A DNA stretch of 64,000 nt from Serratia quinivorans (GTDB lineage: Bacteria > Pseudomonadota > Gammaproteobacteria > Enterobacterales > Enterobacteriaceae), in assembly GCF_946227985.1 (NCBI RefSeq), contig NZ_CAMKGL010000001.1:1550001-1614000 (forward strand). Reading direction: 5' to 3'. Below the pieces are notes generated by a model. The model was not told the origin of the DNA. It saw nothing but the letters and a program-made list of their open reading frames with translations, and made no database searches. The translations under genes were made by a program, and so were the position numbers. Each line of letters starts with the position of its first letter. The first letter of the stretch is position 1. Below are positions 1 to 64,000 of the stretch, in pieces.

Positions 1-1496
1 TTCACGCGTTTCAGCGTCAGATCTGCTTCGCGATGCTTGGTCATGATCAGGTCAGCGCGCACCGGTACATCAGGAATGTTGTTGTAGCCGTAAACGCGCG
101 CCACTTCTTCCACCAGGTCTTCTTCGATTTCCATATCGAAACGCCAGCTCGGCGCAACTGCCAGCCAGTTATCGCCCTGCTCGGTCACCTGGCAACCCAG
201 ACGACGCAAAATGTCACTGACCTGCTCGCTTGGCACCACATGGCCAATCAGGCGATCCAGTTTTTCACGACGTAAGCTAATGGTAGCGCGCTTCGGCAAC
301 TCACTTTCGGTGGTTACATCGATAACCGGACCGGCCTGGCCGCCGCAGATATCAATCAGGAGGCGAGTCGCACGCTCCATCGCTTTGTACTGCAGCGCCG
401 GATCAACACCGCGCTCGTAACGATGAGAAGCATCAGTGTGCAGACCCTGACGACGTGCGCGGCCGGTTATGGCCAGCGGGTTGAAGAATGCACATTCCAG
501 CAGTACGTCCTGGGTGGATTCATTTACCCCTGAGTGTTCACCACCGAAGATGCCGCCCATCGCCAGGGCTTTCTGGTGATCGGCAATCACTAAGGTATCG
601 GTATTCAATTTGGCTTCGGTACCGTCCAGCAACGTCAGAGGCTCTCCAACGTTGGCCATACGCACCACAATACCGCCTTCGATGCGGCTCAGGTCGAAGG
701 CATGCATTGGCTGCCCCAGTTCCAACAGCACGTAGTTGGTGACGTCTACCACCGCATCTATAGAACGAATGCCGCAGCGACGCAGCTTCTCGCGCATCCA
801 CAACGGGCTGGCAGCCTTGACGTCGATACCTTTCACTACGCGGCCAAGGTAACGCGGGCATGCCTGTGGCGCCTCTACGCGGATCGGCAGCGTATCGTTA
901 ATGGTGGCAGCAACCGGGCTCATGTCCGGTTCAGTCAGGGCAACCTGGTTCAATACACCAACATCGCGCGCCACGCCAATAATACCCAGGCAGTCGGCGC
1001 GGTTCGGCGTTACACTGATTTCGATCGCGTTGTCATCCAGCTTCAGATATTCACGGATATCGGTGCCAATCGGCGCGTCTTCCGGTAACTCAATGATACC
1101 GTCGTGATCGTCAGTAATACCCAGCTCGGAGAACGAGCAAAGCATCCCTTCCGATGGTTCACCGCGCAGTTTGGCGGCTTTGATTTTGAAATCGCCTGGC
1201 AACACCGCGCCCACAGTAGCAACCGCGACCTTCAGGCCTGTGCGGCAGTTTGGTGCACCACAGACGATATCCAGTAAGCGATCGCCGCCCACGTTGATTT
1301 TGGTCACGCGCAGTTTGTCGGCGTTCGGATGCTGACCGCACTCAACGACATGGCCCACGACGACGCCATTAAAGGCACCAGCTACTGGTTCCACACCGTC
1401 CACTTCCAGGCCGGCCATGGTGATTTGATCGGATAATGCTTCGCTGCTGATGGCCGGGTTTACCCACTCGCGCAACCAGAGTTCACTGAATTTCAT
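1..1496 (-). CDS. pheT: Phenylalanine--tRNA ligase beta subunit (C-terminal part cut by window edge)
   Basis: Large subunit of the alpha2-beta2 cytoplasmic enzyme that charges tRNA-Phe. The translation begins [14 protein letters not shown] and runs open to base 1, giving about 498 of the roughly 795 residues usual in E. coli. The N-terminal tRNA-binding (EMAP-like) domain is seen around residues 40-150 ([22 protein letters not shown]), followed by the B3/B4 editing region and the start of B5. It follows pheS with a 14-base gap, so the two subunits are co-transcribed as in E. coli. Start chosen at the ATG after a Shine-Dalgarno-like stretch in the pheS-pheT gap. Confidence 0.97.
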
Positions 1497-1510
1497 GTAA
1501 TATTCCCGCC

Positions 1511-2524
<1,014 letters not shown>

Positions 2525-2620
2525 CTAAGTAATTGTTATCTATTATTCGAACACGCCTTTGGCTCAACTCCAAAGCATTTTAAGTTATAGCCCGGCAAAT
2601 GACTGGAGATGGCCAAAAAC

Positions 2621-2645
2621 AAAAAAGCCTCCACAGGGGAGGCTT
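2621..2645 (-). terminator. pheST transcription attenuator (Rho-independent terminator)
   Basis: On the minus strand a 7-8 bp GC-rich stem (arms at about 2625-2632 and 2638-2645, 5-base loop) is followed directly by six T. It lies between the pheM leader peptide and pheS. A second copy of the GGAGGC arm sits just after the leader peptide stop (about 2682-2690) and could form the competing antiterminator, as in the known pheST leader. Confidence 0.88.
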
Positions 2646-2691
2646 AGGCGCTACTTTTCGTTTATTCTCTTACGCGCAAAGCCTCCTGAAA

Positions 2692-2736
2692 TCAGGCGCT
2701 AAAGTAAAAAAAGAAACGAAAAATAACAGAGTTCAT
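2692..2736 (-). CDS. pheM: pheST operon leader peptide PheM (14 aa)
   Basis: The minus strand reads a 14-residue peptide, MNSVIFRFFFYFSA, with five Phe codons of which three are consecutive. E. coli PheM is also 14 residues with the same FRFFFYFS core. Ribosome stalling at the Phe codons when charged tRNA-Phe is scarce is the known signal that prevents the attenuator hairpin from forming. The gene is short and easily missed; its position between rplT and pheS and its match to the family make it secure. Confidence 0.93.
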   Translation of the reverse strand: MNSVIFRFFFYFSA

Positions 2737-2821
2737 GATTGCGTTACCTTGTCGATGATTGTCCACCAGAGATACGGCGGCGGTCAATAAAAGTCAGTAT
2801 TTGTAGCTGAAAAACAAAGAT

Positions 2822-2847
2822 TAAAGAGGGAGCAAGCTCCCTCTTTA
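2822..2847 (-). terminator. Hairpin terminator after rplT
   Basis: Perfect 12-bp inverted repeat (arms 2822-2833 and 2836-2847) directly after the rplT stop in the minus direction. The following bases are TCTTTGTTTTT-like rather than a clean T run, so it may act as a partial terminator between the ribosomal protein genes and pheM. Confidence 0.65.
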
Positions 2848-2856
2848 ATAACTGAC

Positions 2857-3231
<375 letters not shown>

Positions 3232-3256
3232 TTATTCTAGATTCAAAAAAAATGGC

Positions 3257-3478
<222 letters not shown>

Positions 3479-3504
3479 TTAAACAACGAATCAGTTAGGC
3501 GAAT

Positions 3505-3538
3505 AAAACCCACACAACGCAAGCGCTGCGTGGGTTTT
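3505..3538 (-). terminator. Hairpin between infC and rpmI
   Basis: A long stem (arms about 3505-3520 and 3523-3538, one G-T wobble) lies 14 bases after infC. On the minus strand it is followed by ATTCG, with TTTT inside the arm. It may be a partial terminator or belong to the rpmI leader structure on which L20 acts; the sequence alone does not decide. Confidence 0.55.
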
Positions 3539-3552
3539 ATTACTTGGAGGCC

Positions 3553-4104
3553 TTACTGCCTCTTCTTCGGTGCGAGCACCATGATCATCTGACGGCCTTC
3601 GATCCTCGTAGGGAAGGATTCGACAATGGCCAAATCAGAATCTTCACACAGGTCTTTACGGACGCGGTTAAGCACTTCCATACCGATCTGTTGGTGCGCC
3701 ATCTCACGCCCACGGAAACGCAGGGTGATTTTGGCTTTATCGCCATCTTCAAGAAAGCGAATCAGGTTGCGTAGTTTTACCTGATAGTCGCCATCATCGG
3801 TACCAGGACGGAATTTGATTTCCTTGACCTGAATAACTTTTTGCTTCTTCTTCTGTTCTTTTGTCGACTTGCTCTTCTCGTAGAGGAATTTGCCGTAATC
3901 CATGATTCGACAAACTGGCGGTTCGGCATTTGGGCTGATTTCTACTAAATCAACGCCCGCTTCCTCAGCTTTTTCAAGAGCTTCATTCAGACTGACAATA
4001 CCAATCTGCTCGCCATCGACGCCGGTTAGGCGAACTTCTTGCGCGCGAATTTCTCTGTTAATGCGATTAGGACGCGCCGGTTGAACTCGTTTTCCGCCTT
4101 TAAT
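3553..4104 (-). CDS. infC: Translation initiation factor IF-3, AUU start
   Basis: 183-residue IF3: N-domain ([16 protein letters not shown]), linker rich in K/Q/E around [21 protein letters not shown], and C-domain that binds the 30S platform. The only start giving the full N-domain is ATT at 4104-4102, three bases after the thrS stop and preceded by a GGAGG about 10 bases upstream. IF3 is known to use AUU and to repress its own translation by discriminating against that start. A search limited to ATG would wrongly begin at MDYGK and lose 67 residues. There is a short insertion (KDLCEDSD) relative to E. coli. Confidence 0.97.
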
Positions 4105-4107
4105 ACT

Positions 4108-6036
4108 TTATTCCTCCAGTTGATGAAGACTACGGCTGCGAATCTCTTTTAGCAGCTTGTCTACGACTTCATTTACGTCCAGGCTTCCCAAGTCTTTGCC
4201 ACGGCGGGTACGAACGGCAACTTTGCCTGATTCGACCTCTTTATCACCGCACACCAACATGTAAGGAACCCGTCGTAAAGTATGTTCGCGAATTTTAAAG
4301 CCAATCTTCTCATTTCTCAAGTCCGCTTTAACGCGAATACCTGCTTCCTGCAATTTTTTGGTCAATTGCTGGACATAATCAGACTGGCTGTCGGTGATAT
4401 TCATCACCACCACCTGTACCGGAGCAATCCAGGTTGGGTAGAACCCTGCGTATTCTTCGGTAAGGATACCGATGAAACGCTCCATGGAGCCCAAAATAGC
4501 ACGGTGAATCATTACCGGGACCACGCGATCGTTGTTTTCGCCAACATACGATGCGCCTAAACGGCCCGGTAAGAAGAAATCGAGCTGCACGGTACCACAT
4601 TGCCATGCACGATCCAAACAATCATGCAGAGTAAATTCAATTTTAGGTCCGTAGAAGGCACCCTCACCCGGCTGATATTCAAACGGAATCCCGTTTTCAG
4701 TCAGCGCAGCGGCCAGATCCTCTTCCGCGCGAGTCCACATATCGTCAGTACCAATGCGCTTCTCAGGACGGGTAGACAGTTTTACCGCAATCTTGTCGAA
4801 GCCAAAGGTGCCGTAAACATCGTAGACCATTCTGATGCATTCGTTTACTTCGGCACGCACCTGCTCTTCAGTACAGAAGATATGGGCGTCATCCTGAGTA
4901 AAACCACGCACGCGCATCAGGCCATGCAGCGAACCTGAAGGTTCGTTACGGTGGCAGCTGCCGAACTCGCCCATACGCAGCGGCAAATCACGGTATGACT
5001 TCAGGCCCTGGTTAAAGATCTGCACGTGACCCGGGCAGTTCATCGGCTTGATGCAATACTCGCGGTTCTCCGACGAGGTGGTGAACATAGCGTCTTTATA
5101 GTTTTCCCAGTGGCCGGTTTTTTCCCACAGCACACGGTCCATCATAAATGGCCCTTTCACTTCCTGATACTGGTATTCCTTGAGCTTCATGCGCACAAAA
5201 GCTTCCAGCTCGCGGAAAATAGTCCAGCCATCGTTGTGCCAGAACACCATGCCCGGCGCTTCTTCCTGCATATGGTACAGGTCGAGCTGCTTGCCGATCT
5301 TGCGGTGGTCACGCTTGGCGGCTTCTTCCAGACGCTGCAGGTAGGCATTCAGCTGTTTCTTGTCTGCCCAGGCAGTACCGTAGATGCGTTGCAGCATTTT
5401 ATTTTTGCTGTCGCCACGCCAGTAAGCGCCTGAAGTTTTCTGCAGTTTGAAATGATGACAGAAACGCATGTTCGGCACGTGCGGCCCACGGCACATGTCG
5501 ACATATTCTTCATGGTGATACAGGCCAGGACGGTCGTCATGGCTGATGTTCTCATCCAGAATTGCCACTTTGTAGTCTTCACCACGCGCAGCAAAGGTAT
5601 CGCGAGCTTCTTGCCAACTAACCTTTTTCTTGATGACGTCATAATCTTTGTCGGCCAACTCATGCATCCGCTTTTCCAGCAGATCCAGGTCTTCCTGTGT
5701 CAGGGTACGGTCAATATCAACGTCATAATAGAAACCATTGTCGATCACTGGGCCGATCGCCATTTTGGTGTCTGGCCACAGTTGTTTGATCGCATGGCCC
5801 AACAGGTGCGCACAGGAGTGGCGCATGATTTCCAGACCTTCGGCGTCCTTGATGGTGATGATCGCCAGTTGCGCATCTGATTCGATCAGATCGCCGGCAT
5901 CGACCAACTCACCGTTTACACGGCCGGCAATACAGGCTTTCGCCAGGCCAGGGCCGATATCAAGGGCAACATCCAGAGGGGAAACAGGGTTTGCGAAATG
6001 ACGCTGACTGCCGTCAGGAAGAGTAATAACAGGCAT
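4108..6036 (-). CDS. thrS: Threonine--tRNA ligase
   Basis: 642 residues as in E. coli. The TGS domain is at the N-terminus ([14 protein letters not shown]), followed by the editing domain with zinc-type HxxxH ([13 protein letters not shown]) and Cys/His around residues 180-190. The catalytic core follows, with Zn ligands (PMNCPGH) and the motif 3 region, then a C-terminal anticodon-binding domain. The start matching the family is chosen; an upstream in-frame ATG would add 11 residues. It heads the thrS-infC-rpmI-rplT-pheMST cluster. Confidence 0.98.
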
Positions 6037-6058
6037 TAATAATTCCTTATCTACAGTG

Positions 6059-6079
6059 GTGACCCACACGACAGATCAC
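6059..6079 (-). promoter_or_regulatory. Candidate thrS translational operator hairpin
   Basis: On the minus strand, about 23-43 bases upstream of the thrS ATG, arms GTGATC and GGGTCAC enclose a loop TGTCGTGT. The loop contains CGT, a threonine anticodon. E. coli ThrRS represses its own mRNA by binding leader domains that mimic the tRNA-Thr anticodon arm, so the position and loop fit that operator. Inference from structure only. Confidence 0.5.
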
Positions 6080-6258
6080 ATGCAGTACGAAAATTGGGTT
6101 GGGATTTAGTCAGTTAGGTTTCAGATCTCGCCCACAATTGCCAGATTGATGCCTAACCGGGTACACAGAATGGAAAGCATACCTTCACAGCCATATTTGG
6201 CTAAGTGGATACTATCACTAAAATTGTTTCGGATAAATAAACTGCAATTCAGATCCCG

Positions 6259-6885
6259 TCATCGAATAGCCACAGTTCGCGACGATAAATAGCCTTTCAG
6301 GTAACCGAGGGTAGCAATCAGGCACAGGGAATACCCCAAGACTTCACAGCCTTCTTCTACCATATTCTTCACCACCCGGTTGTAACCATCGAGCATCAAT
6401 GTCTGCCACAGTAAACTGATGCCGAACAGCCGTGAAAATACCAAGATACACAGCAAACCAGCGCACATCATGCCGTAGCTCGGATGCGTTACAAAATGCA
6501 CCAGCCCCTGCAATGTGGCCGCGACGTGACGTGATGCATACCCCAAACAAATCAGTGCAACCGCCAGAGCAAACCAAAGCCAGGCCCCATGCCAAAGCCT
6601 ATCAAAAGCAAAATCCATCTCTCGAATCAACATGCACAGAAAGAAACCCCCGATCAACATCCATGCTGGCCGATAAACAGCATCCCTGTATGCCGCAATG
6701 AAAAAACTGGATGCGATAGCGGCAAGGATCAATTCCTGAGCGACTTCAGTTAACGAGGTTTCAAAAACAAAATTATGCAGCCAATGCACGTCGATAAACA
6801 TCAGGCCCACCAAGCCAGCCACTAGCAGGCTGCAAAGCAGAAAGTGGCTTACTTTTCCCAGTAAAATTTGCAGATTATGTTTCAT
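6259..6885 (-). CDS. Uncharacterised multi-pass inner membrane protein (208 aa)
   Basis: Not recognised. The 208-residue product has about six hydrophobic segments (roughly residues 14-32, 45-65, 73-90, 98-120, 135-155 and 180-198) and few charges. This suggests an integral inner-membrane protein without soluble domains. ATG at 6885 is preferred to the GTG two codons earlier because GAGAG lies a suitable distance upstream. It is oriented towards thrS with a 222-base gap, and is not part of the E. coli arrangement around thrS. Confidence 0.7.
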   Translation of the reverse strand: MKHNLQILLGKVSHFLLCSLLVAGLVGLMFIDVHWLHNFVFETSLTEVAQELILAAIASSFFIAAYRDAVYRPAWMLIGGFFLCMLIREMDFAFDRLWHGAWLWFALAVALICLGYASRHVAATLQGLVHFVTHPSYGMMCAGLLCILVFSRLFGISLLWQTLMLDGYNRVVKNMVEEGCEVLGYSLCLIATLGYLKGYLSSRTVAIR

Positions 6886-7173
6886 AGTCACTCTCGTTAT
6901 TATTTAAAGCGTGCCTATGGTATTCGTCGGTACCTGGGGATCGTGGCAATTAATGCGAAATGGAACCAACTCGGGACCAACTCGCGGTGAAAGGGCCATA
7001 AAAAACAAAAACAACCCGCAAAACACCCTATGACAGTGCCGAAAATCACCGTATCGGAGCACGATAGAAAGAGCATCGCTGTTTTTCCCACTGACAAATC
7101 AGCTATGGCGAACATGCCCCGCTCCCGCTATTCTGATGCCACTAACGGCAGAGTTGAGACAGCATCCCGCATC

Positions 7174-7395
7174 ATGAATCGGTTATTGAAGTTACTCGTT
7201 GGCGTCTGCATCCTGCTGGTGGCTATTTTTGCATTGTTACACCTGGGGGCAGACCGCCACCCAAGAGCCATTGCGGTTAACGAGCCGCCCATCGAGTGTG
7301 AAGATACGCAGGAGATAACCAGCGATTGTGTGAATGATGATGATGCCAACACTGACGTGCTTCCCGAGTTGACCCCCTCCAGCACTCAGGGATAA
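7174..7395 (+). CDS. Small predicted single-pass membrane protein (73 aa)
   Basis: From ATG 7174 the ORF gives a basic N-tip (MNRLLK), one hydrophobic helix (about residues 5-25, LLVGVCILLVAIFALLHL) and an acidic tail rich in D, E and T with two Cys. That layout is typical of a small inner-membrane or periplasm-facing protein. Upstream in-frame starts (7030, 7105) would add an unconvincing N-terminus. The ribosome binding site is weak. No family recognised. Confidence 0.45.
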   Translation: MNRLLKLLVGVCILLVAIFALLHLGADRHPRAIAVNEPPIECEDTQEITSDCVNDDDANTDVLPELTPSSTQG

Positions 7396-7521
7396 TGAGC
7401 TGCAAACGCCATTCCTCTCTATTTACAGGTCGCTTTCCTCTCGTTGCCGCTGAACACGCGGCAGGTTAGGGTAAGACTTTTATGCGGCGTCACAACAATC
7501 ATTGAAACAGGAAGTCTACCC

Positions 7522-8211
7522 ATGACGAGTATTCTGCAGTTATTCCAGGCCATTGGACTGGGTTTGGTGCTACTGCTGCCGCTGGCCAATCCACTCACCA
7601 CGGTCGCGCTGTTGCTCGGTCTTTCGGGCAATATGACGCGTGAAGAGCGCAACCAGCAATCGCTGATGGCTTCGGTCTACGTGTTCTTTATTATGACGGT
7701 GGCGTTCTATGCCGGCCAGTTGGTCATGAACACCTTCGGTATCTCTATTCCCGGCTTGCGGATCGCCGGTGGGCTGATTGTGGCCTTTATTGGCTTTCGC
7801 ATGCTGTTCCCACAGCAAAGTGCGGATGAGGCCCCAGAGGTTGAAAGCAAAAGCATTGAGCTGCGCAAAAAAACCTCGACCAATATCGCCTTTGTGCCGC
7901 TGGCAATGCCCAGCACCGCCGGTCCGGGAACCATTGCGATGATCATCAGCTCGGCATCGAGCGTCAAAGAGAACACCCTGGGGTTTGCGCACTGGGTGCT
8001 GCTGGTCGCGCCAGTGGCCATCTTTCTGACGGTAGCCCTGATTTTATGGGCTTGCCTGCGCAGCTCTGGCGCCATCATGAAGCTGGTGGGTCAAAGCGGC
8101 ATCGAGGCGATCTCACGCCTGATGGGATTCCTGCTGGTGTGTATGGGCGTGCAATTTATTATCAACGGCATATTGGAGATCATCTCCACCTATACCCCAG
8201 CCGTTGCCTGA
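7522..8211 (+). CDS. marC: MarC family inner membrane protein
   Basis: The 229-residue, six-helix membrane protein closely follows E. coli MarC over its whole length ([23 protein letters not shown] near the N-terminus, [13 protein letters not shown] in the middle, [15 protein letters not shown] near the end). MarC lies beside the mar operon in E. coli but has no established function; a role in multidrug resistance was not upheld. Start at 7522 follows AGGAAG; longer in-frame starts add residues absent from the family. Monocistronic here. Confidence 0.9.
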
Positions 8212-8246
8212 CCCATGAATACGGGCGCTACCCGCGCCCGCTTCAC

Positions 8247-9374
8247 TTACTTACCTGCCGGCGCCTGCGCGCCTAAAATGCCCTTACCTTCCGGCACTTC
8301 GGTAAAACGACTGAGGATCTCGCTGTAGGTTTTCGCCGGATCCAAATCCTGGAACTGGTTCGGGTAGATAAACTTCGCCAAATACTCCAGCCCAACGATA
8401 TTGTACGGGTGGTTGTAGAAATTGTGATAGATGCCGTAGAAGCGGCCGTCTTTTACCGCCGAAAGCTGAGCAAAGCCTGGGCGCTGTTTCATTCTGTTGA
8501 ATGCAGCATCCACCTGCTGTTGCGTCACACCATAGCCAAAAGGCACCGCGGCGTTGGTTTTACTCGCCCACTGGGAGCCTGAGACAATATAGGCATCCGG
8601 CTTCATGCTGATCACTTTTTCAAGCGATACGTCGCCCGTCGCGCCCGGTAACAGTTCCGACCCCAGGTTGCGTGCGCCTACCGCCTCAATCATCCCACCC
8701 CAGCCAACATGGGCATGGGTGAAACAGCAAGACTCCAGCCCGTTTAGGCCTGCTTTGGCCTCAATAAACACCAGCGGCTTTGGCTCCACCGTTTTGGTTT
8801 TATCGAGGATGCTCTGATAGTGCTGCTGATAAAAGTCAGTGTACTGTTTCGCTTCACCTTCACGGTTTAGAGTTTCCCCCAGCAAGGTAATGCTTTTCGG
8901 GGTGTTCTCCACCGGTTTCAGCATGGTATCGATAAACAACACCGGGATATTCAGCGCTTGCAACTTGTCGAGTACGCCAGTCTGGCTCAGAGAAGGTTTG
9001 GAGCGTAGCTGCGCCACCATCAGATCAGGGTGTTGGGCGATAACGCTTTCCAGGTTAATCTCACCCTTGTCGCTAAACCCCATATCGATAATGTTCTTGG
9101 CTTCTGGCCACTTGCTTTGCAGAATTTTCCAGGTCTCGCCATCGCTCTTCTTTAGCAGGTTGTTCCACGCCACCAGTCGGGTAAAGGGATCGGCACGGTC
9201 CAGCAAGGCCAACGTCAGAATATCGCGCCCATCCTGCACCACAATGCGTTTCGGCTCTTGTTTAATCGTCAAGGTTTGACCGGCAGTATCAGTCAGGGTG
9301 AGTGGATAAGTGGTCGCCATCACCTGAGTAGAAAAGGCGCAGGCGAAAGCCAACAGGGTCATTCGACGGTACAC
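8247..9374 (-). CDS. Periplasmic iron-siderophore-type ABC substrate-binding protein, orphan
   Basis: 375 residues with an N-terminal signal peptide ending near QVMA, then a FepB/BtuF-type (TroA-like) two-lobed binding fold. Family-like stretches are EPKRIVVQDGRDILTLALL, INLESVIAQHPDLMVAQ and VSLEKVISMKPDAYIVSG. A CC pair is present near residue 221. The GTG start at 9374 is chosen since AGGAG lies six bases upstream; ATG 9362 is the alternative. No permease or ATPase gene is adjacent, so it must work with components elsewhere. A Fur-like site lies upstream. Ligand unknown (ferric siderophore or haem are possible). Confidence 0.8.
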   Translation of the reverse strand: MYRRMTLLAFACAFSTQVMATTYPLTLTDTAGQTLTIKQEPKRIVVQDGRDILTLALLDRADPFTRLVAWNNLLKKSDGETWKILQSKWPEAKNIIDMGFSDKGEINLESVIAQHPDLMVAQLRSKPSLSQTGVLDKLQALNIPVLFIDTMLKPVENTPKSITLLGETLNREGEAKQYTDFYQQHYQSILDKTKTVEPKPLVFIEAKAGLNGLESCCFTHAHVGWGGMIEAVGARNLGSELLPGATGDVSLEKVISMKPDAYIVSGSQWASKTNAAVPFGYGVTQQQVDAAFNRMKQRPGFAQLSAVKDGRFYGIYHNFYNHPYNIVGLEYLAKFIYPNQFQDLDPAKTYSEILSRFTEVPEGKGILGAQAPAGK

Positions 9375-9408
9375 GTGACACTCCTTAGCGTGGGAAATTA
9401 ATCCGGAA

Positions 9409-9435
9409 ATAATAATGAGAATGGCTCACATTATC
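9409..9435. promoter_or_regulatory. Candidate Fur box upstream of the binding-protein gene
   Basis: AATAATGAGAATGGCTCACATTAT reads as a degenerate Fur box: ATAATGAGAAT on the left and CATTAT on the right. It sits 35-60 bases upstream of the GTG start, where it would overlap a promoter. This fits an iron-uptake binding protein. Confidence 0.5.
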
Positions 9436-9493
9436 AAAGAGAACGCCGGGAGTGTTTTCGGTTAATTGAAAAGAGATGTGAACAGCAACAAGG

Positions 9494-9517
9494 GGGTGCG
9501 CCGGAACCGGCGCACCC
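9494..9517 (-). terminator. Hairpin after the amino-acid permease gene
   Basis: Perfect 11-bp GC-rich inverted repeat (9494-9504 / 9507-9517) just beyond the permease stop. The following minus-strand bases are CCTTGTTGCTG, not a T run, so it is a probable but not classic terminator. Confidence 0.5.
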
Positions 9518-9523
9518 GTCAGG

Positions 9524-10807
9524 TTAAATCAGGCCGTAAATCAGCGCCGACAGCGCAATCAGCCCCATCACCAGCACAAATACATTGCTCAGCGCGCGGT
9601 AACGACGCATGGCGGGTACCCTACGCACCGCATACATCGGCAAAATAAACAGGATTGCCGCGATCAGCGGGCCGCTGATGGTTTCAATAATATGCAACGC
9701 ACTCGGATTCCAGACCGTCGCTGCCCAGGTCAACAGGAATAACAACACGCCAGAAATACGGTGCGTTATGCGCGAGCTTAGCGGTTTGCCGACTGCGCGC
9801 GTCAGGCCGTCAATCAAACTGGTCGCCCCTTCGGTCACCCCCAGTGAGGTACCCAGATAGGACTTGGCCATCGCCAGCATCGCCATCATCGGCCCCAAAT
9901 ACGCGATCAACGGGTTGGAAAATTTGTTCGCCAGCGTGGTCAGCACGGTAATGTTTTGATCTTTCGCCTGCTGCATATCCTCGTGGGACAGGCTCAGCAC
10001 GCAGCTGAAGACAAAGAACAACACGGTGACGCAGATCAGCACGTAACTGTAGCGCATGATTCGCGCGCAGCGGCGTTCAGCCAGTTCGCCATACAGGCTC
10101 TTTTGGGTTGAGGCAAAGGACGAAATAATCGGCGCATGACTAAAGGAAAACACCATGACCGGTACCGCCAGCCACAACGAATGCCACAGATCCGGGCTAC
10201 TGAACTGAGTGTTCGCCAGCCCACTGACAAAGTTGGCGGTTTGCCAGGTCGGCATCAGGTACAGCGAAATGCCCATCAAAAATACCAGCAATGGAAAGAC
10301 CAGTATGCCCATCGCCGATACGATGCCGTCTTTACCGCGCAGCAGCACCAGGTTCAGCACCACTACCACCGCCAGGCTCAGCCAGATACGTGGGGGTGAC
10401 GTCAGGTGAAATTGATGAGTCAGGAAGCTGTCCAGCGCGTTGGTAATCGAAATGCTGTACACCAGCACGATCGGGAAGAACGCCATCAGGTACAGCACCA
10501 TGATGATTTTACCGGCCAGCACGCCAAAGTGCTCGACCACCACATCATGGATATTGCCGTCACGGCTGGAGCCGGAAAGCACAAAGCGGCTCAGTGCGCG
10601 ATGCGGTAAATAAGTCAGTGGAAAGGCAAACACGGCCATCAGCAACAGCACCAGTGGGCCATTTAAGCCGGCATTAATCGGCAGAAACAACGTACCAGCC
10701 CCCACCGCAGTGGCGTAGAGACCAAACATCCAGACGGTGTCCGTCTTGTTCCATTTGCCCGGCTGGGCGGAAGCCAGCGTGCCTGAATCAGGAGAAATCG
10801 TACTCAT
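9524..10807 (-). CDS. HAAAP/STP family amino-acid permease (SdaC/DlsT-like)
   Basis: 427 residues with about 11 membrane helices and the hydroxy/aromatic amino-acid permease signature near the N-terminus (WMFGLYATAVGAGTLFLPINAG). This is the H+ symporter family of SdaC, TdcC and YhaO/DlsT, so serine, threonine or a related amino acid is the likely substrate; it cannot be fixed from sequence. ATG 10807 (MSTISPDSG) is preferred to the TTG ten codons upstream. Monocistronic, with an AT-rich leader (10808-10960). Confidence 0.82.
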   Translation of the reverse strand: MSTISPDSGTLASAQPGKWNKTDTVWMFGLYATAVGAGTLFLPINAGLNGPLVLLLMAVFAFPLTYLPHRALSRFVLSGSSRDGNIHDVVVEHFGVLAGKIIMVLYLMAFFPIVLVYSISITNALDSFLTHQFHLTSPPRIWLSLAVVVVLNLVLLRGKDGIVSAMGILVFPLLVFLMGISLYLMPTWQTANFVSGLANTQFSSPDLWHSLWLAVPVMVFSFSHAPIISSFASTQKSLYGELAERRCARIMRYSYVLICVTVLFFVFSCVLSLSHEDMQQAKDQNITVLTTLANKFSNPLIAYLGPMMAMLAMAKSYLGTSLGVTEGATSLIDGLTRAVGKPLSSRITHRISGVLLFLLTWAATVWNPSALHIIETISGPLIAAILFILPMYAVRRVPAMRRYRALSNVFVLVMGLIALSALIYGLI

Positions 10808-11027
10808 AGGAAAGCTTACCTTAATCTGCAGCGACAACGATTGCGCCTAACGGGATATCCTTCTCCGCGAATTTTTAATAATAATCAGTTAGTTAACTCA
10901 GAATTTCATTCTTATGCCTGGTAAAAGGACGGCAAAGGATAATTAAAAACGTTGCCCAGGTCTATCTTTCACTGGTTGAGTGGCTGTTTCGCGAACAATA
11001 ATCGCTGTGAAAATCGACTGAGAAGCA

Positions 11028-11058
11028 CAAAAAACCGGGGCCTCGAACGAGGCCCCGG
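11028..11058 (-). terminator. Terminator of the gluconate dehydrogenase operon
   Basis: Perfect 11-bp GC-rich stem (11035-11045 / 11048-11058) with seven consecutive A on the plus strand at 11028-11034, i.e. a U tract on the minus transcript, ten bases after the cytochrome gene stop. Confidence 0.92.
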
Positions 11059-11067
11059 GAGGATGAC

Positions 11068-12387
11068 TTACTTGTTGGCGTCCGGATGTTCCGGTACGGC
11101 GGCGCTCCCCATCTCCTTCTGGTCTTTACGCACGCTGGCCACGTCTGAGGCGCTGACCGGCTTGGCGCTGTTACCCCAGCTTGAGCGAATGAAGTTAACC
11201 ACTTCCGCTACCTGCTGGTCGTTCAGGCGCCAGCCAAACGGTGGCATGGTGATGTTGGAAACCGCCCCCTTCACCGCCGGCGTGGTGTTACCGGTCAGCA
11301 CGATGTGGATCAGCGAGGTCGCATCTTCGGTCTGTACCACCGGGTTGCCCTTCAGCGCCGGGAAGGCACGCTTGTAACCCACACCATCGGTACGGTGGCA
11401 GGCGGCACAGTTATCGACGTACAGCGCCGCGCCGGGCTTGCTGTCGTCACCGCGCCACAGATCCTTGGCTACGCTGTCTTCTACCGGTGCGGCCTGTTGT
11501 TTGCCGTCTTTCGGCGGCAGCGTTTTCAGGTAGCGCGAAATCGCCGTCAGATCTTCATCGCTGAGATACTGCAGGCTATGCTCAACCACGTCGCTCATGC
11601 CGCCAAACACGATGGACTTATCGTTACGACCGGTTTTCAGGAACTCGGTCAGTTCGGCCTCGCTCCAGGTTCCCAGCCCATCCTTATTGTCACCGCGCAG
11701 GCTGGATGCCACCCAACCGTCGATCGGCGCATTGCTGCCGGACAGGTAGTTGTCACCGTCGTTATTGCTCAGCGCTTTTTCCTGCATGGTAATGCTACGT
11801 GGCGTATGGCAGGCACCGCAGTGGCCCAACCCTTCCACCAGATAGCGACCCCGCTCAATCACCGGATCGGCCTTGGTGTCCGCCACAAAGTCCGCCGGTG
11901 ATGGCGCAAACATGCCGCGCCAGATACTCAGCGGCCAACGCATTGACAGCGGCCAGGGGATGTCGGAATCCTTGTTGGCCTGTTCTACCGCCGGTACGCC
12001 GTGCATGAAGTAGGCATACATGGCGCGCATGTCATCCTCTTTCACCAGCGCAAACGACGGATACGGCATCGCCGGGTACAGGGTGCTGCCGTTTTTGGCG
12101 ACGCCCTTGCGTACCGCATTATCGAAGTCTTCGAAGCTGTAATCGCCGATGCCGGTTTTCTTGTCCGGTGAGATATTGGTGGAGTAAATGGTGCCGATCG
12201 GCGTTTCCATCGCCAGCCCACCGGCAAACTCTTTACCGCTTTTGCCGTTGGTATGGCAGGCTACGCAGTCACCGGCACGCGCCAAATACTCGCCGCGTTT
12301 GATCAACTCGCTGCTGACCGTGGCGTCCTGCGCCCAGACGGAAAAACTCAGTGCACTGAGAACCAGTGCGGGAACAAATGCTTTCAT
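11068..12387 (-). CDS. Gluconate 2-dehydrogenase-type triheme cytochrome c subunit
   Basis: 439-residue c-type cytochrome with signal peptide (MKAFVPALVLSALSFSVWA) and three CxxCH haem sites: C41-VA-C-H45, C190-GA-C-H194 and C327-AA-C-H331. This is the electron-transfer and membrane-docking subunit of FAD-dependent membrane dehydrogenases, passing electrons from the flavoprotein to ubiquinone at the periplasmic face. It follows the flavoprotein gene by 11 bases, completing the gamma-alpha-cytochrome operon. ATG 12387 is used; a TTG codon precedes it. Confidence 0.92.
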   Translation of the reverse strand: MKAFVPALVLSALSFSVWAQDATVSSELIKRGEYLARAGDCVACHTNGKSGKEFAGGLAMETPIGTIYSTNISPDKKTGIGDYSFEDFDNAVRKGVAKNGSTLYPAMPYPSFALVKEDDMRAMYAYFMHGVPAVEQANKDSDIPWPLSMRWPLSIWRGMFAPSPADFVADTKADPVIERGRYLVEGLGHCGACHTPRSITMQEKALSNNDGDNYLSGSNAPIDGWVASSLRGDNKDGLGTWSEAELTEFLKTGRNDKSIVFGGMSDVVEHSLQYLSDEDLTAISRYLKTLPPKDGKQQAAPVEDSVAKDLWRGDDSKPGAALYVDNCAACHRTDGVGYKRAFPALKGNPVVQTEDATSLIHIVLTGNTTPAVKGAVSNITMPPFGWRLNDQQVAEVVNFIRSSWGNSAKPVSASDVASVRKDQKEMGSAAVPEHPDANK

Positions 12388-12398
12388 CAATCGCGTCC

Positions 12399-14180
12399 TT
12401 ATGCCTGCACCAAAGGGCCTGGGTTTTTCAGATACTGCTCGCGAATAGCACGTGCAGACCAGTAAGCCAACGCGGCCACGGTGCCGGTCGGGTTGTAACC
12501 CAGCCCCTGCGGGAAAGCCGACGCGCCGATCGAGAACACGTTATGGACGTCCCAGCTTTGCAAATAGCGGTTCACCGCGCTGGTCTTCGGATCTTCGCCC
12601 ATCACCGCACCGCCGTTCATATGGGTGGTTTGGTAGCTGGTGGTATCGAAATGACTGTTGGCATTTTTCGGGCTGCCAGAAATCAATTTCGGGTTCATGG
12701 CCTTGGCGATCGGGGCCATTTTGTCGTACATAAATTGCGCCATCTTGATGTCGTTTTCCTGCCAGTCGAACGTCATGCGCAGCAGCGGCTGGCCGAACAC
12801 GTTCTTGTAGGTAGGATCGAGATCCAGATAGTTGCTGCGATAAGACTGGTGCGCGCCATGGGCATCCATCGAGACATGATGGGTATAGGCATCGGCCACT
12901 GCCGCTTTCCACTTACTGCCCCAGGCCGGGGTGCCCGGAGGGGTTGGCAAGCCGGAGATCGGTTTGGTGCCAGCCTGGTTGACCCAGAACGGCGAACCGC
13001 CAACGAAGCCAGCCTCGGCATGGTCAAAGTTGTCGGCATTGAAGTCGTCTACGCCCACACCATTACCACCGGCACCGATGAACGGGTTGGTAAACACGTC
13101 CTTGTCGAAAAACGCCTTGATGGTGGTCAGATTTTGGTACGCGAAGTTGCGCCCAACCACACCTTCACCGGTCACCGGATCGTAAGGTTTACCAATGCCG
13201 GACAGCAGCATCAGGTGAACATTGTGGAACTGGAAGGCACCCAGGATCACCAGTTCGGCCGGCTGTTCGACTTCACGGCCCTGCGCATCGATATAATTCA
13301 CACCGGTTGCGCGAGATTTATCGTCGGTCAGGTTCACCTTCAACACGTTGGCGTTGGTGCGCAACTCGAAGCGTTTCTCCATGCGCAACGCCGGCAGAAT
13401 ATTGACGTTCGGCGAGGCCTTGGAATACATATAGCAGGCGTAACCACTGCAGAAACCACAGAAGTTGCACGGCCCCATCTGCGCGCCATACGGATTGGTG
13501 TAGGAATCCGAAGTGTTGGCAGAAGGCAGGTTATAAGGGTGGTAGCCCACGTCACGCGCAGCTTTCTCGAACATTTGCGCCGAGAAAGTATTCTTCTGCG
13601 CCGGCAACGGGAAGTTGTCGGAACGGTCTGCCGCGAAGGGATTACCGCCCTTAGGTGCCATTTTCTGGCCCTTGACGGTCCAGGCGGTGCCGGAGGTGCC
13701 GAACACTTTCTCCGCCTTGTCGAAGAAGGGTTCCAGCTCGTCATAGGTGACACCGAAGTCCTGGATGGTCATGTCCTTCGGGATGAAGCTTTTGCCATAA
13801 CGTTCTTCATAGTGGCTACGCATGCGCAGCTCGATAGGATCGATGCGGAAATGCACGCCAGACCAGTGCAGGCCTGCACCACCCACGCCGGTACCCGGCA
13901 GGAACGCCGCCAACTGGCGGTAAGGCACCGCCGTCTGGCTGGTATTGTGACGAATGGTCACGGTGCTTTTTGACAAATCCTGGAACAGCTTGCGGCGAAT
14001 GTTATAGGTCAGTTCGTCGATCACCTGCGGGTAGGAGCCGTCCGGATAGGTATCGCGCATCGGGCCGCGTTCCAACGCCACCACGTTGAGGCCAGCCTCG
14101 GTCAGTTCTTTGGCCATAATAGCGCCCACCCAACCGAAGCCGACGATCACCGCGTCTACTTTTTTCATTACCGTTGCCAT
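12399..14180 (-). CDS. Gluconate 2-dehydrogenase-type FAD (GMC) catalytic subunit
   Basis: 593-residue GMC oxidoreductase with N-terminal FAD-binding motif (VDAVIVGFGWVGAIMA, residues 8-23) and a C-terminal substrate domain (HFDTTSYQTTHMNGGAVMG; NPTGTVAALAYWSA). A cysteine cluster C238-x2-C-x2-C-x4-C resembles the region that binds an iron-sulfur cluster in membrane FAD-glucose/fructose dehydrogenases. With its partners it oxidises gluconate to 2-ketogluconate (or 2-ketogluconate onward) in the periplasm. It has no signal peptide of its own and is expected to be exported with the Tat-signal gamma subunit. Substrate inferred from family. Confidence 0.9.
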   Translation of the reverse strand: MATVMKKVDAVIVGFGWVGAIMAKELTEAGLNVVALERGPMRDTYPDGSYPQVIDELTYNIRRKLFQDLSKSTVTIRHNTSQTAVPYRQLAAFLPGTGVGGAGLHWSGVHFRIDPIELRMRSHYEERYGKSFIPKDMTIQDFGVTYDELEPFFDKAEKVFGTSGTAWTVKGQKMAPKGGNPFAADRSDNFPLPAQKNTFSAQMFEKAARDVGYHPYNLPSANTSDSYTNPYGAQMGPCNFCGFCSGYACYMYSKASPNVNILPALRMEKRFELRTNANVLKVNLTDDKSRATGVNYIDAQGREVEQPAELVILGAFQFHNVHLMLLSGIGKPYDPVTGEGVVGRNFAYQNLTTIKAFFDKDVFTNPFIGAGGNGVGVDDFNADNFDHAEAGFVGGSPFWVNQAGTKPISGLPTPPGTPAWGSKWKAAVADAYTHHVSMDAHGAHQSYRSNYLDLDPTYKNVFGQPLLRMTFDWQENDIKMAQFMYDKMAPIAKAMNPKLISGSPKNANSHFDTTSYQTTHMNGGAVMGEDPKTSAVNRYLQSWDVHNVFSIGASAFPQGLGYNPTGTVAALAYWSARAIREQYLKNPGPLVQA

Positions 14181-14182
14181 TG

Positions 14183-14908
14183 TTACCCCCTCTCCCCACG
14201 AATTGATACCGGGGGTAAGGGATAACGTTCCCCTCGCTCAACCCAGTCCATAAAGTCGGCGCGCGCGCCCGGAAAATTAATCAGCTTCCAACCGACCATG
14301 TCTTTATTGCCGCCATGGATCGGATCGCTGAAGAAACCTTCGCGGGTGTTTTGCAACAAATAGGAGAAGAACAGCTTGGCAGGCAACTGCGAAAACTCAG
14401 CTTCGCCTGACTCAAATTTCTGCAACAGCGCGTCCTGCTGTGCGGCATCCAGATCGGCAAAAGCTTTACCGGCGGTTTTCTTGCAGTAGGCATCGGCATC
14501 GGCGATACCCAGGTTGTAGATCTGTTTCGGCACCAGTGGCAGTTGGTAACCCATTTCCTTCGGTACATCCGGGTTAAACGGCCCCTGCATATACCAGATG
14601 GATCCGGTCGCGTACGGGGTATTCATCTGACGATCGATAAACTCCGGCACGCCGGCTTCCAGCGCACCTGGGCCACGATCGTCGGCCGGAATCAGGCGTG
14701 CCACCGCCGCCTTGACAAAGGCCCACTCTTCCGGGGTAAAGAAGGTAGGCTGGTAGTCGCTTGTTTTTGGGGTGTCTGTTGCCGCGACCGCCGGTATTGA
14801 GGCTGTCAGCGCGCTTACGCCACTGCCGCCAATCACCGCTGCGGGAATTAAAGTCATCGATTTCAGCAGGAAATCGCGCCGTGAATTGTTAGTTTTATCG
14901 TCCGACAT
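14183..14908 (-). CDS. Gluconate 2-dehydrogenase gamma subunit (subunit 3), Tat signal
   Basis: 241 residues. The N-terminus has a twin-arginine motif (SRRDFLLKS) followed by a hydrophobic stretch and an AxA-type cleavage region (IPAVAATD). The body matches the gluconate 2-dehydrogenase subunit 3 family, a chaperone/export partner for the FAD subunit. Start chosen at MSDDKTNN so that the Tat motif is near the N-terminus; longer in-frame starts would bury it. The gap to the FAD subunit is only two bases, showing tight coupling. Confidence 0.9.
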
Positions 14909-15218
14909 ATCACATTCCATCCAAAGATAATCACAACTATTTAACCTCAACCTTGCGGTCGATGCGGGTTTTAAACATAAATTGTTACTTATTTGTATAT
15001 TTATTGAAGGCCATAAAGTGACCAGATGCCACAATGTTACCGGTAACTTATTGAATGAACGTAAAGATTTGCGGGTTAATGTAAAATTAACTATTCGTGC
15101 GGTTTTTCAGGTAACAGGATGGGAAATAACGAAAAATGAGAAGTGCATCGCGATTTTACCGCGCGCCAATAAAAAAAACCGGCCCCATTAAGGGGCCGAT
15201 TTAGCAAAGAAATCTGAA
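14909..15218. other. Intergenic region between gluconate dehydrogenase operon and emtA
   Basis: 310 bases without a gene. It is AT-rich at 14930-15170 and must hold the promoter of the minus-strand dehydrogenase operon. The emtA terminator occupies 15171-15198. A 69-codon open frame on the plus strand (14982-15191) has no convincing ribosome site and runs into the terminator, so I do not call it. Confidence 0.6.
15171..15198 (-). terminator. Terminator of emtA
   Basis: Stem CGGCCCC/GGGGCCG (15180-15186 / 15192-15198) followed on the minus strand by GGTTTTTTTT. Lies 20 bases past the emtA stop. Confidence 0.9.
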
Positions 15219-15884
15219 CTAGGGCGACATTGCCTGGTAGGCGGTGGTCACCTTCCATAAATAACGTGGCGCCTGCGGGGCCGGATGCTTTTTCTGGATA
15301 TGCTGATAGAACTCATCCGGGCTCATCTGATTGATACGATTCACCGCTACGCGCTTGTCCGATGAGAAGGTCCGTAGCATGGCGCCCGCCCCATTCACAT
15401 AAGAAACAATGGTGGCGTAACGTAACGTCTGTGGATCGTTGATCCCGGCTAGCTGCTGGCTTTGAAGAATATTGATATAGGCCGTTCCCAGATCAATATT
15501 AACCGCCGGATCCTTCAACTCACGCGAGCTTGGCTGCCCGCTTCTTCCTTTCAGACGATAGGCGTCACGCCCGGCGGTTGAAGGTTTCAGCTGCATTAAT
15601 CCCACTGCGTTCGAGGTACTGACTGCATTCGGGTTAAACCCGGACTCCACCTGAATAATCGCTTTAATCAACGTTTCGTCAACACCATAGCTGTTAGCGG
15701 CCTGACGAATGTAATCGTTATAGGCTATCGGTGTCCCTGTACGGTTAACCGGCGCCTGCGGGGGGGTCTTTAACCAACCGCCACGCGATGTGCCACTGCC
15801 TGAAATATTGGTTGCTGTTTGTGGGTCTTTGGCACAACCCGACAAAAGCAAAATTGCCGTCAGGCAACCTATTTTTGTTTTCAC
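15219..15884 (-). CDS. emtA: Membrane-bound lytic murein transglycosylase E (EmtA/MltE-like lipoprotein)
   Basis: 221-residue SLT-type lytic transglycosylase that cleaves peptidoglycan with 1,6-anhydro product formation, anchored to the outer membrane. The N-terminus has a lipoprotein signal with lipobox LLLSGC. The catalytic-domain signatures are the Glu in AIIQVESGFNP and the following GLMQLKPSTAG. The C-terminal half tracks E. coli EmtA (KHPAPQAPRYLWK). GTG 15884 is chosen because GAGGG lies five bases before it; ATG starts upstream give an unlikely N-terminus. It is about 20 residues longer than E. coli EmtA in the linker after the lipobox. Confidence 0.88.
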   Translation of the reverse strand: MKTKIGCLTAILLLSGCAKDPQTATNISGSGTSRGGWLKTPPQAPVNRTGTPIAYNDYIRQAANSYGVDETLIKAIIQVESGFNPNAVSTSNAVGLMQLKPSTAGRDAYRLKGRSGQPSSRELKDPAVNIDLGTAYINILQSQQLAGINDPQTLRYATIVSYVNGAGAMLRTFSSDKRVAVNRINQMSPDEFYQHIQKKHPAPQAPRYLWKVTTAYQAMSP

Positions 15885-15993
15885 AGAATCCCTCACTCCT
15901 TTCAATGAGTTGCGTAGCATATACAACTTGTAAGGACGCCTGTACGCTTTTTTTGGTCTAATCTCAAGCTACTCGTATACCAAGAGGTGATTT

Positions 15994-16293
15994 ATGAGTC
16001 AATCTGCAACAACGTGTTTTGTGGTGACTTTTCGCTACCCGGAAGAAGGATTAGCTGATTTGGCCAAGCTGACAGGACAATTAACCCTTCAGGGATTTGT
16101 CACGTCGGTGGCAGACGAAAATGGGGTTCCGCATGAGCTGGGCAGCAACAGTTTTGCGCTGATAACCCCACTGGATCAACAGGATGTGCAACTGCTGGCA
16201 CAGAAGCTTGGGCAGGTCGCATTGGGTAAGACTCCTGAGGTCGATATTGTCACCTACGATAGCTATGCTAAGCGGTTACATACTGATACATAA
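15994..16293 (+). CDS. GhoS-like protein (type V antitoxin endoribonuclease family), no adjacent toxin
   Basis: The 99-residue protein resembles E. coli GhoS in its ferredoxin-like (Cas2-like) fold region: FVVTFRYPEEG near the N-terminus, then SVADENGVPHELGSNSFALIT in the middle, matching the VADEYGIPRQLNENSFAI segment of GhoS. GhoS cleaves the mRNA of the membrane toxin GhoT. Here no small hydrophobic GhoT-like ORF lies downstream: the next gene is sitA, 131 bases away. It may be an orphan antitoxin, or a homologue with another RNA target. Strong Shine-Dalgarno (AGAGGTGA). Confidence 0.7.
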   Translation: MSQSATTCFVVTFRYPEEGLADLAKLTGQLTLQGFVTSVADENGVPHELGSNSFALITPLDQQDVQLLAQKLGQVALGKTPEVDIVTYDSYAKRLHTDT

Positions 16294-16383
16294 AATGCTA
16301 TAACTCACCGGGCGGTATTATTTTCCTCAATGAGTAAATAACCGGCAGTCTGCCGGCAGGTGATGCTTGACTTTGCTCTAATT

Positions 16384-16406
16384 GATATTGATAATCATTT
16401 TCATTT
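16384..16406. promoter_or_regulatory. Fur box upstream of sitA
   Basis: GATATTGATAATCATTTTCATTT closely follows the Fur consensus (GATAATGATAATCATTATC), centred about 30 bases before the sitA start. Sit-type operons are known to be controlled by Fur and/or MntR. Confidence 0.85.
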
Positions 16407-16424
16407 GAGCCAGGAGATGTCACC

Positions 16425-17369
16425 ATGTTTATGAAACAACGCGCTTTTCCCCGCCTATCCCTTATTGAGATCAAGGGCTTTTTCCGCCCTGGCGCCCTAC
16501 TGTGCATGTTACTGACCGTCGGCCTTGCCAGCCAGGCGGCATTGGCAGAAAAAAAACTGCGGGTGGTAACCACCTTTACCATCATTCAGGACATTGCCCA
16601 GAACGTGGCCGGTGACGCCGCCGTGGTAGAGTCGATCACCAAACCGGGCGCAGAAATCCACGATTACCAGCCGACGCCGCGCGATATCGTCAAGGCGCAG
16701 CATGCCGACCTGATCCTGTGGAACGGCATGAATCTGGAACGCTGGTTCCAGCGCTTCTTCGAGAACATCAGGCAGGTGCCTGCCGCGGTAGTCACCGAAG
16801 GCATCACCCCACTGCCGATCCGCGAAGGGCCTTATAACGGTAACCCGAATCCGCACGCCTGGATGTCTGCCAGCAACGCGCTGGTGTACATCGAAAATAT
16901 CCGTAAGGCACTGGTACAACACGACCCGGCCAATGTCGAAACCTATAACCGTAACGCCAAAGCCTATGCCGCCAAAATTGCCGCCTTGGACGCACCGCTG
17001 CGCGAACGCCTGGCACGCATCCCAGCGGCCCAGCGTTGGTTGGTGACCAGTGAAGGTGCCTTCAGCTATCTGGCGAAAGACTATCAGTTGAAAGAAGTGT
17101 ATCTGTGGCCAATCAACGCCGATGAGCAAGGCTCACCGCAGCAGGTTCGCCGGGTGATTGACACCGTGCGCGCCAACCACATCCCGGTGGTATTCAGCGA
17201 AAGTACCATTTCCGACAAACCAGCCAAACAGGTCGCCAAAGAGACCGGCGCAAAATACGGTGGCGTACTCTATGTCGATTCGCTGTCTGCGCAGGGTGGT
17301 CCGGTGCCGACTTATATCGACCTACTCAATGTCACCGTACAAACCATTGCCAAAGGATTTGATCAATGA
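16425..17369 (+). CDS. sitA: Manganese/iron ABC transporter, periplasmic binding protein
   Basis: 314-residue cluster A-I metal-binding protein (ZnuA/PsaA/YfeA type). Signal peptide ends near ALA at residue 41. Metal ligands are His in [11 protein letters not shown], His in NPNPHAWMS, Glu in FSESTIS and Asp in LYVDSLS. It delivers Mn2+ (and Fe2+) to SitCD. The n-region before the signal helix is unusually long, but the AGGAG eight bases before ATG 16425 supports this start. It overlaps sitB by four bases (ATGA). Confidence 0.93.
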
Positions 17370-18256
17370 CCACCGAGGTTTTTGTCCGCCCTGAATTGAG
17401 CGTGGACGACGTTACCGTCACCTACAACAACGGCCATACCGCGATCCACAACGCCAGTTTCACCCTGAGTGGTGGCGCCATCTGCGCGCTGGTTGGCGTC
17501 AACGGCAGCGGTAAGTCGACCCTGTTCAAAAGCATTATGGGGCTGGTCAGGCCCACCAGCGGTCGCGTACAGCTCAACGAGCAACCGGTCGCGCAGGCGC
17601 TGAAGAAAAACGTGATTGCCTACGTCCCGCAAACCGAAGAGGTTGACTGGAATTTCCCGGTATTGGTGGAAGACGTAGTGATGATGGGCCGCTACGGCAA
17701 GATGAACTTCCTGCGCATCCCTTCCAAGGAGGACCGCCTGCGGGTCGATAAGGCGCTGGAGCGCGTTGGCCTGAGCGAACTGCGCACCCGCCAGATCGGC
17801 GAACTTTCCGGCGGGCAGAAAAAACGCGTCTTTCTGGCGCGGGCACTGGCTCAGCAAGGCACCGTTCTGCTGCTGGACGAGCCCTTTACCGGCGTCGACG
17901 TCAAAACCGAGAATGCCATTATTGATCTGCTGCGCGCGTTGCGCGATGAAGGCCACCTGATCCTGGTTTCCACCCATAACCTGGGTAGCGTGCCGGAGTT
18001 TTGCGACCGGGTGATCCTGATTAACCGTACGGTGCTGGCCGCGGGGCCGACTGAAACTACCTTTACCCAGAGCAACCTGGAACAGGCATTCGGCGGCGTA
18101 CTGCGGCATATCAACCTGTCCGGCCCGGACCTGCACGACGACAACGATCCGCGCACCCTGACGGTGTTGACCGATGACGAGCGCCCGGCGGTGTTCTACG
18201 GCCACACCAAGAGTGACCCGCCTGCGCAGAGCCAGCCAAAGGAGAAACAACCCTGA
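17366..18256 (+). CDS. sitB: Manganese/iron ABC transporter ATPase
   Basis: 296-residue ABC ATPase with Walker A (GVNGSGKST), Q-loop (VPQTEEVDW), signature LSGGQKKR, Walker B (VLLLDEP) and H-loop (STHNLG). It energises uptake through SitCD. Stop overlaps the sitC start by one base (TGATG). Confidence 0.95.
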
Positions 18257-19116
18257 TGCTGGAACTACTGCTGCAACCCTTCAGTTACAACTACATGGTC
18301 AAAGCCATCTGGGTCAGCGCCATCGTCGGCGCCGCCTGTGCGTTCCTGTCGGCATACCTGATGCTGAAAGGCTGGTCGCTGATGGGCGACGCGTTGTCGC
18401 ACTCGGTGGTGCCTGGTGTCGCGGGTGCCTATGCGCTGGGTTTGCCCTACGCCGCCGGTGCCTTCTTTACCGGCATGCTGGCCGCGCTGGCCATGACGCT
18501 GGTACGCCACGTCACTCGCCTGCGTGAAGACGCGATTATCGGCTTTATCTTTTCCACCTTCTTCGCCGTCGGCCTGCTGATCGTTTCGCTCAATCCAACC
18601 TCGGTTAACGTGCAATCGATTATCTTCGGCAATATTCTCGGCATCGCCGACGAAGACGTGTTGCAGGTCGAGATTATCATCGGCGTATCACTGCTGATCC
18701 TGTGCCTGGTGTGGAAAGATCTGTTGGCGGTGTTCTTTGACGAAAACCACGCGGTGTCGATCGGCCTGTCGCCGCTGCGGCTGAAGATCCTGTTCTTCAC
18801 CCTGCTCAGCGCCTGCACCGTAGCGGCATTACAAACCGTCGGCGCAATTTTGGTGATCGCCATGGTCATCACACCGGGCGCGACCGCCTATCTGCTGACC
18901 GACCGTTTCAGTCGGTTGGTGATCATCGCCATCGTGATCGGTGCATTGACCAGCGGCTTCGGGGCTTACCTGAGCTTCTTCCTCGACGGCGCGACCGGTG
19001 GGGTGATTGTAACCCTGCAGACGTTGGTGTTCCTGGCCGCCTTTTTCTTCGCCCCCAAGCACGGCCTGTTGGCATCCAAACGCCGCGTAGCGCGTGAACA
19101 GACCGGAGGCCACTGA
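18256..19116 (+). CDS. sitC: Manganese/iron ABC transporter permease
   Basis: 286-residue ABC-3 family permease with about eight helices and the conserved coupling segment LKGWSLMGDALSHSVVPGVA near the N-terminus. Pairs with SitD to form the membrane channel. TGATG overlap with both neighbours indicates translational coupling. Confidence 0.94.
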   Translation: MLELLLQPFSYNYMVKAIWVSAIVGAACAFLSAYLMLKGWSLMGDALSHSVVPGVAGAYALGLPYAAGAFFTGMLAALAMTLVRHVTRLREDAIIGFIFSTFFAVGLLIVSLNPTSVNVQSIIFGNILGIADEDVLQVEIIIGVSLLILCLVWKDLLAVFFDENHAVSIGLSPLRLKILFFTLLSACTVAALQTVGAILVIAMVITPGATAYLLTDRFSRLVIIAIVIGALTSGFGAYLSFFLDGATGGVIVTLQTLVFLAAFFFAPKHGLLASKRRVAREQTGGH

Positions 19117-19976
19117 TGGAAACCTTGTATCAACTGCTCAGCGAACCCTTCGCCTACCCGTTTATGCAGCGGGCGATCCTGGCCGCTATTTTCACCGGCG
19201 TAGTCTGTGCGGTGCTGTCCTGTTATCTGGTGCTCAAGGGCTGGTCGCTGATGGGCGATGCCATTTCGCATGCGGTGCTGCCCGGCATCGTGTTGGCGTT
19301 CGTGCTCGGTATCCCGGTGGTGATCGGCGCGTTTTTCTCCGGTATTTTCTGCGCGGTCGCCACCGGTTACCTGAAAGAAAACAGCCGGGTGAAAGAGGAT
19401 ACGGTGATGGGTATCGTGTTCTCTGGCATGTTCGCCTTCGGTCTGGTGTTGTTTTCACGCGTCGATACCGATCAGCATCTGAGCCACATTCTGTTCGGCA
19501 ATATGCTGGGCATTACCGATGCCGAACTGAAGCAGACGCTGCTGATGGCCGGTATTACCCTGTTGGTGGTGTTGCTCAAACGCAAAGATCTGATGCTCTA
19601 CTGTTTCGATCCCAACCATGCCAGGGTAATTGGCCTGCCGGTGAAGCTGTTGCACTACGGGTTACTGTGCCTGCTGGCGCTGACCATTGTCGCTTCGCTG
19701 CAGGCGGTGGGGGTGATTCTGGTGATTGCGATGCTGATCGCTCCAGGGATTATTGCCTTTATGCTGTGCCGCAGCTTCGATCGCATGTTGATGGTCGCCA
19801 CGGTGGTTTCGGTGTTCTCCTGCGTGCTCGGCACCTTGATCAGCTTTCACATCGACGGAGCCACCGGCCCCTGCATTGTGATCGTTCAGGCGATTGTGTT
19901 TGTGATCGCCCTGCTCTACAGCAAGTTCAGACCGTTACAACGTCACGAAGAAAGCTTAATCAACGTCAAACCTTAA
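19116..19976 (+). CDS. sitD: Manganese/iron ABC transporter permease
   Basis: 286-residue ABC-3 permease paralogous to SitC (LKGWSLMGDAISHAVLPGIV; IVASLQAVGVILVIAMLIAPG). Last gene of sitABCD, followed by a strong bidirectional terminator. Confidence 0.94.
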   Translation: METLYQLLSEPFAYPFMQRAILAAIFTGVVCAVLSCYLVLKGWSLMGDAISHAVLPGIVLAFVLGIPVVIGAFFSGIFCAVATGYLKENSRVKEDTVMGIVFSGMFAFGLVLFSRVDTDQHLSHILFGNMLGITDAELKQTLLMAGITLLVVLLKRKDLMLYCFDPNHARVIGLPVKLLHYGLLCLLALTIVASLQAVGVILVIAMLIAPGIIAFMLCRSFDRMLMVATVVSVFSCVLGTLISFHIDGATGPCIVIVQAIVFVIALLYSKFRPLQRHEESLINVKP

Positions 19977-19978
19977 AA

Positions 19979-20010
19979 CAGTCGGCGGTGCACAATAGCA
20001 CCGCCGACTG
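19979..20010. terminator. Bidirectional terminator between sitD and the acetyltransferase gene
   Basis: Perfect 13-bp inverted repeat (arms 19979-19991 / 19998-20010, 6-base loop) between convergent genes. AAAA precedes it on the plus strand, but T runs are weak on both sides. Confidence 0.75.
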
Positions 20011-20013
20011 ATG

Positions 20014-20463
20014 TTACTGCTGCTGGTAGATATCCGGCCGGACAATATGCCAGACAAAATCCTCACGATTCACCGCTTCATAACCCACTTTCTGATACAG
20101 CCACGGCGCAGTGCCGGTCACCAGCATAATTCGTCGCAGCCGTTGCAGCACGGGGTGTTCCAACGTGCAATCCATTAGCCAACGCGCTAACCCCTGCCCC
20201 TGGTAATCCGGAGAGACAAACACATCACACAGATAGCCAAAAGTGGCGTAATCCGTAACCAGACGGGCAAAGCCAATCTGTTGTTGCTGATGATACAAAC
20301 CAAAACACAGGCTGTTATCGATGGACAACTGCACCGTCGCCAGCGAAATGCCACTCGCCCAGGTCGAGGTGGTCAAAAAAGCGTGGGTAAAGGCGATATT
20401 TAATTCACTTTTATCACTGTTGATTCGGTATTCACCGCGTTGCCACTGCTGATTTTGCTCCAT
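20014..20463 (-). CDS. GNAT family N-acetyltransferase
   Basis: 149 residues with GNAT acetyl-CoA-binding motif A (DVFVSPDYQGQGLARWLMD, residues about 80-98; the Q/RxxGxG-type loop is QGQGLA) and a C-terminal LYQKVGYE motif. This single-domain class often acetylates small amines or protein N-termini. Substrate unknown. Converges on sitD. Confidence 0.85.
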   Translation of the reverse strand: MEQNQQWQRGEYRINSDKSELNIAFTHAFLTTSTWASGISLATVQLSIDNSLCFGLYHQQQQIGFARLVTDYATFGYLCDVFVSPDYQGQGLARWLMDCTLEHPVLQRLRRIMLVTGTAPWLYQKVGYEAVNREDFVWHIVRPDIYQQQ

Positions 20464-20726
20464 TAATTTCTCATCCCATTGATAGTGAAGGACTTCAAAA
20501 AAACACCCCTTGTCTCAGCCGCAGCTGGCCTGATAAACATCGCTCTCACGCCGACAAGTTGCAATATGCGACGTACTTAAATTAATCAATAGCGTATATA
20601 CTTTGAGCAAACGCGGGTGGCGAGAAAATCGCCAGTTGTTGGTGCCAGCTGTGCGCCAGGTCGTGTTTTCTTCAGGCTAAAGACGCTAACCTAATGAATT
20701 CGCAGGCAACACAGAGGGGGTGTACC

Positions 20727-21587
20727 ATGTGGCAAGCCGTTAGCCGTCTGTTGAGTGAACATCTTGGCAGCGCAGAAATCCGCGAAAGAACCGAACTGCC
20801 CGGGGGCGATATACATCCGGCATGGCGTGTGAGTTACGGTGACCACCAGGTGTTTGTCAAATGCGATGCCCGGGAACTGTTGCCCATCTTTACCGCCGAG
20901 GCCGACCAGTTGGAGTTACTTGCCCGCAGTAAAACTGTGCGGGTCCCGCAGGTGTACGGCGTCGGCAGCGATCGCGACTACAGCTTCCTGCTGCTGGAAT
21001 ACCAACCCCTGAAACCCTTTGATGCCCACGGCGCCTACTGTCTTGGCCAACAACTGGCTCATCTGCACAAATGGAGCGAACAGCCGCAGTTCGGTCTCGA
21101 TTTCGACAACGATTTGTCCACCACCCCGCAACCCAACGCCTGGCAGCGCCGCTGGTCTGAATTTTTTGCCGAGCAGCGTATTGGCTGGCAGTTGCAGATG
21201 GCGGCAGAGAAAGGCATGACCTTCGGGGATATTGACGAGATTGTTGACGCGGTGTATCTCCGCCTACAGCACCATCAGCCGCAGCCTTCACTGTTGCATG
21301 GCGATTTATGGCCGGCCAACTGCGCTTTAACCGCCAACGGCCCCCTGCTGTTTGATCCGGCCTGCTATTGGGGAGACAGAGAGTGCGATTTGGCGATGCT
21401 GCCGCTGTATCCGGAGTTGCCGCCGCAGATTTACGACGGTTACCAGAGTGTCTGGCCTTTGGAGAATGGATTTATCGAACGTCAGCCGCTGTATCAACTG
21501 TATTACCTGCTCAACCGCAGCAATCTGTTTGGTGGCCAGCATCTGGTCAAAGCCCAGCGCGCGGTGGAAACACTACTGCATTCCTAG
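20727..21587 (+). CDS. yniA: Fructosamine kinase family protein YniA
   Basis: 286 residues as in E. coli YniA and highly similar throughout (SRSKTV-like region, STTPQPN, FFAEQRIGWQLQ). Kinase-like fold with catalytic HGDLWPANC and metal-binding DPACYWGDRECD. E. coli YniA is reported to phosphorylate ribulosamine-type or glycated substrates; protein deglycation is the family role. ATG 20727 gives the family N-terminus MWQAVSRLL; an in-frame ATG 11 codons earlier is less likely. Convergent with yniB. Confidence 0.93.
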   Translation: MWQAVSRLLSEHLGSAEIRERTELPGGDIHPAWRVSYGDHQVFVKCDARELLPIFTAEADQLELLARSKTVRVPQVYGVGSDRDYSFLLLEYQPLKPFDAHGAYCLGQQLAHLHKWSEQPQFGLDFDNDLSTTPQPNAWQRRWSEFFAEQRIGWQLQMAAEKGMTFGDIDEIVDAVYLRLQHHQPQPSLLHGDLWPANCALTANGPLLFDPACYWGDRECDLAMLPLYPELPPQIYDGYQSVWPLENGFIERQPLYQLYYLLNRSNLFGGQHLVKAQRAVETLLHS

Positions 21588-21635
21588 CCGCAATAAAATG
21601 AGGCGCTGAACCCAGCGCCTCAACCTCATCTCACC

Positions 21636-22196
21636 TTAAGCCGCGCTGGCCAGTTGGCCGAGCAGCTTGATGACAAACCAGGCGATTACCGCAATCACCA
21701 CCGGCAAAATGTACAGCGGGAAGTATTGCAGCAAAATGGTGTGGTGCGGCAACGTTATACGTTCTTCCAACTGCGCACGGGTGTGCCCCTCACTGCCCTT
21801 GGCCTGCTCGAGGATCATCTGGTCCTCCAGGCCCTCGCGAATAAACTTCACCTGACGCGACATGCGCGCACCTGAAGCCTGCAAAGCCAGTCCGACAAAA
21901 ATCAGAATATAAATCACGATAAACATGAAATTAGCACCGCTGAACAGGCTTTTTTCTACGTCAGGAACCGGCGAGTTATACCAGAAGATATTCAGGAACG
22001 GCGTATTGAAGCGCACCATATCGACCATCACGTGGACAAAATCCAGCATTACCGCATTGATGCCTTTAGTCTTTTCGCTGTGCTGATAAACAAACATCAA
22101 CATTGAGATCAGCGTCGACAGCAACGCCGGGATAAAAACCACCCAGCCAAGAATACGTTTGATAATGGCGATACGCCCAGCCTGTTGATACGTCAT
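21636..22196 (-). CDS. yniB: YniB family inner membrane protein
   Basis: 186-residue protein with three hydrophobic segments (about 15-36, 85-105 and 155-178) matching E. coli YniB, which lies beside yniA and hxpB in both genomes. Function unknown. Good ribosome site (AAGGGG) before ATG 22196. Confidence 0.88.
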   Translation of the reverse strand: MTYQQAGRIAIIKRILGWVVFIPALLSTLISMLMFVYQHSEKTKGINAVMLDFVHVMVDMVRFNTPFLNIFWYNSPVPDVEKSLFSGANFMFIVIYILIFVGLALQASGARMSRQVKFIREGLEDQMILEQAKGSEGHTRAQLEERITLPHHTILLQYFPLYILPVVIAVIAWFVIKLLGQLASAA

Positions 22197-22391
22197 GTAT
22201 TCCCCTTGTAAGCGACGTAACCGTAATTGGCTAAGTCTACCTGTAGTTACTGAAACTCGCCCACCGTTTTCTTCACCGTTACTGTGCTACAAGCGTAGCC
22301 GGGATTATCCGAAATCAACAGCTTAACGACATCCGCGCGTTACCATTAAATAGTTATATAGTTAAATCAATCCGTTTAGACAGGAGCCACC

Positions 22392-23672
22392 ATGATTCGG
22401 CTGATTATCTTATTGCTGGGTGCAGAGGCGCTGCACGGCCAGCGCCGCCTGCTGATGCTGTTCGGCTGGTTATGGATCTGCGTGGGCGCACTGATGCTGT
22501 TTGATGTGTTACAAGACGGTCGTTCGGTGCTGGCGTTAGATGCTTTGGCCGTCATGCTGGCCCTGGAGGGGCTGGTGGCGATTTCCGCCGCGCTGGTGAT
22601 AGGTTCTTCCGCCAGCCGACCGGTGCTGCTGAAAGGCCTGGGGTTTATCTTTATGGCCTTTACGATTTTTGACGTGCCCGCAGACGATAACATCGTCGCT
22701 ACGCTGGTATTTGGCAGTGCGCTGTTGCTTGACGGCGCGGTACGTATCGCCTCCTCGACGGTGATTCAACACAGCCGATGGAAACCGGTCGCGATCGCTG
22801 GCAGCGGTGAAATTCTGCTTTCACTGATGATTTTTATCGGCTGGCCGGCACCACACCGCATGACGGTGCCCTTTTGCCTCGGCGTAATGATCCTGCTTTC
22901 CGGTTGGGCGCTGCTGCGTATTGCACGGCGACTGGAAAGCTTTTCGCTGAATCAAAATAGGGATCAGTCAGGACTGCAATGGACGCACGATTCCATCCCG
23001 CTCAGCCTGTACGTCTGGACGCCAATAGGTTCGGCAAAAGACGCGCGCCGACGTTACATCGTCGACCGCTACATCGCTGCAGTAGACGGCGGCGGTAATA
23101 TCTCAACCGGTCATGCCGCTCTGGCGCTCGATCCGGATCTGTATATTAGCCACTATCCGCTTAACGATATCAGCCACTCCGCACAGGATTTCCGCCAGTT
23201 GCTGCATTCCGGCGAGCAAAACAACGTCGACGGGCGTTTTCTGCCGAGCCTGCAACAAGAGGTGGCGGCCTGGTGCCCACCGGACAAAAAAATCCAGTTT
23301 CATCGCTATAACCCGACGGCGCTGCGCACTTTCTGGCAACGCTATCAGCAGGACGCCACCTACAACCTGACCCGTCGCAACTGTTCCACCACGGTGATTC
23401 GGGCACTCGACAGCGCGCTGGAGGGCGTACTGGGCGATAAGCATTTGTGGCGCCGTTTTCTGTTGCTGGTGCTCGATCCCAATCTGTGGATGCTGGCGAT
23501 GCTGCGCAGCCGTGGCGAAAGCATGACCTGGACGCCAGGATTGGTGCTGGACTATGCGCGCATGCTACAACAGGTCACCGAGCGCCAACATCAGCGTTGG
23601 TGGTTAAAACTGCGGGAAGTGTGGCGTATCCTGCGCTTTGGCCGGGCTCAGCCCAGCAGGCAAAAGTTTTAG
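22392..23672 (+). CDS. HdeD-like membrane domain fused to a permuted papain-like (DUF4105/NlpC-P60-like) domain
   Basis: 426 residues in two parts. Residues 1-180 form about six hydrophobic helices with DUF308/HdeD-like repeats (WLWICVGALMLFDVL; GFIFMAFTIFDV). Residues 195-410 are soluble. They contain His241 in STGHAALAL and Cys331 in RRNCSTTVIRAL, the His-before-Cys order of permuted papain-like folds (YaeF/YiiX, DUF4105, LRAT-type). I infer a membrane-anchored thiol hydrolase or acyltransferase. It lies between yniB and hxpB, a junction without this gene in E. coli. Strong ribosome site (AGGAG). Confidence 0.7.
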   Translation: MIRLIILLLGAEALHGQRRLLMLFGWLWICVGALMLFDVLQDGRSVLALDALAVMLALEGLVAISAALVIGSSASRPVLLKGLGFIFMAFTIFDVPADDNIVATLVFGSALLLDGAVRIASSTVIQHSRWKPVAIAGSGEILLSLMIFIGWPAPHRMTVPFCLGVMILLSGWALLRIARRLESFSLNQNRDQSGLQWTHDSIPLSLYVWTPIGSAKDARRRYIVDRYIAAVDGGGNISTGHAALALDPDLYISHYPLNDISHSAQDFRQLLHSGEQNNVDGRFLPSLQQEVAAWCPPDKKIQFHRYNPTALRTFWQRYQQDATYNLTRRNCSTTVIRALDSALEGVLGDKHLWRRFLLLVLDPNLWMLAMLRSRGESMTWTPGLVLDYARMLQQVTERQHQRWWLKLREVWRILRFGRAQPSRQKF

Positions 23673-23737
23673 TCTCGCCGTCAGCGATGATAAAGTGTTG
23701 GCCACATTCACCGGCGCCGGCAAGGAGTTAACCGCTA

Positions 23738-24403
23738 ATGGCCTATTCGCAACGCATTGAAACCGCTATTTTTGATATGGATGGTTTATTGATCGATTCA
23801 GAACCGCTGTGGCTACAGGCGGAACTGGATATCTTTGGCGCACTGGGGCTGGATTTGTCCGACCGCCACAAGCTGCCGGATACCCTGGGTCTGCGTATCG
23901 ATCTGGTGGTGAAAATGTGGTACCAGGCCATGCCGTGGCAAGGGGTTTCGCAGGAGGAGGTCTCAGCGCGGATCATCGAACGCGCCATAGACCTGGTACG
24001 CGAAAAACAGCCGCTGTTGCCGGGCGTGCATCAGGCACTGGAGCTGTGCCGCAGTCTGGACCTGAATATCGGCCTGGCCTCGGCTTCGCCGCTGCATATG
24101 CAGCAGCAGGTGCTGCAGATGTTTGACCTTGAAGGCTACTTTGACCAATTGGTTTCCGCCGAGTATCTGCCTTACAGCAAGCCACACCCCGAAGTGTATC
24201 TGATTGCCGCCGAACGTCTCGGCAGTGATCCACTGCGCTGTATCACTTTAGAAGATTCATTCAACGGCATGATTGCCACCAAGGCCGCCAGAATGCGTTC
24301 GATTGTTATCCCGGCGCACGAGTATCGCGACGATCCGCGCTGGGCATTGGCCGACCATAAGCTCGAAACGCTGGAACAGCTGACGCCTGATCACCTGACG
24401 TAA
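23738..24403 (+). CDS. hxpB: Hexitol phosphatase B (HAD family, YniC)
   Basis: 221-residue HAD phosphatase with motif I DMDGLLIDSE, motif II ASASP, the catalytic Lys in YSKPHPEVY and motif III LEDSFNG. E. coli HxpB dephosphorylates 2-deoxyglucose-6-P, mannitol-1-P and sorbitol-6-P. Shine-Dalgarno AAGGAG nine bases before ATG 23738. Confidence 0.93.
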   Translation: MAYSQRIETAIFDMDGLLIDSEPLWLQAELDIFGALGLDLSDRHKLPDTLGLRIDLVVKMWYQAMPWQGVSQEEVSARIIERAIDLVREKQPLLPGVHQALELCRSLDLNIGLASASPLHMQQQVLQMFDLEGYFDQLVSAEYLPYSKPHPEVYLIAAERLGSDPLRCITLEDSFNGMIATKAARMRSIVIPAHEYRDDPRWALADHKLETLEQLTPDHLT

Positions 24404-24799
24404 CCTTCACGGCATCGGTCTGCTCCCGGTGCCGTTATTCATACCCTTTAAGCCCCATCACCGCTTAATTTCAAAAAAAGCGCGCTGCATCATAAAATAA
24501 ATAAAACGTTATTTCATTTATATTGAGTTAGCCTGCCGCTCTCTTTATGCTAGGGCAATAAGAAAGCGCCGGGCGATCGGTACAGGCTGTTACTGCCACG
24601 CAACCTGCTCCTGCCGCCCGGAGTTTTCTTCCTCCATTAGCCTTGCCAGATTAAAAACGCATACTCCTTTAGCACTGACCATAACAAGCCGTTGTAAAAC
24701 CGCATAAAATAAACAATTGGTTACAGGGTAACTGCTTCCACTACTGGGAATTTTCCCATATACTGGATAAATTAACAGTTTATCAGCCGGAACTGCAGT
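24404..24799. other. Intergenic region between hxpB and ydjM
   Basis: 396 bases. It begins with a 10-bp imperfect hairpin at about 24409-24437 that may terminate hxpB (no clear T run). An AT-rich middle (24465-24550) follows, and the LexA box of ydjM lies near the end. No credible gene seen; an antisense frame at 24590-24946 overlaps the ydjM start and is rejected. Confidence 0.55.
24763..24778. promoter_or_regulatory. LexA box upstream of ydjM
   Basis: CTGGATAAATTAACAG fits CTG-N10-CAG with an AT-rich centre, flanked by TA and TT, 21 bases before the ydjM ATG. E. coli ydjM is a known LexA/SOS gene, so position and sequence agree. Confidence 0.85.
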
Positions 24800-25348
24800 A
24801 TGACCGCGGAAGGACATCTTATTTTCTCTGTCGCTTGCGCGATTTTCGCCAAGAAGGCCGAGGTGACACCATCGCTTGCTACCGGCGACTGGTGGCATAT
24901 TATCCCCGCCGCTCTGCTGACATCGTTGTTGCCCGATATCGATCACCCCAAATCGGTGTTAGGCCAGCGCCTGCGCTGGATCGCCATTCCAATCTCGCGT
25001 GCCTTCGGCCATCGCGGGTTTACACATAGCCTGCTGGCGATCGCCGGCGGCATGGCACTGTTCCAGCTTGACGTACCTCGCAGTTGGCCGATCCCGCCCG
25101 ATGTCCTGCATGCGATGATAATCGGTTACTTCAGCCACCTGTTGGCTGATATGCTCACCCCCGCTGGCGTGCCCTTGCTTTGGCCCTGCCGCTGGCGTTT
25201 TCGCCTGCCGCTGCTAAATTCTCAGAAAGGCAACCAACTTGAGCGCGCCCTGTGCCTGTGTCTGGTAGCTTTCGCGATCTACTGGCAAGGCGGTTGCACC
25301 ATTCCTGTGCAGTCCTATTTTGAACAAATAAAAAATATCAGACTGTGA
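24800..25348 (+). CDS. ydjM: SOS-regulated inner membrane protein YdjM (metal-dependent hydrolase-like)
   Basis: 182-residue DUF457-type protein with the conserved LPDIDHPKS, HRGFTHSLL and SHLLADMLTPAGV motifs, whose Asp/His residues resemble a metal site, and several membrane helices. E. coli YdjM is 196 residues and induced in the SOS response; biochemical function unknown. Start at 24800 immediately follows the LexA-controlled promoter region. Confidence 0.88.
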   Translation: MTAEGHLIFSVACAIFAKKAEVTPSLATGDWWHIIPAALLTSLLPDIDHPKSVLGQRLRWIAIPISRAFGHRGFTHSLLAIAGGMALFQLDVPRSWPIPPDVLHAMIIGYFSHLLADMLTPAGVPLLWPCRWRFRLPLLNSQKGNQLERALCLCLVAFAIYWQGGCTIPVQSYFEQIKNIRL

Positions 25349-25533
25349 TCACAAAAAAATGGCCATTTAATACCCGCAAAGATTATTAATTAAACAAAAT
25401 CACCAACAAAGTTATATCAAATTCCATTTGGATATAAGTGAGCCGTTACGCAAACTGTTACGATATTTAGTATCGCTACGCCTTGGTGCATAGCCATTTT
25501 TATATAAGAAAAAAATAATTGGAGACATTGGGG

Positions 25534-26925
25534 ATGAATCTTCCGCTGGTTATTAACGTGGTGATTTTTGTCGCCCTCCTTTTGCTGTTGGCGCAAACCC
25601 GCCATAAGCAATGGAGCCTGGCGAAAAAGGTATTGGTCGGTCTGGCTATGGGCGTGGTGTTCGGTCTGGCACTGCAACTGGTTTACGGCTCCGATAACCC
25701 GGTACTGAAAGAATCCATCAGCTGGTTCAACATTGTCGGCAACGGCTATGTGCAACTGCTGCAAATGATTGTGATGCCGCTGGTGTTCGCCTCGATCCTG
25801 AGCGCGGTCGCCAAGCTGCATAACGCCTCTTCCTTGGGGAAAATCAGCTTCCTGACGATTGGCACCCTGCTGTTCACCACGCTGATTGCCGCACTGGTGG
25901 GTGTGCTGGTAACCAACCTGTTCGGTCTGACCGCAGAAGGCTTGGTGCAGGGCACGCAGGAAAGCGCGCGCATGGCGGCTATTCAGAGCAACTACGTCGG
26001 TAAGGTCGCTGACCTGACCGTACCGCAACTGGTGCTGTCGTTCGTGCCGAAAAACCCGTTTGCCGATCTGACCGGCGCCAGCCCTACCTCGATCATTAGC
26101 GTGGTGATCTTCGCCGCCTTCCTGGGTGTGGCTTCGCTACAGTTGCTGAAAGACGATAAAGAGAAAGGCCAACGCGTACTGGTCGCTATCGACACCCTGC
26201 AAGCCTGGGTGATGAAGCTGGTGCGTCTGGTCATGAAACTGACCCCGTACGGCGTCCTGGCGTTAATGACCAAAGTGGTGGCCGGTTCCAACATCCACGA
26301 TATTGTCAAACTCGGCAGCTTCGTGGTGGCCTCTTACCTCGGTCTGGCCATCATGTTTGGCGTGCACGCGGTGCTGCTGGCCTTCACCGGCGTTAATCCG
26401 GCGAAGTTCTTCCGCAAAGTTTGGCCGGTGATCACCTTTGCCTTCACCAGCCGCTCCAGCGCCGCCAGCATTCCGCTGAATGTGGAAGCACAAACCCGTC
26501 GTCTGGGCATACCTGAATCCATCGCCAGCTTCTCGGCGTCGTTCGGCGCGACTATCGGCCAGAACGGTTGTGCCGGTCTCTACCCGGCCATGCTGGCGGT
26601 GATGGTTGCCCCTACCGTCGGCATCAACCCACTGGATCCAGTGTGGATCGCCACACTGGTGGGTATCGTTACCATCAGCTCCGCCGGCGTTGCCGGTGTC
26701 GGTGGCGGCGCAACCTTCGCCGCGCTGATTGTGCTGCCGGCACTGGGCCTGCCGGTCACGTTGGTTGCCCTGCTGATTTCGGTTGAACCGCTGATCGACA
26801 TGGGCCGTACTGCGCTGAACGTTAGCGGTTCCATGACCGCCGGTACCGTCACCAGCCAGCTGATGAAACAGACTGACAAGTCCATTATGGACAGCGAAGA
26901 CGAAGTGGAACTGGCTCACCAGTAA
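25534..26925 (+). CDS. tcyP: L-cystine/sodium symporter TcyP (YdjN)
   Basis: 463 residues as in E. coli TcyP, a DAACS-family transporter (GltP-type fold). It shows the serine-rich re-entrant region [19 protein letters not shown] and the C-terminal substrate site ([34 protein letters not shown]). Imports cystine, and is part of the CysB-regulated sulfur uptake system in E. coli. ATG 25534 (MNLPLVINV) matches the family; an in-frame ATG five codons earlier is less likely. Confidence 0.94.
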
Positions 26926-26940
26926 ATTTCGTCGGCATTA

Positions 26941-26974
26941 AAAAACCGGGGCTGAAGCAGGCCCCGGTTTTTTT
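26941..26974 (+). terminator. Terminator of tcyP
   Basis: Twelve-bp stem AAAAACCGGGGC / GCCCCGGTTTTT with 8-base loop, ending in seven T. Confidence 0.93.
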
Positions 26975-27003
26975 ACGTCTGAAAAAAACGCTAAATTCAA
27001 AAT

Positions 27004-27033
27004 AAAAAAAGCGCTGCCCATAACTGGCAACGC
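27004..27033 (-). terminator. Terminator of kdgR
   Basis: On the minus strand GCGTTGCC / GGCAGCGC (one wobble pair) followed by TTTTTTTATT, 25 bases after the kdgR stop. Confidence 0.85.
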
Positions 27034-27057
27034 CATGAATTATTCGAACCCACGGGA

Positions 27058-27849
27058 TCAGAATGGGTAGTCGTGATAGCCCATTTGCTCGGAAATATTG
27101 CGAGCGGCGGTATGCAGACGTTTGATGTAATCGGCTTTGGCATCTTCCGAGTAACGAATGGACGGGAACGAGATGCTAAGGCCGGCGGTTACCACGCCAA
27201 AGCGGTCAAACACCGGCACCGCAATGCAGCGCAACCCTTCTTCCTGCTCTTCTATGTCTTCACCAACCCCCTGCTCACGCACCTGATCCAGCAGCGACAT
27301 CAAGGCCGAGGCATCGGTCAGGGTGTTTGGGGTGCTGCGGGTAAACTCAATTTTTGACAGGATTTGCGCCACTTCAGCCCGGTCACGCCAGGCCAACAGC
27401 ACTTTACCGATCGCCGTGCTGTGCAGCGGGTTGCGACGGCCAATACGCGAATACATACGCAGGTTATACATGGCGTCGATTTTATGGATATAGACAATAC
27501 TGTCCTCATCCAGCGCCCCGAGGTGAATAGCTTCGCGGGTGTGGCTCGACAGTTCGCGCATTTGGATATCCGCGCTGCGGATCAGATCGACACTTTGCAG
27601 CGACTTGGCTCCCAGTTCAAACAGCTTCAGAGTGAGTGCGTATTTTTCCGACTCGCCCTCCTGCGAAACATAGCCCAATGACTTCATGGTTTGCAGAAAA
27701 CGGTAGACGGTGCTCTTGGACATCATCACCCGCTGGGAAAGCTCGGTTATGCCAATCTCACGTTCTTCGCCCAGCGCCTGCAAGATACCAAATACCTTCA
27801 GCACGGATGAAACCGCATCCGGTTGTTTATCTGAGTCTGCGTTAACCAT
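27058..27849 (-). CDS. kdgR: IclR family transcriptional repressor KdgR
   Basis: 263 residues as in E. coli. Winged-helix DNA-binding domain at about 18-80 (ITELSQRVMMSKSTVYRFLQTMKSLGYV) and C-terminal effector domain that binds 2-keto-3-deoxygluconate (KDG). Represses pectin/hexuronate and KDG pathway genes. Start at MVNADSDKQ as in the family; a TTG/CTG-type codon upstream would add seven residues. Divergent from yebQ, as in E. coli. Confidence 0.94.
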   Translation of the reverse strand: MVNADSDKQPDAVSSVLKVFGILQALGEEREIGITELSQRVMMSKSTVYRFLQTMKSLGYVSQEGESEKYALTLKLFELGAKSLQSVDLIRSADIQMRELSSHTREAIHLGALDEDSIVYIHKIDAMYNLRMYSRIGRRNPLHSTAIGKVLLAWRDRAEVAQILSKIEFTRSTPNTLTDASALMSLLDQVREQGVGEDIEEQEEGLRCIAVPVFDRFGVVTAGLSISFPSIRYSEDAKADYIKRLHTAARNISEQMGYHDYPF

Positions 27850-28082
27850 AGTCAATATCCTACCCGGCATTTTCTGTTTTAAGAAATTTGAACACGGGTT
27901 TCAGTATACGCGGTACCCCGGAAAGCACGCAATCTGCCCTGGGGATAAATGCCTGAGAAGGAAAGAATTGAGCGCTCAGCCCTCATCGGTTATTACAATT
28001 GAGCGGGAATCTGTGGATGCAATCGCAGACGAATATGATTAGCATGGTAATACTCCCCCGAATTAATACCTTCGAGATCAAC

Positions 28083-29477
28083 ATGCGTTCTTGTACTGAC
28101 GGCCTCCCCGTCCCACAACGCTATGGGGCCATCCTCGCCATTGCCCTGGGCATCACCGTTTCGGTGCTGGATGGCGCGATTGCCAACGTGGCGCTACCGA
28201 CCATCGCGCGCGATCTGAATGCCAGCCCGGCCAGTTCCATCTGGGTGGTTAACGCCTACCAGTTGGCGATCACCATTTCGCTACTGTCGCTGGCCTCGCT
28301 CGGTGACCTGATTGGCTATCGTCGCATCTATCAGGCCGGTCTGTTGGTGTTTAGCATTACCTCGCTGTTCTGCGCCCTGTCCGACTCGCTGACGACGCTG
28401 ACCATTGCCCGCGTGCTGCAGGGCTTTGGTGCCGCCGCTATCATGAGCGTCAACACGGCGTTAATACGCATTATCTATCCGCAGCGGTTTCTCGGCCGCG
28501 GTATGGGTATCAATTCACTGATTGTCGCCTTTTCCTCGGCAGCCGGGCCTACGGTGGCGGCGGCGATCCTGTCGGTGGCCTCCTGGCAATGGCTGTTCGC
28601 GATTAACCTGCCGATTGGTATCGTCGCGTTGCTGCTGGGGATGAAATACCTGCCCGGCAATAGCCAAAAAAGTACTAACCAGCGCTTTGATCCGACCAGT
28701 GCGGTGATGAATGCCCTGACCTTCGGGCTGCTGATCACCGCCATCAGCGGCTTTGCTCAGGGCCAAAGCCTGACGCTGATATTCAGCGAAATCGCCGCGC
28801 TGCTGGTGATTGGCTACTTCTTTGTTCGTCGCCAACTGCGTCAGGCGTTCCCACTGCTGCCGGTGGACTTGCTGCGCATTCCGATTTTCGCGCTGTCGAT
28901 GGGCACTTCGATTTGTTCATTCGCCGCCCAGATGTTGGCTATGGTCTCGTTGCCGTTCTTCCTGCAAAGCACGTTGGGCCGCGACGAGGTTGCCACCGGA
29001 TTGCTGCTGACGCCATGGCCTTTGGCGATTATCGTCATGGCTCCGCTTGCAGGACGCCTGGTTGAGCGCATTCATGCCGGGTTGTTAGGCTGTATCGGTC
29101 TGGCGGTGTTTGCACTGGGCCTGTTTTTGTTGGCGCTGCTGCCGCAAAACCCATCAGACCTGGATATCATCTGGCGCATGGTGCTGTGCGGTGCCGGTTT
29201 TGGGCTGTTTCAGTCACCGAATAACCACACCATTATATCCGCCGCCCCGCGCAACCGCAGCGGGGGTGCCAGTGGTATGCTGGGCACCGCCCGGCTGTTG
29301 GGACAGACCTCGGGAGCCGCGCTGGTGGCGTTAATGTTCAACCTGTTCCCCACCTCCGGCACTCATGCCTCGTTGATTCTGGCCGGTACCTTCGCTACAT
29401 TGGCGGCAGCGGTCAGCAGCCTGCGCATTACCCAACCGCGAGCGCAGGCGGAGCCAAGCAGTCAGCAAGCCAAATAG
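28083..29477 (+). CDS. yebQ: MFS drug-resistance-type transporter YebQ (DHA2, 14 TMS)
   Basis: 464-residue major facilitator with close similarity to E. coli YebQ: VLDGAIANVALPTIARDL in helix 1, then LSLASLGDLIGYRRIYQAGL and ARVLQGFGAAAIMSVNTAL. The 14-helix DHA2 family exports drugs, but no substrate is established. ATG 28083 gives the YebQ-like N-terminus; earlier in-frame codons extend it by 28 residues without homology. KdgR control of the divergent gene is plausible. Confidence 0.92.
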   Translation: MRSCTDGLPVPQRYGAILAIALGITVSVLDGAIANVALPTIARDLNASPASSIWVVNAYQLAITISLLSLASLGDLIGYRRIYQAGLLVFSITSLFCALSDSLTTLTIARVLQGFGAAAIMSVNTALIRIIYPQRFLGRGMGINSLIVAFSSAAGPTVAAAILSVASWQWLFAINLPIGIVALLLGMKYLPGNSQKSTNQRFDPTSAVMNALTFGLLITAISGFAQGQSLTLIFSEIAALLVIGYFFVRRQLRQAFPLLPVDLLRIPIFALSMGTSICSFAAQMLAMVSLPFFLQSTLGRDEVATGLLLTPWPLAIIVMAPLAGRLVERIHAGLLGCIGLAVFALGLFLLALLPQNPSDLDIIWRMVLCGAGFGLFQSPNNHTIISAAPRNRSGGASGMLGTARLLGQTSGAALVALMFNLFPTSGTHASLILAGTFATLAAAVSSLRITQPRAQAEPSSQQAK

Positions 29478-29486
29478 CGGACATAA

Positions 29487-29512
29487 AAAAACCCCGGTAA
29501 ACCGGGGTTTTT
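29487..29512. terminator. Bidirectional terminator between yebQ and htpX
   Basis: Stem AAAACCCCGGT / ACCGGGGTTTT with AA loop, flanked by A runs on the left and T on the right, so it can serve both convergent genes. Confidence 0.92.
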
Positions 29513-29525
29513 AACGTTCTCAGGG

Positions 29526-30404
29526 TTACTTCAGATACTGACCTGAACGCAGCGCCTCGATACGTTTATCAAGCGGCGGGTGCGACATGAACAGTTCGCT
29601 GAACGACTTGGACTTGCCGTTGATGCAGAACGCCATCATGTTGCCCGCTTCCTGCGGCTCATAGCTGGTTTTCAGCCGTTGCAATGCGGCGATCATCTTC
29701 TCGCGGCCCACCAGTTTGGCAGAGCCTGCATCGGCATAGAACTCACGATGACGCGAGAACCACATGGTGATAATGCTGGCCAGGATGCCGAAGACCAGCT
29801 CCAGAACCATCGACACGCCGAAATAGATCATCGGGTTGCCGTTGCCTTCCCCTTCGCCGTCACGGTTGCCCAGGAAGCCGGCGGCGGCCTGTGCGATCAG
29901 ACGTGAGATAAAGATCACGAAGGTGTTCACGATGCCCTGAATCAACGTCATGGTGACCATATCGCCATTGGCAACGTGGCTGATTTCGTGGGCAATAACC
30001 GCTTCCGCTTCATCACGGCTCATGCTTTGCAGCAGGCCGGTGCTGACGGCGACCAGTGACGCATTACGGCGCGCACCGGTGGCGAAGGCGTTAATGTCCG
30101 GCGCGTGATAAATAGCCACCTGCGGCATGGCAATGCCTGCCTGCTGCGACTGTCGGCGTACCGTTTCCAGCAGCCAGTTTTCGGTCTCGTTACGCGGCTG
30201 TTCAATCACTTCCCCGCCGACGGAGCGCAGCGCCATCCATTTGGACATCAGCAGTGAGACAAACGAGCCGCCGAAGCCGAACAGACCGGCCATAATCATC
30301 AGACCCTGAACGCTACTGGATTGGATTCCTGTCAGGCTGAGCACCAGCCCGAAAACCAACATCACCGCCAGGTTGGTGAGCAGGAACAGAGCTATACGCA
30401 TCAT
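29526..30404 (-). CDS. htpX: Membrane zinc metalloprotease HtpX
   Basis: 292-residue M48 protease of the inner membrane that helps FtsH degrade misfolded membrane proteins. Two N-terminal helices, zinc motif [10 protein letters not shown] and third ligand in the [15 protein letters not shown] segment, then two further hydrophobic segments. E. coli HtpX is 293 residues and nearly identical. Cpx/heat control is known in E. coli. The start could be either of two adjacent ATGs (30404 or 30401). Confidence 0.96.
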
Positions 30405-30601
30405 AAAATGTTTACTTCCTCATAAATGTTAACAAAACGCTGCCTCGGATACCCTAGATGGTATGGGCATTCGTCACAGTTTCAAGAGTGGCACGCCATT
30501 AACCTACTAAAAATACGAAACTTTACAAAAACGGCGTTCAAGCAATACTTTTCAAATTGTAAACGATTGTTGCGCAAAACGGTGGCTTTTTTGATGCAAA
30601 A

Positions 30602-30982
30602 TCAGCGCCGTGGGTTATTCAAACGCCCAAGGTGAGTATAGGCAAACCCTTCGGCATATTTCAGCCCGTAACCCAGCGTGCGATCAAAACCGATATGAGC
30701 GCACCAAATCAACGCTGCCATCAGCCAGCCTGCTTGCTGGAACCCCAAAAAGGCAAGGCCACACAGCGCCGGTCCTATGTATGAATGGGCAATGTTATAG
30801 CCTATGGCCCCGGCCTTTTTACCCAACGCATAGGCCAGGAAAGAGATATCGGGTAACAGGAAGCAGGCAGCGAAAAGCCCCCAGCCATAGTGCTGGCTGT
30901 GATAGACCACTACCGACAGCATCAGGGCCAGCAGTGCTTCCAGCCGCAACAGTATCCCCATCGGGCGGGTTAAATCGCTCAT
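30602..30982 (-). CDS. DUF4260 family membrane protein
   Basis: 126 residues with about four hydrophobic segments and the DUF4260-like motifs LLRLEALLAL, FLLPDISFLAYALG, YNIAHSYIGPALCG and HIGFDRTLGYGLKY. Function unknown. ATG 30982 is preferred because GAGGT lies five bases upstream; an adjacent ATG at 30985 is too close. Lies between htpX and prc, which are near each other in E. coli without this gene. Confidence 0.8.
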   Translation of the reverse strand: MSDLTRPMGILLRLEALLALMLSVVVYHSQHYGWGLFAACFLLPDISFLAYALGKKAGAIGYNIAHSYIGPALCGLAFLGFQQAGWLMAALIWCAHIGFDRTLGYGLKYAEGFAYTHLGRLNNPRR

Positions 30983-31036
30983 CATGACCTCACAGTATGT
31001 TGACTGCCAACCCGCGCCCTCAGGCGCGCCCATTAA

Positions 31037-31060
31037 AAAACGCACCCGAAGGTGCGTTTT
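31037..31060 (-). terminator. Terminator of prc
   Basis: Stem AAAACGCACC / GGTGCGTTTT around a CGAA tetraloop. On the minus strand the hairpin is followed by TTAATGG after the TTTT arm. Located 24 bases past the prc stop. Confidence 0.9.
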
Positions 31061-31083
31061 TCATTTACTGATACTCGGCTGCG

Positions 31084-33120
31084 TTATTTCGCCGCCGCCG
31101 GCTGCGCCTGATCAAGGTGCGCCAGATCCAGTGCGATGTGCACGGTTTCATCCAGATATGGGTCAGGTTCCTGGTAATCCTTCGGCAAATCTTCCAGGGC
31201 CTTCAGCGGCTTTTTACCGGCGCGCTGCAGGCGATCATTAACACGTTGCAGACGGGTAGCGTCATCATCGTGGTTCTCTTTCTCGCGCTGAACCAGGTTG
31301 AGTGAGACGATGTTACGCTTGTCCTTCAGCGCCTTGTAATGAGTGATATCCTGCGCGATGTACTGGAACTCAGGATCCTTGGCAATACGCTGCTCATGAT
31401 CCTTCAGCAGTTCAGGCTCAAACGGCTTCATATCACCGGTTTTGGTGTAGGTCGCCGCATTGATACTGTCCCACGGCATGGCGTTATCTTCAAACGCTTC
31501 ACCGGTTTCCGCCGGATCGACGCCGCTCGGCATCAGGATATCCGGGGTAACGCCCTTGCGTTGGGTACTGCCGCCGTTAACGCGGTAGAACTTCTGAATG
31601 GTGTATTGCACCGAACCCAACGCTGGCCACTCCGGACGCAACATCTGATCGTAAATGCGGTTCAGCGAGCGATACTGTTGTACGGTACCTTTACCGAAGG
31701 TCGGTTCACCGACGATCAGCGCGCGACCGTAGTCCTGCATTGCCGCGGCAAAGATCTCGGAAGCCGAGGCGCTGAAACGGTCAACCAGTACCACCAGCGG
31801 CCCCTTGTAATAGGTCACGCCGTCGGTATCCGCGTCTTCACGCACCTTACCGTTGTTGTCACGCACCTGCACTACCGGGCCGCTCGGAATGAACAAGCCG
31901 GACAGCGATACCGCTTCGGTCAGTGCGCCGCCGCCGTTAGTGCGCAGGTCGATGATCAGGCTCTTAACGTTCTGCTTGGCCATCTTCTGCAACTGAACTT
32001 TCACATCATCGGTCAGGCCCACGTAGAAGCCCGGGATATCCATCACCGCGACTTTCTCTTTGCCGACGGTCTTGATGGTCATTTTCACCGCGCGGTCTTC
32101 CAGACGGATACGCTCACGGGTCAAGGTGACCACTCGGGTTTTGGTGCCCTTGCCGGCCGGCAGGATTTCCAGGCGCACCTTACTGCCCTTCGGCCCTTTA
32201 ATCAGGGAAACCACGTCGTCCAGACGCCAGCCGATCACATCGACCACAGGCTTGCCCGCCTGGCCAACGCCGACAATACGGTCACCCACGGTGATCGCCT
32301 TGCTTTTTGCCGCCGGGCCACCTGGCACCATGGAGTTGATCAGGGTGTAATCGTCATCCATCTGCAACACCGCACCGATACCTTCCAGGGACAGGCTCAT
32401 CTCGGTATTGAACTGTTCGGTATTGCGTGGGGAAAGATAGTTGGTGTGCGGGTCGATTTCATGCGCAAAGGCATTCATCACCAGTTGGAAAACGTCTTCG
32501 CTGTTGCTTTGCGTCAGGCGCTTGATAGCAAACTGATAGCGCTTGGTCAGCGTTTCACGAATTTCCTTGTCGGTCTTACCGGTCAGCTTGAGGTTCAGCT
32601 CGTCATATTTGACTTTCGCATTCCACAGGCTGTCCAGTTCGGCCTTGTCTTTCGGCCACGGCGCTTTGCTGCGGTCGAGATCGATAGTGTCGTTGCCGGT
32701 GAAGCTCATTGGCTTTTCCAGCAGCGACAATGCATAGGTGTAACGCTCAAAACGGCGTTTCTGCGCCAGATTGTACAACGCGTATGGCGTATCCAGCTTA
32801 CCGCTTTTCAGCTCTTCGCCCAGCTGATTACGCTTGCTGGCGAATTGCGCCACGTCGGAGGCCAGCAGCACGTTATGGCTGTAGTCCAGCATATTCAGGT
32901 AACGATCGAAGATCTTGCCTGAAAAGTCCGCGTCGAGGGTAAACTGACGGTAATGAGAGCGAGTGAAGCGCGAAGTTACGCGCTCACTCACCGTTGCATG
33001 TTGCGGTTCCTGCTGCAGCTGAGGCAGTTGATCGATGCGGATGTTGGCTGGTTCCGCTCCGTAACTGACACCCGCCCACAACAGACCCGCGACTGCTGTT
33101 AATCTGACAAATTTGTTCAT
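31084..33120 (-). CDS. prc: Tail-specific periplasmic protease Prc
   Basis: 678-residue S41 protease (E. coli 682). Signal peptide ends near VSYGA. A PDZ domain (about residues 225-320, GIGAVLQMDDDYTLINSMVPGG onward) precedes the protease core with Ser in DRFSASASEIFAAAM and Lys in GEPTFGKGTVQ, the Ser-Lys dyad. It trims the C-terminus of FtsI and, with NlpI, degrades MepS. Start at MNKFVRL; an in-frame upstream start would displace the signal peptide. Downstream of proQ by 19 bases, as in E. coli. Confidence 0.96.
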   Translation of the reverse strand: MNKFVRLTAVAGLLWAGVSYGAEPANIRIDQLPQLQQEPQHATVSERVTSRFTRSHYRQFTLDADFSGKIFDRYLNMLDYSHNVLLASDVAQFASKRNQLGEELKSGKLDTPYALYNLAQKRRFERYTYALSLLEKPMSFTGNDTIDLDRSKAPWPKDKAELDSLWNAKVKYDELNLKLTGKTDKEIRETLTKRYQFAIKRLTQSNSEDVFQLVMNAFAHEIDPHTNYLSPRNTEQFNTEMSLSLEGIGAVLQMDDDYTLINSMVPGGPAAKSKAITVGDRIVGVGQAGKPVVDVIGWRLDDVVSLIKGPKGSKVRLEILPAGKGTKTRVVTLTRERIRLEDRAVKMTIKTVGKEKVAVMDIPGFYVGLTDDVKVQLQKMAKQNVKSLIIDLRTNGGGALTEAVSLSGLFIPSGPVVQVRDNNGKVREDADTDGVTYYKGPLVVLVDRFSASASEIFAAAMQDYGRALIVGEPTFGKGTVQQYRSLNRIYDQMLRPEWPALGSVQYTIQKFYRVNGGSTQRKGVTPDILMPSGVDPAETGEAFEDNAMPWDSINAATYTKTGDMKPFEPELLKDHEQRIAKDPEFQYIAQDITHYKALKDKRNIVSLNLVQREKENHDDDATRLQRVNDRLQRAGKKPLKALEDLPKDYQEPDPYLDETVHIALDLAHLDQAQPAAAK

Positions 33121-33139
33121 GCCTTGGTTGGCCTCCGTA

Positions 33140-33850
33140 TCAGAACTGCAAGTGTTCTGCGCGCACAATCATCGCCAGACCGGAAGAGAGCTGCACACGT
33201 ACGCCATCTTTGGCGATTTCAAGTACGGTTGCATCCATCGCACTCTGGCCTGCTCTGACTTTGATTTCCTGGCCAATTTGCAGTTTAGAGATATCCGTGA
33301 CTGGCACACGACGCTGCTGGCTTTCCTCTTTGACTTCACGAGGTTGGCGAGCGGGCTGTGGGCGAGTTTGTGGGCGCGGCTTGCGGTTCTCCGGTGCGGC
33401 TCCGCCTTCGCGACGTGCAGCAGGTTTTTTACCGGCTGGACGTGGACGACGAGGCTCCGCAGCGGCTGATTCACCGGCAGCTTCACGTTTTTTGGCGTTT
33501 TGCTCGGCACGCTGTGCCTGAACTCGCGCTTTTGCTTCTTCAAGCTGTTGACGGGCATGATCGACATGCTGCTGTTCCAGCTCACCGCACGGGTTGCCGT
33601 CCAAATCAACGCGCTGTGCGCCAACTTTGACGCCGTACAGGTAACGCCAGCTTGAGGTGTACAGGCGCAGTGCAGAACGCAATTGCGTTTTGCTTAGGTT
33701 CTCTTCCCCCTGAACACGCTCGACCAGATCCTGAAAAATACCGATTTTCAACGGGCGAGCTTCGCCCTCGGCGCTAAAGCAGAGCGGAAAACGCTCGGCA
33801 AGAAAAGCAATGACTTCTTTACTAGAGTTCAACTTAGGTTGATTTTCCAT
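33140..33850 (-). CDS. proQ: RNA chaperone ProQ
   Basis: 236 residues. FinO/ProQ domain at 1-120 ([40 protein letters not shown]), a long basic, proline-rich disordered linker (about 125-180), and a C-terminal Tudor-like domain ([34 protein letters not shown]). Global binder of sRNAs and mRNA 3' ends. Co-transcribed with prc. Confidence 0.96.
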
Positions 33851-33945
33851 GAAATTTCCTGATTACAACGGGTTTGCCAACCAGCGCAGGCATGAACAGG
33901 CGTCATTATAATGACGCCATCGGTAAATGCCACGTTAACCGTAGA

Positions 33946-34443
33946 TCAACTTGCCGTTACAGTGACATATTTCGCACTATCACACTGCTCCAGCTGCGCG
34001 CAAAGCCCCGCCACCACTGCTTCCAGGCCCCTTTCGTCCTGTTCGTCGAAACGTTGATAAACTGTGCTGTCGATATCGAGAACGCCGATAATCTGACCGC
34101 CAACCCTGAGCGGCAGCACAATTTCTGCATTACTGGCCGCGTCACAGGCGATATGACCCGGGAACTCATGGACGTCGCCAACGCGCTGCACGCGATTTTC
34201 CGCCACCGCACTGCCACACACACCTTTTCCAACCGGAATGCGCACACAGGCGATTTTCCCCTGGAATGGACCCAGCACCAGTTGAGCGCCGTCCATCAGG
34301 TAAAATCCGGCCCAGTTAACGTCATCAAGACGCTCATTGATCAGCGCACTGGCGTTGGATAACGCGGCGATAAAGTTGGTTTCCCCGTCGAGCAGCGCGC
34401 ACAAATCACGTTTTAATTCCGCGTAGAATTGTTCTTTTGTCAT
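33946..34443 (-). CDS. msrC: Free methionine-(R)-sulfoxide reductase
   Basis: 165-residue GAF-domain enzyme (YebR) that reduces free Met-R-sulfoxide. Catalytic cysteines are in GKIACVRIPVGKGVCGSAV and in HIACDAASNAE. The family motif GVLDIDSTVYQRFDEQDE is near the end. Divergent from letA with a 243-base gap. Confidence 0.93.
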   Translation of the reverse strand: MTKEQFYAELKRDLCALLDGETNFIAALSNASALINERLDDVNWAGFYLMDGAQLVLGPFQGKIACVRIPVGKGVCGSAVAENRVQRVGDVHEFPGHIACDAASNAEIVLPLRVGGQIIGVLDIDSTVYQRFDEQDERGLEAVVAGLCAQLEQCDSAKYVTVTAS

Positions 34444-34686
34444 GTGTTAACCATTAGTACAGTGAAGAAGGCCACTAGCCCAAGTCTTAAGCCCTATAAA
34501 ATAAGCATTAAATGCGTATAGCCACAAGGTTAATCATCTGTTGCTTCACAAAACCCTACCGGGCAAGGTATGTTTGCCGCTCAGAAACCCTGTTTTGCCG
34601 CCCGGTGCTTGGCCCTATAAGGCACGGACAGATTTATTTTTCAGCTACGCTAATCGATACGGCGAGCTCTGGGGCAGTTTTTTGTC

Positions 34687-35937
34687 ATGATGAAAATACA
34701 CGCGATCACCGGCCCGCTATCCAAAACACGCCACCAACGCTGTTGCGAATGCGACCTGCTGTTTGTGTTGCCGCCATTGAGCGGCAAACAGGCGGCCTAC
34801 TGCCCGCGCTGCGATGCCAAGGTGGTCAGTGGCCGTGACTGGTCGATGACCCGACTGACCGCCATGGCGGTCACCATGCTGCTGTTGATGCCCTTTGCTT
34901 TCAGCCAGCCGCTGATCAGCATCCGCCTGCTGGGGGTGCGCATTGACGCCAGCCTGCTGGAAGGCATCTGGCAGATGAGCCACCAGGGGGATCCTCTCAC
35001 TGCCAGTATGGTGGCGTTTTGCACTATTGGCGCCCCGCTCACGCTGGCGTTGTCGCTGCTGTACCTGCGTTTCGGCCACGCACTGGGCATGAATCTGCGC
35101 CCGGTGCTGCTGATGCTCGATCGTTTGAAAGAGTGGGTGATGCTCGATATCTACCTGATCGGCATGGCGGTGGCGACAATCAAAGTGAAAGAATACGCCG
35201 ATATTCAGGCCGGCAGTGCGCTGATCGCTTACCTGGCGCTCACCCTGCTCAGCATCCTGACGCTGATCCACGTCAATCTGGAACAGCTGTGGGAACGCTA
35301 TTATCCGCAGGAACAACCGAAAGGCCTGCCAACGGCACTGCATATCTGCCTGTCCTGCCATTTCACCGGCTATCCAGACCAACGTGGGCGTTGTCCACGA
35401 TGCCACATTCCTATGTGCCATCGGCAGCCCTACAGCCTGCAAAAAACCTGGGCGGCGCTGATTGCGGCGATAATTTTACTGATCCCGGCCAACCTGATGC
35501 CGATTTCCATCATCTACGCCAATGGCGCGCGAATGGAGGACACCATCTTCTCCGGAGTGGTCTCGTTGGCAACTTCCGGCAATGTGCCGATCGCCGCCAT
35601 CGTGTTCATTGCCAGCGTACTGGTGCCCTTTACCAAGGTCATTGTGCTGATCACCTTGCTGTTGAGCATTCATTTCAAGACCTCGCACAGCCTGAGAACG
35701 CGTATTCGCCTGCTGCGCCTGGTCACCTGGATCGGCCGTTGGTCGATGCTCGATCTGTTTGTTATTTCGTTAATGATGTCGCTGGTGAATCGCGACCAAT
35801 TGTTATCTTTTACTATGGGGCCGGCAGCCTTTTATTTTGGGTCTGCGGTTATTTTAACTATTCTTGCCGTAGAGTGGCTGGATAGCCGATTGATTTGGGA
35901 TGCACATGCAACAGGAAACGCCGAATACACCGACTGA
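34687..35937 (+). CDS. letA: Lipid transport inner membrane protein LetA (YebS, PqiA family)
   Basis: 416-residue PqiA-type membrane protein. Two modules each carry a cysteine zinc-ribbon (CCECD...CPRCD near residue 18; CLSCH...CPRCH near residue 220) followed by four helices. It partners LetB in the trans-envelope lipid bridge and is thought to load lipids at the inner membrane. Two adjacent ATGs are possible. Its end overlaps letB by 32 bases, so the two are coupled. Confidence 0.93.
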
Positions 35938-38536
35938 AGCGCGGGTCAAAAACAAGCGCCGTATTTCGCCATTCTGGTTACTGCCGTTTATTGCCCTGCT
36001 GATCGCGGGGTGGCTGGTCTATAACAATTTCCAGGAACGCGGTACCACAGTGACCATTGATTTCCAGTCCGCGGCGGGCATTGTCGCCGGGCGTACTCCG
36101 GTACGTTATCAGGGTGTAGAAGTGGGCACCGTACAGAGCATCAGCCTGAGCAAGGATTTGCACAGCATCGTGGTCGAAGTCAGCATCAAAAGCGACCTGG
36201 AAGACTCCTTGCGCGACGGCACCCAGTTTTGGCTGGTAACGCCCAAAGCCTCGCTGGCGGGCGTGTCTGGCCTGGATGCCCTGGTGGGTGGCAACTATAT
36301 CGGCATGATGCCGGGCAGCGGGCAGCCAAAGACTCACTTCACCGCGCTTGATACCCAGCCCAAATACCGACTCAACACCGGTGAGCTGATGATTCATTTG
36401 CACGCTGACGATCTCGGCTCGCTCAACACCGGTTCACTGGTGTACTACCGCAAGATCCCCGTCGGTAAGGTATATGACTACACCATCGCCGAAGGCAATA
36501 AGGGCGTCACTATCGACGTACTGATCGACCGCCGTTTTGCCAATCTGGTGAAGGGCAGCAGCCGTTTTTGGAACGTCTCGGGCTTCAAGGGTGATTTCAG
36601 CCTGGCGGGAGCCTCGGTGCAGATGGAAAGCCTGGCTGCTCTGGTCAACGGCGCCATTGCCTTTGACTCGCCGCCTGACGGTCAGCAGGCCAAGGCCGAT
36701 CAAAGCTATACCCTGTATCCGGATCTGGCACACAGCCAGCGCGGCGTGAACATCACCCTGGATCTGCCGAGCGGCAATAACCTGAGTGAAAACCGCACGC
36801 CGCTGATTTATCAGGGATTACAGGTGGGCACCCTGACCAAGCTGACACTGCAACAGGACAGTAAGGTCACCGGTGAACTGACCATCGACCCGTCGGTGGT
36901 GGATTTAATGCGCAGCGGCACGCGGATTGTCATGCGCAGCCCGCGCCTGAGCCTTAACGACGCCAAACTCAGCCAGTTGCTGACCGGCAATACGCTGGAA
37001 CTGGTACCGGGCGAGGGTGAACCACAGCAGCATTTCAACGTGCTGGACAGCAGCGAAACCCTGCTGCAACAACCGGGCGTACTGACCGTAACGCTGAACG
37101 CACCGCAAAGCTACGGAATCGACGTTGGCCAGCCACTGGTGGTGCACGGCGTTAAGGTCGGTCAGGTAATGAGTCGTGCCCTGACGGACAACGGCGTGGT
37201 ATTTACTGCCGCCATCGATGCCCAATATCGCCGCCTGCTGCACAAAGACAGCAAGTTCGTGGTCAACAGCCGCGTCGACGTCAAACTGGGCCTGGACGGC
37301 ATGGAAGTGCTGGGGGCCAGCGCGCAAGAGTGGCTGGACGGCGGCGTGCGTATCATTCCCGGCAGCAAGGGCGAACCTGTCGGGCAGTATCCGCTGTATG
37401 GCAATAGTGAAAAGGCCGAGGCCGGTATTATCGGCAACAGCCCTGCGCCAACCCTGACGCTGACCGCCGTCAGCCTGCCGGACGTGCAGGCCGGATCGGT
37501 GGTGCTGTACCGTAAATTCCAGGTGGGCGAGATTGTTAACGTGCGTCCCAAGGCCAACGAGTTTGAAGTTGATGTTTATATCAGCCCGGAATACCGCAAG
37601 CTGCTGACCAACGAAAGCATTTTCTGGGCCGAAGGCGGGGCCAAGGTGCAATTGAACGGCAGCGGCCTGACGGTGCAGGCTTCACCGCTCAACCGGGCGC
37701 TGAAGGGGGCCATCAGCTTCGATAATTTGCAGGGCGTGACGCTGAGCAAAGGCGCCAAACGCATGCTGTACGCCACGGAAACCGCCGCCCGCGCGGTGGG
37801 CAGCCAGATAATCCTGAAAACCTACGACGCCAGCAAGCTGTCGCCAGGCATGCCACTGCGTTATCTCGGTATCGATATCGGCCAGGTAGATTCGCTAAAA
37901 TTGGCGCCAGAGCGTAATGAAGTGTTGGTCAAGGCGGTGCTGTACCCGGAATACGTGCAGACCTTCGCCCGTCTTGGCAGCCGATTCTCTATCGTATCGC
38001 CGGAGATTTCCGCCGCCGGGGTCAGCAACCTCGACACCCTGCTGCAGCCCTACATTAATGTGGAACCGGGCCGTGGGCGCGAGCTGCGCAGCTTTGAACT
38101 GCAAGAAGCCACTATTACCGACTCGCGCTACCAGGACGGCCTGAGCGTGATCCTCGACGCCGCCGAAACCGGCTCGCTGCAGATTGGCACCCCGGTGCTG
38201 TTCCGCGGTGTGGAAGTGGGAACCGTCACAGGCTTCTATCTGGGCGCCATGTCCGATCGCATCCACGTCGCGCTGCGTATCAGCAAGAAGTACCAGTATC
38301 TGGTGCGTAACAACAGCGTGTTCTGGTTGGCTTCCGGCTACAACCTGCAGTTCGGCCTGACCGGCGGCGTGATCAAGAGCGGAACCTTCCAGCAGTTTAT
38401 TCGCGGCGGCATCGCCTTCGCTACTCCGCCGAGTATTCCGCTGGCACCGAAAGCGACGCCGCACAAACACTTTATGCTGAATGCAGAAGAGCCAAAAGAC
38501 TGGCGTGAATGGGGTACCGCCATCCCTAAAGAGTAA
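35906..38536 (+). CDS. letB: Lipid transport MCE protein LetB (YebT), seven MCE domains
   Basis: 876 residues with an N-terminal membrane anchor ([20 protein letters not shown]) and seven MCE domains in tandem, seen as repeats of the type [77 protein letters not shown] and [12 protein letters not shown]. The rings stack into a periplasm-spanning tunnel for lipids in E. coli. ATG 35906 (MQQETP) aligns with the E. coli start; ATG 35900 two codons earlier is also possible. Confidence 0.95.
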
Positions 38537-38551
38537 ATTCCTCACCCTCTC

Positions 38552-38587
38552 AGGGGCTCGGCAATGCCGGGCCCCTACTTTTTTCGG
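38552..38587 (+). terminator. Terminator of letAB
   Basis: GC-rich imperfect stem AGGGGCtCGGC / GCCGgGCCCCT followed by TACTTTTTT, between letB and rsmF. Confidence 0.8.
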
Positions 38588-38642
38588 TTTATGGTAAACT
38601 CCTGCCCTTATTTATTTTGATTGCTGCCAGAGAGCTCACCCC

Positions 38643-40079
38643 GTGGCCAAACCTGCCTGCGTTTTTTTGCCGCCCGCCTTTCTTGACGCGACGCGCGCCA
38701 TCATGCCCGCCGACCTGTCGATGGACGATTTCATTGCCGCCTGCCAACGCCCACTGCGCCGCAGCCTGCGGGTTAATACCCTGAAGATCAGCGTTGCTGA
38801 TTTTCAAACGCTGGTGCAGGACTATGACTGGCAGCTGGAACCCATCCCCTGGTGTGCGGAAGGCTTTTGGATCGAACGCAAGGACGAAGAACTGCGGCTG
38901 GGCAGCGCGGCAGAACACCTGAGCGGCCTGTTTTACATTCAGGAAGCCAGCTCAATGCTACCGGTCAGTGCGCTGTTCGCCGGGGCCGAAGCGCCACGCC
39001 GGGTGCTGGACGTCGCCGCGGCACCGGGTTCCAAAACCACCCAGATTGCGGCGTTGATGAACAACCGGGGTGGGATTGTCGCCAATGAATACTCTGCCAG
39101 TCGGGTCAAGGTGTTGCATGCCAATATCAGCCGCTGCGGCGTGAAGAATGTGGCCCTGACCCACTTTGACGGCCGGGTGTTCGGTGCGGCGTTGCCGGAG
39201 AGCTTCGACGCCATTTTGCTGGATGCGCCCTGTTCCGGTGAAGGCGTGGTGCGTAAAGATCCGGACGCCATGAGCAACTGGTCACCGGCCAGCGTCGCCG
39301 CCATCGCCGACACCCAGCGTGAACTGATCGACAGTGCCTTCCATGCTCTGGCCCCAGGCGGCGTACTGGTCTACTCCACCTGCACGCTCAACGCGCAGGA
39401 AAACCAGCAGATCGTCAACGGACTGCTGGCGACCTACGGCGATGCGGTCAGCATTGAACCGCTGGGTGAACTGTTCCCTGGCGCAGAGCGGGCGTTAACC
39501 GCCGAAGGTTTCCTGCACGTGTTCCCGCAAATTTACGACAGCGAAGGCTTCTTTGTGGCAAGGTTGCGTAAGCACCACTCCGTCACCGCGTTGGCAAAGC
39601 CAAGCTACAAATTGGGCAAATTCCCGTTCACTCCGCTATCGGGCAAGGATTCGGCCGAGATCGCTCAGGCCGCAGCGGCCTCCGGCCTGACCTGGGATGA
39701 AACCAGCCGTCTGTGGGCTCGCGATAAAGAAATCTGGCTGTTCCCAGCCGAGCTGGAAACGCTGGTTAATAAAATACGCTTCTCGCGTATCGGGCTGAAA
39801 CTGGCCGAGCGTTTCACCAAAGGTTACCGCTGGCAGCATGAAGCGGTTATCGCACTGGCGGTTGCCGATGGCAAACAGCGTTTTGAACTGGATGCCACGC
39901 TGGCGCAAGAGTGGTTCCACGGCCGGGATCTGTACCCGGAGCCGCCGCCGCAGACCGATGAATGTATTGTTACCTACCAGCAACAACCGCTGGGCATCGC
40001 CAAACGCATCGGCAGCCGGATCAAAAACAACCTGCCGCGCGAACTGGTTCGTGACGGCGTGTTGGATTTCCATCAGTAA
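38643..40079 (+). CDS. rsmF: 16S rRNA (cytosine(1407)-C(5))-methyltransferase RsmF
   Basis: 478-residue RNA m5C methyltransferase (YebU, E. coli 479). The SAM-binding Rossmann domain has [12 protein letters not shown]; the catalytic cysteines are in [15 protein letters not shown] and [14 protein letters not shown]-terminal PUA-like domain. GTG start at 38643 gives the family N-terminus ([12 protein letters not shown]). In E. coli yebV follows directly; here the csu-type pilus cluster intervenes. Confidence 0.95.
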
Positions 40080-40086
40080 CCCCCTG

Positions 40087-40114
40087 TAACTGGCCGGAAA
40101 ACTCCGGCCAGTTA
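40087..40114. terminator. Hairpin after rsmF
   Basis: Perfect 11-bp repeat TAACTGGCCGG / CCGGCCAGTTA with a six-base loop starting seven bases past the stop. No T run follows, so termination strength is uncertain. Confidence 0.5.
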
Positions 40115-40121
40115 ATACCGC

Positions 40122-40151
40122 TAATAATATTCCGACAGAAGCATATTATTA
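40122..40151. promoter_or_regulatory. AT-rich dyad upstream of the pilus operon
   Basis: TAATAATAT, 12 bases, then ATATTATTA: a perfect 9-bp inverted repeat in the otherwise AT-rich 277-base leader (40080-40356) of the pilus operon. It could be an operator or part of a silencer-rich promoter. No matching regulator is encoded in the cluster. Confidence 0.3.
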
Positions 40152-40356
40152 TTCTGATCATTTTACGCTCCGGATATTCTCGTCCTTTCCATTGAGAAGA
40201 TAACGACTTCCTTAAAAATAAAGAAAATTTTCAGCCTTTCACCAAGACATTTCCGACTTCTTATTCTATTAATTAAACTGTAAATAAATTAATGCGTTTA
40301 TCCTTTTCTGGATGGCGTCTTTTGGGGCTCACCTTTAACACGGCAAGGAAAAAGAC

Positions 40357-40896
40357 ATGAAAAAAATTCTGATGGCACTGACCTCGGCAGCCACCTTGCT
40401 GTGCGCAAGCGGCGCAGCCAATGCAGCAGGCACTATTCAGGGTAACCTCGGGGTAACCTTAACCATCGGCGCGGGTTGCGTGGTCGGCGGCGGGAACAGC
40501 GCGGGGAGCGCCAACGACTTTGGTGCCATTAGCTTCGGTACCTATTCTTCCCTGTCCAACATTATCGACGCCAGCGCAACCGGTTCCGGCGGTGCAGGGA
40601 CTTTGTCGCTGACCTGTACCACAGGTACCGCCTACACCGTGGCGTTAGACAACGGTCTGCACGTAGGCGCCGGTAACCAGCGCCAAATGGCCAGTACGGC
40701 AGGTGCCTTGATCAAGTACAACCTCTACCAGGATCAGACCCGCGCTACCGCCTGGGGCATAGGTTCCAATGCCCTGACCGGTAGCGGTACCGGCGCAGCG
40801 GTCCCATTGATTGTCTATGGACGTGTCCCGGCGGCTGCCACCACGCCCGATCCTGATACTTACAACGATACGGTGACCATGACGGTAACCTGGTAA
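40357..40896 (+). CDS. Spore coat U domain pilin, major subunit (CsuA/B-like)
   Basis: 179 residues: signal peptide MKKILMALTSAATLLCASGAANA, then one SCPU domain with paired Cys (GAGCVVGG; LSLTCTTG) and a C-terminal beta-strand motif YNDTVTMTVTW. It is first in a six-gene cluster whose order matches the Acinetobacter csu operon (A/B, A, B, C, D, E), where the first gene gives the pilus rod. Good Shine-Dalgarno (AAGGAAA). Exported by the general secretory route, then assembled by the chaperone and usher below. Confidence 0.85.
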   Translation: MKKILMALTSAATLLCASGAANAAGTIQGNLGVTLTIGAGCVVGGGNSAGSANDFGAISFGTYSSLSNIIDASATGSGGAGTLSLTCTTGTAYTVALDNGLHVGAGNQRQMASTAGALIKYNLYQDQTRATAWGIGSNALTGSGTGAAVPLIVYGRVPAAATTPDPDTYNDTVTMTVTW

Positions 40897-40898
40897 CA

Positions 40899-41402
40899 GT
40901 GCGGCAGGTTGTTTTGGGCTGTGGATTGCTGGCGTTAAGCCTGGCGGCGAATGCCGATAGCAAAACCGCCACCATTGGCGTCAGCGCCACCTTGTTGAAG
41001 GCATGCGAAGCCGGCAGCAGTTCAGGTGGCAATGTCAGCTTTGGTTCACTGGACTTCGGTACGGTCTATTTTCTCACGACCAGTGTCAGCGTAGCCGGCC
41101 AGCAAAACGCCGGGGCCATTCGCGTCAAGTGCAACAATGGCACCAGCTACAATGTCCTGCTTAACGGTGGGCAAAGCGGCAACACCGCTGCCCGCTATCT
41201 GAAAAGTGCCGCCGGCCAGCAGGTGAACTACAACCTGTATACCAACAGTTCGCACAGCATCATCTGGGATAACCTGACCGGGGTGTCGCAAACCGCCAAC
41301 GGTCAGGATAACTGGTTACCGGTGTATGGCATGATCCCGGTGCAATCCACCCCGCAGATCGGCAGCTACACCGATACCGTGCAGGTCACCATCAATTGGT
41401 AA
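40899..41402 (+). CDS. Spore coat U domain pilin, minor subunit (CsuA-like)
   Basis: 167 residues from a GTG start two bases after the previous stop: signal peptide (VVLGCGLLALSLAANA) and an SCPU domain (LLKACEAGS; IRVKCNNGTSYNVLLNGG; SYTDTVQVTINW). The tight spacing implies translational coupling, as no strong ribosome site of its own is seen. A minor subunit or adaptor of the archaic chaperone-usher pilus. Confidence 0.82.
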   Translation: MRQVVLGCGLLALSLAANADSKTATIGVSATLLKACEAGSSSGGNVSFGSLDFGTVYFLTTSVSVAGQQNAGAIRVKCNNGTSYNVLLNGGQSGNTAARYLKSAAGQQVNYNLYTNSSHSIIWDNLTGVSQTANGQDNWLPVYGMIPVQSTPQIGSYTDTVQVTINW

Positions 41403-41407
41403 CGGCA

Positions 41408-41956
41408 ATGCGTATTTTAAGCGGTGGTTTACTGCTCTGGATGATAACGCCGCCAGTACTGGGCGACACCGGCGTCAACGATCAGCAAAAGACCCAGGCA
41501 ATGACCGTCAATGCGACGGTGGTAAAAGGCTGCATCCTGGGTAGCGGCAGCAGCGACGTCACCACTTTTGGCAACCTCAGCTTTGGTCAGGTCTCTTCGT
41601 TAGCCAGCAATATCAGCATCGTTTCCAGCTCCGGAGCCGGTTCCGTACTGTTTCGCTGTAATCCAGGCCTGAGCGTCACGCTGGCGCTTGGCATCGGCAA
41701 CAACGTCACCGGCTCCCTCTCCGCCGGACGCAAACTAAAAAACACCCTGACCCCAGAAACCCTGATTTATCAACTCTATCAGGACAGTAACTATTCCACC
41801 ATTTGGGGCGATGGCACCAACGGCGGCAGCACTGAGATCGTTGCTGCCACCGGTAGCACCCAGGAAATAAAAGTTTATGCCCGTTTGTTCTCGACCAGTA
41901 CCCTGCCCACCAGTGGCACTTACAGCGATACGGTCTTACTGACGGTCACTTATTAG
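41408..41956 (+). CDS. Spore coat U domain pilin, minor subunit (CsuB-like)
   Basis: 182 residues from ATG 41408, with signal peptide (MRILSGGLLLWMITPPVLG) and an SCPU domain (VVKGCILGSGSSDV; SVLFRCNPGLSVTLALG; TYSDTVLLTVTY). A TTG four codons earlier is in frame but less likely. Third tandem pilin, probably an adaptor near the tip. Confidence 0.82.
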   Translation: MRILSGGLLLWMITPPVLGDTGVNDQQKTQAMTVNATVVKGCILGSGSSDVTTFGNLSFGQVSSLASNISIVSSSGAGSVLFRCNPGLSVTLALGIGNNVTGSLSAGRKLKNTLTPETLIYQLYQDSNYSTIWGDGTNGGSTEIVAATGSTQEIKVYARLFSTSTLPTSGTYSDTVLLTVTY

Positions 41957-41979
41957 TATTTTGAAATAAGGATTTAGCC

Positions 41980-42744
41980 ATGCGTATACCCTTCCGACTG
42001 CCATTGACGGCAGCGCTGCTGATTGTCGGCCAACAACAGGCGCTTGCCGCCGCCTCGATCCTGATTTGGCCCATTGATCCGGTAATTGAAGATCAACAGC
42101 CCGCAACGGCGCTGTGGCTGGAAAACCGCGACTCAAAACCCGTCTATATGCAAGTTCGCGTACTCGGCTGGAAGCAAACCGCCGGCAAAGACGATTACAG
42201 CAACCAGAGCGAAGTGATCGCCAGCCCGCCGGTTGCCTCTATTGCCCCTGGCAAACGCCAACTGATCCGGCTGGTTAAGCAAACCCCGCCGCCTGCCGGC
42301 CAGGAGCGTGCATACCGTATTCTGATTGATGAAGTCCCGGTGAAAGATTCTGGCAACCCATCCGCACCCGATGGTGCACAAATGGGATTGAAATTCCAGA
42401 TGCGCTATTCGGTACCGCTGTTTGTCAGCGGCAAGGGTGTCTGGACCAAGCAGGATTCAGAGAAGCCGCGCGATTATGCCACCGCCAGCCAACCACAACT
42501 CAGCTACCGCCTGTTGCAGCAAAGCAGCCAGCGCTGGCTGGAGGTACGCAACCAGGGCATCGTCCACGCGCGCATATCCAAAGTGACGATGCAAGGGAAG
42601 ACGCTCAATGCCGGCCTGATGGGTTACGTGTTGCCCGGATCGCAGATGCGCTTTGCCGTACCGGCCTCTGGCAGCTTCAGCAGCGGTCAACTGCAGGCCA
42701 CGGTCAACGACAATAAACGGCCAATAACCCTGCCTGCTTACTGA
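41980..42744 (+). CDS. Archaic-type pilus periplasmic chaperone (CsuC-like)
   Basis: 254 residues with signal peptide (to QQALAA) and PapD-like two-domain fold. The N-terminal strand ASILIWPIDPVIEDQQPATALWLEN, the IAPGKRQLIRLVKQ motif with the conserved basic pair and the DEVPV-type segment are typical of pilus chaperones. Donor-strand capping of the SCPU subunits is the expected role. AAGGA lies nine bases before the ATG. Confidence 0.88.
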   Translation: MRIPFRLPLTAALLIVGQQQALAAASILIWPIDPVIEDQQPATALWLENRDSKPVYMQVRVLGWKQTAGKDDYSNQSEVIASPPVASIAPGKRQLIRLVKQTPPPAGQERAYRILIDEVPVKDSGNPSAPDGAQMGLKFQMRYSVPLFVSGKGVWTKQDSEKPRDYATASQPQLSYRLLQQSSQRWLEVRNQGIVHARISKVTMQGKTLNAGLMGYVLPGSQMRFAVPASGSFSSGQLQATVNDNKRPITLPAY

Positions 42745-42751
42745 GTGTCAG

Positions 42752-45244
42752 GTGCCGTTAACCAGGATACCCTCACCCAGGCGTAACGGGTTCGGGCTGA
42801 AGCCGTTAGCCTTCGCCGTACTCTGCGCAGTGGCCACGCCGTGGCCACCGTACGCCTGCGCCGATGATTTACCGCCCCCGCCCAGCGCCATCAGCATGCC
42901 GGATACCACCTTGTATCTGGAGCCGGTGGTCAATGGTCGTCAGACCGGAAAGGTGGTACCGGTCAACTACCGAGGCGGCCACTATTACCTCACGCCGCAA
43001 CAATTGCTCGATGCAGGCCTGCCGGTCGCGGATAAACAGGCGAAAGAAATTGCGGTCGACCAATTGGAGAAGGTTGACGTCACCTACAGCGGCGACACCC
43101 AGCAGTTGATGATCAACGTCCCCAACGACTGGTTACCCAATCAGAAATTCAACGCTCAAAACCCGTTGGATCGGCTGCCGGCACAAAGCAGCCTCGGTCT
43201 ATTGTTCAATTATGATATTTATGCCAGTCAAAGCAGCGCTAGCGGCCAGCCAGGCTACCTTTCCGCCTGGAGTGAACAGCGGATGTTCGACGGCTTTGGC
43301 GTGGTATCCAACACCGGCATTTTCCGCGGCAGCTTTAACAACGGTGCCAACACCAGTGATCAGGGCAACCGCTATATCCGCTACGACAGCCAGTGGCGCT
43401 ATAACGATGATGAACGTCTGCTCAGCTATACCGCCGGCGACCTCGCCACCGGTGCCCTGACCTGGAGCAGCTCGGTGCGTATCGGCGGCGTCCAGCTGGC
43501 ACGTAATTTTGCCTCACGCCCGGATCTGATTACCTATCCGCTGCCGCAGTTTTCCGGCCAGGCAGCGCTGCCCAGCAGCGTCGATCTGTATATCAACAGC
43601 TATAAAAACAGCAGCACCAGCGTTAACCCTGGCCCTTTCACCCTCAATACCGTGCCCTACATTAACGGCGCCGGGCAGGCCACGGTAGTGACTACCGATG
43701 CGCTGGGCCGACAAGTCAGCACCGTGGTGCCATTTTATGTCGCCAGTAATCTGTTGCAGGCCGGCATGAGCGATTTCAGCCTGTCCAGCGGAGCGCTACG
43801 GCGCAATTATGGTATTAATTCAGCCGATTATGGACAATGGGTGGCCAGTGGCAGTGGGCGTTACGGCGTCACGGATTGGTTAACTTTGGAAGGTCGCGCC
43901 GAAGGTGCCGCAGAGTTGGCAGTGGGCGGCGCAGGGGCCAATATTCGGGTTGGTCAGTGGGGGGTATTTAATGCCTCTTACAGCTACAGTCAGGCCGGCG
44001 ACAATGCCTTTAACGATTATCAACCTTCGCAGCAGCGCAACTACTACGATCCGCTGACCGGTCAACCCATCCCTCAGCCCGACACGCAGCCGGTCTATCA
44101 ATACAGCACCAACCATGGCGATCAGAGCAGCATCGGCTACACCTACAGCAATCGCTATTACAGCCTGAATGCCCAGCGCATCCTGCGCAGTGCGGGTTTT
44201 GGCGATATTTCGGTGTATAAAAGCGACTATCGCCTGAGCCGCCGTACCGATCAACTGACCGGCAGTATTGGTCTGAACCGATTCGGTAGCATCGGTGCCG
44301 GCTATTTCGATGTACGCGATGCCATTGGCCTGCGTACTCGCCTGGTTAACTTCTCTTACAGCATTTCACTGTGGCGCAATACCAGCCTGTATGCGTCAGT
44401 GAACCGCGAAATCGGCAGCAGCGGCTACAGCGCCCAGCTGCAACTGTCTATCCCCTTCGACAGTTGGGGTACCGCCAGCGTCAGCGCCTCACGTGACAAT
44501 GAAAACCGCTGGAACCAACGCGTCAGCTACAGCCGCGCCGCGCCGACCGATGGCGGTTTGGGCTGGAACCTGGCCTATGCCGATGGACAAAGCAGCGAAA
44601 GCTATACCCAGGCCGACATCACCTGGCGCACCCGCCTGCTCGAAGCCCGCGGGGGGATGTACGGCAACAGCGATGATTACACCCGCTGGGGCGAAGTGAG
44701 CGGTTCACTGGTGGCGATGCAAGGCGATCTGTACGCCACCAACACCATCAACGATGCTTTTGCTCTGATCTCTACCGACGGCTACCCGGACATTCCGGTA
44801 CGCTATGAAAATCAGTTAATTGGCGTGACCAACGCCAAAGGCTATTTGCTGGTGCCGACCGTCACCTCCTATTACCACGCCAAATTCCAGATCGATCCGC
44901 TCAATCTGCCGGCAGACGTGGCGGTTCCCAGCGTGGAGAAAACCGTGGCTGTCCGCGATCACAGCGGTTTCCTGGTCGATTTTCCTGTCCAGCAAATCTC
45001 CGCCGCCGACATAAAACTGGTCGACACACAAGGGAAACCGCTGGCCAACGGCAGCGAAGTCGCGGTTATAGGTACCAACCAGCAAAGCTATGTCGGCTGG
45101 GATGGCATGGTCTATGTGGATCCGGTGCAACAGCAAAACCGCCTGAGCGTCATTCCGGCCGACGGCAGCGCCCCCTGTCAGGCGCAGTTTAGCCTGACCA
45201 AAACCCAGGGGATCCAAAGCATCGGGCCCATTGTTTGCCAGTAA
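42752..45244 (+). CDS. Archaic-type pilus outer membrane usher (CsuD-like)
   Basis: 830-residue usher with signal peptide ending about residue 36 (PYACADD). It has an N-terminal chaperone-binding domain, a long beta-barrel rich in Tyr/Ser (residues about 130-690), and C-terminal domains (VPSVEKTVAVRDHSGFLVDFPV; GSAPCQAQFSL). It secretes and assembles the pilus across the outer membrane. Start is GTG 42752, only seven bases after the chaperone stop. The size is typical of the archaic (sigma) usher class. Confidence 0.88.
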   Translation: MPLTRIPSPRRNGFGLKPLAFAVLCAVATPWPPYACADDLPPPPSAISMPDTTLYLEPVVNGRQTGKVVPVNYRGGHYYLTPQQLLDAGLPVADKQAKEIAVDQLEKVDVTYSGDTQQLMINVPNDWLPNQKFNAQNPLDRLPAQSSLGLLFNYDIYASQSSASGQPGYLSAWSEQRMFDGFGVVSNTGIFRGSFNNGANTSDQGNRYIRYDSQWRYNDDERLLSYTAGDLATGALTWSSSVRIGGVQLARNFASRPDLITYPLPQFSGQAALPSSVDLYINSYKNSSTSVNPGPFTLNTVPYINGAGQATVVTTDALGRQVSTVVPFYVASNLLQAGMSDFSLSSGALRRNYGINSADYGQWVASGSGRYGVTDWLTLEGRAEGAAELAVGGAGANIRVGQWGVFNASYSYSQAGDNAFNDYQPSQQRNYYDPLTGQPIPQPDTQPVYQYSTNHGDQSSIGYTYSNRYYSLNAQRILRSAGFGDISVYKSDYRLSRRTDQLTGSIGLNRFGSIGAGYFDVRDAIGLRTRLVNFSYSISLWRNTSLYASVNREIGSSGYSAQLQLSIPFDSWGTASVSASRDNENRWNQRVSYSRAAPTDGGLGWNLAYADGQSSESYTQADITWRTRLLEARGGMYGNSDDYTRWGEVSGSLVAMQGDLYATNTINDAFALISTDGYPDIPVRYENQLIGVTNAKGYLLVPTVTSYYHAKFQIDPLNLPADVAVPSVEKTVAVRDHSGFLVDFPVQQISAADIKLVDTQGKPLANGSEVAVIGTNQQSYVGWDGMVYVDPVQQQNRLSVIPADGSAPCQAQFSLTKTQGIQSIGPIVCQ

Positions 45245-45262
45245 TTCATGATGGAGAAGAAT

Positions 45263-46195
45263 ATGATTAGTGGTTCCAAAGCGTTATTACTGGCGCTGCT
45301 GCTGCTCATCGGCCGACAAGCGCTGGCCGACTGCACCACCGCCAACGGCAGCGTCACCTTGCCAGGCAGCAGTACTTTCGCGGTTTATAATGGCTCGCTC
45401 AGCGCGCAGGGCACTGCCGGACTCAACTGCAGCGGCCTTGGCCTGTCATTGCTGACGCAAAATACCGTGACGGTGAAGATTAACTCCACCACGCACAATA
45501 TGGCGCTGGCTAATACCGACGGTTCCGGCGATACCATTCCCTATCTGATTTACCCCGATGCGAATTACCAATATCCCTATAGCGTCGGCCAAACCATCGA
45601 TTACAGTTCATTGAACCTGTTGACGCTGATCCTTATCTCCCCAAACGTCAACTTTCCGCTGTATATCAAGACCACCGCCGGGGCTAACGTCCGCTCCGGT
45701 ACCTATACCGATACCGTCAATCTGGTATGGAACTACCATATTTGCGGCCTGGGCTTGATTGGGCTGTGCATCTGGTGGGATGGCACCAATAAACCCAGTA
45801 CCGTGACAATTAGCCTGACGCTCACCAAAGACTGCCTGTTTGGCACCGCGCAAAACGTCAACTTTGGCAGCATGGCGCTGGTCGGGCAGTTTAACCCGGT
45901 GAACCAGAGCATCACCCTCACCTGCACCAAAACCGAGGGTTACAACACCTACTTTACCGACGGCAATAACCCGGTGACCGGCTGGCGACGCATGAAAAGC
46001 GGCACCAGTAACTATATGCAGTACCAAATTTACCTGCCCAACAGCACCACGGTGTGGAACAGCACCAACAAGCAAGCCGGGTCTGGTACCGGGTTAGCAC
46101 AAAGCATTCCTTACCTGGCGCAAATCAACGCTGCGCAAACCGAAGTACCGGTAGGTACCTATCAGGACAACATCAGTTTTGTGGTGGAGTATTAA
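45263..46195 (+). CDS. Two-domain spore coat U tip adhesin (CsuE-like)
   Basis: 310 residues from ATG 45263 (GGAGAAG six bases upstream; two earlier ATGs at 45248 and 45251 are in frame). Signal peptide to QALA. Two SCPU-like domains follow: residues about 20-160 (CTTANGSVTLPGS; RSGTYTDTVNLVWNY) and about 175-310 (LTLTKDCLFGTAQNVNFGS; VGTYQDNISFVVEY). The extra N-terminal domain marks the tip adhesin, which in CsuE binds hydrophobic surfaces and drives biofilm on plastics. Last gene of the cluster. Confidence 0.85.
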   Translation: MISGSKALLLALLLLIGRQALADCTTANGSVTLPGSSTFAVYNGSLSAQGTAGLNCSGLGLSLLTQNTVTVKINSTTHNMALANTDGSGDTIPYLIYPDANYQYPYSVGQTIDYSSLNLLTLILISPNVNFPLYIKTTAGANVRSGTYTDTVNLVWNYHICGLGLIGLCIWWDGTNKPSTVTISLTLTKDCLFGTAQNVNFGSMALVGQFNPVNQSITLTCTKTEGYNTYFTDGNNPVTGWRRMKSGTSNYMQYQIYLPNSTTVWNSTNKQAGSGTGLAQSIPYLAQINAAQTEVPVGTYQDNISFVVEY

Positions 46196-46332
46196 GCCCG
46201 GCCGGTAGCCACGGATCGTTAATGTTGCCAGCCTGTATTTTTTATGTGGCATTTTTTGCTCATTTGACTATGCTGATGAAGACGGCCTCAACTGGTCACA
46301 CCTCATACCAGCAGATCAAACAAGGAGTTCCA

Positions 46333-46572
46333 ATGGGCAAAAACGTGGTAAAAATAGGCAGTTTCGAGGTCGACGATGCGCATTTGTCCTCCTCGCCCGA
46401 GCAGGCCAGTACGCTGGCGATCCCTTGCAAGTCGGATCCCGATCTGTGCATGCAGTTAGACGGTTGGGATGAGCACACCAGCATCCCGGCGATACTCGAT
46501 GGCAAGCAATCGCTGCTGTATAAACAACATTACGATCGGCAAAGCGATGCCTGGGTGATGCGATTGGAATGA
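46333..46572 (+). CDS. yebV: YebV family small protein (79 aa)
   Basis: 79 residues, matching E. coli YebV (78) through SIPCKSDPDLCMQLD-like and YDQQSDAWIMRL-like segments (here IPCKSDPDLCMQLDGWDEHTS and YDRQSDAWVMRLE). Function unknown. In E. coli it follows rsmF directly. Shine-Dalgarno AAGGAG nine bases before ATG 46333. Confidence 0.93.
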   Translation: MGKNVVKIGSFEVDDAHLSSSPEQASTLAIPCKSDPDLCMQLDGWDEHTSIPAILDGKQSLLYKQHYDRQSDAWVMRLE

Positions 46573-46589
46573 ACGACGACAAACTGAAG

Positions 46590-46628
46590 AACGCGCGGTG
46601 TCCCCTCAGGAGCACGGCGCGTTTTTTT
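46590..46628 (+). terminator. Terminator of yebV
   Basis: Stem AACGCGC / GCGCGTT with an inner GTG/CAC pairing and T7 tract at 46622-46628. The T tract reaches the stop codon of the convergent peptidase gene. Confidence 0.85.
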
Positions 46629-47229
46629 ATGTGATAGCAATACCACGGCCGGCGAAGAATCGACCAAAGCTGCTCAGCGGCAAAGTTACCTGTTGGCGCG
46701 TAGCCGGGCTGTCACCGGAAGGATTGTGAAAAGTCACACCGTCCCCCTCAACCGCGGTAACCAGCACCAGATGGCCGCCCCGCTGCGGTGGCGTTTGCTC
46801 GGGCCGGCGAATGCCGGGATGTACCGAGGCGATAAAATAACGCCGTTGCGCCAGTAACTGTGGCAACGTTGCTACCTCAACACCGACCCGCACCTCGGCC
46901 TCCAGGGCAAATTGCTCACGCACATAGTCGACAAATGGCGCGTAGATCAGCCCCTTGATACGCTCACCTTCCCGCACGTAAGCGCCGTACGGCAGACTGC
47001 GGCGAGCCAGTTCCAGCAGCGACGGCGCATCCCCATCGCGATGGGTCAGCACCATTTTCAGGCAGGCCATGCCACAGACGTGATTGGCCCACTCGATATA
47101 TTCCGCCCGATCGCGTGCGCCACTGAGCGCCCAGTTGACATCGTCCGCCAGCGTCGCTCGACCGGCAATCAGCGCAGCGGCCAGTTCGGGCGTCGCCCAT
47201 TGACAGACGTAAGGGACAGAGGAGGTCAA
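46627..47229 (-). CDS. C39-like (papain-fold) peptidase family protein, TTG start
   Basis: 200 residues with papain-like signatures in C39 order: Cys52 in NHVCGMACLKMV, His153 in GGHLVLVTAV and Asn169 in HNPSG. C39-like domains cleave double-Gly leaders or act as bacteriocin or peptidoglycan peptidases; here there is no transporter. No signal peptide is seen, so it may be cytoplasmic. The only start keeping the full fold is TTG 47229, one base after the ASCH gene stop, suggesting coupled translation. Confidence 0.72.
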   Translation of the reverse strand: MTSSVPYVCQWATPELAAALIAGRATLADDVNWALSGARDRAEYIEWANHVCGMACLKMVLTHRDGDAPSLLELARRSLPYGAYVREGERIKGLIYAPFVDYVREQFALEAEVRVGVEVATLPQLLAQRRYFIASVHPGIRRPEQTPPQRGGHLVLVTAVEGDGVTFHNPSGDSPATRQQVTLPLSSFGRFFAGRGIAIT

Positions 47230-47230
47230 A

Positions 47231-47623
47231 TCAGAAAGTCTCTGCCACTTTGAAATTCATCAGTACCAGCGTCATATCCGGTGAGAACAGCTCATATTCT
47301 TCAAAGAAGCTTTGCAGCTCTTTACGCCAGTAGGCCAGGGAACGGTCACCCTCACCTTCGGCAAAAGCATGGGCCTCATCAACCTGATCGTAGGTTTTCA
47401 TTTCAACCGACGTCAGCTCTACCGCACACACCGGCTCGCCTTTACCATCAACCACCACAAATACATCACCGGCCAGCGGGATGCCTTCACCGTCAAGATT
47501 GGCGCAGGTGGCCGTCTTGGTACCGTTGAGGATCAGTTTGACTACCTCATCGGCCTGTTGCTCGGTGTTGCCAAACGCCCAACGTTCGGTGTTTTCGTAT
47601 TTCTTCGGAATTTCGTTCGCCAT
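47231..47623 (-). CDS. ASCH domain protein
   Basis: 130 residues with ASCH features: the GTKTATCANLDGEGIPLAGDVFVVVDGKGEPVCAVE core starting near residue 34, then a C-terminal YWRKELQSFFEEYEL helix. ASCH proteins bind RNA or modified nucleosides; some are ribonucleases or acylcytidine amidohydrolases. The in-frame ATG at 47623 has AAGG at good spacing; ATG 47629 is too close. Its start lies about 200 bases from the small-ORF cluster, which is divergently transcribed. Confidence 0.82.
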   Translation of the reverse strand: MANEIPKKYENTERWAFGNTEQQADEVVKLILNGTKTATCANLDGEGIPLAGDVFVVVDGKGEPVCAVELTSVEMKTYDQVDEAHAFAEGEGDRSLAYWRKELQSFFEEYELFSPDMTLVLMNFKVAETF

Positions 47624-47823
47624 TGCCATACCTTTATTGAATGAATCATTGTGCAGACAGAATAGTACAACGTATTCCCCGCTGCCTGCACCTGCCGAAT
47701 TCACCCTCAATCTTCTAATCCCACAGCTTTACAGGCTATTTACGGTAAATCCCTGTGCCTGCACCTGGACAACAGGCATACTGTGGACGCAATTCACTCC
47801 ATGGCTATCGACCAGGTGGCAAA

Positions 47824-47931
47824 ATGAAGCATGACGACCAAAATTCCGATGACACTTTCAGCGCATTGTTAAAGGTGCTGGCAGTAGTGGTAATTGCTAT
47901 CTTTATTATCGCCGTCTGGTATTTCAGCTGA
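47824..47931 (+). CDS. Tiny single-pass membrane protein 1 (35 aa)
   Basis: ATG preceded by AGGTGG at six bases. Hydrophilic start (MKHDDQNSDDTFSALLK), then one hydrophobic helix (VLAVVVIAIFIIAVWYFS) to the end. First of three tandem ORFs of the same style, spaced 21 and 18 bases apart. Family not recognised. Too short for usual gene calling. Confidence 0.6.
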   Translation: MKHDDQNSDDTFSALLKVLAVVVIAIFIIAVWYFS

Positions 47932-47952
47932 TCGGCAAAACAGGAGGCCACA

Positions 47953-48060
47953 TTGGCAACCAAACGCATGCGTACCAAGCACTGGAAGATGTTTTTGATA
48001 CTGTTGCTGATCTGTCTCGCTCTGCTGTTATTGCGCTGGGCGGCGATAGTCTTTGGCTAA
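47953..48060 (+). CDS. Tiny single-pass membrane protein 2 (35 aa, TTG start)
   Basis: TTG 47953 with an excellent AGGAGG five bases upstream; ATG 47968 is the alternative. Basic N-terminus (ATKRMRTKHWK) followed by one hydrophobic helix (MFLILLLICLALLLLRW). The positive-inside pattern suggests a cytoplasmic N-terminus. Second of three tandem tiny ORFs. Confidence 0.6.
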   Translation: MATKRMRTKHWKMFLILLLICLALLLLRWAAIVFG

Positions 48061-48078
48061 TGGCAGGGAGCAAAACAG

Positions 48079-48216
48079 ATGGCAAAACGAAACGGCAACG
48101 GGGTACAGATCGCCTTACTGCTGCTGGCGCTGGTGATTTTGGTCTGCGGTATATTGATGATCACCACCGAGCTGGGTCATCAGGTACTCGAAGAGATAGA
48201 CGATATTCTCGAGTAA
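48079..48216 (+). CDS. Tiny single-pass membrane protein 3 (45 aa)
   Basis: ATG 48079 preceded by GGGAG. Basic start (MAKRNGNG), one hydrophobic helix (IALLLLALVILVCGILMI) and an acidic tail (EEIDDILE). Third of the tandem set; ends 34 bases before the stop of the opposing small gene. Confidence 0.6.
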   Translation: MAKRNGNGVQIALLLLALVILVCGILMITTELGHQVLEEIDDILE

Positions 48217-48249
48217 TGCCAGTGCGGCCGGACACTGGCTCACACCACC

Positions 48250-48417
48250 TTATCCACGTTCCCGTGCCGCGGGTTGTTTGCTTTCCGGCTCCAACAGCTC
48301 GCGCAAATAGGCAATCCGCGCCTCCCCTTGCGGCAACCACAGGCGAAACAGCCAATGTGGCACTTCTGCCGGCTGGCTCCGGCGGTGGTACACAGCCAGT
48401 TGTTCAATCAGTTTCAT
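48250..48417 (-). CDS. Small soluble hypothetical protein (55 aa)
   Basis: From ATG 48417 (GGAGG seven bases upstream, an additional ATG at 48420) the frame gives MKLIEQLAVYHRRSQ, then WLFRLWLPQGEARIAYLRELLEPES and a basic end. No membrane segment and no family recognised. The strong ribosome site and amphipathic helices make it a likely real gene. It converges on the tiny membrane ORFs. Confidence 0.6.
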   Translation of the reverse strand: MKLIEQLAVYHRRSQPAEVPHWLFRLWLPQGEARIAYLRELLEPESKQPAARERG

Positions 48418-48585
48418 CATTCACCCTCCACAGTATCGACACTGTCAGTATTGGGTGAAAAAACCAGAAGAAATACTGATGGCTTATTTTTTATGCTTCC
48501 TGATTTAACATTGTGCGATCGGTACGGTGGCGAACCCCAGGCTCAACTGTTACATTGACCAAAAATCACCCAGCCGAGGTAAACG

Positions 48586-48795
48586 ATGATGTTCTCGGAG
48601 CAGGAGATAAAACCCGTGTGGGATGAAGTGGCTCGCTTGATCGGCGACAGCGTGATGCAGTTACGCCATCGTGGCGAGGTTTTATCAGTAGAAACGTTGG
48701 CGAAACACCTGGCACAGCAACTGGCCGATTGTCACGATATTGAACGCCGGATCCTGATTGGTGCCGCGATCAACATGCTGAAAGATGGAAAATGA
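48586..48795 (+). CDS. Small hypothetical protein (69 aa)
   Basis: ATG 48586 (or the next codon, ATG 48589) after GAGGT. Mostly helical, soluble product (VWDEVARLIGDSVMQL; VETLAKHLAQQLADCHDIERRILIGAAINML). No family recognised with certainty. Its stop codon overlaps the left arm of a 12-bp hairpin. Divergent from the 55-residue ORF. Confidence 0.65.
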   Translation: MMFSEQEIKPVWDEVARLIGDSVMQLRHRGEVLSVETLAKHLAQQLADCHDIERRILIGAAINMLKDGK

Positions 48796-48822
48796 ATCGC
48801 CAACCTAAAAGGTTGGCGATTC
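48794..48822. terminator. Hairpin at the end of the 69-aa gene
   Basis: Perfect 12-bp repeat GAATCGCCAACC / GGTTGGCGATTC with a five-base loop. No T run, so it may act as a weak or Rho-linked terminator or stabilise the mRNA end. Confidence 0.5.
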
Positions 48823-48944
48823 AGCAGAAGCCCGAGGTATGCAAGCCCGGCCTTCTGTACGTAATTATGTCAGGCTAACATGACGGAATTAATAGGAATT
48901 GTCGGGTTTTCCTCAAAATACCGAATTTTTATTGCTATCTGGCC

Positions 48945-50375
48945 TCAGGCCAGCACGAAATCACTGGTTTCCAGCGGCTGACCCACCACTTTCACCAGAA
49001 AATCGCTAGCGTCAAACCCACCGCCCAGATTGATGGCTAAATCGCTGACGTGCGCCTGCGCGTCGTAGCTCAGCATTGCCTCACCCGCCTTGCCGCTGAA
49101 CTGACTGACAAATTCGATGCCATTATTGCTGCCGGTGTTAAACAGCGACAGATCAATTTTATCCTCACCACTGACAAAATCGACGATCCAGTCCGGCGCA
49201 TCAGCGCGTGACTCGTTGGCAGCGAAATAAACGAAGGTGTCTTTGCCCCCATTCCCAAACAGATGATCCGACTCGCCGCCACCGTACAATATGTCGTCCC
49301 CGGCGCCGCCCAGCAAAATGTTATTGGTGTGGTTACCGATCAGCACATCGTTTCCGGCACCGCCAAACGCGTTTTCGATAGTCACGCCGGCAGCAATAGA
49401 AACGTTGCCCTTCAGCCCCCCCACGTCGGAGAAAGATTGCTCGTTGAGGTTAATACGCTGATTTTGGCTAAAGCCGGAGAAATCGAAGGTATCGGTGCCA
49501 CCGGCATCCCAGGCGCTAAACACGATTTTGTCCTGAGCGCCGGTGGCGGTGAGGAAATCGCGATCGGTGTTGGAGTTAAAACCGTAGGTCGTATCCCCGC
49601 TGCGGGTGGTCATGTTGGCGCCATAGAAATGCTGGATGGCCGTAATGTCATTTAACAAGGGAGCGGAAGAGTAAGCGCCCTGAAAATCCTGGCCCGTGCT
49701 GTTTTCGCTGAAATAGCTCATCACGCTGTGGGCGCGACTGTCCTCAAAGTAGGTCGCGTCCTTGTTGTAAGTGATACTTACCCCCGGGGCGGCATTGTAA
49801 TCCCCAGGGTGCTGCAACCCCAGCGCATGACCAATTTCATGGGTTAACGTCTGACGGCCATATTCGTTTTCGTTAATCAGGTTATTGGCGAACACATTAC
49901 TTTTGGCGTTATACCAGGTCTGCCCCGCCACCGAGGCAGAAGTATCCGGGTTATAAGCGAAAGCATAAGAACCACGCGAGCTAACATCGAACAGGCCAAA
50001 TTTAATATTGGCGCTTTGGGTATCGCTGGTTTCGGTAAAGGTGAGATTGGCAACATCTGACCAGGATTGCAGTGAGAGTTTCGCCTGCTCGCGCTGCTGC
50101 TGATTAAAGCTGCTGAACCCACTAATCGCCATGCTCGACATATTGCCCGGTGCCTGTTCCCAAAAGCTGTAACTCAGGTTAACCGCGGTGTCAGTCACGC
50201 CTTTGTCGTGCCAGCTCCGGTCGCCGCGGATCAGTTCCAGCCCGGCATTCTCAAAGCTTTTTGAGGGATGAATCACATTCAGCAACGGATCGCTATCGGG
50301 TTTATAAGCGCCCTGCAGGGCCAATACGCTGATAGCTTCAGCGGAGGCGTTAGCCGATTGATTACTTGATGACAT
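48945..50375 (-). CDS. Serralysin-type secreted zinc metalloprotease
   Basis: 476-residue M10B protease. Zinc motif HEIGHALGLQH (residues 179-189) and Met-turn MSY (219-221). RTX calcium-binding repeats GGAGNDVLIGN, GGAGDDILYGG and GNGGKDTFVYF lie at about 338-385. The C-terminus DFVLA is the type I secretion signal of the PrtA/serralysin family. Short N-terminal propeptide, no Sec signal. No inhibitor (Inh) or type I exporter genes are adjacent, so export must rely on an Lip/Prt-type system elsewhere. A secreted virulence and nutrition protease. Confidence 0.95.
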   Translation of the reverse strand: MSSSNQSANASAEAISVLALQGAYKPDSDPLLNVIHPSKSFENAGLELIRGDRSWHDKGVTDTAVNLSYSFWEQAPGNMSSMAISGFSSFNQQQREQAKLSLQSWSDVANLTFTETSDTQSANIKFGLFDVSSRGSYAFAYNPDTSASVAGQTWYNAKSNVFANNLINENEYGRQTLTHEIGHALGLQHPGDYNAAPGVSITYNKDATYFEDSRAHSVMSYFSENSTGQDFQGAYSSAPLLNDITAIQHFYGANMTTRSGDTTYGFNSNTDRDFLTATGAQDKIVFSAWDAGGTDTFDFSGFSQNQRINLNEQSFSDVGGLKGNVSIAAGVTIENAFGGAGNDVLIGNHTNNILLGGAGDDILYGGGESDHLFGNGGKDTFVYFAANESRADAPDWIVDFVSGEDKIDLSLFNTGSNNGIEFVSQFSGKAGEAMLSYDAQAHVSDLAINLGGGFDASDFLVKVVGQPLETSDFVLA

Positions 50376-50680
50376 ACCTGTATCTCCATATTTGTCATTT
50401 CAGTGTGCCGAAGGCGTCACTGACGGATGGCCTTAACGGCCGTGGTCCGGTGCTGGATAAATACGGGGATATCGGTAATGCGGCTGGCGCCCTCCATGAG
50501 CACTCTTAATGAGAACGATAATCCCTTAAATAAAAGAATAGCCACTTTTGATTAAAATACAGAATTATCTGATAAAAAATAATCTCGTCGATTTCAAACC
50601 TGTTTGAGTGCTTATTATTAGTCAGTAGCAAAATAAAAAACCGGGGCCATTCGCCCCGGTATCCATAATTTAATCTGGCC
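50376..50680. other. Intergenic region between serralysin and symporter genes
   Basis: 305 bases. It holds the symporter terminator (50634-50660) and the promoter region of the protease, with AT-rich sequence at 50520-50640. A short TTAATGAGAACGATAAT at about 50507 is only loosely Fur-like. No gene seen. Confidence 0.55.
50634..50660 (-). terminator. Terminator of the 2HCT symporter gene
   Basis: Stem ACCGGGGC / GCCCCGGT (50640-50647 / 50653-50660) followed on the minus strand by TTTTTTATTTT. Confidence 0.92.
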
Positions 50681-52024
50681 TCAGATTAACCAACCCAACA
50701 ATAGCGTGGCACCAATCACGGTGGAGGCACCGCCGATGCGCGTGGCGATTTGCGCGAACGGCATCAAGCCCATACGGTTGGACGCGGAAAGGATCGCCAC
50801 GTCACCGGTCCCGCCTAACCCACTGTGGCAACAGGTGACGATGGCCGCTTCAACCGGGTACATTTTCAGGTAAGGTGCAATCAGGAAGCTCACCAGCCCC
50901 ATCGACAGCACCACCGAACCGCAGACCACCACATAGCCTACCGAGAACACCGCCACCACGCTTTCCAGCGGTACGTACAGCATGCCCAGGCCAATCATCA
51001 GCGGCCACACCAGCGCGGTTGAAACAAACTTATAAAAACTGTGCGCACCGGTTTCCATTGAGGTTGGGATCACCCGGCAATATTTGCACAGTACCGCAAA
51101 CAGAATCATCAGCACCGGGCCGGGAATATGGACGATGTGTTCAAACAACCCGCCGACAATAAAGAAGGCGCAAATCACCAGCAGCCCGCCGCCCATCAGC
51201 TGGAAATCAACGTTGCCAGTGCTTTCCTTGATGGCAAACACCGCGTTGTCCTGCGCCGACCGGATCAACATACCGTCACCGCTCAGTGCCTTGCGCTTCA
51301 TCCCCAGGCGGGCCAATACGCCAGCCGCCACAATGGCGAAGATATTGCCCAGCACCGCCGCCGGTGCCAGCTGCGCTACGTACACATCCGGCGTAGAACC
51401 AAGGATCGCTGAATAGGCCAGCGACAGCGGCAGTATGCCCTCGCCGATACCGCCACCGATAATCGGCACAATGATAAAGAAGAAGGTGTGATAGAAGGTG
51501 AAACCAAACAGCTTGCCCACCAGCAACCCGGTCACCACCGCCGTTACCGTGCCGACCACCAAAGGCACGAACATGCGGATCATGCCCTGGATCAGGATAA
51601 CCCGGTTCATGCCGAGAATGCTGCCGACCACCAGGCTGGCGATAACAAAATACAGCAGGTTGGCGTCTTTCATCAGCAGATGGACGGTACCCATCACGTT
51701 CGGCTGGAAGAAATTAAAATAGACCAGCACCGAAGGCACCATCAGACACAGGATGGCCGGGCCACCGATATCACGCAGCACCGGAATGCTTTTGCCCAAA
51801 TGCGCCAATGCGAAACCCAGCGTCATAATTACCGCCAGGCCACCAATCATATTCTTGGGTAAAAAATTGGCATAAGCCGACACGGTGACAATGGCACAAA
51901 TAGTGATAAACAACGCCACCGGCACGGCACCGATATTCATTTGTCGGATTTGATTAATCACCCCTGATGAATCAGGCGACAACGCCTCTTTATCACAGGC
52001 CATTTCTGCATTTATCTGTTTCAT
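50681..52024 (-). CDS. 2-hydroxycarboxylate transporter family symporter (CitS/MaeN-like)
   Basis: 447 residues, the size of Klebsiella CitS. About 11 helices with two GGxG re-entrant motifs (IIVPIIGGGIGEGILPLSLAYS in the first half, CCHSGLGGTGDVAILSASNRMGLMPF in the second), diagnostic of the 2HCT family. Na+- or H+-coupled uptake of citrate or malate is expected; the residues that separate these are not resolved here. Ribosome site AGGGTG before ATG 52024. Divergent from pckA, so C4/C6 acid uptake neighbours the gluconeogenic entry enzyme. Confidence 0.88.
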   Translation of the reverse strand: MKQINAEMACDKEALSPDSSGVINQIRQMNIGAVPVALFITICAIVTVSAYANFLPKNMIGGLAVIMTLGFALAHLGKSIPVLRDIGGPAILCLMVPSVLVYFNFFQPNVMGTVHLLMKDANLLYFVIASLVVGSILGMNRVILIQGMIRMFVPLVVGTVTAVVTGLLVGKLFGFTFYHTFFFIIVPIIGGGIGEGILPLSLAYSAILGSTPDVYVAQLAPAAVLGNIFAIVAAGVLARLGMKRKALSGDGMLIRSAQDNAVFAIKESTGNVDFQLMGGGLLVICAFFIVGGLFEHIVHIPGPVLMILFAVLCKYCRVIPTSMETGAHSFYKFVSTALVWPLMIGLGMLYVPLESVVAVFSVGYVVVCGSVVLSMGLVSFLIAPYLKMYPVEAAIVTCCHSGLGGTGDVAILSASNRMGLMPFAQIATRIGGASTVIGATLLLGWLI

Positions 52025-52514
52025 TGTTCACCCTGCTGACAAGTGTTCAGTATGGAGCGGATCATCCAATAATTTATGAAATCATTTAAACGGTTAAAGA
52101 TTTCACCATCATAAATACGGTTGGATATTTTATTATTGATATTAAATGAAAATAGTAGACAGCCATGACGATATGATAAAAAATAAAAACACCAAACTAA
52201 ATTCCGCCTTATTAATCCAATATTGTGAGCTCCCGCCGATGTTGGCTTTAATTAATTATCGTCAGCGTTTTGTAATTAAAATAATCAGGTTTGAATTCAC
52301 TGCTATGCTATAGATGGAAGTAAAAATCCGTGCGTTTATTAATGAGAACCGGAACGGTAATTAGCTGAATCCGGTCAGCTGTACCCGAACCTGCTTCTGT
52401 ACGCGGCACCGTGCAGAAAACAGGCAATAATATATGCCCCATGGCTTTCAGATTGTCGCCGCCAGCGCGACAGGCCGAAAGTCTGCAGGCATAGAACTAA
52501 TAAGGAAGTAGGAT
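52025..52514. other. Intergenic region between symporter and pckA
   Basis: 490 bases, AT-rich, serving two divergent promoters. It contains one candidate Cra site (52364-52379). I see no gene and no clear CRP site, although catabolite control of both genes would be expected. Confidence 0.55.
52364..52379. promoter_or_regulatory. Candidate Cra (FruR) operator upstream of pckA
   Basis: GCTGAATCCGGTCAGC matches the left half of the Cra consensus (RSTGAAWCS) exactly and is a near-palindrome; one later position differs. Cra activates pckA in E. coli. Located about 140 bases before the pckA start. Confidence 0.35.
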
Positions 52515-54134
52515 ATGTCTTCAATCGCGATTACCCCACAAACACTGGCCCGTTACGGCATCCATCAGGCTACCGACATCGTCCATAACCCAAGCTACGA
52601 GCAACTGTTTACCGAGGAAACCCGTGCCGACCTGCCGGCACTGGAACGCGGTACGCTGACCCGCCTGGGTGCGGTCAACGTCGATACCGGTGAATTCACC
52701 GGCCGTTCACCGAAAGATAAATACATCGTGCGTGACGACACCACGCGCGATACCGTCTGGTGGTCCGATAACGGCACCGGTAAAAACGACAACCAACCGC
52801 TATCGCCAGAAGTCTGGCAGCATCTGAAAACGCTGGTGGGTAACCAACTTTCCGGCAAGCGTCTGTTTGTGGTGGACGCCTTCTGCGGTGCCAATGCCGA
52901 CACCCGCCTGAAGGTGCGTTTCATCACCGAGGTGGCCTGGCAGGCGCACTTTGTCAAAAACATGTTTATCCGCCCGACGGATGAAGAATTGCAGAATTTC
53001 GAACCGGACTTCGTGGTGATGAACGGGGCCAAATGCACCAACCCGGACTGGCAACAGCAAGGGTTGCATTCAGAGAATTTCGTTGCCTTTAACCTCACCG
53101 AGCGTATTCAGCTGATCGGCGGCACCTGGTACGGCGGCGAAATGAAGAAAGGCCTGTTCTCGATCATGAACTACCTGCTGCCGTTACAGGGTATCGCTTC
53201 GATGCACTGTTCGGCCAACGTCGGCGAACAGGGTGATGTGGCGGTGTTCTTTGGCCTGTCCGGTACCGGTAAAACCACCCTGTCCACCGATCCCAAGCGT
53301 CAGTTGATCGGCGATGACGAACACGGCTGGGACCATGACGGCGTGTTCAACTTTGAAGGCGGCTGCTACGCCAAAACCATCAAGCTGTCGCCACAGGCCG
53401 AACCTGAGATCTATCAGGCTATCCGTCGCAATGCACTGTTAGAAAACGTGCAGGTGCTGGCCGATGGCAGCATCGATTTCGATGACGCCGGCAAGACTGA
53501 AAACACCCGTGTTTCCTACCCGATTGAGCATATCGATAACATCGTCAAGCCCGTGTCAAAAGCAGGCCATGCGAAGAAAATCATCTTCCTGACCGCCGAT
53601 GCTTTCGGGGTGCTGCCACCGGTATCACGCCTGACGCCAGAACAGACTCAGTACCACTTCCTGTCTGGCTTTACCGCCAAGCTGGCCGGTACCGAGCGCG
53701 GTATCACCACGCCAACCCCAACCTTCTCCGCCTGTTTCGGCGCCGCGTTCCTGACGCTGCACCCGACGCAGTACGCCGAAGTGCTGGTGAAACGTATGGA
53801 AGCCGCCGGCGCGCAAGCCTATCTGGTGAATACCGGCTGGAACGGCAGCGGCAAACGTATTTCCATTAAGGACACGCGCGGCATCATCGACGCTATTTTG
53901 AACGGTGAGATTGAACACGCCGAGACCTTCACCCTGCCGATCTTTGGCCTGGAAGTCCCGACCGCGCTGCCGGGAGTTGACCCTTCCATTCTCGACCCAC
54001 GTAAAACTTACGCGGACGAATCGCTGTGGCAAGAGAAAGCCCAGGATCTGGCGCAGCGCTTTATCGATAACTTTGCCAAATACACCGTGACGCCCGCCGG
54101 CGAAAAGCTGGTCAGCGCCGGTCCCAAGCTTTAA
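52515..54134 (+). CDS. pckA: Phosphoenolpyruvate carboxykinase (ATP)
   Basis: 539 residues (E. coli 540). Converts oxaloacetate and ATP to PEP and CO2, the first step of gluconeogenesis. Visible motifs are the substrate loop GRSPKDKY, P-loop [11 protein letters not shown], kinase-2 DDEHGWD and Mn/ATP residues in [15 protein letters not shown]. Good AGGAAG Shine-Dalgarno. Confidence 0.97.
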
Positions 54135-54190
54135 GGCTGCAAAGGCACAATGGTATCTTTAGACGTCTGACAAAGCTTGTTATTAGGGAG

Positions 54191-54245
54191 AGCGTGCCGG
54201 AGGGGTCGTAGCAGCCTTGGCTGCCGGAGCGCCCCTCGGTGCGCT
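54191..54245. other. 55-base near-palindromic structured element after pckA
   Basis: The 55 bases fold on themselves: AGCGTGCCG pairs with CGGTGCGCT, then AGGGGT with GCCCCT after one bulged base, capped by an inner GCAGC/GCTGC hairpin. It lies 57 bases past the pckA stop and before the real terminator. It is not a tRNA and no protein frame explains it. It could be a repeat of the BIME/MITE kind, an mRNA-stabilising structure or a 3'-UTR small RNA. Confidence 0.6.
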
Positions 54246-54290
54246 AGGCCCGAGTATCTCGTTCTAAAAGACAATTTAGCCATCAACCTC

Positions 54291-54316
54291 AAGGGGCCCG
54301 TCGGCCCCTTTTTTAC
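54291..54316 (+). terminator. Terminator of pckA overlapping the convergent carbamoylase stop
   Basis: Stem AAGGGGCC / GGCCCCTT with CGTC loop, ending in TTTT. The T tract runs into the stop codon (54313-54315) of the opposite-strand gene. Confidence 0.93.
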
Positions 54317-55563
54317 GCCAGTTGCTGATCCAGATTGATCAGCGCCTGCGCCAGCACCCTGGCTCCGTCGGCCAACTGCTGTTCGGTAATCGACTCCTCT
54401 GGGCAATGGCTACGCCCGTTCAGACAGGGAATAAACACCATCCCCACCGGCCCGGTGGGCGCCATATACACCGCGTCATGCCCGGCACCGCTCGGTAGCC
54501 GACGGCTGGCCAACCCAAGCGATTGCGCCGCAGCGTCGATCGCCTGCATCACCCTTTCCGCGCAGGCCGTGGGCCGTGCCCGGCTGACATGCTGCAACTG
54601 CGCCTGTAACCCCAGACTCTGCAAACGTGGCAAACAGGTTTCCAGCAGCAATTCGGGGAAGCTGTCCAGTACCTGCTGGCTGTCGCTGCGCACCTCAAGC
54701 ATCAATTCCACCCGGCCCGGTACCGCGTTGGGCACATTGGGCGTCATGGCAATCCGCCCCACGGTCGCCACCACATAATGCGGATTACCACTCTGCTGCG
54801 ACGCTGCCGCATACGCCTGTTCGATCACCTGCGCCGCCCCCACCAGTGCATCGCGACGAATATCCATTGGCGTGGTGCCGGAGTGATCCGGCTGGCCAAT
54901 CACCGTCACCAGCACCCGACGAATGCCGACAATGTGCGTCACCACGCCAATCGGCAATTGCTGACGCTCCAGCACCGGCCCCTGTTCGATATGCAACTCA
55001 ACGTAAGCGGCGGTGCCGCCGGGCAAGCGCAGTGGCTGGTTCAGTTTTTCCGGCTGGGCGCCAATTCGCGTCATCGCCTGCGCCAGCGTTTCACCCTGCG
55101 AGTTCTTCGCCGCCAGCATGCCACTGTCCAACTCCCCACTCAGTGCCCGGCTGCCAACACAGGAAATACCGTAATCGCTGGGTTCCTCGGACAGAAAATC
55201 GATCACCTCAAACGGATGCTGCAAACTGATCGCCTGCTGATGCAGGCCATGGGCGATCTCGATGCCCGCCAGCACGCCGATAATGCCGTCATAGCGGCCG
55301 CCGCCGACCACGGTATCGCAATGCGAACCGGTAACAATAGGTGCCAAATCCTGGCGCAGCCCGGCGCGACGGCCGATCAGATTGCCCCCCTCGTCCAGCG
55401 TTACCGTCAGCCCGGCCTGCTTCATTTGCTCTGCCAGCCACAGACGCGCTTCGCTGAATAACGGCGTAAACGCACGACGCGTCCAGGGCACCTCCGGCAG
55501 TGTCATCTGCGCCAGATGATTAACCCTGGCCCACAAACGCTCACTATTGATTAATTCGGTCAT
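54313..55563 (-). CDS. N-carbamoyl-L-amino-acid hydrolase (M20, hydantoinase/carbamoylase family)
   Basis: 416-residue M20 amidase with the di-metal ligands of the hydantoinase/carbamoylase family: GSHCDTVVGGGRYDG, SEEPSDYGISCVGS, ELHIEQGPVLE and the late H in NGRSHCPEE. It hydrolyses N-carbamoyl amino acids (or allantoate, ureidoglycine) to the amino acid, CO2 and ammonia. Its gene overlaps the hydantoinase-like gene by four bases (ATGA), so ring opening and decarbamoylation are coupled. In the proposed pathway it would turn N-carbamoylglutamate into glutamate. Allantoate hydrolase is the main alternative. Confidence 0.88.
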   Translation of the reverse strand: MTELINSERLWARVNHLAQMTLPEVPWTRRAFTPLFSEARLWLAEQMKQAGLTVTLDEGGNLIGRRAGLRQDLAPIVTGSHCDTVVGGGRYDGIIGVLAGIEIAHGLHQQAISLQHPFEVIDFLSEEPSDYGISCVGSRALSGELDSGMLAAKNSQGETLAQAMTRIGAQPEKLNQPLRLPGGTAAYVELHIEQGPVLERQQLPIGVVTHIVGIRRVLVTVIGQPDHSGTTPMDIRRDALVGAAQVIEQAYAAASQQSGNPHYVVATVGRIAMTPNVPNAVPGRVELMLEVRSDSQQVLDSFPELLLETCLPRLQSLGLQAQLQHVSRARPTACAERVMQAIDAAAQSLGLASRRLPSGAGHDAVYMAPTGPVGMVFIPCLNGRSHCPEESITEQQLADGARVLAQALINLDQQLA

Positions 55564-56939
55564 TGGCCTTCCCCTTGAGCGGCATGCGGGCGCAAAAACT
55601 GGCCGGCACCCGGCGAATTAACAATCTGGCCGTTGGCGAATACCGCCTGGCCGCGACAATAGGTGGTTTCCACCCGTACGCTGAATTCCATCCCCTCAAA
55701 GGCGCTCCACTTCACCGCCGACAGGCTATTGGCCGGATCAAAGCGGTAATGTTCAGGCTTCAAAATAACGAAGTCGGCATCCATGCCGATATCAAAGCCC
55801 CCCTTGCGATCGTCGAGCAAAAAATGACGTGCCGGATTGCGGCACAGCAGTTGCACCACGGTGGTCGGTGCGATGCCATGCTGCTCGCACCCGGTCCACA
55901 GGGCCGGTAACAATGTCTCCAGCCCCGGTCCGCCGGAGGCATTTTTAAACACGTTGGCGTCCCCTTTGCGTTCCAGCCCCCAGCTGACGTGGTCGGAAGA
56001 AACAAAAGTGCAGTTACCCTGCGCAATATGACTCCACAACAATTCGGTTTCCGCTTTCGGGCGGATCGGTGGGTAATGCTTGGTCTTGGCACCAAACTGG
56101 TACGTGTGCTGTTCGTGGTTCAGCATCAGATACTGCACGCAGGTCTCAATGCTGACCGGATAGCCGGCTTGCTGATACATGCGGTACAACTCAAAACCGC
56201 GCGAGGTGGAAACGTGAACCGCATGGGCACGCGCACCGCTTTCTGCCCCCATCTCATAGATCAGCGCCGTTGCCAGATTCTCGATCAACGGCGTGTGGGC
56301 CCGCATAAAGGCGTCCCAACCGGTGTCACCTGCTTCGGTCATCCGTTGGATATTCTTGCGCGTCAGTTCCTGCATCTGGTTGTGTACCGCGCAGGCCAGC
56401 CCGGTCGGGGCGATCAACTGAAAAGCGTGCATCAGGTCGTCTTCATCTACCCGCGGGAAACGGCCGGGCGTCGCTTCAAAGGTAGAAAACTTGAAGGCGC
56501 AGACCCCGCCCTCGATCAAACCCGCCGCGGCATCAAAGCCGTAGGTCGAATTCAGGGTGCCGAACAACGCCACGTCAACATGGCAGTCACGCTCTACCTC
56601 GGCGATTTTGGCCTCCAGCAGGGCGCGGCAAGCCACCGGCTGCGGATCGTCATATGGCATATCGACCATTACCGTAATGCCGCCCGCCGCTGCCGCACGC
56701 GATGCCCAGCCCAGACCTTCCTGATTAGCCTGGCTACCCGAATGCACCTGCCCATCAATCACCCCCGGCAGGATCCACTTGCCATCGGCATCGAGCACCT
56801 GTGCCGCCTCGGGTGCCGGTCCGCTGCCGCTGCCAATGATTTTGCCGCCGGCGATCGCCAGCCAGCCGTCAGGGGTCACCCGCTCGGCATCCACCAGGTT
56901 GCCCTTGACCACCAGCTCTGGCCGTTGACTCAAATTCAT
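55560..56939 (-). CDS. Hydantoinase/allantoinase-like cyclic amidohydrolase with altered HxH motif
   Basis: 459 residues of the dihydropyrimidinase/allantoinase superfamily (TIM-barrel amidohydrolase). The metal-site residues seen are QVH at 64-66, Lys150 in CAFKFST (carboxylated Lys), His186 in AVHNQ, His242 in HAVHVST and Asp316 in SSDH. The usual first motif is D-x-H-x-H; here the first His is Gln64, so one metal ligand is changed. Start at ATG 56939 after GGGAGG. It opens a hydantoin-type ring in the inferred pathway (hydantoin-5-propionate to N-carbamoylglutamate). Confidence 0.82.
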   Translation of the reverse strand: MNLSQRPELVVKGNLVDAERVTPDGWLAIAGGKIIGSGSGPAPEAAQVLDADGKWILPGVIDGQVHSGSQANQEGLGWASRAAAAGGITVMVDMPYDDPQPVACRALLEAKIAEVERDCHVDVALFGTLNSTYGFDAAAGLIEGGVCAFKFSTFEATPGRFPRVDEDDLMHAFQLIAPTGLACAVHNQMQELTRKNIQRMTEAGDTGWDAFMRAHTPLIENLATALIYEMGAESGARAHAVHVSTSRGFELYRMYQQAGYPVSIETCVQYLMLNHEQHTYQFGAKTKHYPPIRPKAETELLWSHIAQGNCTFVSSDHVSWGLERKGDANVFKNASGGPGLETLLPALWTGCEQHGIAPTTVVQLLCRNPARHFLLDDRKGGFDIGMDADFVILKPEHYRFDPANSLSAVKWSAFEGMEFSVRVETTYCRGQAVFANGQIVNSPGAGQFLRPHAAQGEGQ

Positions 56940-57082
56940 AACGCCTCCCCTCTTTTTAATTCGTCCGACAATTGCATAAACATGCACGCTTCTCAGCTTT
57001 TCAATCGGCCGATTGTGCCGATACCAGGGCCAGTGTAGGGTGAGGCTGTCTATTCTGTCTTATGCTTGTTTATCACTCATGC

Positions 57083-57100
57083 ATAACAAAATGTTAACCA
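57083..57100. promoter_or_regulatory. LysR operator candidate, copy 1
   Basis: ATAACAAAATGTTAACCA, containing the dyad TAAC-N5-GTTA (a T-N11-A LysR-type site), lies 12 bases before the lysR GTG and 144 bases before the minus-strand hydantoinase start. Its exact reverse complement occurs at 58079-58096. Confidence 0.7.
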
Positions 57101-57112
57101 TGTGGAGGGCGC

Positions 57113-58009
57113 GTGCGTTTAAACCTCAAGCAAATCGAAGTGTTCCGAGCCATCATGCTGACCGGTTCCATCAGCGGCGCCGCCAAACTGCTGCATGTGT
57201 CGCAGCCCGCGGTATCAAGGTTGATCGCCTATACCGAGCAACGGTTAGGCCTGACCCTGTTTGAACGTATCAAGGGGCGGCTGTACCCAACGCCCGAGGC
57301 CCGCCATCTGTTTGTCGAGGTCAACTCGGTGTATCAGGGAGTACAGCGGGTTAACGAAGTGGCAGAAGATTTGATCCAAAACCGTATGGGCCACCTGCGC
57401 ATCGCCTGCAGTCCAAGCCTGGGCCAGGGCCTGATCCCGAGCGCCATCGCCAGGTTCCACGCACAGTTGCCCGAGGCGCGGGTGATTTTGCACACCATGA
57501 TCCCGGACGTGTTGCTGCAGGCGGTACTGACGCAGCAGGTCGAGCTGGGCGTGGCCTTTCTGCATGAAGGCCATCCGAATGTGCATTCGCGCCAGCTATA
57601 CGAAAACCGGTTGGTGGTGGCGCTGCCTGCCACTCACCCGCTGACCGCCAAAAACGTGATTAGCATCGAAGATTTGATCGACCAGCCCTTTATTGGCTAT
57701 GGCTCCGAGATCCCGATTGGCCAATTGGTGCGCAAGCTGCTGGATGACGCCGATATGATCCTGCGCCCTACCGTCGAGGTACAGCAGATCCACGTAGCCT
57801 GTGCGCTGGTGCAGGCCGGTGTGGGCATCGCGCTGATCGACGAAATCACCGCCAACGGGCCGGTATGGACCAACGTGGTTTTCCGGCCGATAGAACCCAC
57901 CGCCAAAACCCCCATCAGCATCGTGCATGGTATGTACGAGCCCCTGTCACGCCTGGCCCAGGCGTTTATCGCCACCCTGGAGTCGGTGCAGATCCACTGG
58001 TCGCGCTAA
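57113..58009 (+). CDS. LysR family transcriptional regulator of the thio-imidazole/hydantoin locus
   Basis: 298-residue LysR protein. N-terminal winged helix (LKQIEVFRAIMLTGSISGAAKLLHVSQPAVSRLIAYTEQRLG, residues 4-45) and a C-terminal two-lobed effector domain (LRIACSPSLGQGLIPSAIARF; PFIGYGSEIPIG; VGIALIDEI). Start is GTG 57113 with GGAGG upstream. It sits between two divergent catabolic operons and is flanked by inverted copies of an 18-bp site, so it most likely controls both. Effector unknown; ergothioneine or thiourocanate is plausible. Confidence 0.88.
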   Translation: MRLNLKQIEVFRAIMLTGSISGAAKLLHVSQPAVSRLIAYTEQRLGLTLFERIKGRLYPTPEARHLFVEVNSVYQGVQRVNEVAEDLIQNRMGHLRIACSPSLGQGLIPSAIARFHAQLPEARVILHTMIPDVLLQAVLTQQVELGVAFLHEGHPNVHSRQLYENRLVVALPATHPLTAKNVISIEDLIDQPFIGYGSEIPIGQLVRKLLDDADMILRPTVEVQQIHVACALVQAGVGIALIDEITANGPVWTNVVFRPIEPTAKTPISIVHGMYEPLSRLAQAFIATLESVQIHWSR

Positions 58010-58078
58010 GCGGTTTTGCCCCTCTCAATGACGCGGCTATCCAGCGTGATGGCGGTTGAATTCAATCCCCCACCAAAT

Positions 58079-58096
58079 TGGTTAACATTTTGTTAT
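58079..58096. promoter_or_regulatory. LysR operator candidate, copy 2 (inverted)
   Basis: TGGTTAACATTTTGTTAT is the exact reverse complement of 57083-57100 and lies 128 bases before the DUF917 gene start, in the position expected for an activator site of the plus-strand operon. Confidence 0.7.
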
Positions 58097-58223
58097 ACGT
58101 AGGTGATAAAAAGTAATGCGACATTTTGCCTGACCGCCCCCTAGTATCGAATTCCGGTAGCGCTGCCATTCACAGATTATTCATTTAAGCGCAATCTCAC
58201 CGATACTTTCAGGAGCACAGACC

Positions 58224-59315
58224 ATGGGGCGTGTTTTAACACTTAATGATGTGGAGGCCGCGGTAAAAGGCGGTTCGGTATTTGCCTGCGGCGGGGGCGG
58301 TTGGGTAGCCCACGGCCTGGAGCTGGGACAATTGGCGGTCACCATCGGCCGCCCGGAGCTGGTCAGCCTCGACGAATTGGCCGATGACGCCTGGGTAGCC
58401 ACCGCGGCGGCGATTGGTGCCCCCGGCGGTTTGACCGACTGGCAGATGCTCGGCGTCGACTACGTCAAGGCGGTGCAACTGGTGCAGCAACAGCTGGGCG
58501 CCCCAATAGCCGGGCTGATGATCGGCCAGAACGGTATGTCCAGCACCCTCAACGGCTGGCTGCCTGCCGCCGTGCTCGGTTGTAAGGTGATTGATGCGGT
58601 CGGCGATCTGCGCGCCCATCCGACCGGCGATATGGGCTCCATCGGCCTGGCCTCCAGCCCGCAGCCGATGATCCAGGCCGCCGTCGGCGGCAACCGAGCC
58701 AATAATGCCTATATCGAGCTGGTGGTGAAAGGCGCCACGGCCAAAGTGTCACCGGTGCTGCGCAAGGCGGCCGACATGTCCGGCGGCTTTATCGCCAGTT
58801 GCCGCAACCCGATCCCGGCCGCTTATGTGCGCCAACACGCGGCTCTGGGGGGCATCAGCCAGGCGATCTCATTGGGCGAAAGTATTCTGGCCGCGCGGGG
58901 CAACGGCGTGGTTGATGCCATCTGCCGTCATACCGGTGGCCAGATTATTGGCAGTGGCGTAGTCACAACCAACAGCCTGCGTTATACCGAGGAGGCGTTT
59001 GACGTCGGCATCGTGACCCTCGGTCGGGGTAATGACCTGCGTCGTATCCACATCATGAACGAACACATGGCGGTAGAAGATGCGCACGGTGAGCGTATCG
59101 CCAGCTACCCGGACGTGATCACCACGCTCGACAGCGCCGGTAACCCAATCAGCGCCGGGCAATTGAAGCCAGGCCTGGAAGTGATGATTTTCCATATGCA
59201 TCACTCTCAGTTCCCCCTCTCGTCGTCGGTCACCGATCCGGCAGTCTATCCCCCGGTGGAGAAAACCCTGGGTATCGATTTGCGCAGTTACCTGCCAGCA
59301 GGAGATGCCGCATGA
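58224..59315 (+). CDS. DUF917 family protein, likely thiohydantoin desulfhydrase
   Basis: 363 residues of the DUF917 (S-methyl-thiohydantoin desulfurase-like) family: the glycine-rich ACGGGGWVAHG motif (Cys22) near the N-terminus and a DPAVYPPVEKTLGIDLRSY end. In the known ergothioneine route a desulfhydrase removes sulfur from 3-(5-oxo-2-thioxoimidazolidin-4-yl)propionate, giving the hydantoin, and this domain family fits that step. AGGAG lies nine bases before ATG 58224. Overlaps the urocanase-like gene by four bases. Function is inference from family and context. Confidence 0.78.
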   Translation: MGRVLTLNDVEAAVKGGSVFACGGGGWVAHGLELGQLAVTIGRPELVSLDELADDAWVATAAAIGAPGGLTDWQMLGVDYVKAVQLVQQQLGAPIAGLMIGQNGMSSTLNGWLPAAVLGCKVIDAVGDLRAHPTGDMGSIGLASSPQPMIQAAVGGNRANNAYIELVVKGATAKVSPVLRKAADMSGGFIASCRNPIPAAYVRQHAALGGISQAISLGESILAARGNGVVDAICRHTGGQIIGSGVVTTNSLRYTEEAFDVGIVTLGRGNDLRRIHIMNEHMAVEDAHGERIASYPDVITTLDSAGNPISAGQLKPGLEVMIFHMHHSQFPLSSSVTDPAVYPPVEKTLGIDLRSYLPAGDAA

Positions 59316-60964
59316 AAAAAACCTTTGAGGTGACCTCTGGCAACACGCTGCGCTGCCTTGGCTGGCGCCAAGAGGCGCTGCTGCGCCTGCTGGAAAACGT
59401 GCTGGCGGTCGGTGAAAATCCGGATGATCTGGTGGTGTACGCCGCGTTGGGCCGTGCAGCGCGCGACTGGCCGTCACACGATGCCATCGTTCACGCGTTA
59501 AAAACCATGCGTGAAGACCAGACCCTGCTGGTGCAGTCCGGCAAGCCGATTGGCCTGCTGCAAACCCACGCCAACGCCCCGCTGGTGATCATGGCCAACT
59601 GCAATATGGTCGGCCATTGGGCGAAGGCGGAAAACTTCTACCGCTGGGAAAAAGAGAACCTGATCTGCTGGGGCGGTCTGACCGCCGGAGACTGGCAATA
59701 TATCGGTTCACAGGGGGTGATCCAGGGCACTTATGAAATCTTCTCGCGCATTGCCGAACGGTATTTCGACAACGAACTGCGCGGGCGTTTTATTCTTACC
59801 GCCGGTCTGGGTGGTATGGGTGGCGCTCAGCCGCTGGCAGGCACCCTGGCCAACGCGGCAATTCTGACCATCGAGGTCAATCAGGCCAGCATCGACAAAC
59901 GGCTGAAAAACGGATTTTTGCAGCACCAGGCGGCCAATCTCGACCAGGCACTGATGATGATAGCCGGCGCGCAACAGCGTAAAGAAGCCCTTTCGGTCGC
60001 GTTGCTGGGTAACGCCGCCGAAGTCTACCCGGCCATCCTGGCGCGCGGCGTGATCCCGGACATCGTGACCGACCAGACCGCGGCGCATGACCTGGTGTAC
60101 GGCTATGTCCCCGCCGGTTACAGCCCGGAACAGGTGGCCAAACAGCGCGAGGAAGATATCCATGCGCTGATGGACGCCAGCCGTCGCTCCATCGTTCAGC
60201 ATGTACAGGCGATGATCGGCTTTATGGACCACGGGGCAGTGGTGTTCGACAACGGCAATCTGATCCGCACCCACGCCCATCAGGGTAGCGTTGAGCGCGC
60301 CTTCGAGATCCCGATTTTCACCGAAGCCTTTCTGCGGCCGCTGTTCTGCCGCGCCATCGGCCCGTTCCGCTGGATCGCCCTGTCCAACAACAGCAACGAT
60401 ATTGGCGTCATCGATGACTACTTGCTCGAGCGCTTTGCCGACAACCGTATCGTCAGCAACTGGATCACCCTGGCGCGTCAGCATGTGCCCTTTGAAGGCT
60501 TACCGGCGCGCATCGCCTGGCTCGGCCACGGTGAACGCACCGAGCTGGCGCTGGAAGTCAACCGCATGGTGGCGGACGGCCGCCTGTCCGGCCCGATAGC
60601 CTTTACCCGCGATCACCTCGACGCCGGGGCGATGACCCACCCGAATATCATGACCGAAAAAATGAAAGACGGCTCCGATGCGATCGCCGACTGGCCGCTG
60701 CTCAACGCGCTGGTCAACTGCGCCTCAATGGCCGACCTGGTGGCGATCCACTCCGGCGGCGGCGGTTACAGCGGCTATATGACCAGCTCCGGCGTCACGA
60801 CCATCGCCGATGGCAGTGACGCTGCAGCACAACGTCTGCAACTGTCGATGACCAATGACACCACCACCGGCGTGATGCGTTACGCCGATGCCGGTTATCA
60901 GGAATCACTGGATGAGATCGCTGACAAATCCTTGCCGTATATCTCACTGCCCCGCGGAGAATAA
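59312..60964 (+). CDS. Urocanase homologue, likely thiourocanate hydratase
   Basis: 550-residue HutU-family protein. The NAD-binding GLGGMGGAQPLA (165-176), VTDQTAAHD, YVPAGYS and RDHLDAGA segments are kept, and Cys346 in PLFCRAIGPFRW matches the urocanase active-site Cys. Several strongly conserved urocanase residues differ: CEG is CRA, SGDPEDI is SNNSNDI, DSGS is DAGA and HHGGG is HSGGG. These changes around the substrate pocket, with the neighbours, suggest a related substrate, most simply thiourocanate (2-thio-urocanate). Urocanate itself remains possible, but no hutH/hutI/hutG of normal type lies here. Confidence 0.82.
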   Translation: MKKTFEVTSGNTLRCLGWRQEALLRLLENVLAVGENPDDLVVYAALGRAARDWPSHDAIVHALKTMREDQTLLVQSGKPIGLLQTHANAPLVIMANCNMVGHWAKAENFYRWEKENLICWGGLTAGDWQYIGSQGVIQGTYEIFSRIAERYFDNELRGRFILTAGLGGMGGAQPLAGTLANAAILTIEVNQASIDKRLKNGFLQHQAANLDQALMMIAGAQQRKEALSVALLGNAAEVYPAILARGVIPDIVTDQTAAHDLVYGYVPAGYSPEQVAKQREEDIHALMDASRRSIVQHVQAMIGFMDHGAVVFDNGNLIRTHAHQGSVERAFEIPIFTEAFLRPLFCRAIGPFRWIALSNNSNDIGVIDDYLLERFADNRIVSNWITLARQHVPFEGLPARIAWLGHGERTELALEVNRMVADGRLSGPIAFTRDHLDAGAMTHPNIMTEKMKDGSDAIADWPLLNALVNCASMADLVAIHSGGGGYSGYMTSSGVTTIADGSDAAAQRLQLSMTNDTTTGVMRYADAGYQESLDEIADKSLPYISLPRGE

Positions 60965-60966
60965 TA

Positions 60967-62307
60967 ATGATCAATAAAAGCACGCTTCCGCCCATCGCCC
61001 CCCTGCTGGTCGCCGATGCCGCCACACCGCGTAAAAACAGCGGCCGCAAGGCGATTGCCGCAGCCTCCATCGGCAACGCGCTGGAATGGTATGACTTCTC
61101 GGTGTACGCCTTCTTCGCGGTGTATATCGCGCAGAACTTCTTCCATCAGAACGATGCGGGCACCCAGCTGTTTGAAGCCTTCCTGGCCTTCGGTCTCAGT
61201 TTTGTTATTCGTCCGCTTGGCGCATTGGTGATCGGCGCTTACGGTGACCGGGTCGGCCGCAAGGCGGCTCTGACGTTGACCATCATGACCATGGCAGTCG
61301 GCACTGCAATCATTGCCTTTGCACCGCCGTACAGTGCCATCGGCATCGGTGCGCCGCTGCTGATCCTGTGTGGCCGGGTGTTGCAGGGCTTTTCCGCCGG
61401 TGGCGAAGTGGGCGGCGCGGCCGCATTTTTGATCGAGCACGCCCCCGCCCATCAAAAAGGCCAATACGCTTCATGGCTGCAGGCCAGCATGGGGATATCC
61501 AATATCCTCGGCGCGCTGGTGGCAACCGCGGTTACGCTGACGCTCAGCCACGAACAAATCGGTGACTGGGGCTGGCGTATTCCGTTCATCATCGGCCTGT
61601 CGATCGCACCGATTGGCCTGTGGATGCGGAAAACGCTGGAAGAAACGCCGCTGTTTGCCGAAGAGCAGGCGCGCCAGCAGCGGGAACCCCGCGTGCCGGA
61701 AATGCCGCTGCGCTTGCTGTTCCGTACCCATCGCCGCGCGGTGCTGCTCGGTACCGGGCTGTCGATTCTGTGGGCGGTAAGCATCTATGCACTGATCATC
61801 TATATGCCGATTTATGTTCAGCGAGTGATGCACTTTGAAAGCCACCAGGCGTTTCTGGCGGCGCTGATCGGCAACTGCTTTATGGTGGTGTGCTGCGTGG
61901 CGGCCGGGGCCTGGTCTGACCGTATTGGCACCCTGAAAATCCTGCAGGTCGGGGCACTGCTGTTACTGGTGGCCAGCTACCCGCTGTTGTTGTTGCTCGA
62001 TGCCTACCACACCACCGCAATGCTGATCCTGGTGCAGACACTGTTTTGCATCCTGGTGTCACTGTTCGTCGGCGTGGCACCGGCGGCACTGTCCGATCTG
62101 TTCCCTACCCAGGTGCGGGCCAGCGGCATGTCGGTGTCCTACAACCTGGCGGTGACGGTGTTCGGCGGCTTTGCCCCGGCGATCCTCACCTGGCTGACCC
62201 AGAATACCGGCACCCGTTTTGCCCCTGCCTGGTACGTGATGATCGCCAGCCTGCTGGCCTTGGTCACCCTGTATTTGATCGCCCGTCACCCGGTGCGGCA
62301 GCCCTGA
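60967..62307 (+). CDS. MHS family (metabolite:H+ symporter) MFS transporter
   Basis: 446 residues, 12 helices, with the MHS signature IGNALEWYDFSVYAFFAVYIA in helix 1 and the GDRVGRKAAL loop. Relatives are KgtP, ProP, ShiA and CitA, which import carboxylates and betaines. Two bases separate it from the urocanase-like gene. It probably brings ergothioneine (a betaine) or, if the lyase is periplasmic, its product thiourocanate into the cytoplasm. Substrate inferred. Confidence 0.88.
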   Translation: MINKSTLPPIAPLLVADAATPRKNSGRKAIAAASIGNALEWYDFSVYAFFAVYIAQNFFHQNDAGTQLFEAFLAFGLSFVIRPLGALVIGAYGDRVGRKAALTLTIMTMAVGTAIIAFAPPYSAIGIGAPLLILCGRVLQGFSAGGEVGGAAAFLIEHAPAHQKGQYASWLQASMGISNILGALVATAVTLTLSHEQIGDWGWRIPFIIGLSIAPIGLWMRKTLEETPLFAEEQARQQREPRVPEMPLRLLFRTHRRAVLLGTGLSILWAVSIYALIIYMPIYVQRVMHFESHQAFLAALIGNCFMVVCCVAAGAWSDRIGTLKILQVGALLLLVASYPLLLLLDAYHTTAMLILVQTLFCILVSLFVGVAPAALSDLFPTQVRASGMSVSYNLAVTVFGGFAPAILTWLTQNTGTRFAPAWYVMIASLLALVTLYLIARHPVRQP

Positions 62308-62358
62308 ACACAACACAATAACGACATCATAATAATCAATAAAAAGGGTTCACTTATC

Positions 62359-64000
62359 ATGCCAGGAAAACTCGCCTTATCGCTGCTGGCCGCGCTGACG
62401 CTCGGTTACAGCCAGCTTGGATTGGCCACCGTCACGCTCGACGGCCACTCCATTACCCCGCAGATGATCGCCAACGTCGCCGATGGCGAAGCGGTGGCCG
62501 TCGCCCCTGCCGCCATCAAGCGCGTGACATTGTCACATAAGGTGCTGATCGAGGCGGCACAGAACGGTTTGAAAATTTATGGACTGACGGTCGGCGTCGG
62601 GTTGAACAAGGATCGGCCCATGGTCGACGTGCATGGCAAGCTGACGCAGGAAGTGATCGACGCATCGAAAAAATTTAACGTCGGTCTGCTGCATGCCCAT
62701 TCCGGCGGCATCGGTGAACCCATGAGCATCCGCGTGGCACGGGCCACCCTGGTCACCCGGCTTAATGGTCTGCTAAACGGGGGCGGGGGCGTTCAACCGG
62801 CGATTGTCGACACCTATGTCGCCTTTCTCAACAAAGGGATTACCCCGGTGATCCCGGCGGACGGTTCGGTGGGTGAAGGCGATATCACGGTGATCAGCCA
62901 CATCGGGCTGGCGATGCTCGGCGAGGGCGAGGTCTATTATCAGGGCAGCAAAGTGGCCGCCAGTGCGGCGCTGCAGAGCAGCCAAACGCCGGCTATTACG
63001 CCCTATGCCAAGGACGCACTGGCGATCCTCAGTTCCAATGCCTATTCCGCCGCCAGTGGCGCACTGGCGCTGGATTCACTGGCCCATCTGATGCAGGTCA
63101 ATACCCTGACCTATGCCCTGAGTTTGCAGGCGCTAAACGGCAACGTATCGCCGTTTCTGGCCAATACCCTGGCGCTACGTCCCTATCCGGAAGTGGCGGC
63201 GATGGGCAAAAACCTGCGTGAACTGTTGGCCGGTTCCAGCCTGTGGCAGCACGACGACAGCCGCCCGCTGCAGGATCCGCTCAGCTTCCGCTCCGGCGTC
63301 TATCTGCTGGCGGAACTTCAGCGTAGCTACCGGCAGGCCTACGATCAATTACTGGTGCAGTTAAACAGTTCCGACGACAACCCGGGGGTGGCGCTGAACG
63401 TCACGGCACCGTCACAGCGTCCGCAGGAGGCGGTCGGCTACGTGAGTGAAGGCAACCTGCAGGGCGCAGTGCTGCCAAGCGCTAACTTTGAGCCACTGCC
63501 GTGGGTGCTGGCCTTCGAACAGTTGGGACTGGCACTGGCGCACAACTCGCTGGCCAGCGCCCAACAGGTGGTCAAACTGAATAACCCGGCGTTTACCGGC
63601 CTGAGCCGCTTCCTTGGCACCGCACGCACCGTGCATGCCTTTGGCGCGATGGAAAAGCCGGTGATGATGCTGGCAATGCGCAATAAAGAGCTGGCGATGC
63701 CGGTGTCGCTCGATTACTTCCCGGTGGCCGGCGATATCGAAGACATTGCCACTAACGCCCCGTCGGTGGTTGAGCGCGTTCAACAGCAGGTGGATAACGC
63801 CTATCAACTGCTGGGGATCCTGCTGGTGCACGACGCCCAGGCGGTGAGCCTGCGCCAGCAGCGGCACAACGGTTTTACGCTCTCCGCGCCGACAGCGGCA
63901 CTTTACACGGCGCTACGCCAACGGGTGCCGTTTATCGAAATCGATCGCCCACTGGCACCCGACTTCGCCGCCGCAGAGCAGGTGCTGCGCCAATACGGCA
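62359..64000 (+). CDS. Histidine-ammonia-lyase homologue lacking the MIO triad, with signal peptide (ergothionase-like; 3' end cut by window)
   Basis: At least 547 residues, open to the window edge. HAL/PAL-family landmarks are present: YGLTVGVGLNKDR (active-site Tyr loop), GSVGEGDITVISH at 169-181, and NSSDDNPGV with FSSN-like segments later. In true HAL the second motif is GSVGASGDL, whose Ala-Ser-Gly makes the MIO cofactor; here one residue is lost and the triad is gone. Ergothionases are known MIO-free members of this fold that eliminate trimethylamine from ergothioneine. The first 23 residues form a signal peptide (MPGKLALSLLAALTLGYSQL, then GLA), so the enzyme is probably periplasmic. 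It is 51 bases after the transporter gene. Confidence 0.8.
   Translation, partial: MPGKLALSLLAALTLGYSQLGLATVTLDGHSITPQMIANVADGEAVAVAPAAIKRVTLSHKVLIEAAQNGLKIYGLTVGVGLNKDRPMVDVHGKLTQEVIDASKKFNVGLLHAHSGGIGEPMSIRVARATLVTRLNGLLNGGGGVQPAIVDTYVAFLNKGITPVIPADGSVGEGDITVISHIGLAMLGEGEVYYQGSKVAASAALQSSQTPAITPYAKDALAILSSNAYSAASGALALDSLAHLMQVNTLTYALSLQALNGNVSPFLANTLALRPYPEVAAMGKNLRELLAGSSLWQHDDSRPLQDPLSFRSGVYLLAELQRSYRQAYDQLLVQLNSSDDNPGVALNVTAPSQRPQEAVGYVSEGNLQGAVLPSANFEPLPWVLAFEQLGLALAHNSLASAQQVVKLNNPAFTGLSRFLGTARTVHAFGAMEKPVMMLAMRNKELAMPVSLDYFPVAGDIEDIATNAPSVVERVQQQVDNAYQLLGILLVHDAQAVSLRQQRHNGFTLSAPTAALYTALRQRVPFIEIDRPLAPDFAAAEQVLRQYG

Follow-up and report, generated by a model that had tools for sequence, protein, structure and literature searches.

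Ergothioneine is a dietary, fungal antioxidant whose bacterial breakdown releases trimethylamine. Its five-step bacterial catabolism has reportedly been reconstituted in vitro with enzymes of Burkholderia sp. HME13, and we know of no HME13-type catabolism in Serratia. At the 3′ end of the window (the whole 64,000-nucleotide stretch of Serratia quinivorans DNA analysed here, from a genome of 5.33 Mb), the initial annotation had proposed a complete ergothioneine utilisation locus in two divergent operons. Do these genes form such a pathway, and in which compartment would it begin? The proposal is supported by equivalog models, by a solved ergothionase (6s7j) as the nearest relative of the lyase, by the split of that lyase from HALs and by gene order. 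Our preferred reading of the sequence, to which we give a probability of about 0.68, is a LysR-controlled two-operon ergothioneine locus with one operator and a periplasmic first step. What we add to the initial annotation is the predicted export of the lyase together with a transporter, the operator, and a link to a wider, misnamed family. The literature searched, with most subscription papers outside its scope, contained no description of a Serratia ert locus or of an exported ergothionase; as far as that search reaches, the pathway is known in kind and its exported-lyase form is new.

Gene content and shared operator

All seven genes that had been named are intact at their annotated positions, and between 54313 and 64005 there is one enzyme for each step of ergothioneine breakdown, as had been claimed. 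Four of the five (thiourocanate hydratase, thiohydantoin desulfurase, ErtD and ErtE) each exceed their own NCBIfam equivalog cut-off, which places the cluster among ert loci, and the fifth is an MIO-free lyase. The minus-strand operon comprises an ertD-type hydantoin-5-propionate amidohydrolase (55560..56939; NF058538, 663.5 bits, cut-off 600) and an ertE-type N-carbamoyl-glutamate amidohydrolase of the M20 type (54313..55563; NF058540, 633.4 bits, cut-off 520). For the former, the open reading frame list gives a GTG start at 56987, and because the NF058538 match begins at residue 24 of that longer frame, the ATG at 56939 is the likelier start. On the plus strand, a LysR-family regulator (57113..58009; Pfam PF03466 and PF00126) is followed by a thiohydantoin desulfurase (DUF917/S-Me-THD; 58224..59315; NF058529, 596.3 bits, cut-off 440), a thiourocanate hydratase homologous to urocanase (59312..60964; NF058530, 1001 bits, cut-off 930), an MHS-family symporter (60967..62307; a family assignment only) that is a putative thiourocanate importer, and an exported-type, MIO-free HAL homologue of 548 aa (62359..64005), a predicted ergothionase by sequence, motif, tree and model. 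The stop codon of the lyase gene ends at 64005, 5 bases past the window, and the gene is complete in the genome. The spacing is as tight as first described, with 4-base overlaps at 55560 (ertD/ertE) and 59312 (desulfurase/hydratase) and gaps of 2 bases between the hydratase and MHS genes and 51 bases between the MHS and lyase genes. A terminator-like hairpin lies 3′ of the lyase at 64036-64057 (window numbering). Beyond the hairpin, and outside the ert locus, is what we read as a gallate-type ring-cleavage cluster.

Common to both promoter regions is TAAC-N5-GTTA followed by TGATAAA. The two composite sites (TAAC-N5-GTTA-N8-TGATAAA) face outward, one per operon: 57069..57096 on the minus strand, towards the ertD-ertE operon, and 58083..58110 on the plus strand, towards the desulfurase operon. 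The T-N11-A form of the palindrome is that of LysR-type sites. Across the 5.33 Mb genome the 28-base composite operator has exactly two matches, one before each operon, and its reversed control has none; a looser form has two copies per locus in 13/13 full loci, all of which also carry the LysR gene, and a single copy in 2 of the 73 other loci examined. Two copies of the palindrome alone are present in the window, where 0.33 would be expected; 3 of 100 shuffles reach this count. The palindrome was not found in the partial locus of genome G214. A sigma-70 scan returned 4 candidates against 4.0 expected and so carried no information. The sharing of the operator is read directly from the DNA; LysR control of both operons, and their induction, we infer.

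The lyase, its N-terminus and the transporter

By sequence, the nearest solved relative of the lyase is the Treponema denticola ergothionase 6s7j (243 bits), followed by a HAL at 146 bits. With an AlphaFold model of the lyase (pLDDT 89.4), Foldseek also ranked 6s7j first (E 8e-34, 32% identity), the best HAL reaching E 3.8e-28 at 23% identity. In the sequence and structure comparisons, of the kind that the initial annotation had named as a check, the lyase was nearest to a solved ergothionase by sequence and by Foldseek E-value. The TM-scores by target length do not tell the two apart (0.90 for the ergothionase, 0.91 for the best HAL); E-value and identity alone do so. The lyase had also been described as a HAL homologue without the MIO triad, and it does read GEG-DI at the MIO site, one residue shorter than the ASGD of the compared histidases. 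Alignment and model agree on the ergothionase trait of a HAL fold without the MIO-forming Ala-Ser-Gly, and the T. denticola enzyme (6s7j/6s7q) has the same MIO-free HAL fold with GEx-DI and QDPLS motifs. Apart from the 32% identity, it differs in that its solved chain has no counterpart of the Serratia lyase signal peptide in the alignment. The loss of ASG and the motif QDPLS are common to all MIO-free lyase rows in our panel, most of the compared histidases reading QDPYS or QDAYS. Among the three lyase-family members of this genome (this lyase, HutH1 and HAL2), HAL2 also lacks ASG and reads QDALS, yet groups with the HALs, and therefore ASG loss and motif marks alone do not prove an ergothionase.

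The lyase does not cluster with normal HALs, an outcome that the initial annotation had named as counting against the assignment. In a 36-row tree, from which the broken row U_L035 was left out, 10 HAL rows including HutH1 and HAL2 fall on one side of a branch with 100/99 support, and the lyase belongs to a separate 15-row clade (100/99) of lyases that we grouped as exported. The MIO-free rows do not form one resolved clade with 6s7j: separate branches lead to Polaromonas, T. denticola, Lactococcus and three further rows, the branch of the type-B lyases is very long, and next to the HALs, also on a long branch, lies an MIO-free lyase from a Deinococcus ert locus. In the NCBIfam scan, no ergothionase model matched this lyase or 7 other MIO-free lyases, a set outside which the T. 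denticola protein lay.

Residues 1-23 of the lyase (62359..62427, plus strand) are predicted to be a signal peptide by a home-made rule, which we set after the sequences had been seen; this feature is absent from the initial annotation. The AlphaFold model shows a helix there, then a weakly predicted stretch. The rule accepts 90 of 113 full-length close homologues and 12 of the 16 exported-group panel rows. It accepts none of the 21 cytosolic or HAL rows, but some of these negatives are weak, as the T. denticola sequence is truncated N-terminally and some others have no sure start. The 23 homologues that it rejects fall short in charge, strength or the cleavage-site alanine, or have an ill-placed start. 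Since the signal-like N-terminus is kept across a diverse lyase family, we consider export to the periplasm quite probable.

The MHS gene is present in 14 of 14 ert loci with an exported-type lyase (this locus, the query, included) and in 0 of 8 with another lyase type, which by our lineage grouping amounts to three lineages versus three (p = 0.1). This count leaves out five ert loci, none of which shows MHS: four whose fetched stretch contains no lyase (L054, L056, L058, L059) and one of S-methyl type (L061). If the lyase lies outside and HAL2 is no ergothionase, thiourocanate must be what the importer carries, and we regard this cargo as reasonably likely. The eight loci with a non-exported lyase (L018, L019, L050-L053, L057, L060) resemble the Serratia locus in their desulfurase, hydratase and MIO-free lyase (motifs checked in 6 of 8). 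Unlike it, they have no signal peptide by the home-made rule (6 checked), no MHS and another gene order; their ErtD/ErtE are at 37-51% identity and were not found in the two Lactococcus loci.

The rival that survives best is an ordinary, wholly cytosolic pathway, in which the N-terminal stretch would not be a working signal peptide and MHS would import intact ergothioneine. Such an import fits the names of the MHS relatives, which several sources call proline/betaine transporters, and the solved ergothionase 6s7j aligns without an N-terminal extension. The conservation of the signal-like N-terminus in so diverse a family argues against it, as does the pairing of sister lyases with Tat-signal and multihaem partners (see below), and we judge it rather unlikely.

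In the preferred reading, with a periplasmic first step, the secreted MIO-free ergothionase would remove trimethylamine from ergothioneine in the periplasm, the trimethylamine would stay outside, and thiourocanate would enter the cell through the MHS symporter. Cytosolic thiourocanate hydratase would then convert it to thiohydantoin, the DUF917 enzyme would strip the thiohydantoin sulfur as sulfide, and ErtD would open the hydantoin before ErtE takes off the carbamoyl group to leave glutamate. These are the same five reactions as in HME13-type catabolism, and 4/5 of the Serratia enzymes match NCBIfam models named for them. The Serratia locus differs from that catabolism as known in its predicted exported lyase with MHS, a comparison that does not extend to the HME13 lyase itself. 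One correction to the proposed use of ergothioneine as a nitrogen source is that trimethylamine nitrogen would be a gain solely if the cell can use trimethylamine.

Substrate of the locus

Judged from its genes, the locus very probably acts on ergothioneine. Some non-ert models are also passed, with scores well under those of the ert models: the ErtE-type protein exceeds a subfamily model named allantoate amidohydrolase (409, cut-off 399) and a broad hydantoinase/carbamoylase subfamily model (373, cut-off 204), and the hydratase exceeds the general hutU model (683, cut-off 375), 318 bits under its thiourocanate score. The best solved relative of the hydratase is 7ned (785 bits; next 583), deposited as urocanate hydratase, which we take to be a thiourocanate hydratase. 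Counted along the sequence and not mapped to the pocket, 29 fixed positions separate 11 thiourocanate hydratases (this locus included) from 7 HutUs.

The natural substrate of the same genes might instead be a related thio-imidazole betaine, such as S-methyl-ergothioneine, ergothioneine sulfonate or selenoneine. An ergothioneine sulfonate route appears among the references of PMC13405746, and NCBIfam keeps separate S-methyl models. As for the S-methyl form, both of those models stay under cut-off here (hydratase 735, cut-off 880; desulfurase 280, cut-off 450) and the plain thio models are above theirs; we hold a related betaine to be improbable. A histidine, urocanate, allantoin or hydantoin locus, to which the broad family names and the hutU and allantoate matches might point, is scarcely credible given the low scores for HutH (235, cut-off 539), AllB (267, cut-off 358) and AllC (234, cut-off 598), the missing MIO triad, the tree split from HAL and a separate hut cluster for histidine elsewhere in the same genome.

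Distribution and relatives of the lyase

The initial annotation had suggested looking for the same gene set in other genomes. The seven genes do recur in identical order, and two bacterial groups together provide 13 such loci: this one, five other Serratia loci (L006-L010) and seven of Burkholderiaceae type. One of these seven is that of Burkholderia arboris (L044); the other six come from a family in which 10 of 220 genomes bear the lyase. The closest named relatives of the lyase are from Serratia proteamaculans (97-98%), and 8 of 30 genus genomes, this one included, have the lyase at 91-100% identity; L006-L010 appear to be drawn from the same set. At the level of the order, 2 of 394 genomes have a thiourocanate hydratase above cut-off, and at that of the phylum 6 of 398; the lyase is found at E 1e-70 in 1 of the 398 phylum genomes. 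All three counts include this genome. Before the locus in the window is a gene that we take to be pckA (52515-54134), and we read the stretch after it in five Serratia-genus genomes without the lyase. In one (G020), the gallate-cluster transporter seen here lies 343 bases after a 99% identical pckA, and no ert genes intervene; the other four have different genes there. Thus, the locus behaves as a discrete module that is either present or absent.

Exported relatives at 58-62% identity have no ert genes in their loci, and the family is therefore not tied to ergothioneine alone. A search of 295 family genomes with a relative from E. coli as the query yielded 11 matches, including the lyases of this genome and of G018. 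The other nine are in Enterobacteriaceae loci (L068-L076), among whose names are Hafnia, Citrobacter, Escherichia albertii, Leminorella and Jinshanibacter. By similarity, the lyase adjoins three proteins in 9/9 of these loci, namely a flavocytochrome, a cytochrome c3 and a protein of cytochrome-b type, with Pfam confirmation for L073 (all three) and L076 (two). The flavocytochrome has a Tat-like motif at its N-terminus in the three loci read (L068, L073, L076), and among solved structures the L073 protein is closest to urocanate reductase (230 bits). These urocanate-reductase-like modules share with Serratia an exported MIO-free lyase of the same family; their partners are a flavocytochrome and cytochromes, whereas those in Serratia are an importer and cytosolic enzymes. 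Because the redox partners work outside the cytoplasm, the sister lyases most likely do so too. We did not count as evidence a lyase-cytochrome fusion (P0231), whose N-terminus looks like an assembly or frame artefact.

The E. coli relative, present in 142 of 5426 complete E. coli genomes, shares 43% identity with the Serratia lyase, carries a signal peptide by the home-made rule, reads QDPLS and has Ala for Glu at the MIO site. In two records read, its gene comes after hutU, an NCS1 permease, hutD, hutI and hutG, with no adjoining hutH, and this hutU is a urocanase by model (934, cut-off 375; thiourocanate model 670, cut-off 930). The simplest reading is a lyase that would make urocanate, perhaps from hercynine.

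We give even odds to a broader proposal, in which a large secreted MIO-free lyase family, filed as histidine or HAL/PAL/TAL ammonia-lyases, would cleave trimethylamine from histidine betaines outside the cytoplasm. The product would meet one of three fates: uptake followed by ert breakdown in the cytosol (Serratia, Burkholderiaceae), uptake followed by hut breakdown (E. coli and others), or use in the periplasm as a respiratory electron acceptor, with urocanate or thiourocanate being reduced there (Hafnia, Leminorella and kin). A 2026 paper (PMC13405746) reports ergothionase as restricted to few genera, with BLAST returning only ammonia-lyase names, and grants that a divergent or poorly annotated homologue could go unnoticed. 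Such ammonia-lyase-named matches could be sorted by motif, signal peptide and neighbours, and these marks indicate overlooked ergothionase candidates in Enterobacteriaceae, some E. coli included. The same paper calls a 1962 report of E. coli ergothionase questionable for want of a homologue, and cites cross-feeding on thiourocanic acid from Zhou 2025. If the first enzyme is secreted, thiourocanate would be shareable, which is relevant to such cross-feeding; if the broader proposal is true, thiourocanate and trimethylamine would be extracellular products and the 1962 activity would gain a candidate gene. We also found hutH-like DNA in 11 of the 5426 E. coli genomes, all on plasmids, which speaks only indirectly to an absence of hutH from the 142. 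In Paracoccus (L048), hutH lies in the same cluster as the lyase, so the occurrence of this lyase in place of hutH is not general.

Lyase genes beside hut genes and redox partners

Predicted exported MIO-free lyases are also found beside genes other than the ert set. In three loci the place of the ert genes next to the lyase is taken by hut genes, namely hutU (L045), hutI-hutH-hutU (L048) and hutU-hutI (L083). Two E. coli stretches (L055:2704-11621 and L062:1931-10847) carry a module of hutU, an NCS1 permease gene, hutD, hutI, hutG, a predicted exported MIO-free lyase and a LysR gene; the lyase gene of this module is present in 142 of 5426 E. coli genomes, and its product is a candidate hercynine or ergothioneine lyase.

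In nine Enterobacteriaceae genomes (L068-L076), the predicted exported lyase is accompanied by a cytochrome c3, a multihaem/b-type cytochrome and a flavocytochrome resembling urocanate reductase. These gene sets may serve urocanate or thiourocanate respiration in the periplasm. One predicted protein of 681 aa (P0231) joins the lyase to a cytochrome c3 domain, a fusion that is possibly an assembly or frame artefact.

Empty and partial ert loci

Genome G020 contains an empty site (L063), with 343 bases from pckA to the gallate-cluster transporter and the ert genes absent between them. The 2.28-Mb genome G214 has a partial locus (L049) comprising the desulfurase, hydratase, MHS symporter and predicted exported lyase; ErtD and ErtE were not found in this stretch, and the best match to the ErtD model in the rest of the genome scored 288 bits, below the cut-off of 600.

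Other genes in the Serratia genome

At L005:12000-13466 on contig C4, a second HAL paralogue shares its stretch with the hut genes; it reads SVGY---L, without the Ala-Ser-Gly (ASG) MIO triad, yet clusters with HALs. The gene at 52515-54134 of the window, which we take to be PEP-carboxykinase-like, occurs in two copies in most genomes of the genus sample, here 84% identical. The gene at 48945-50375 presumably encodes a serralysin-type metalloprotease, judging by its HEIGHALGLQHP motif.
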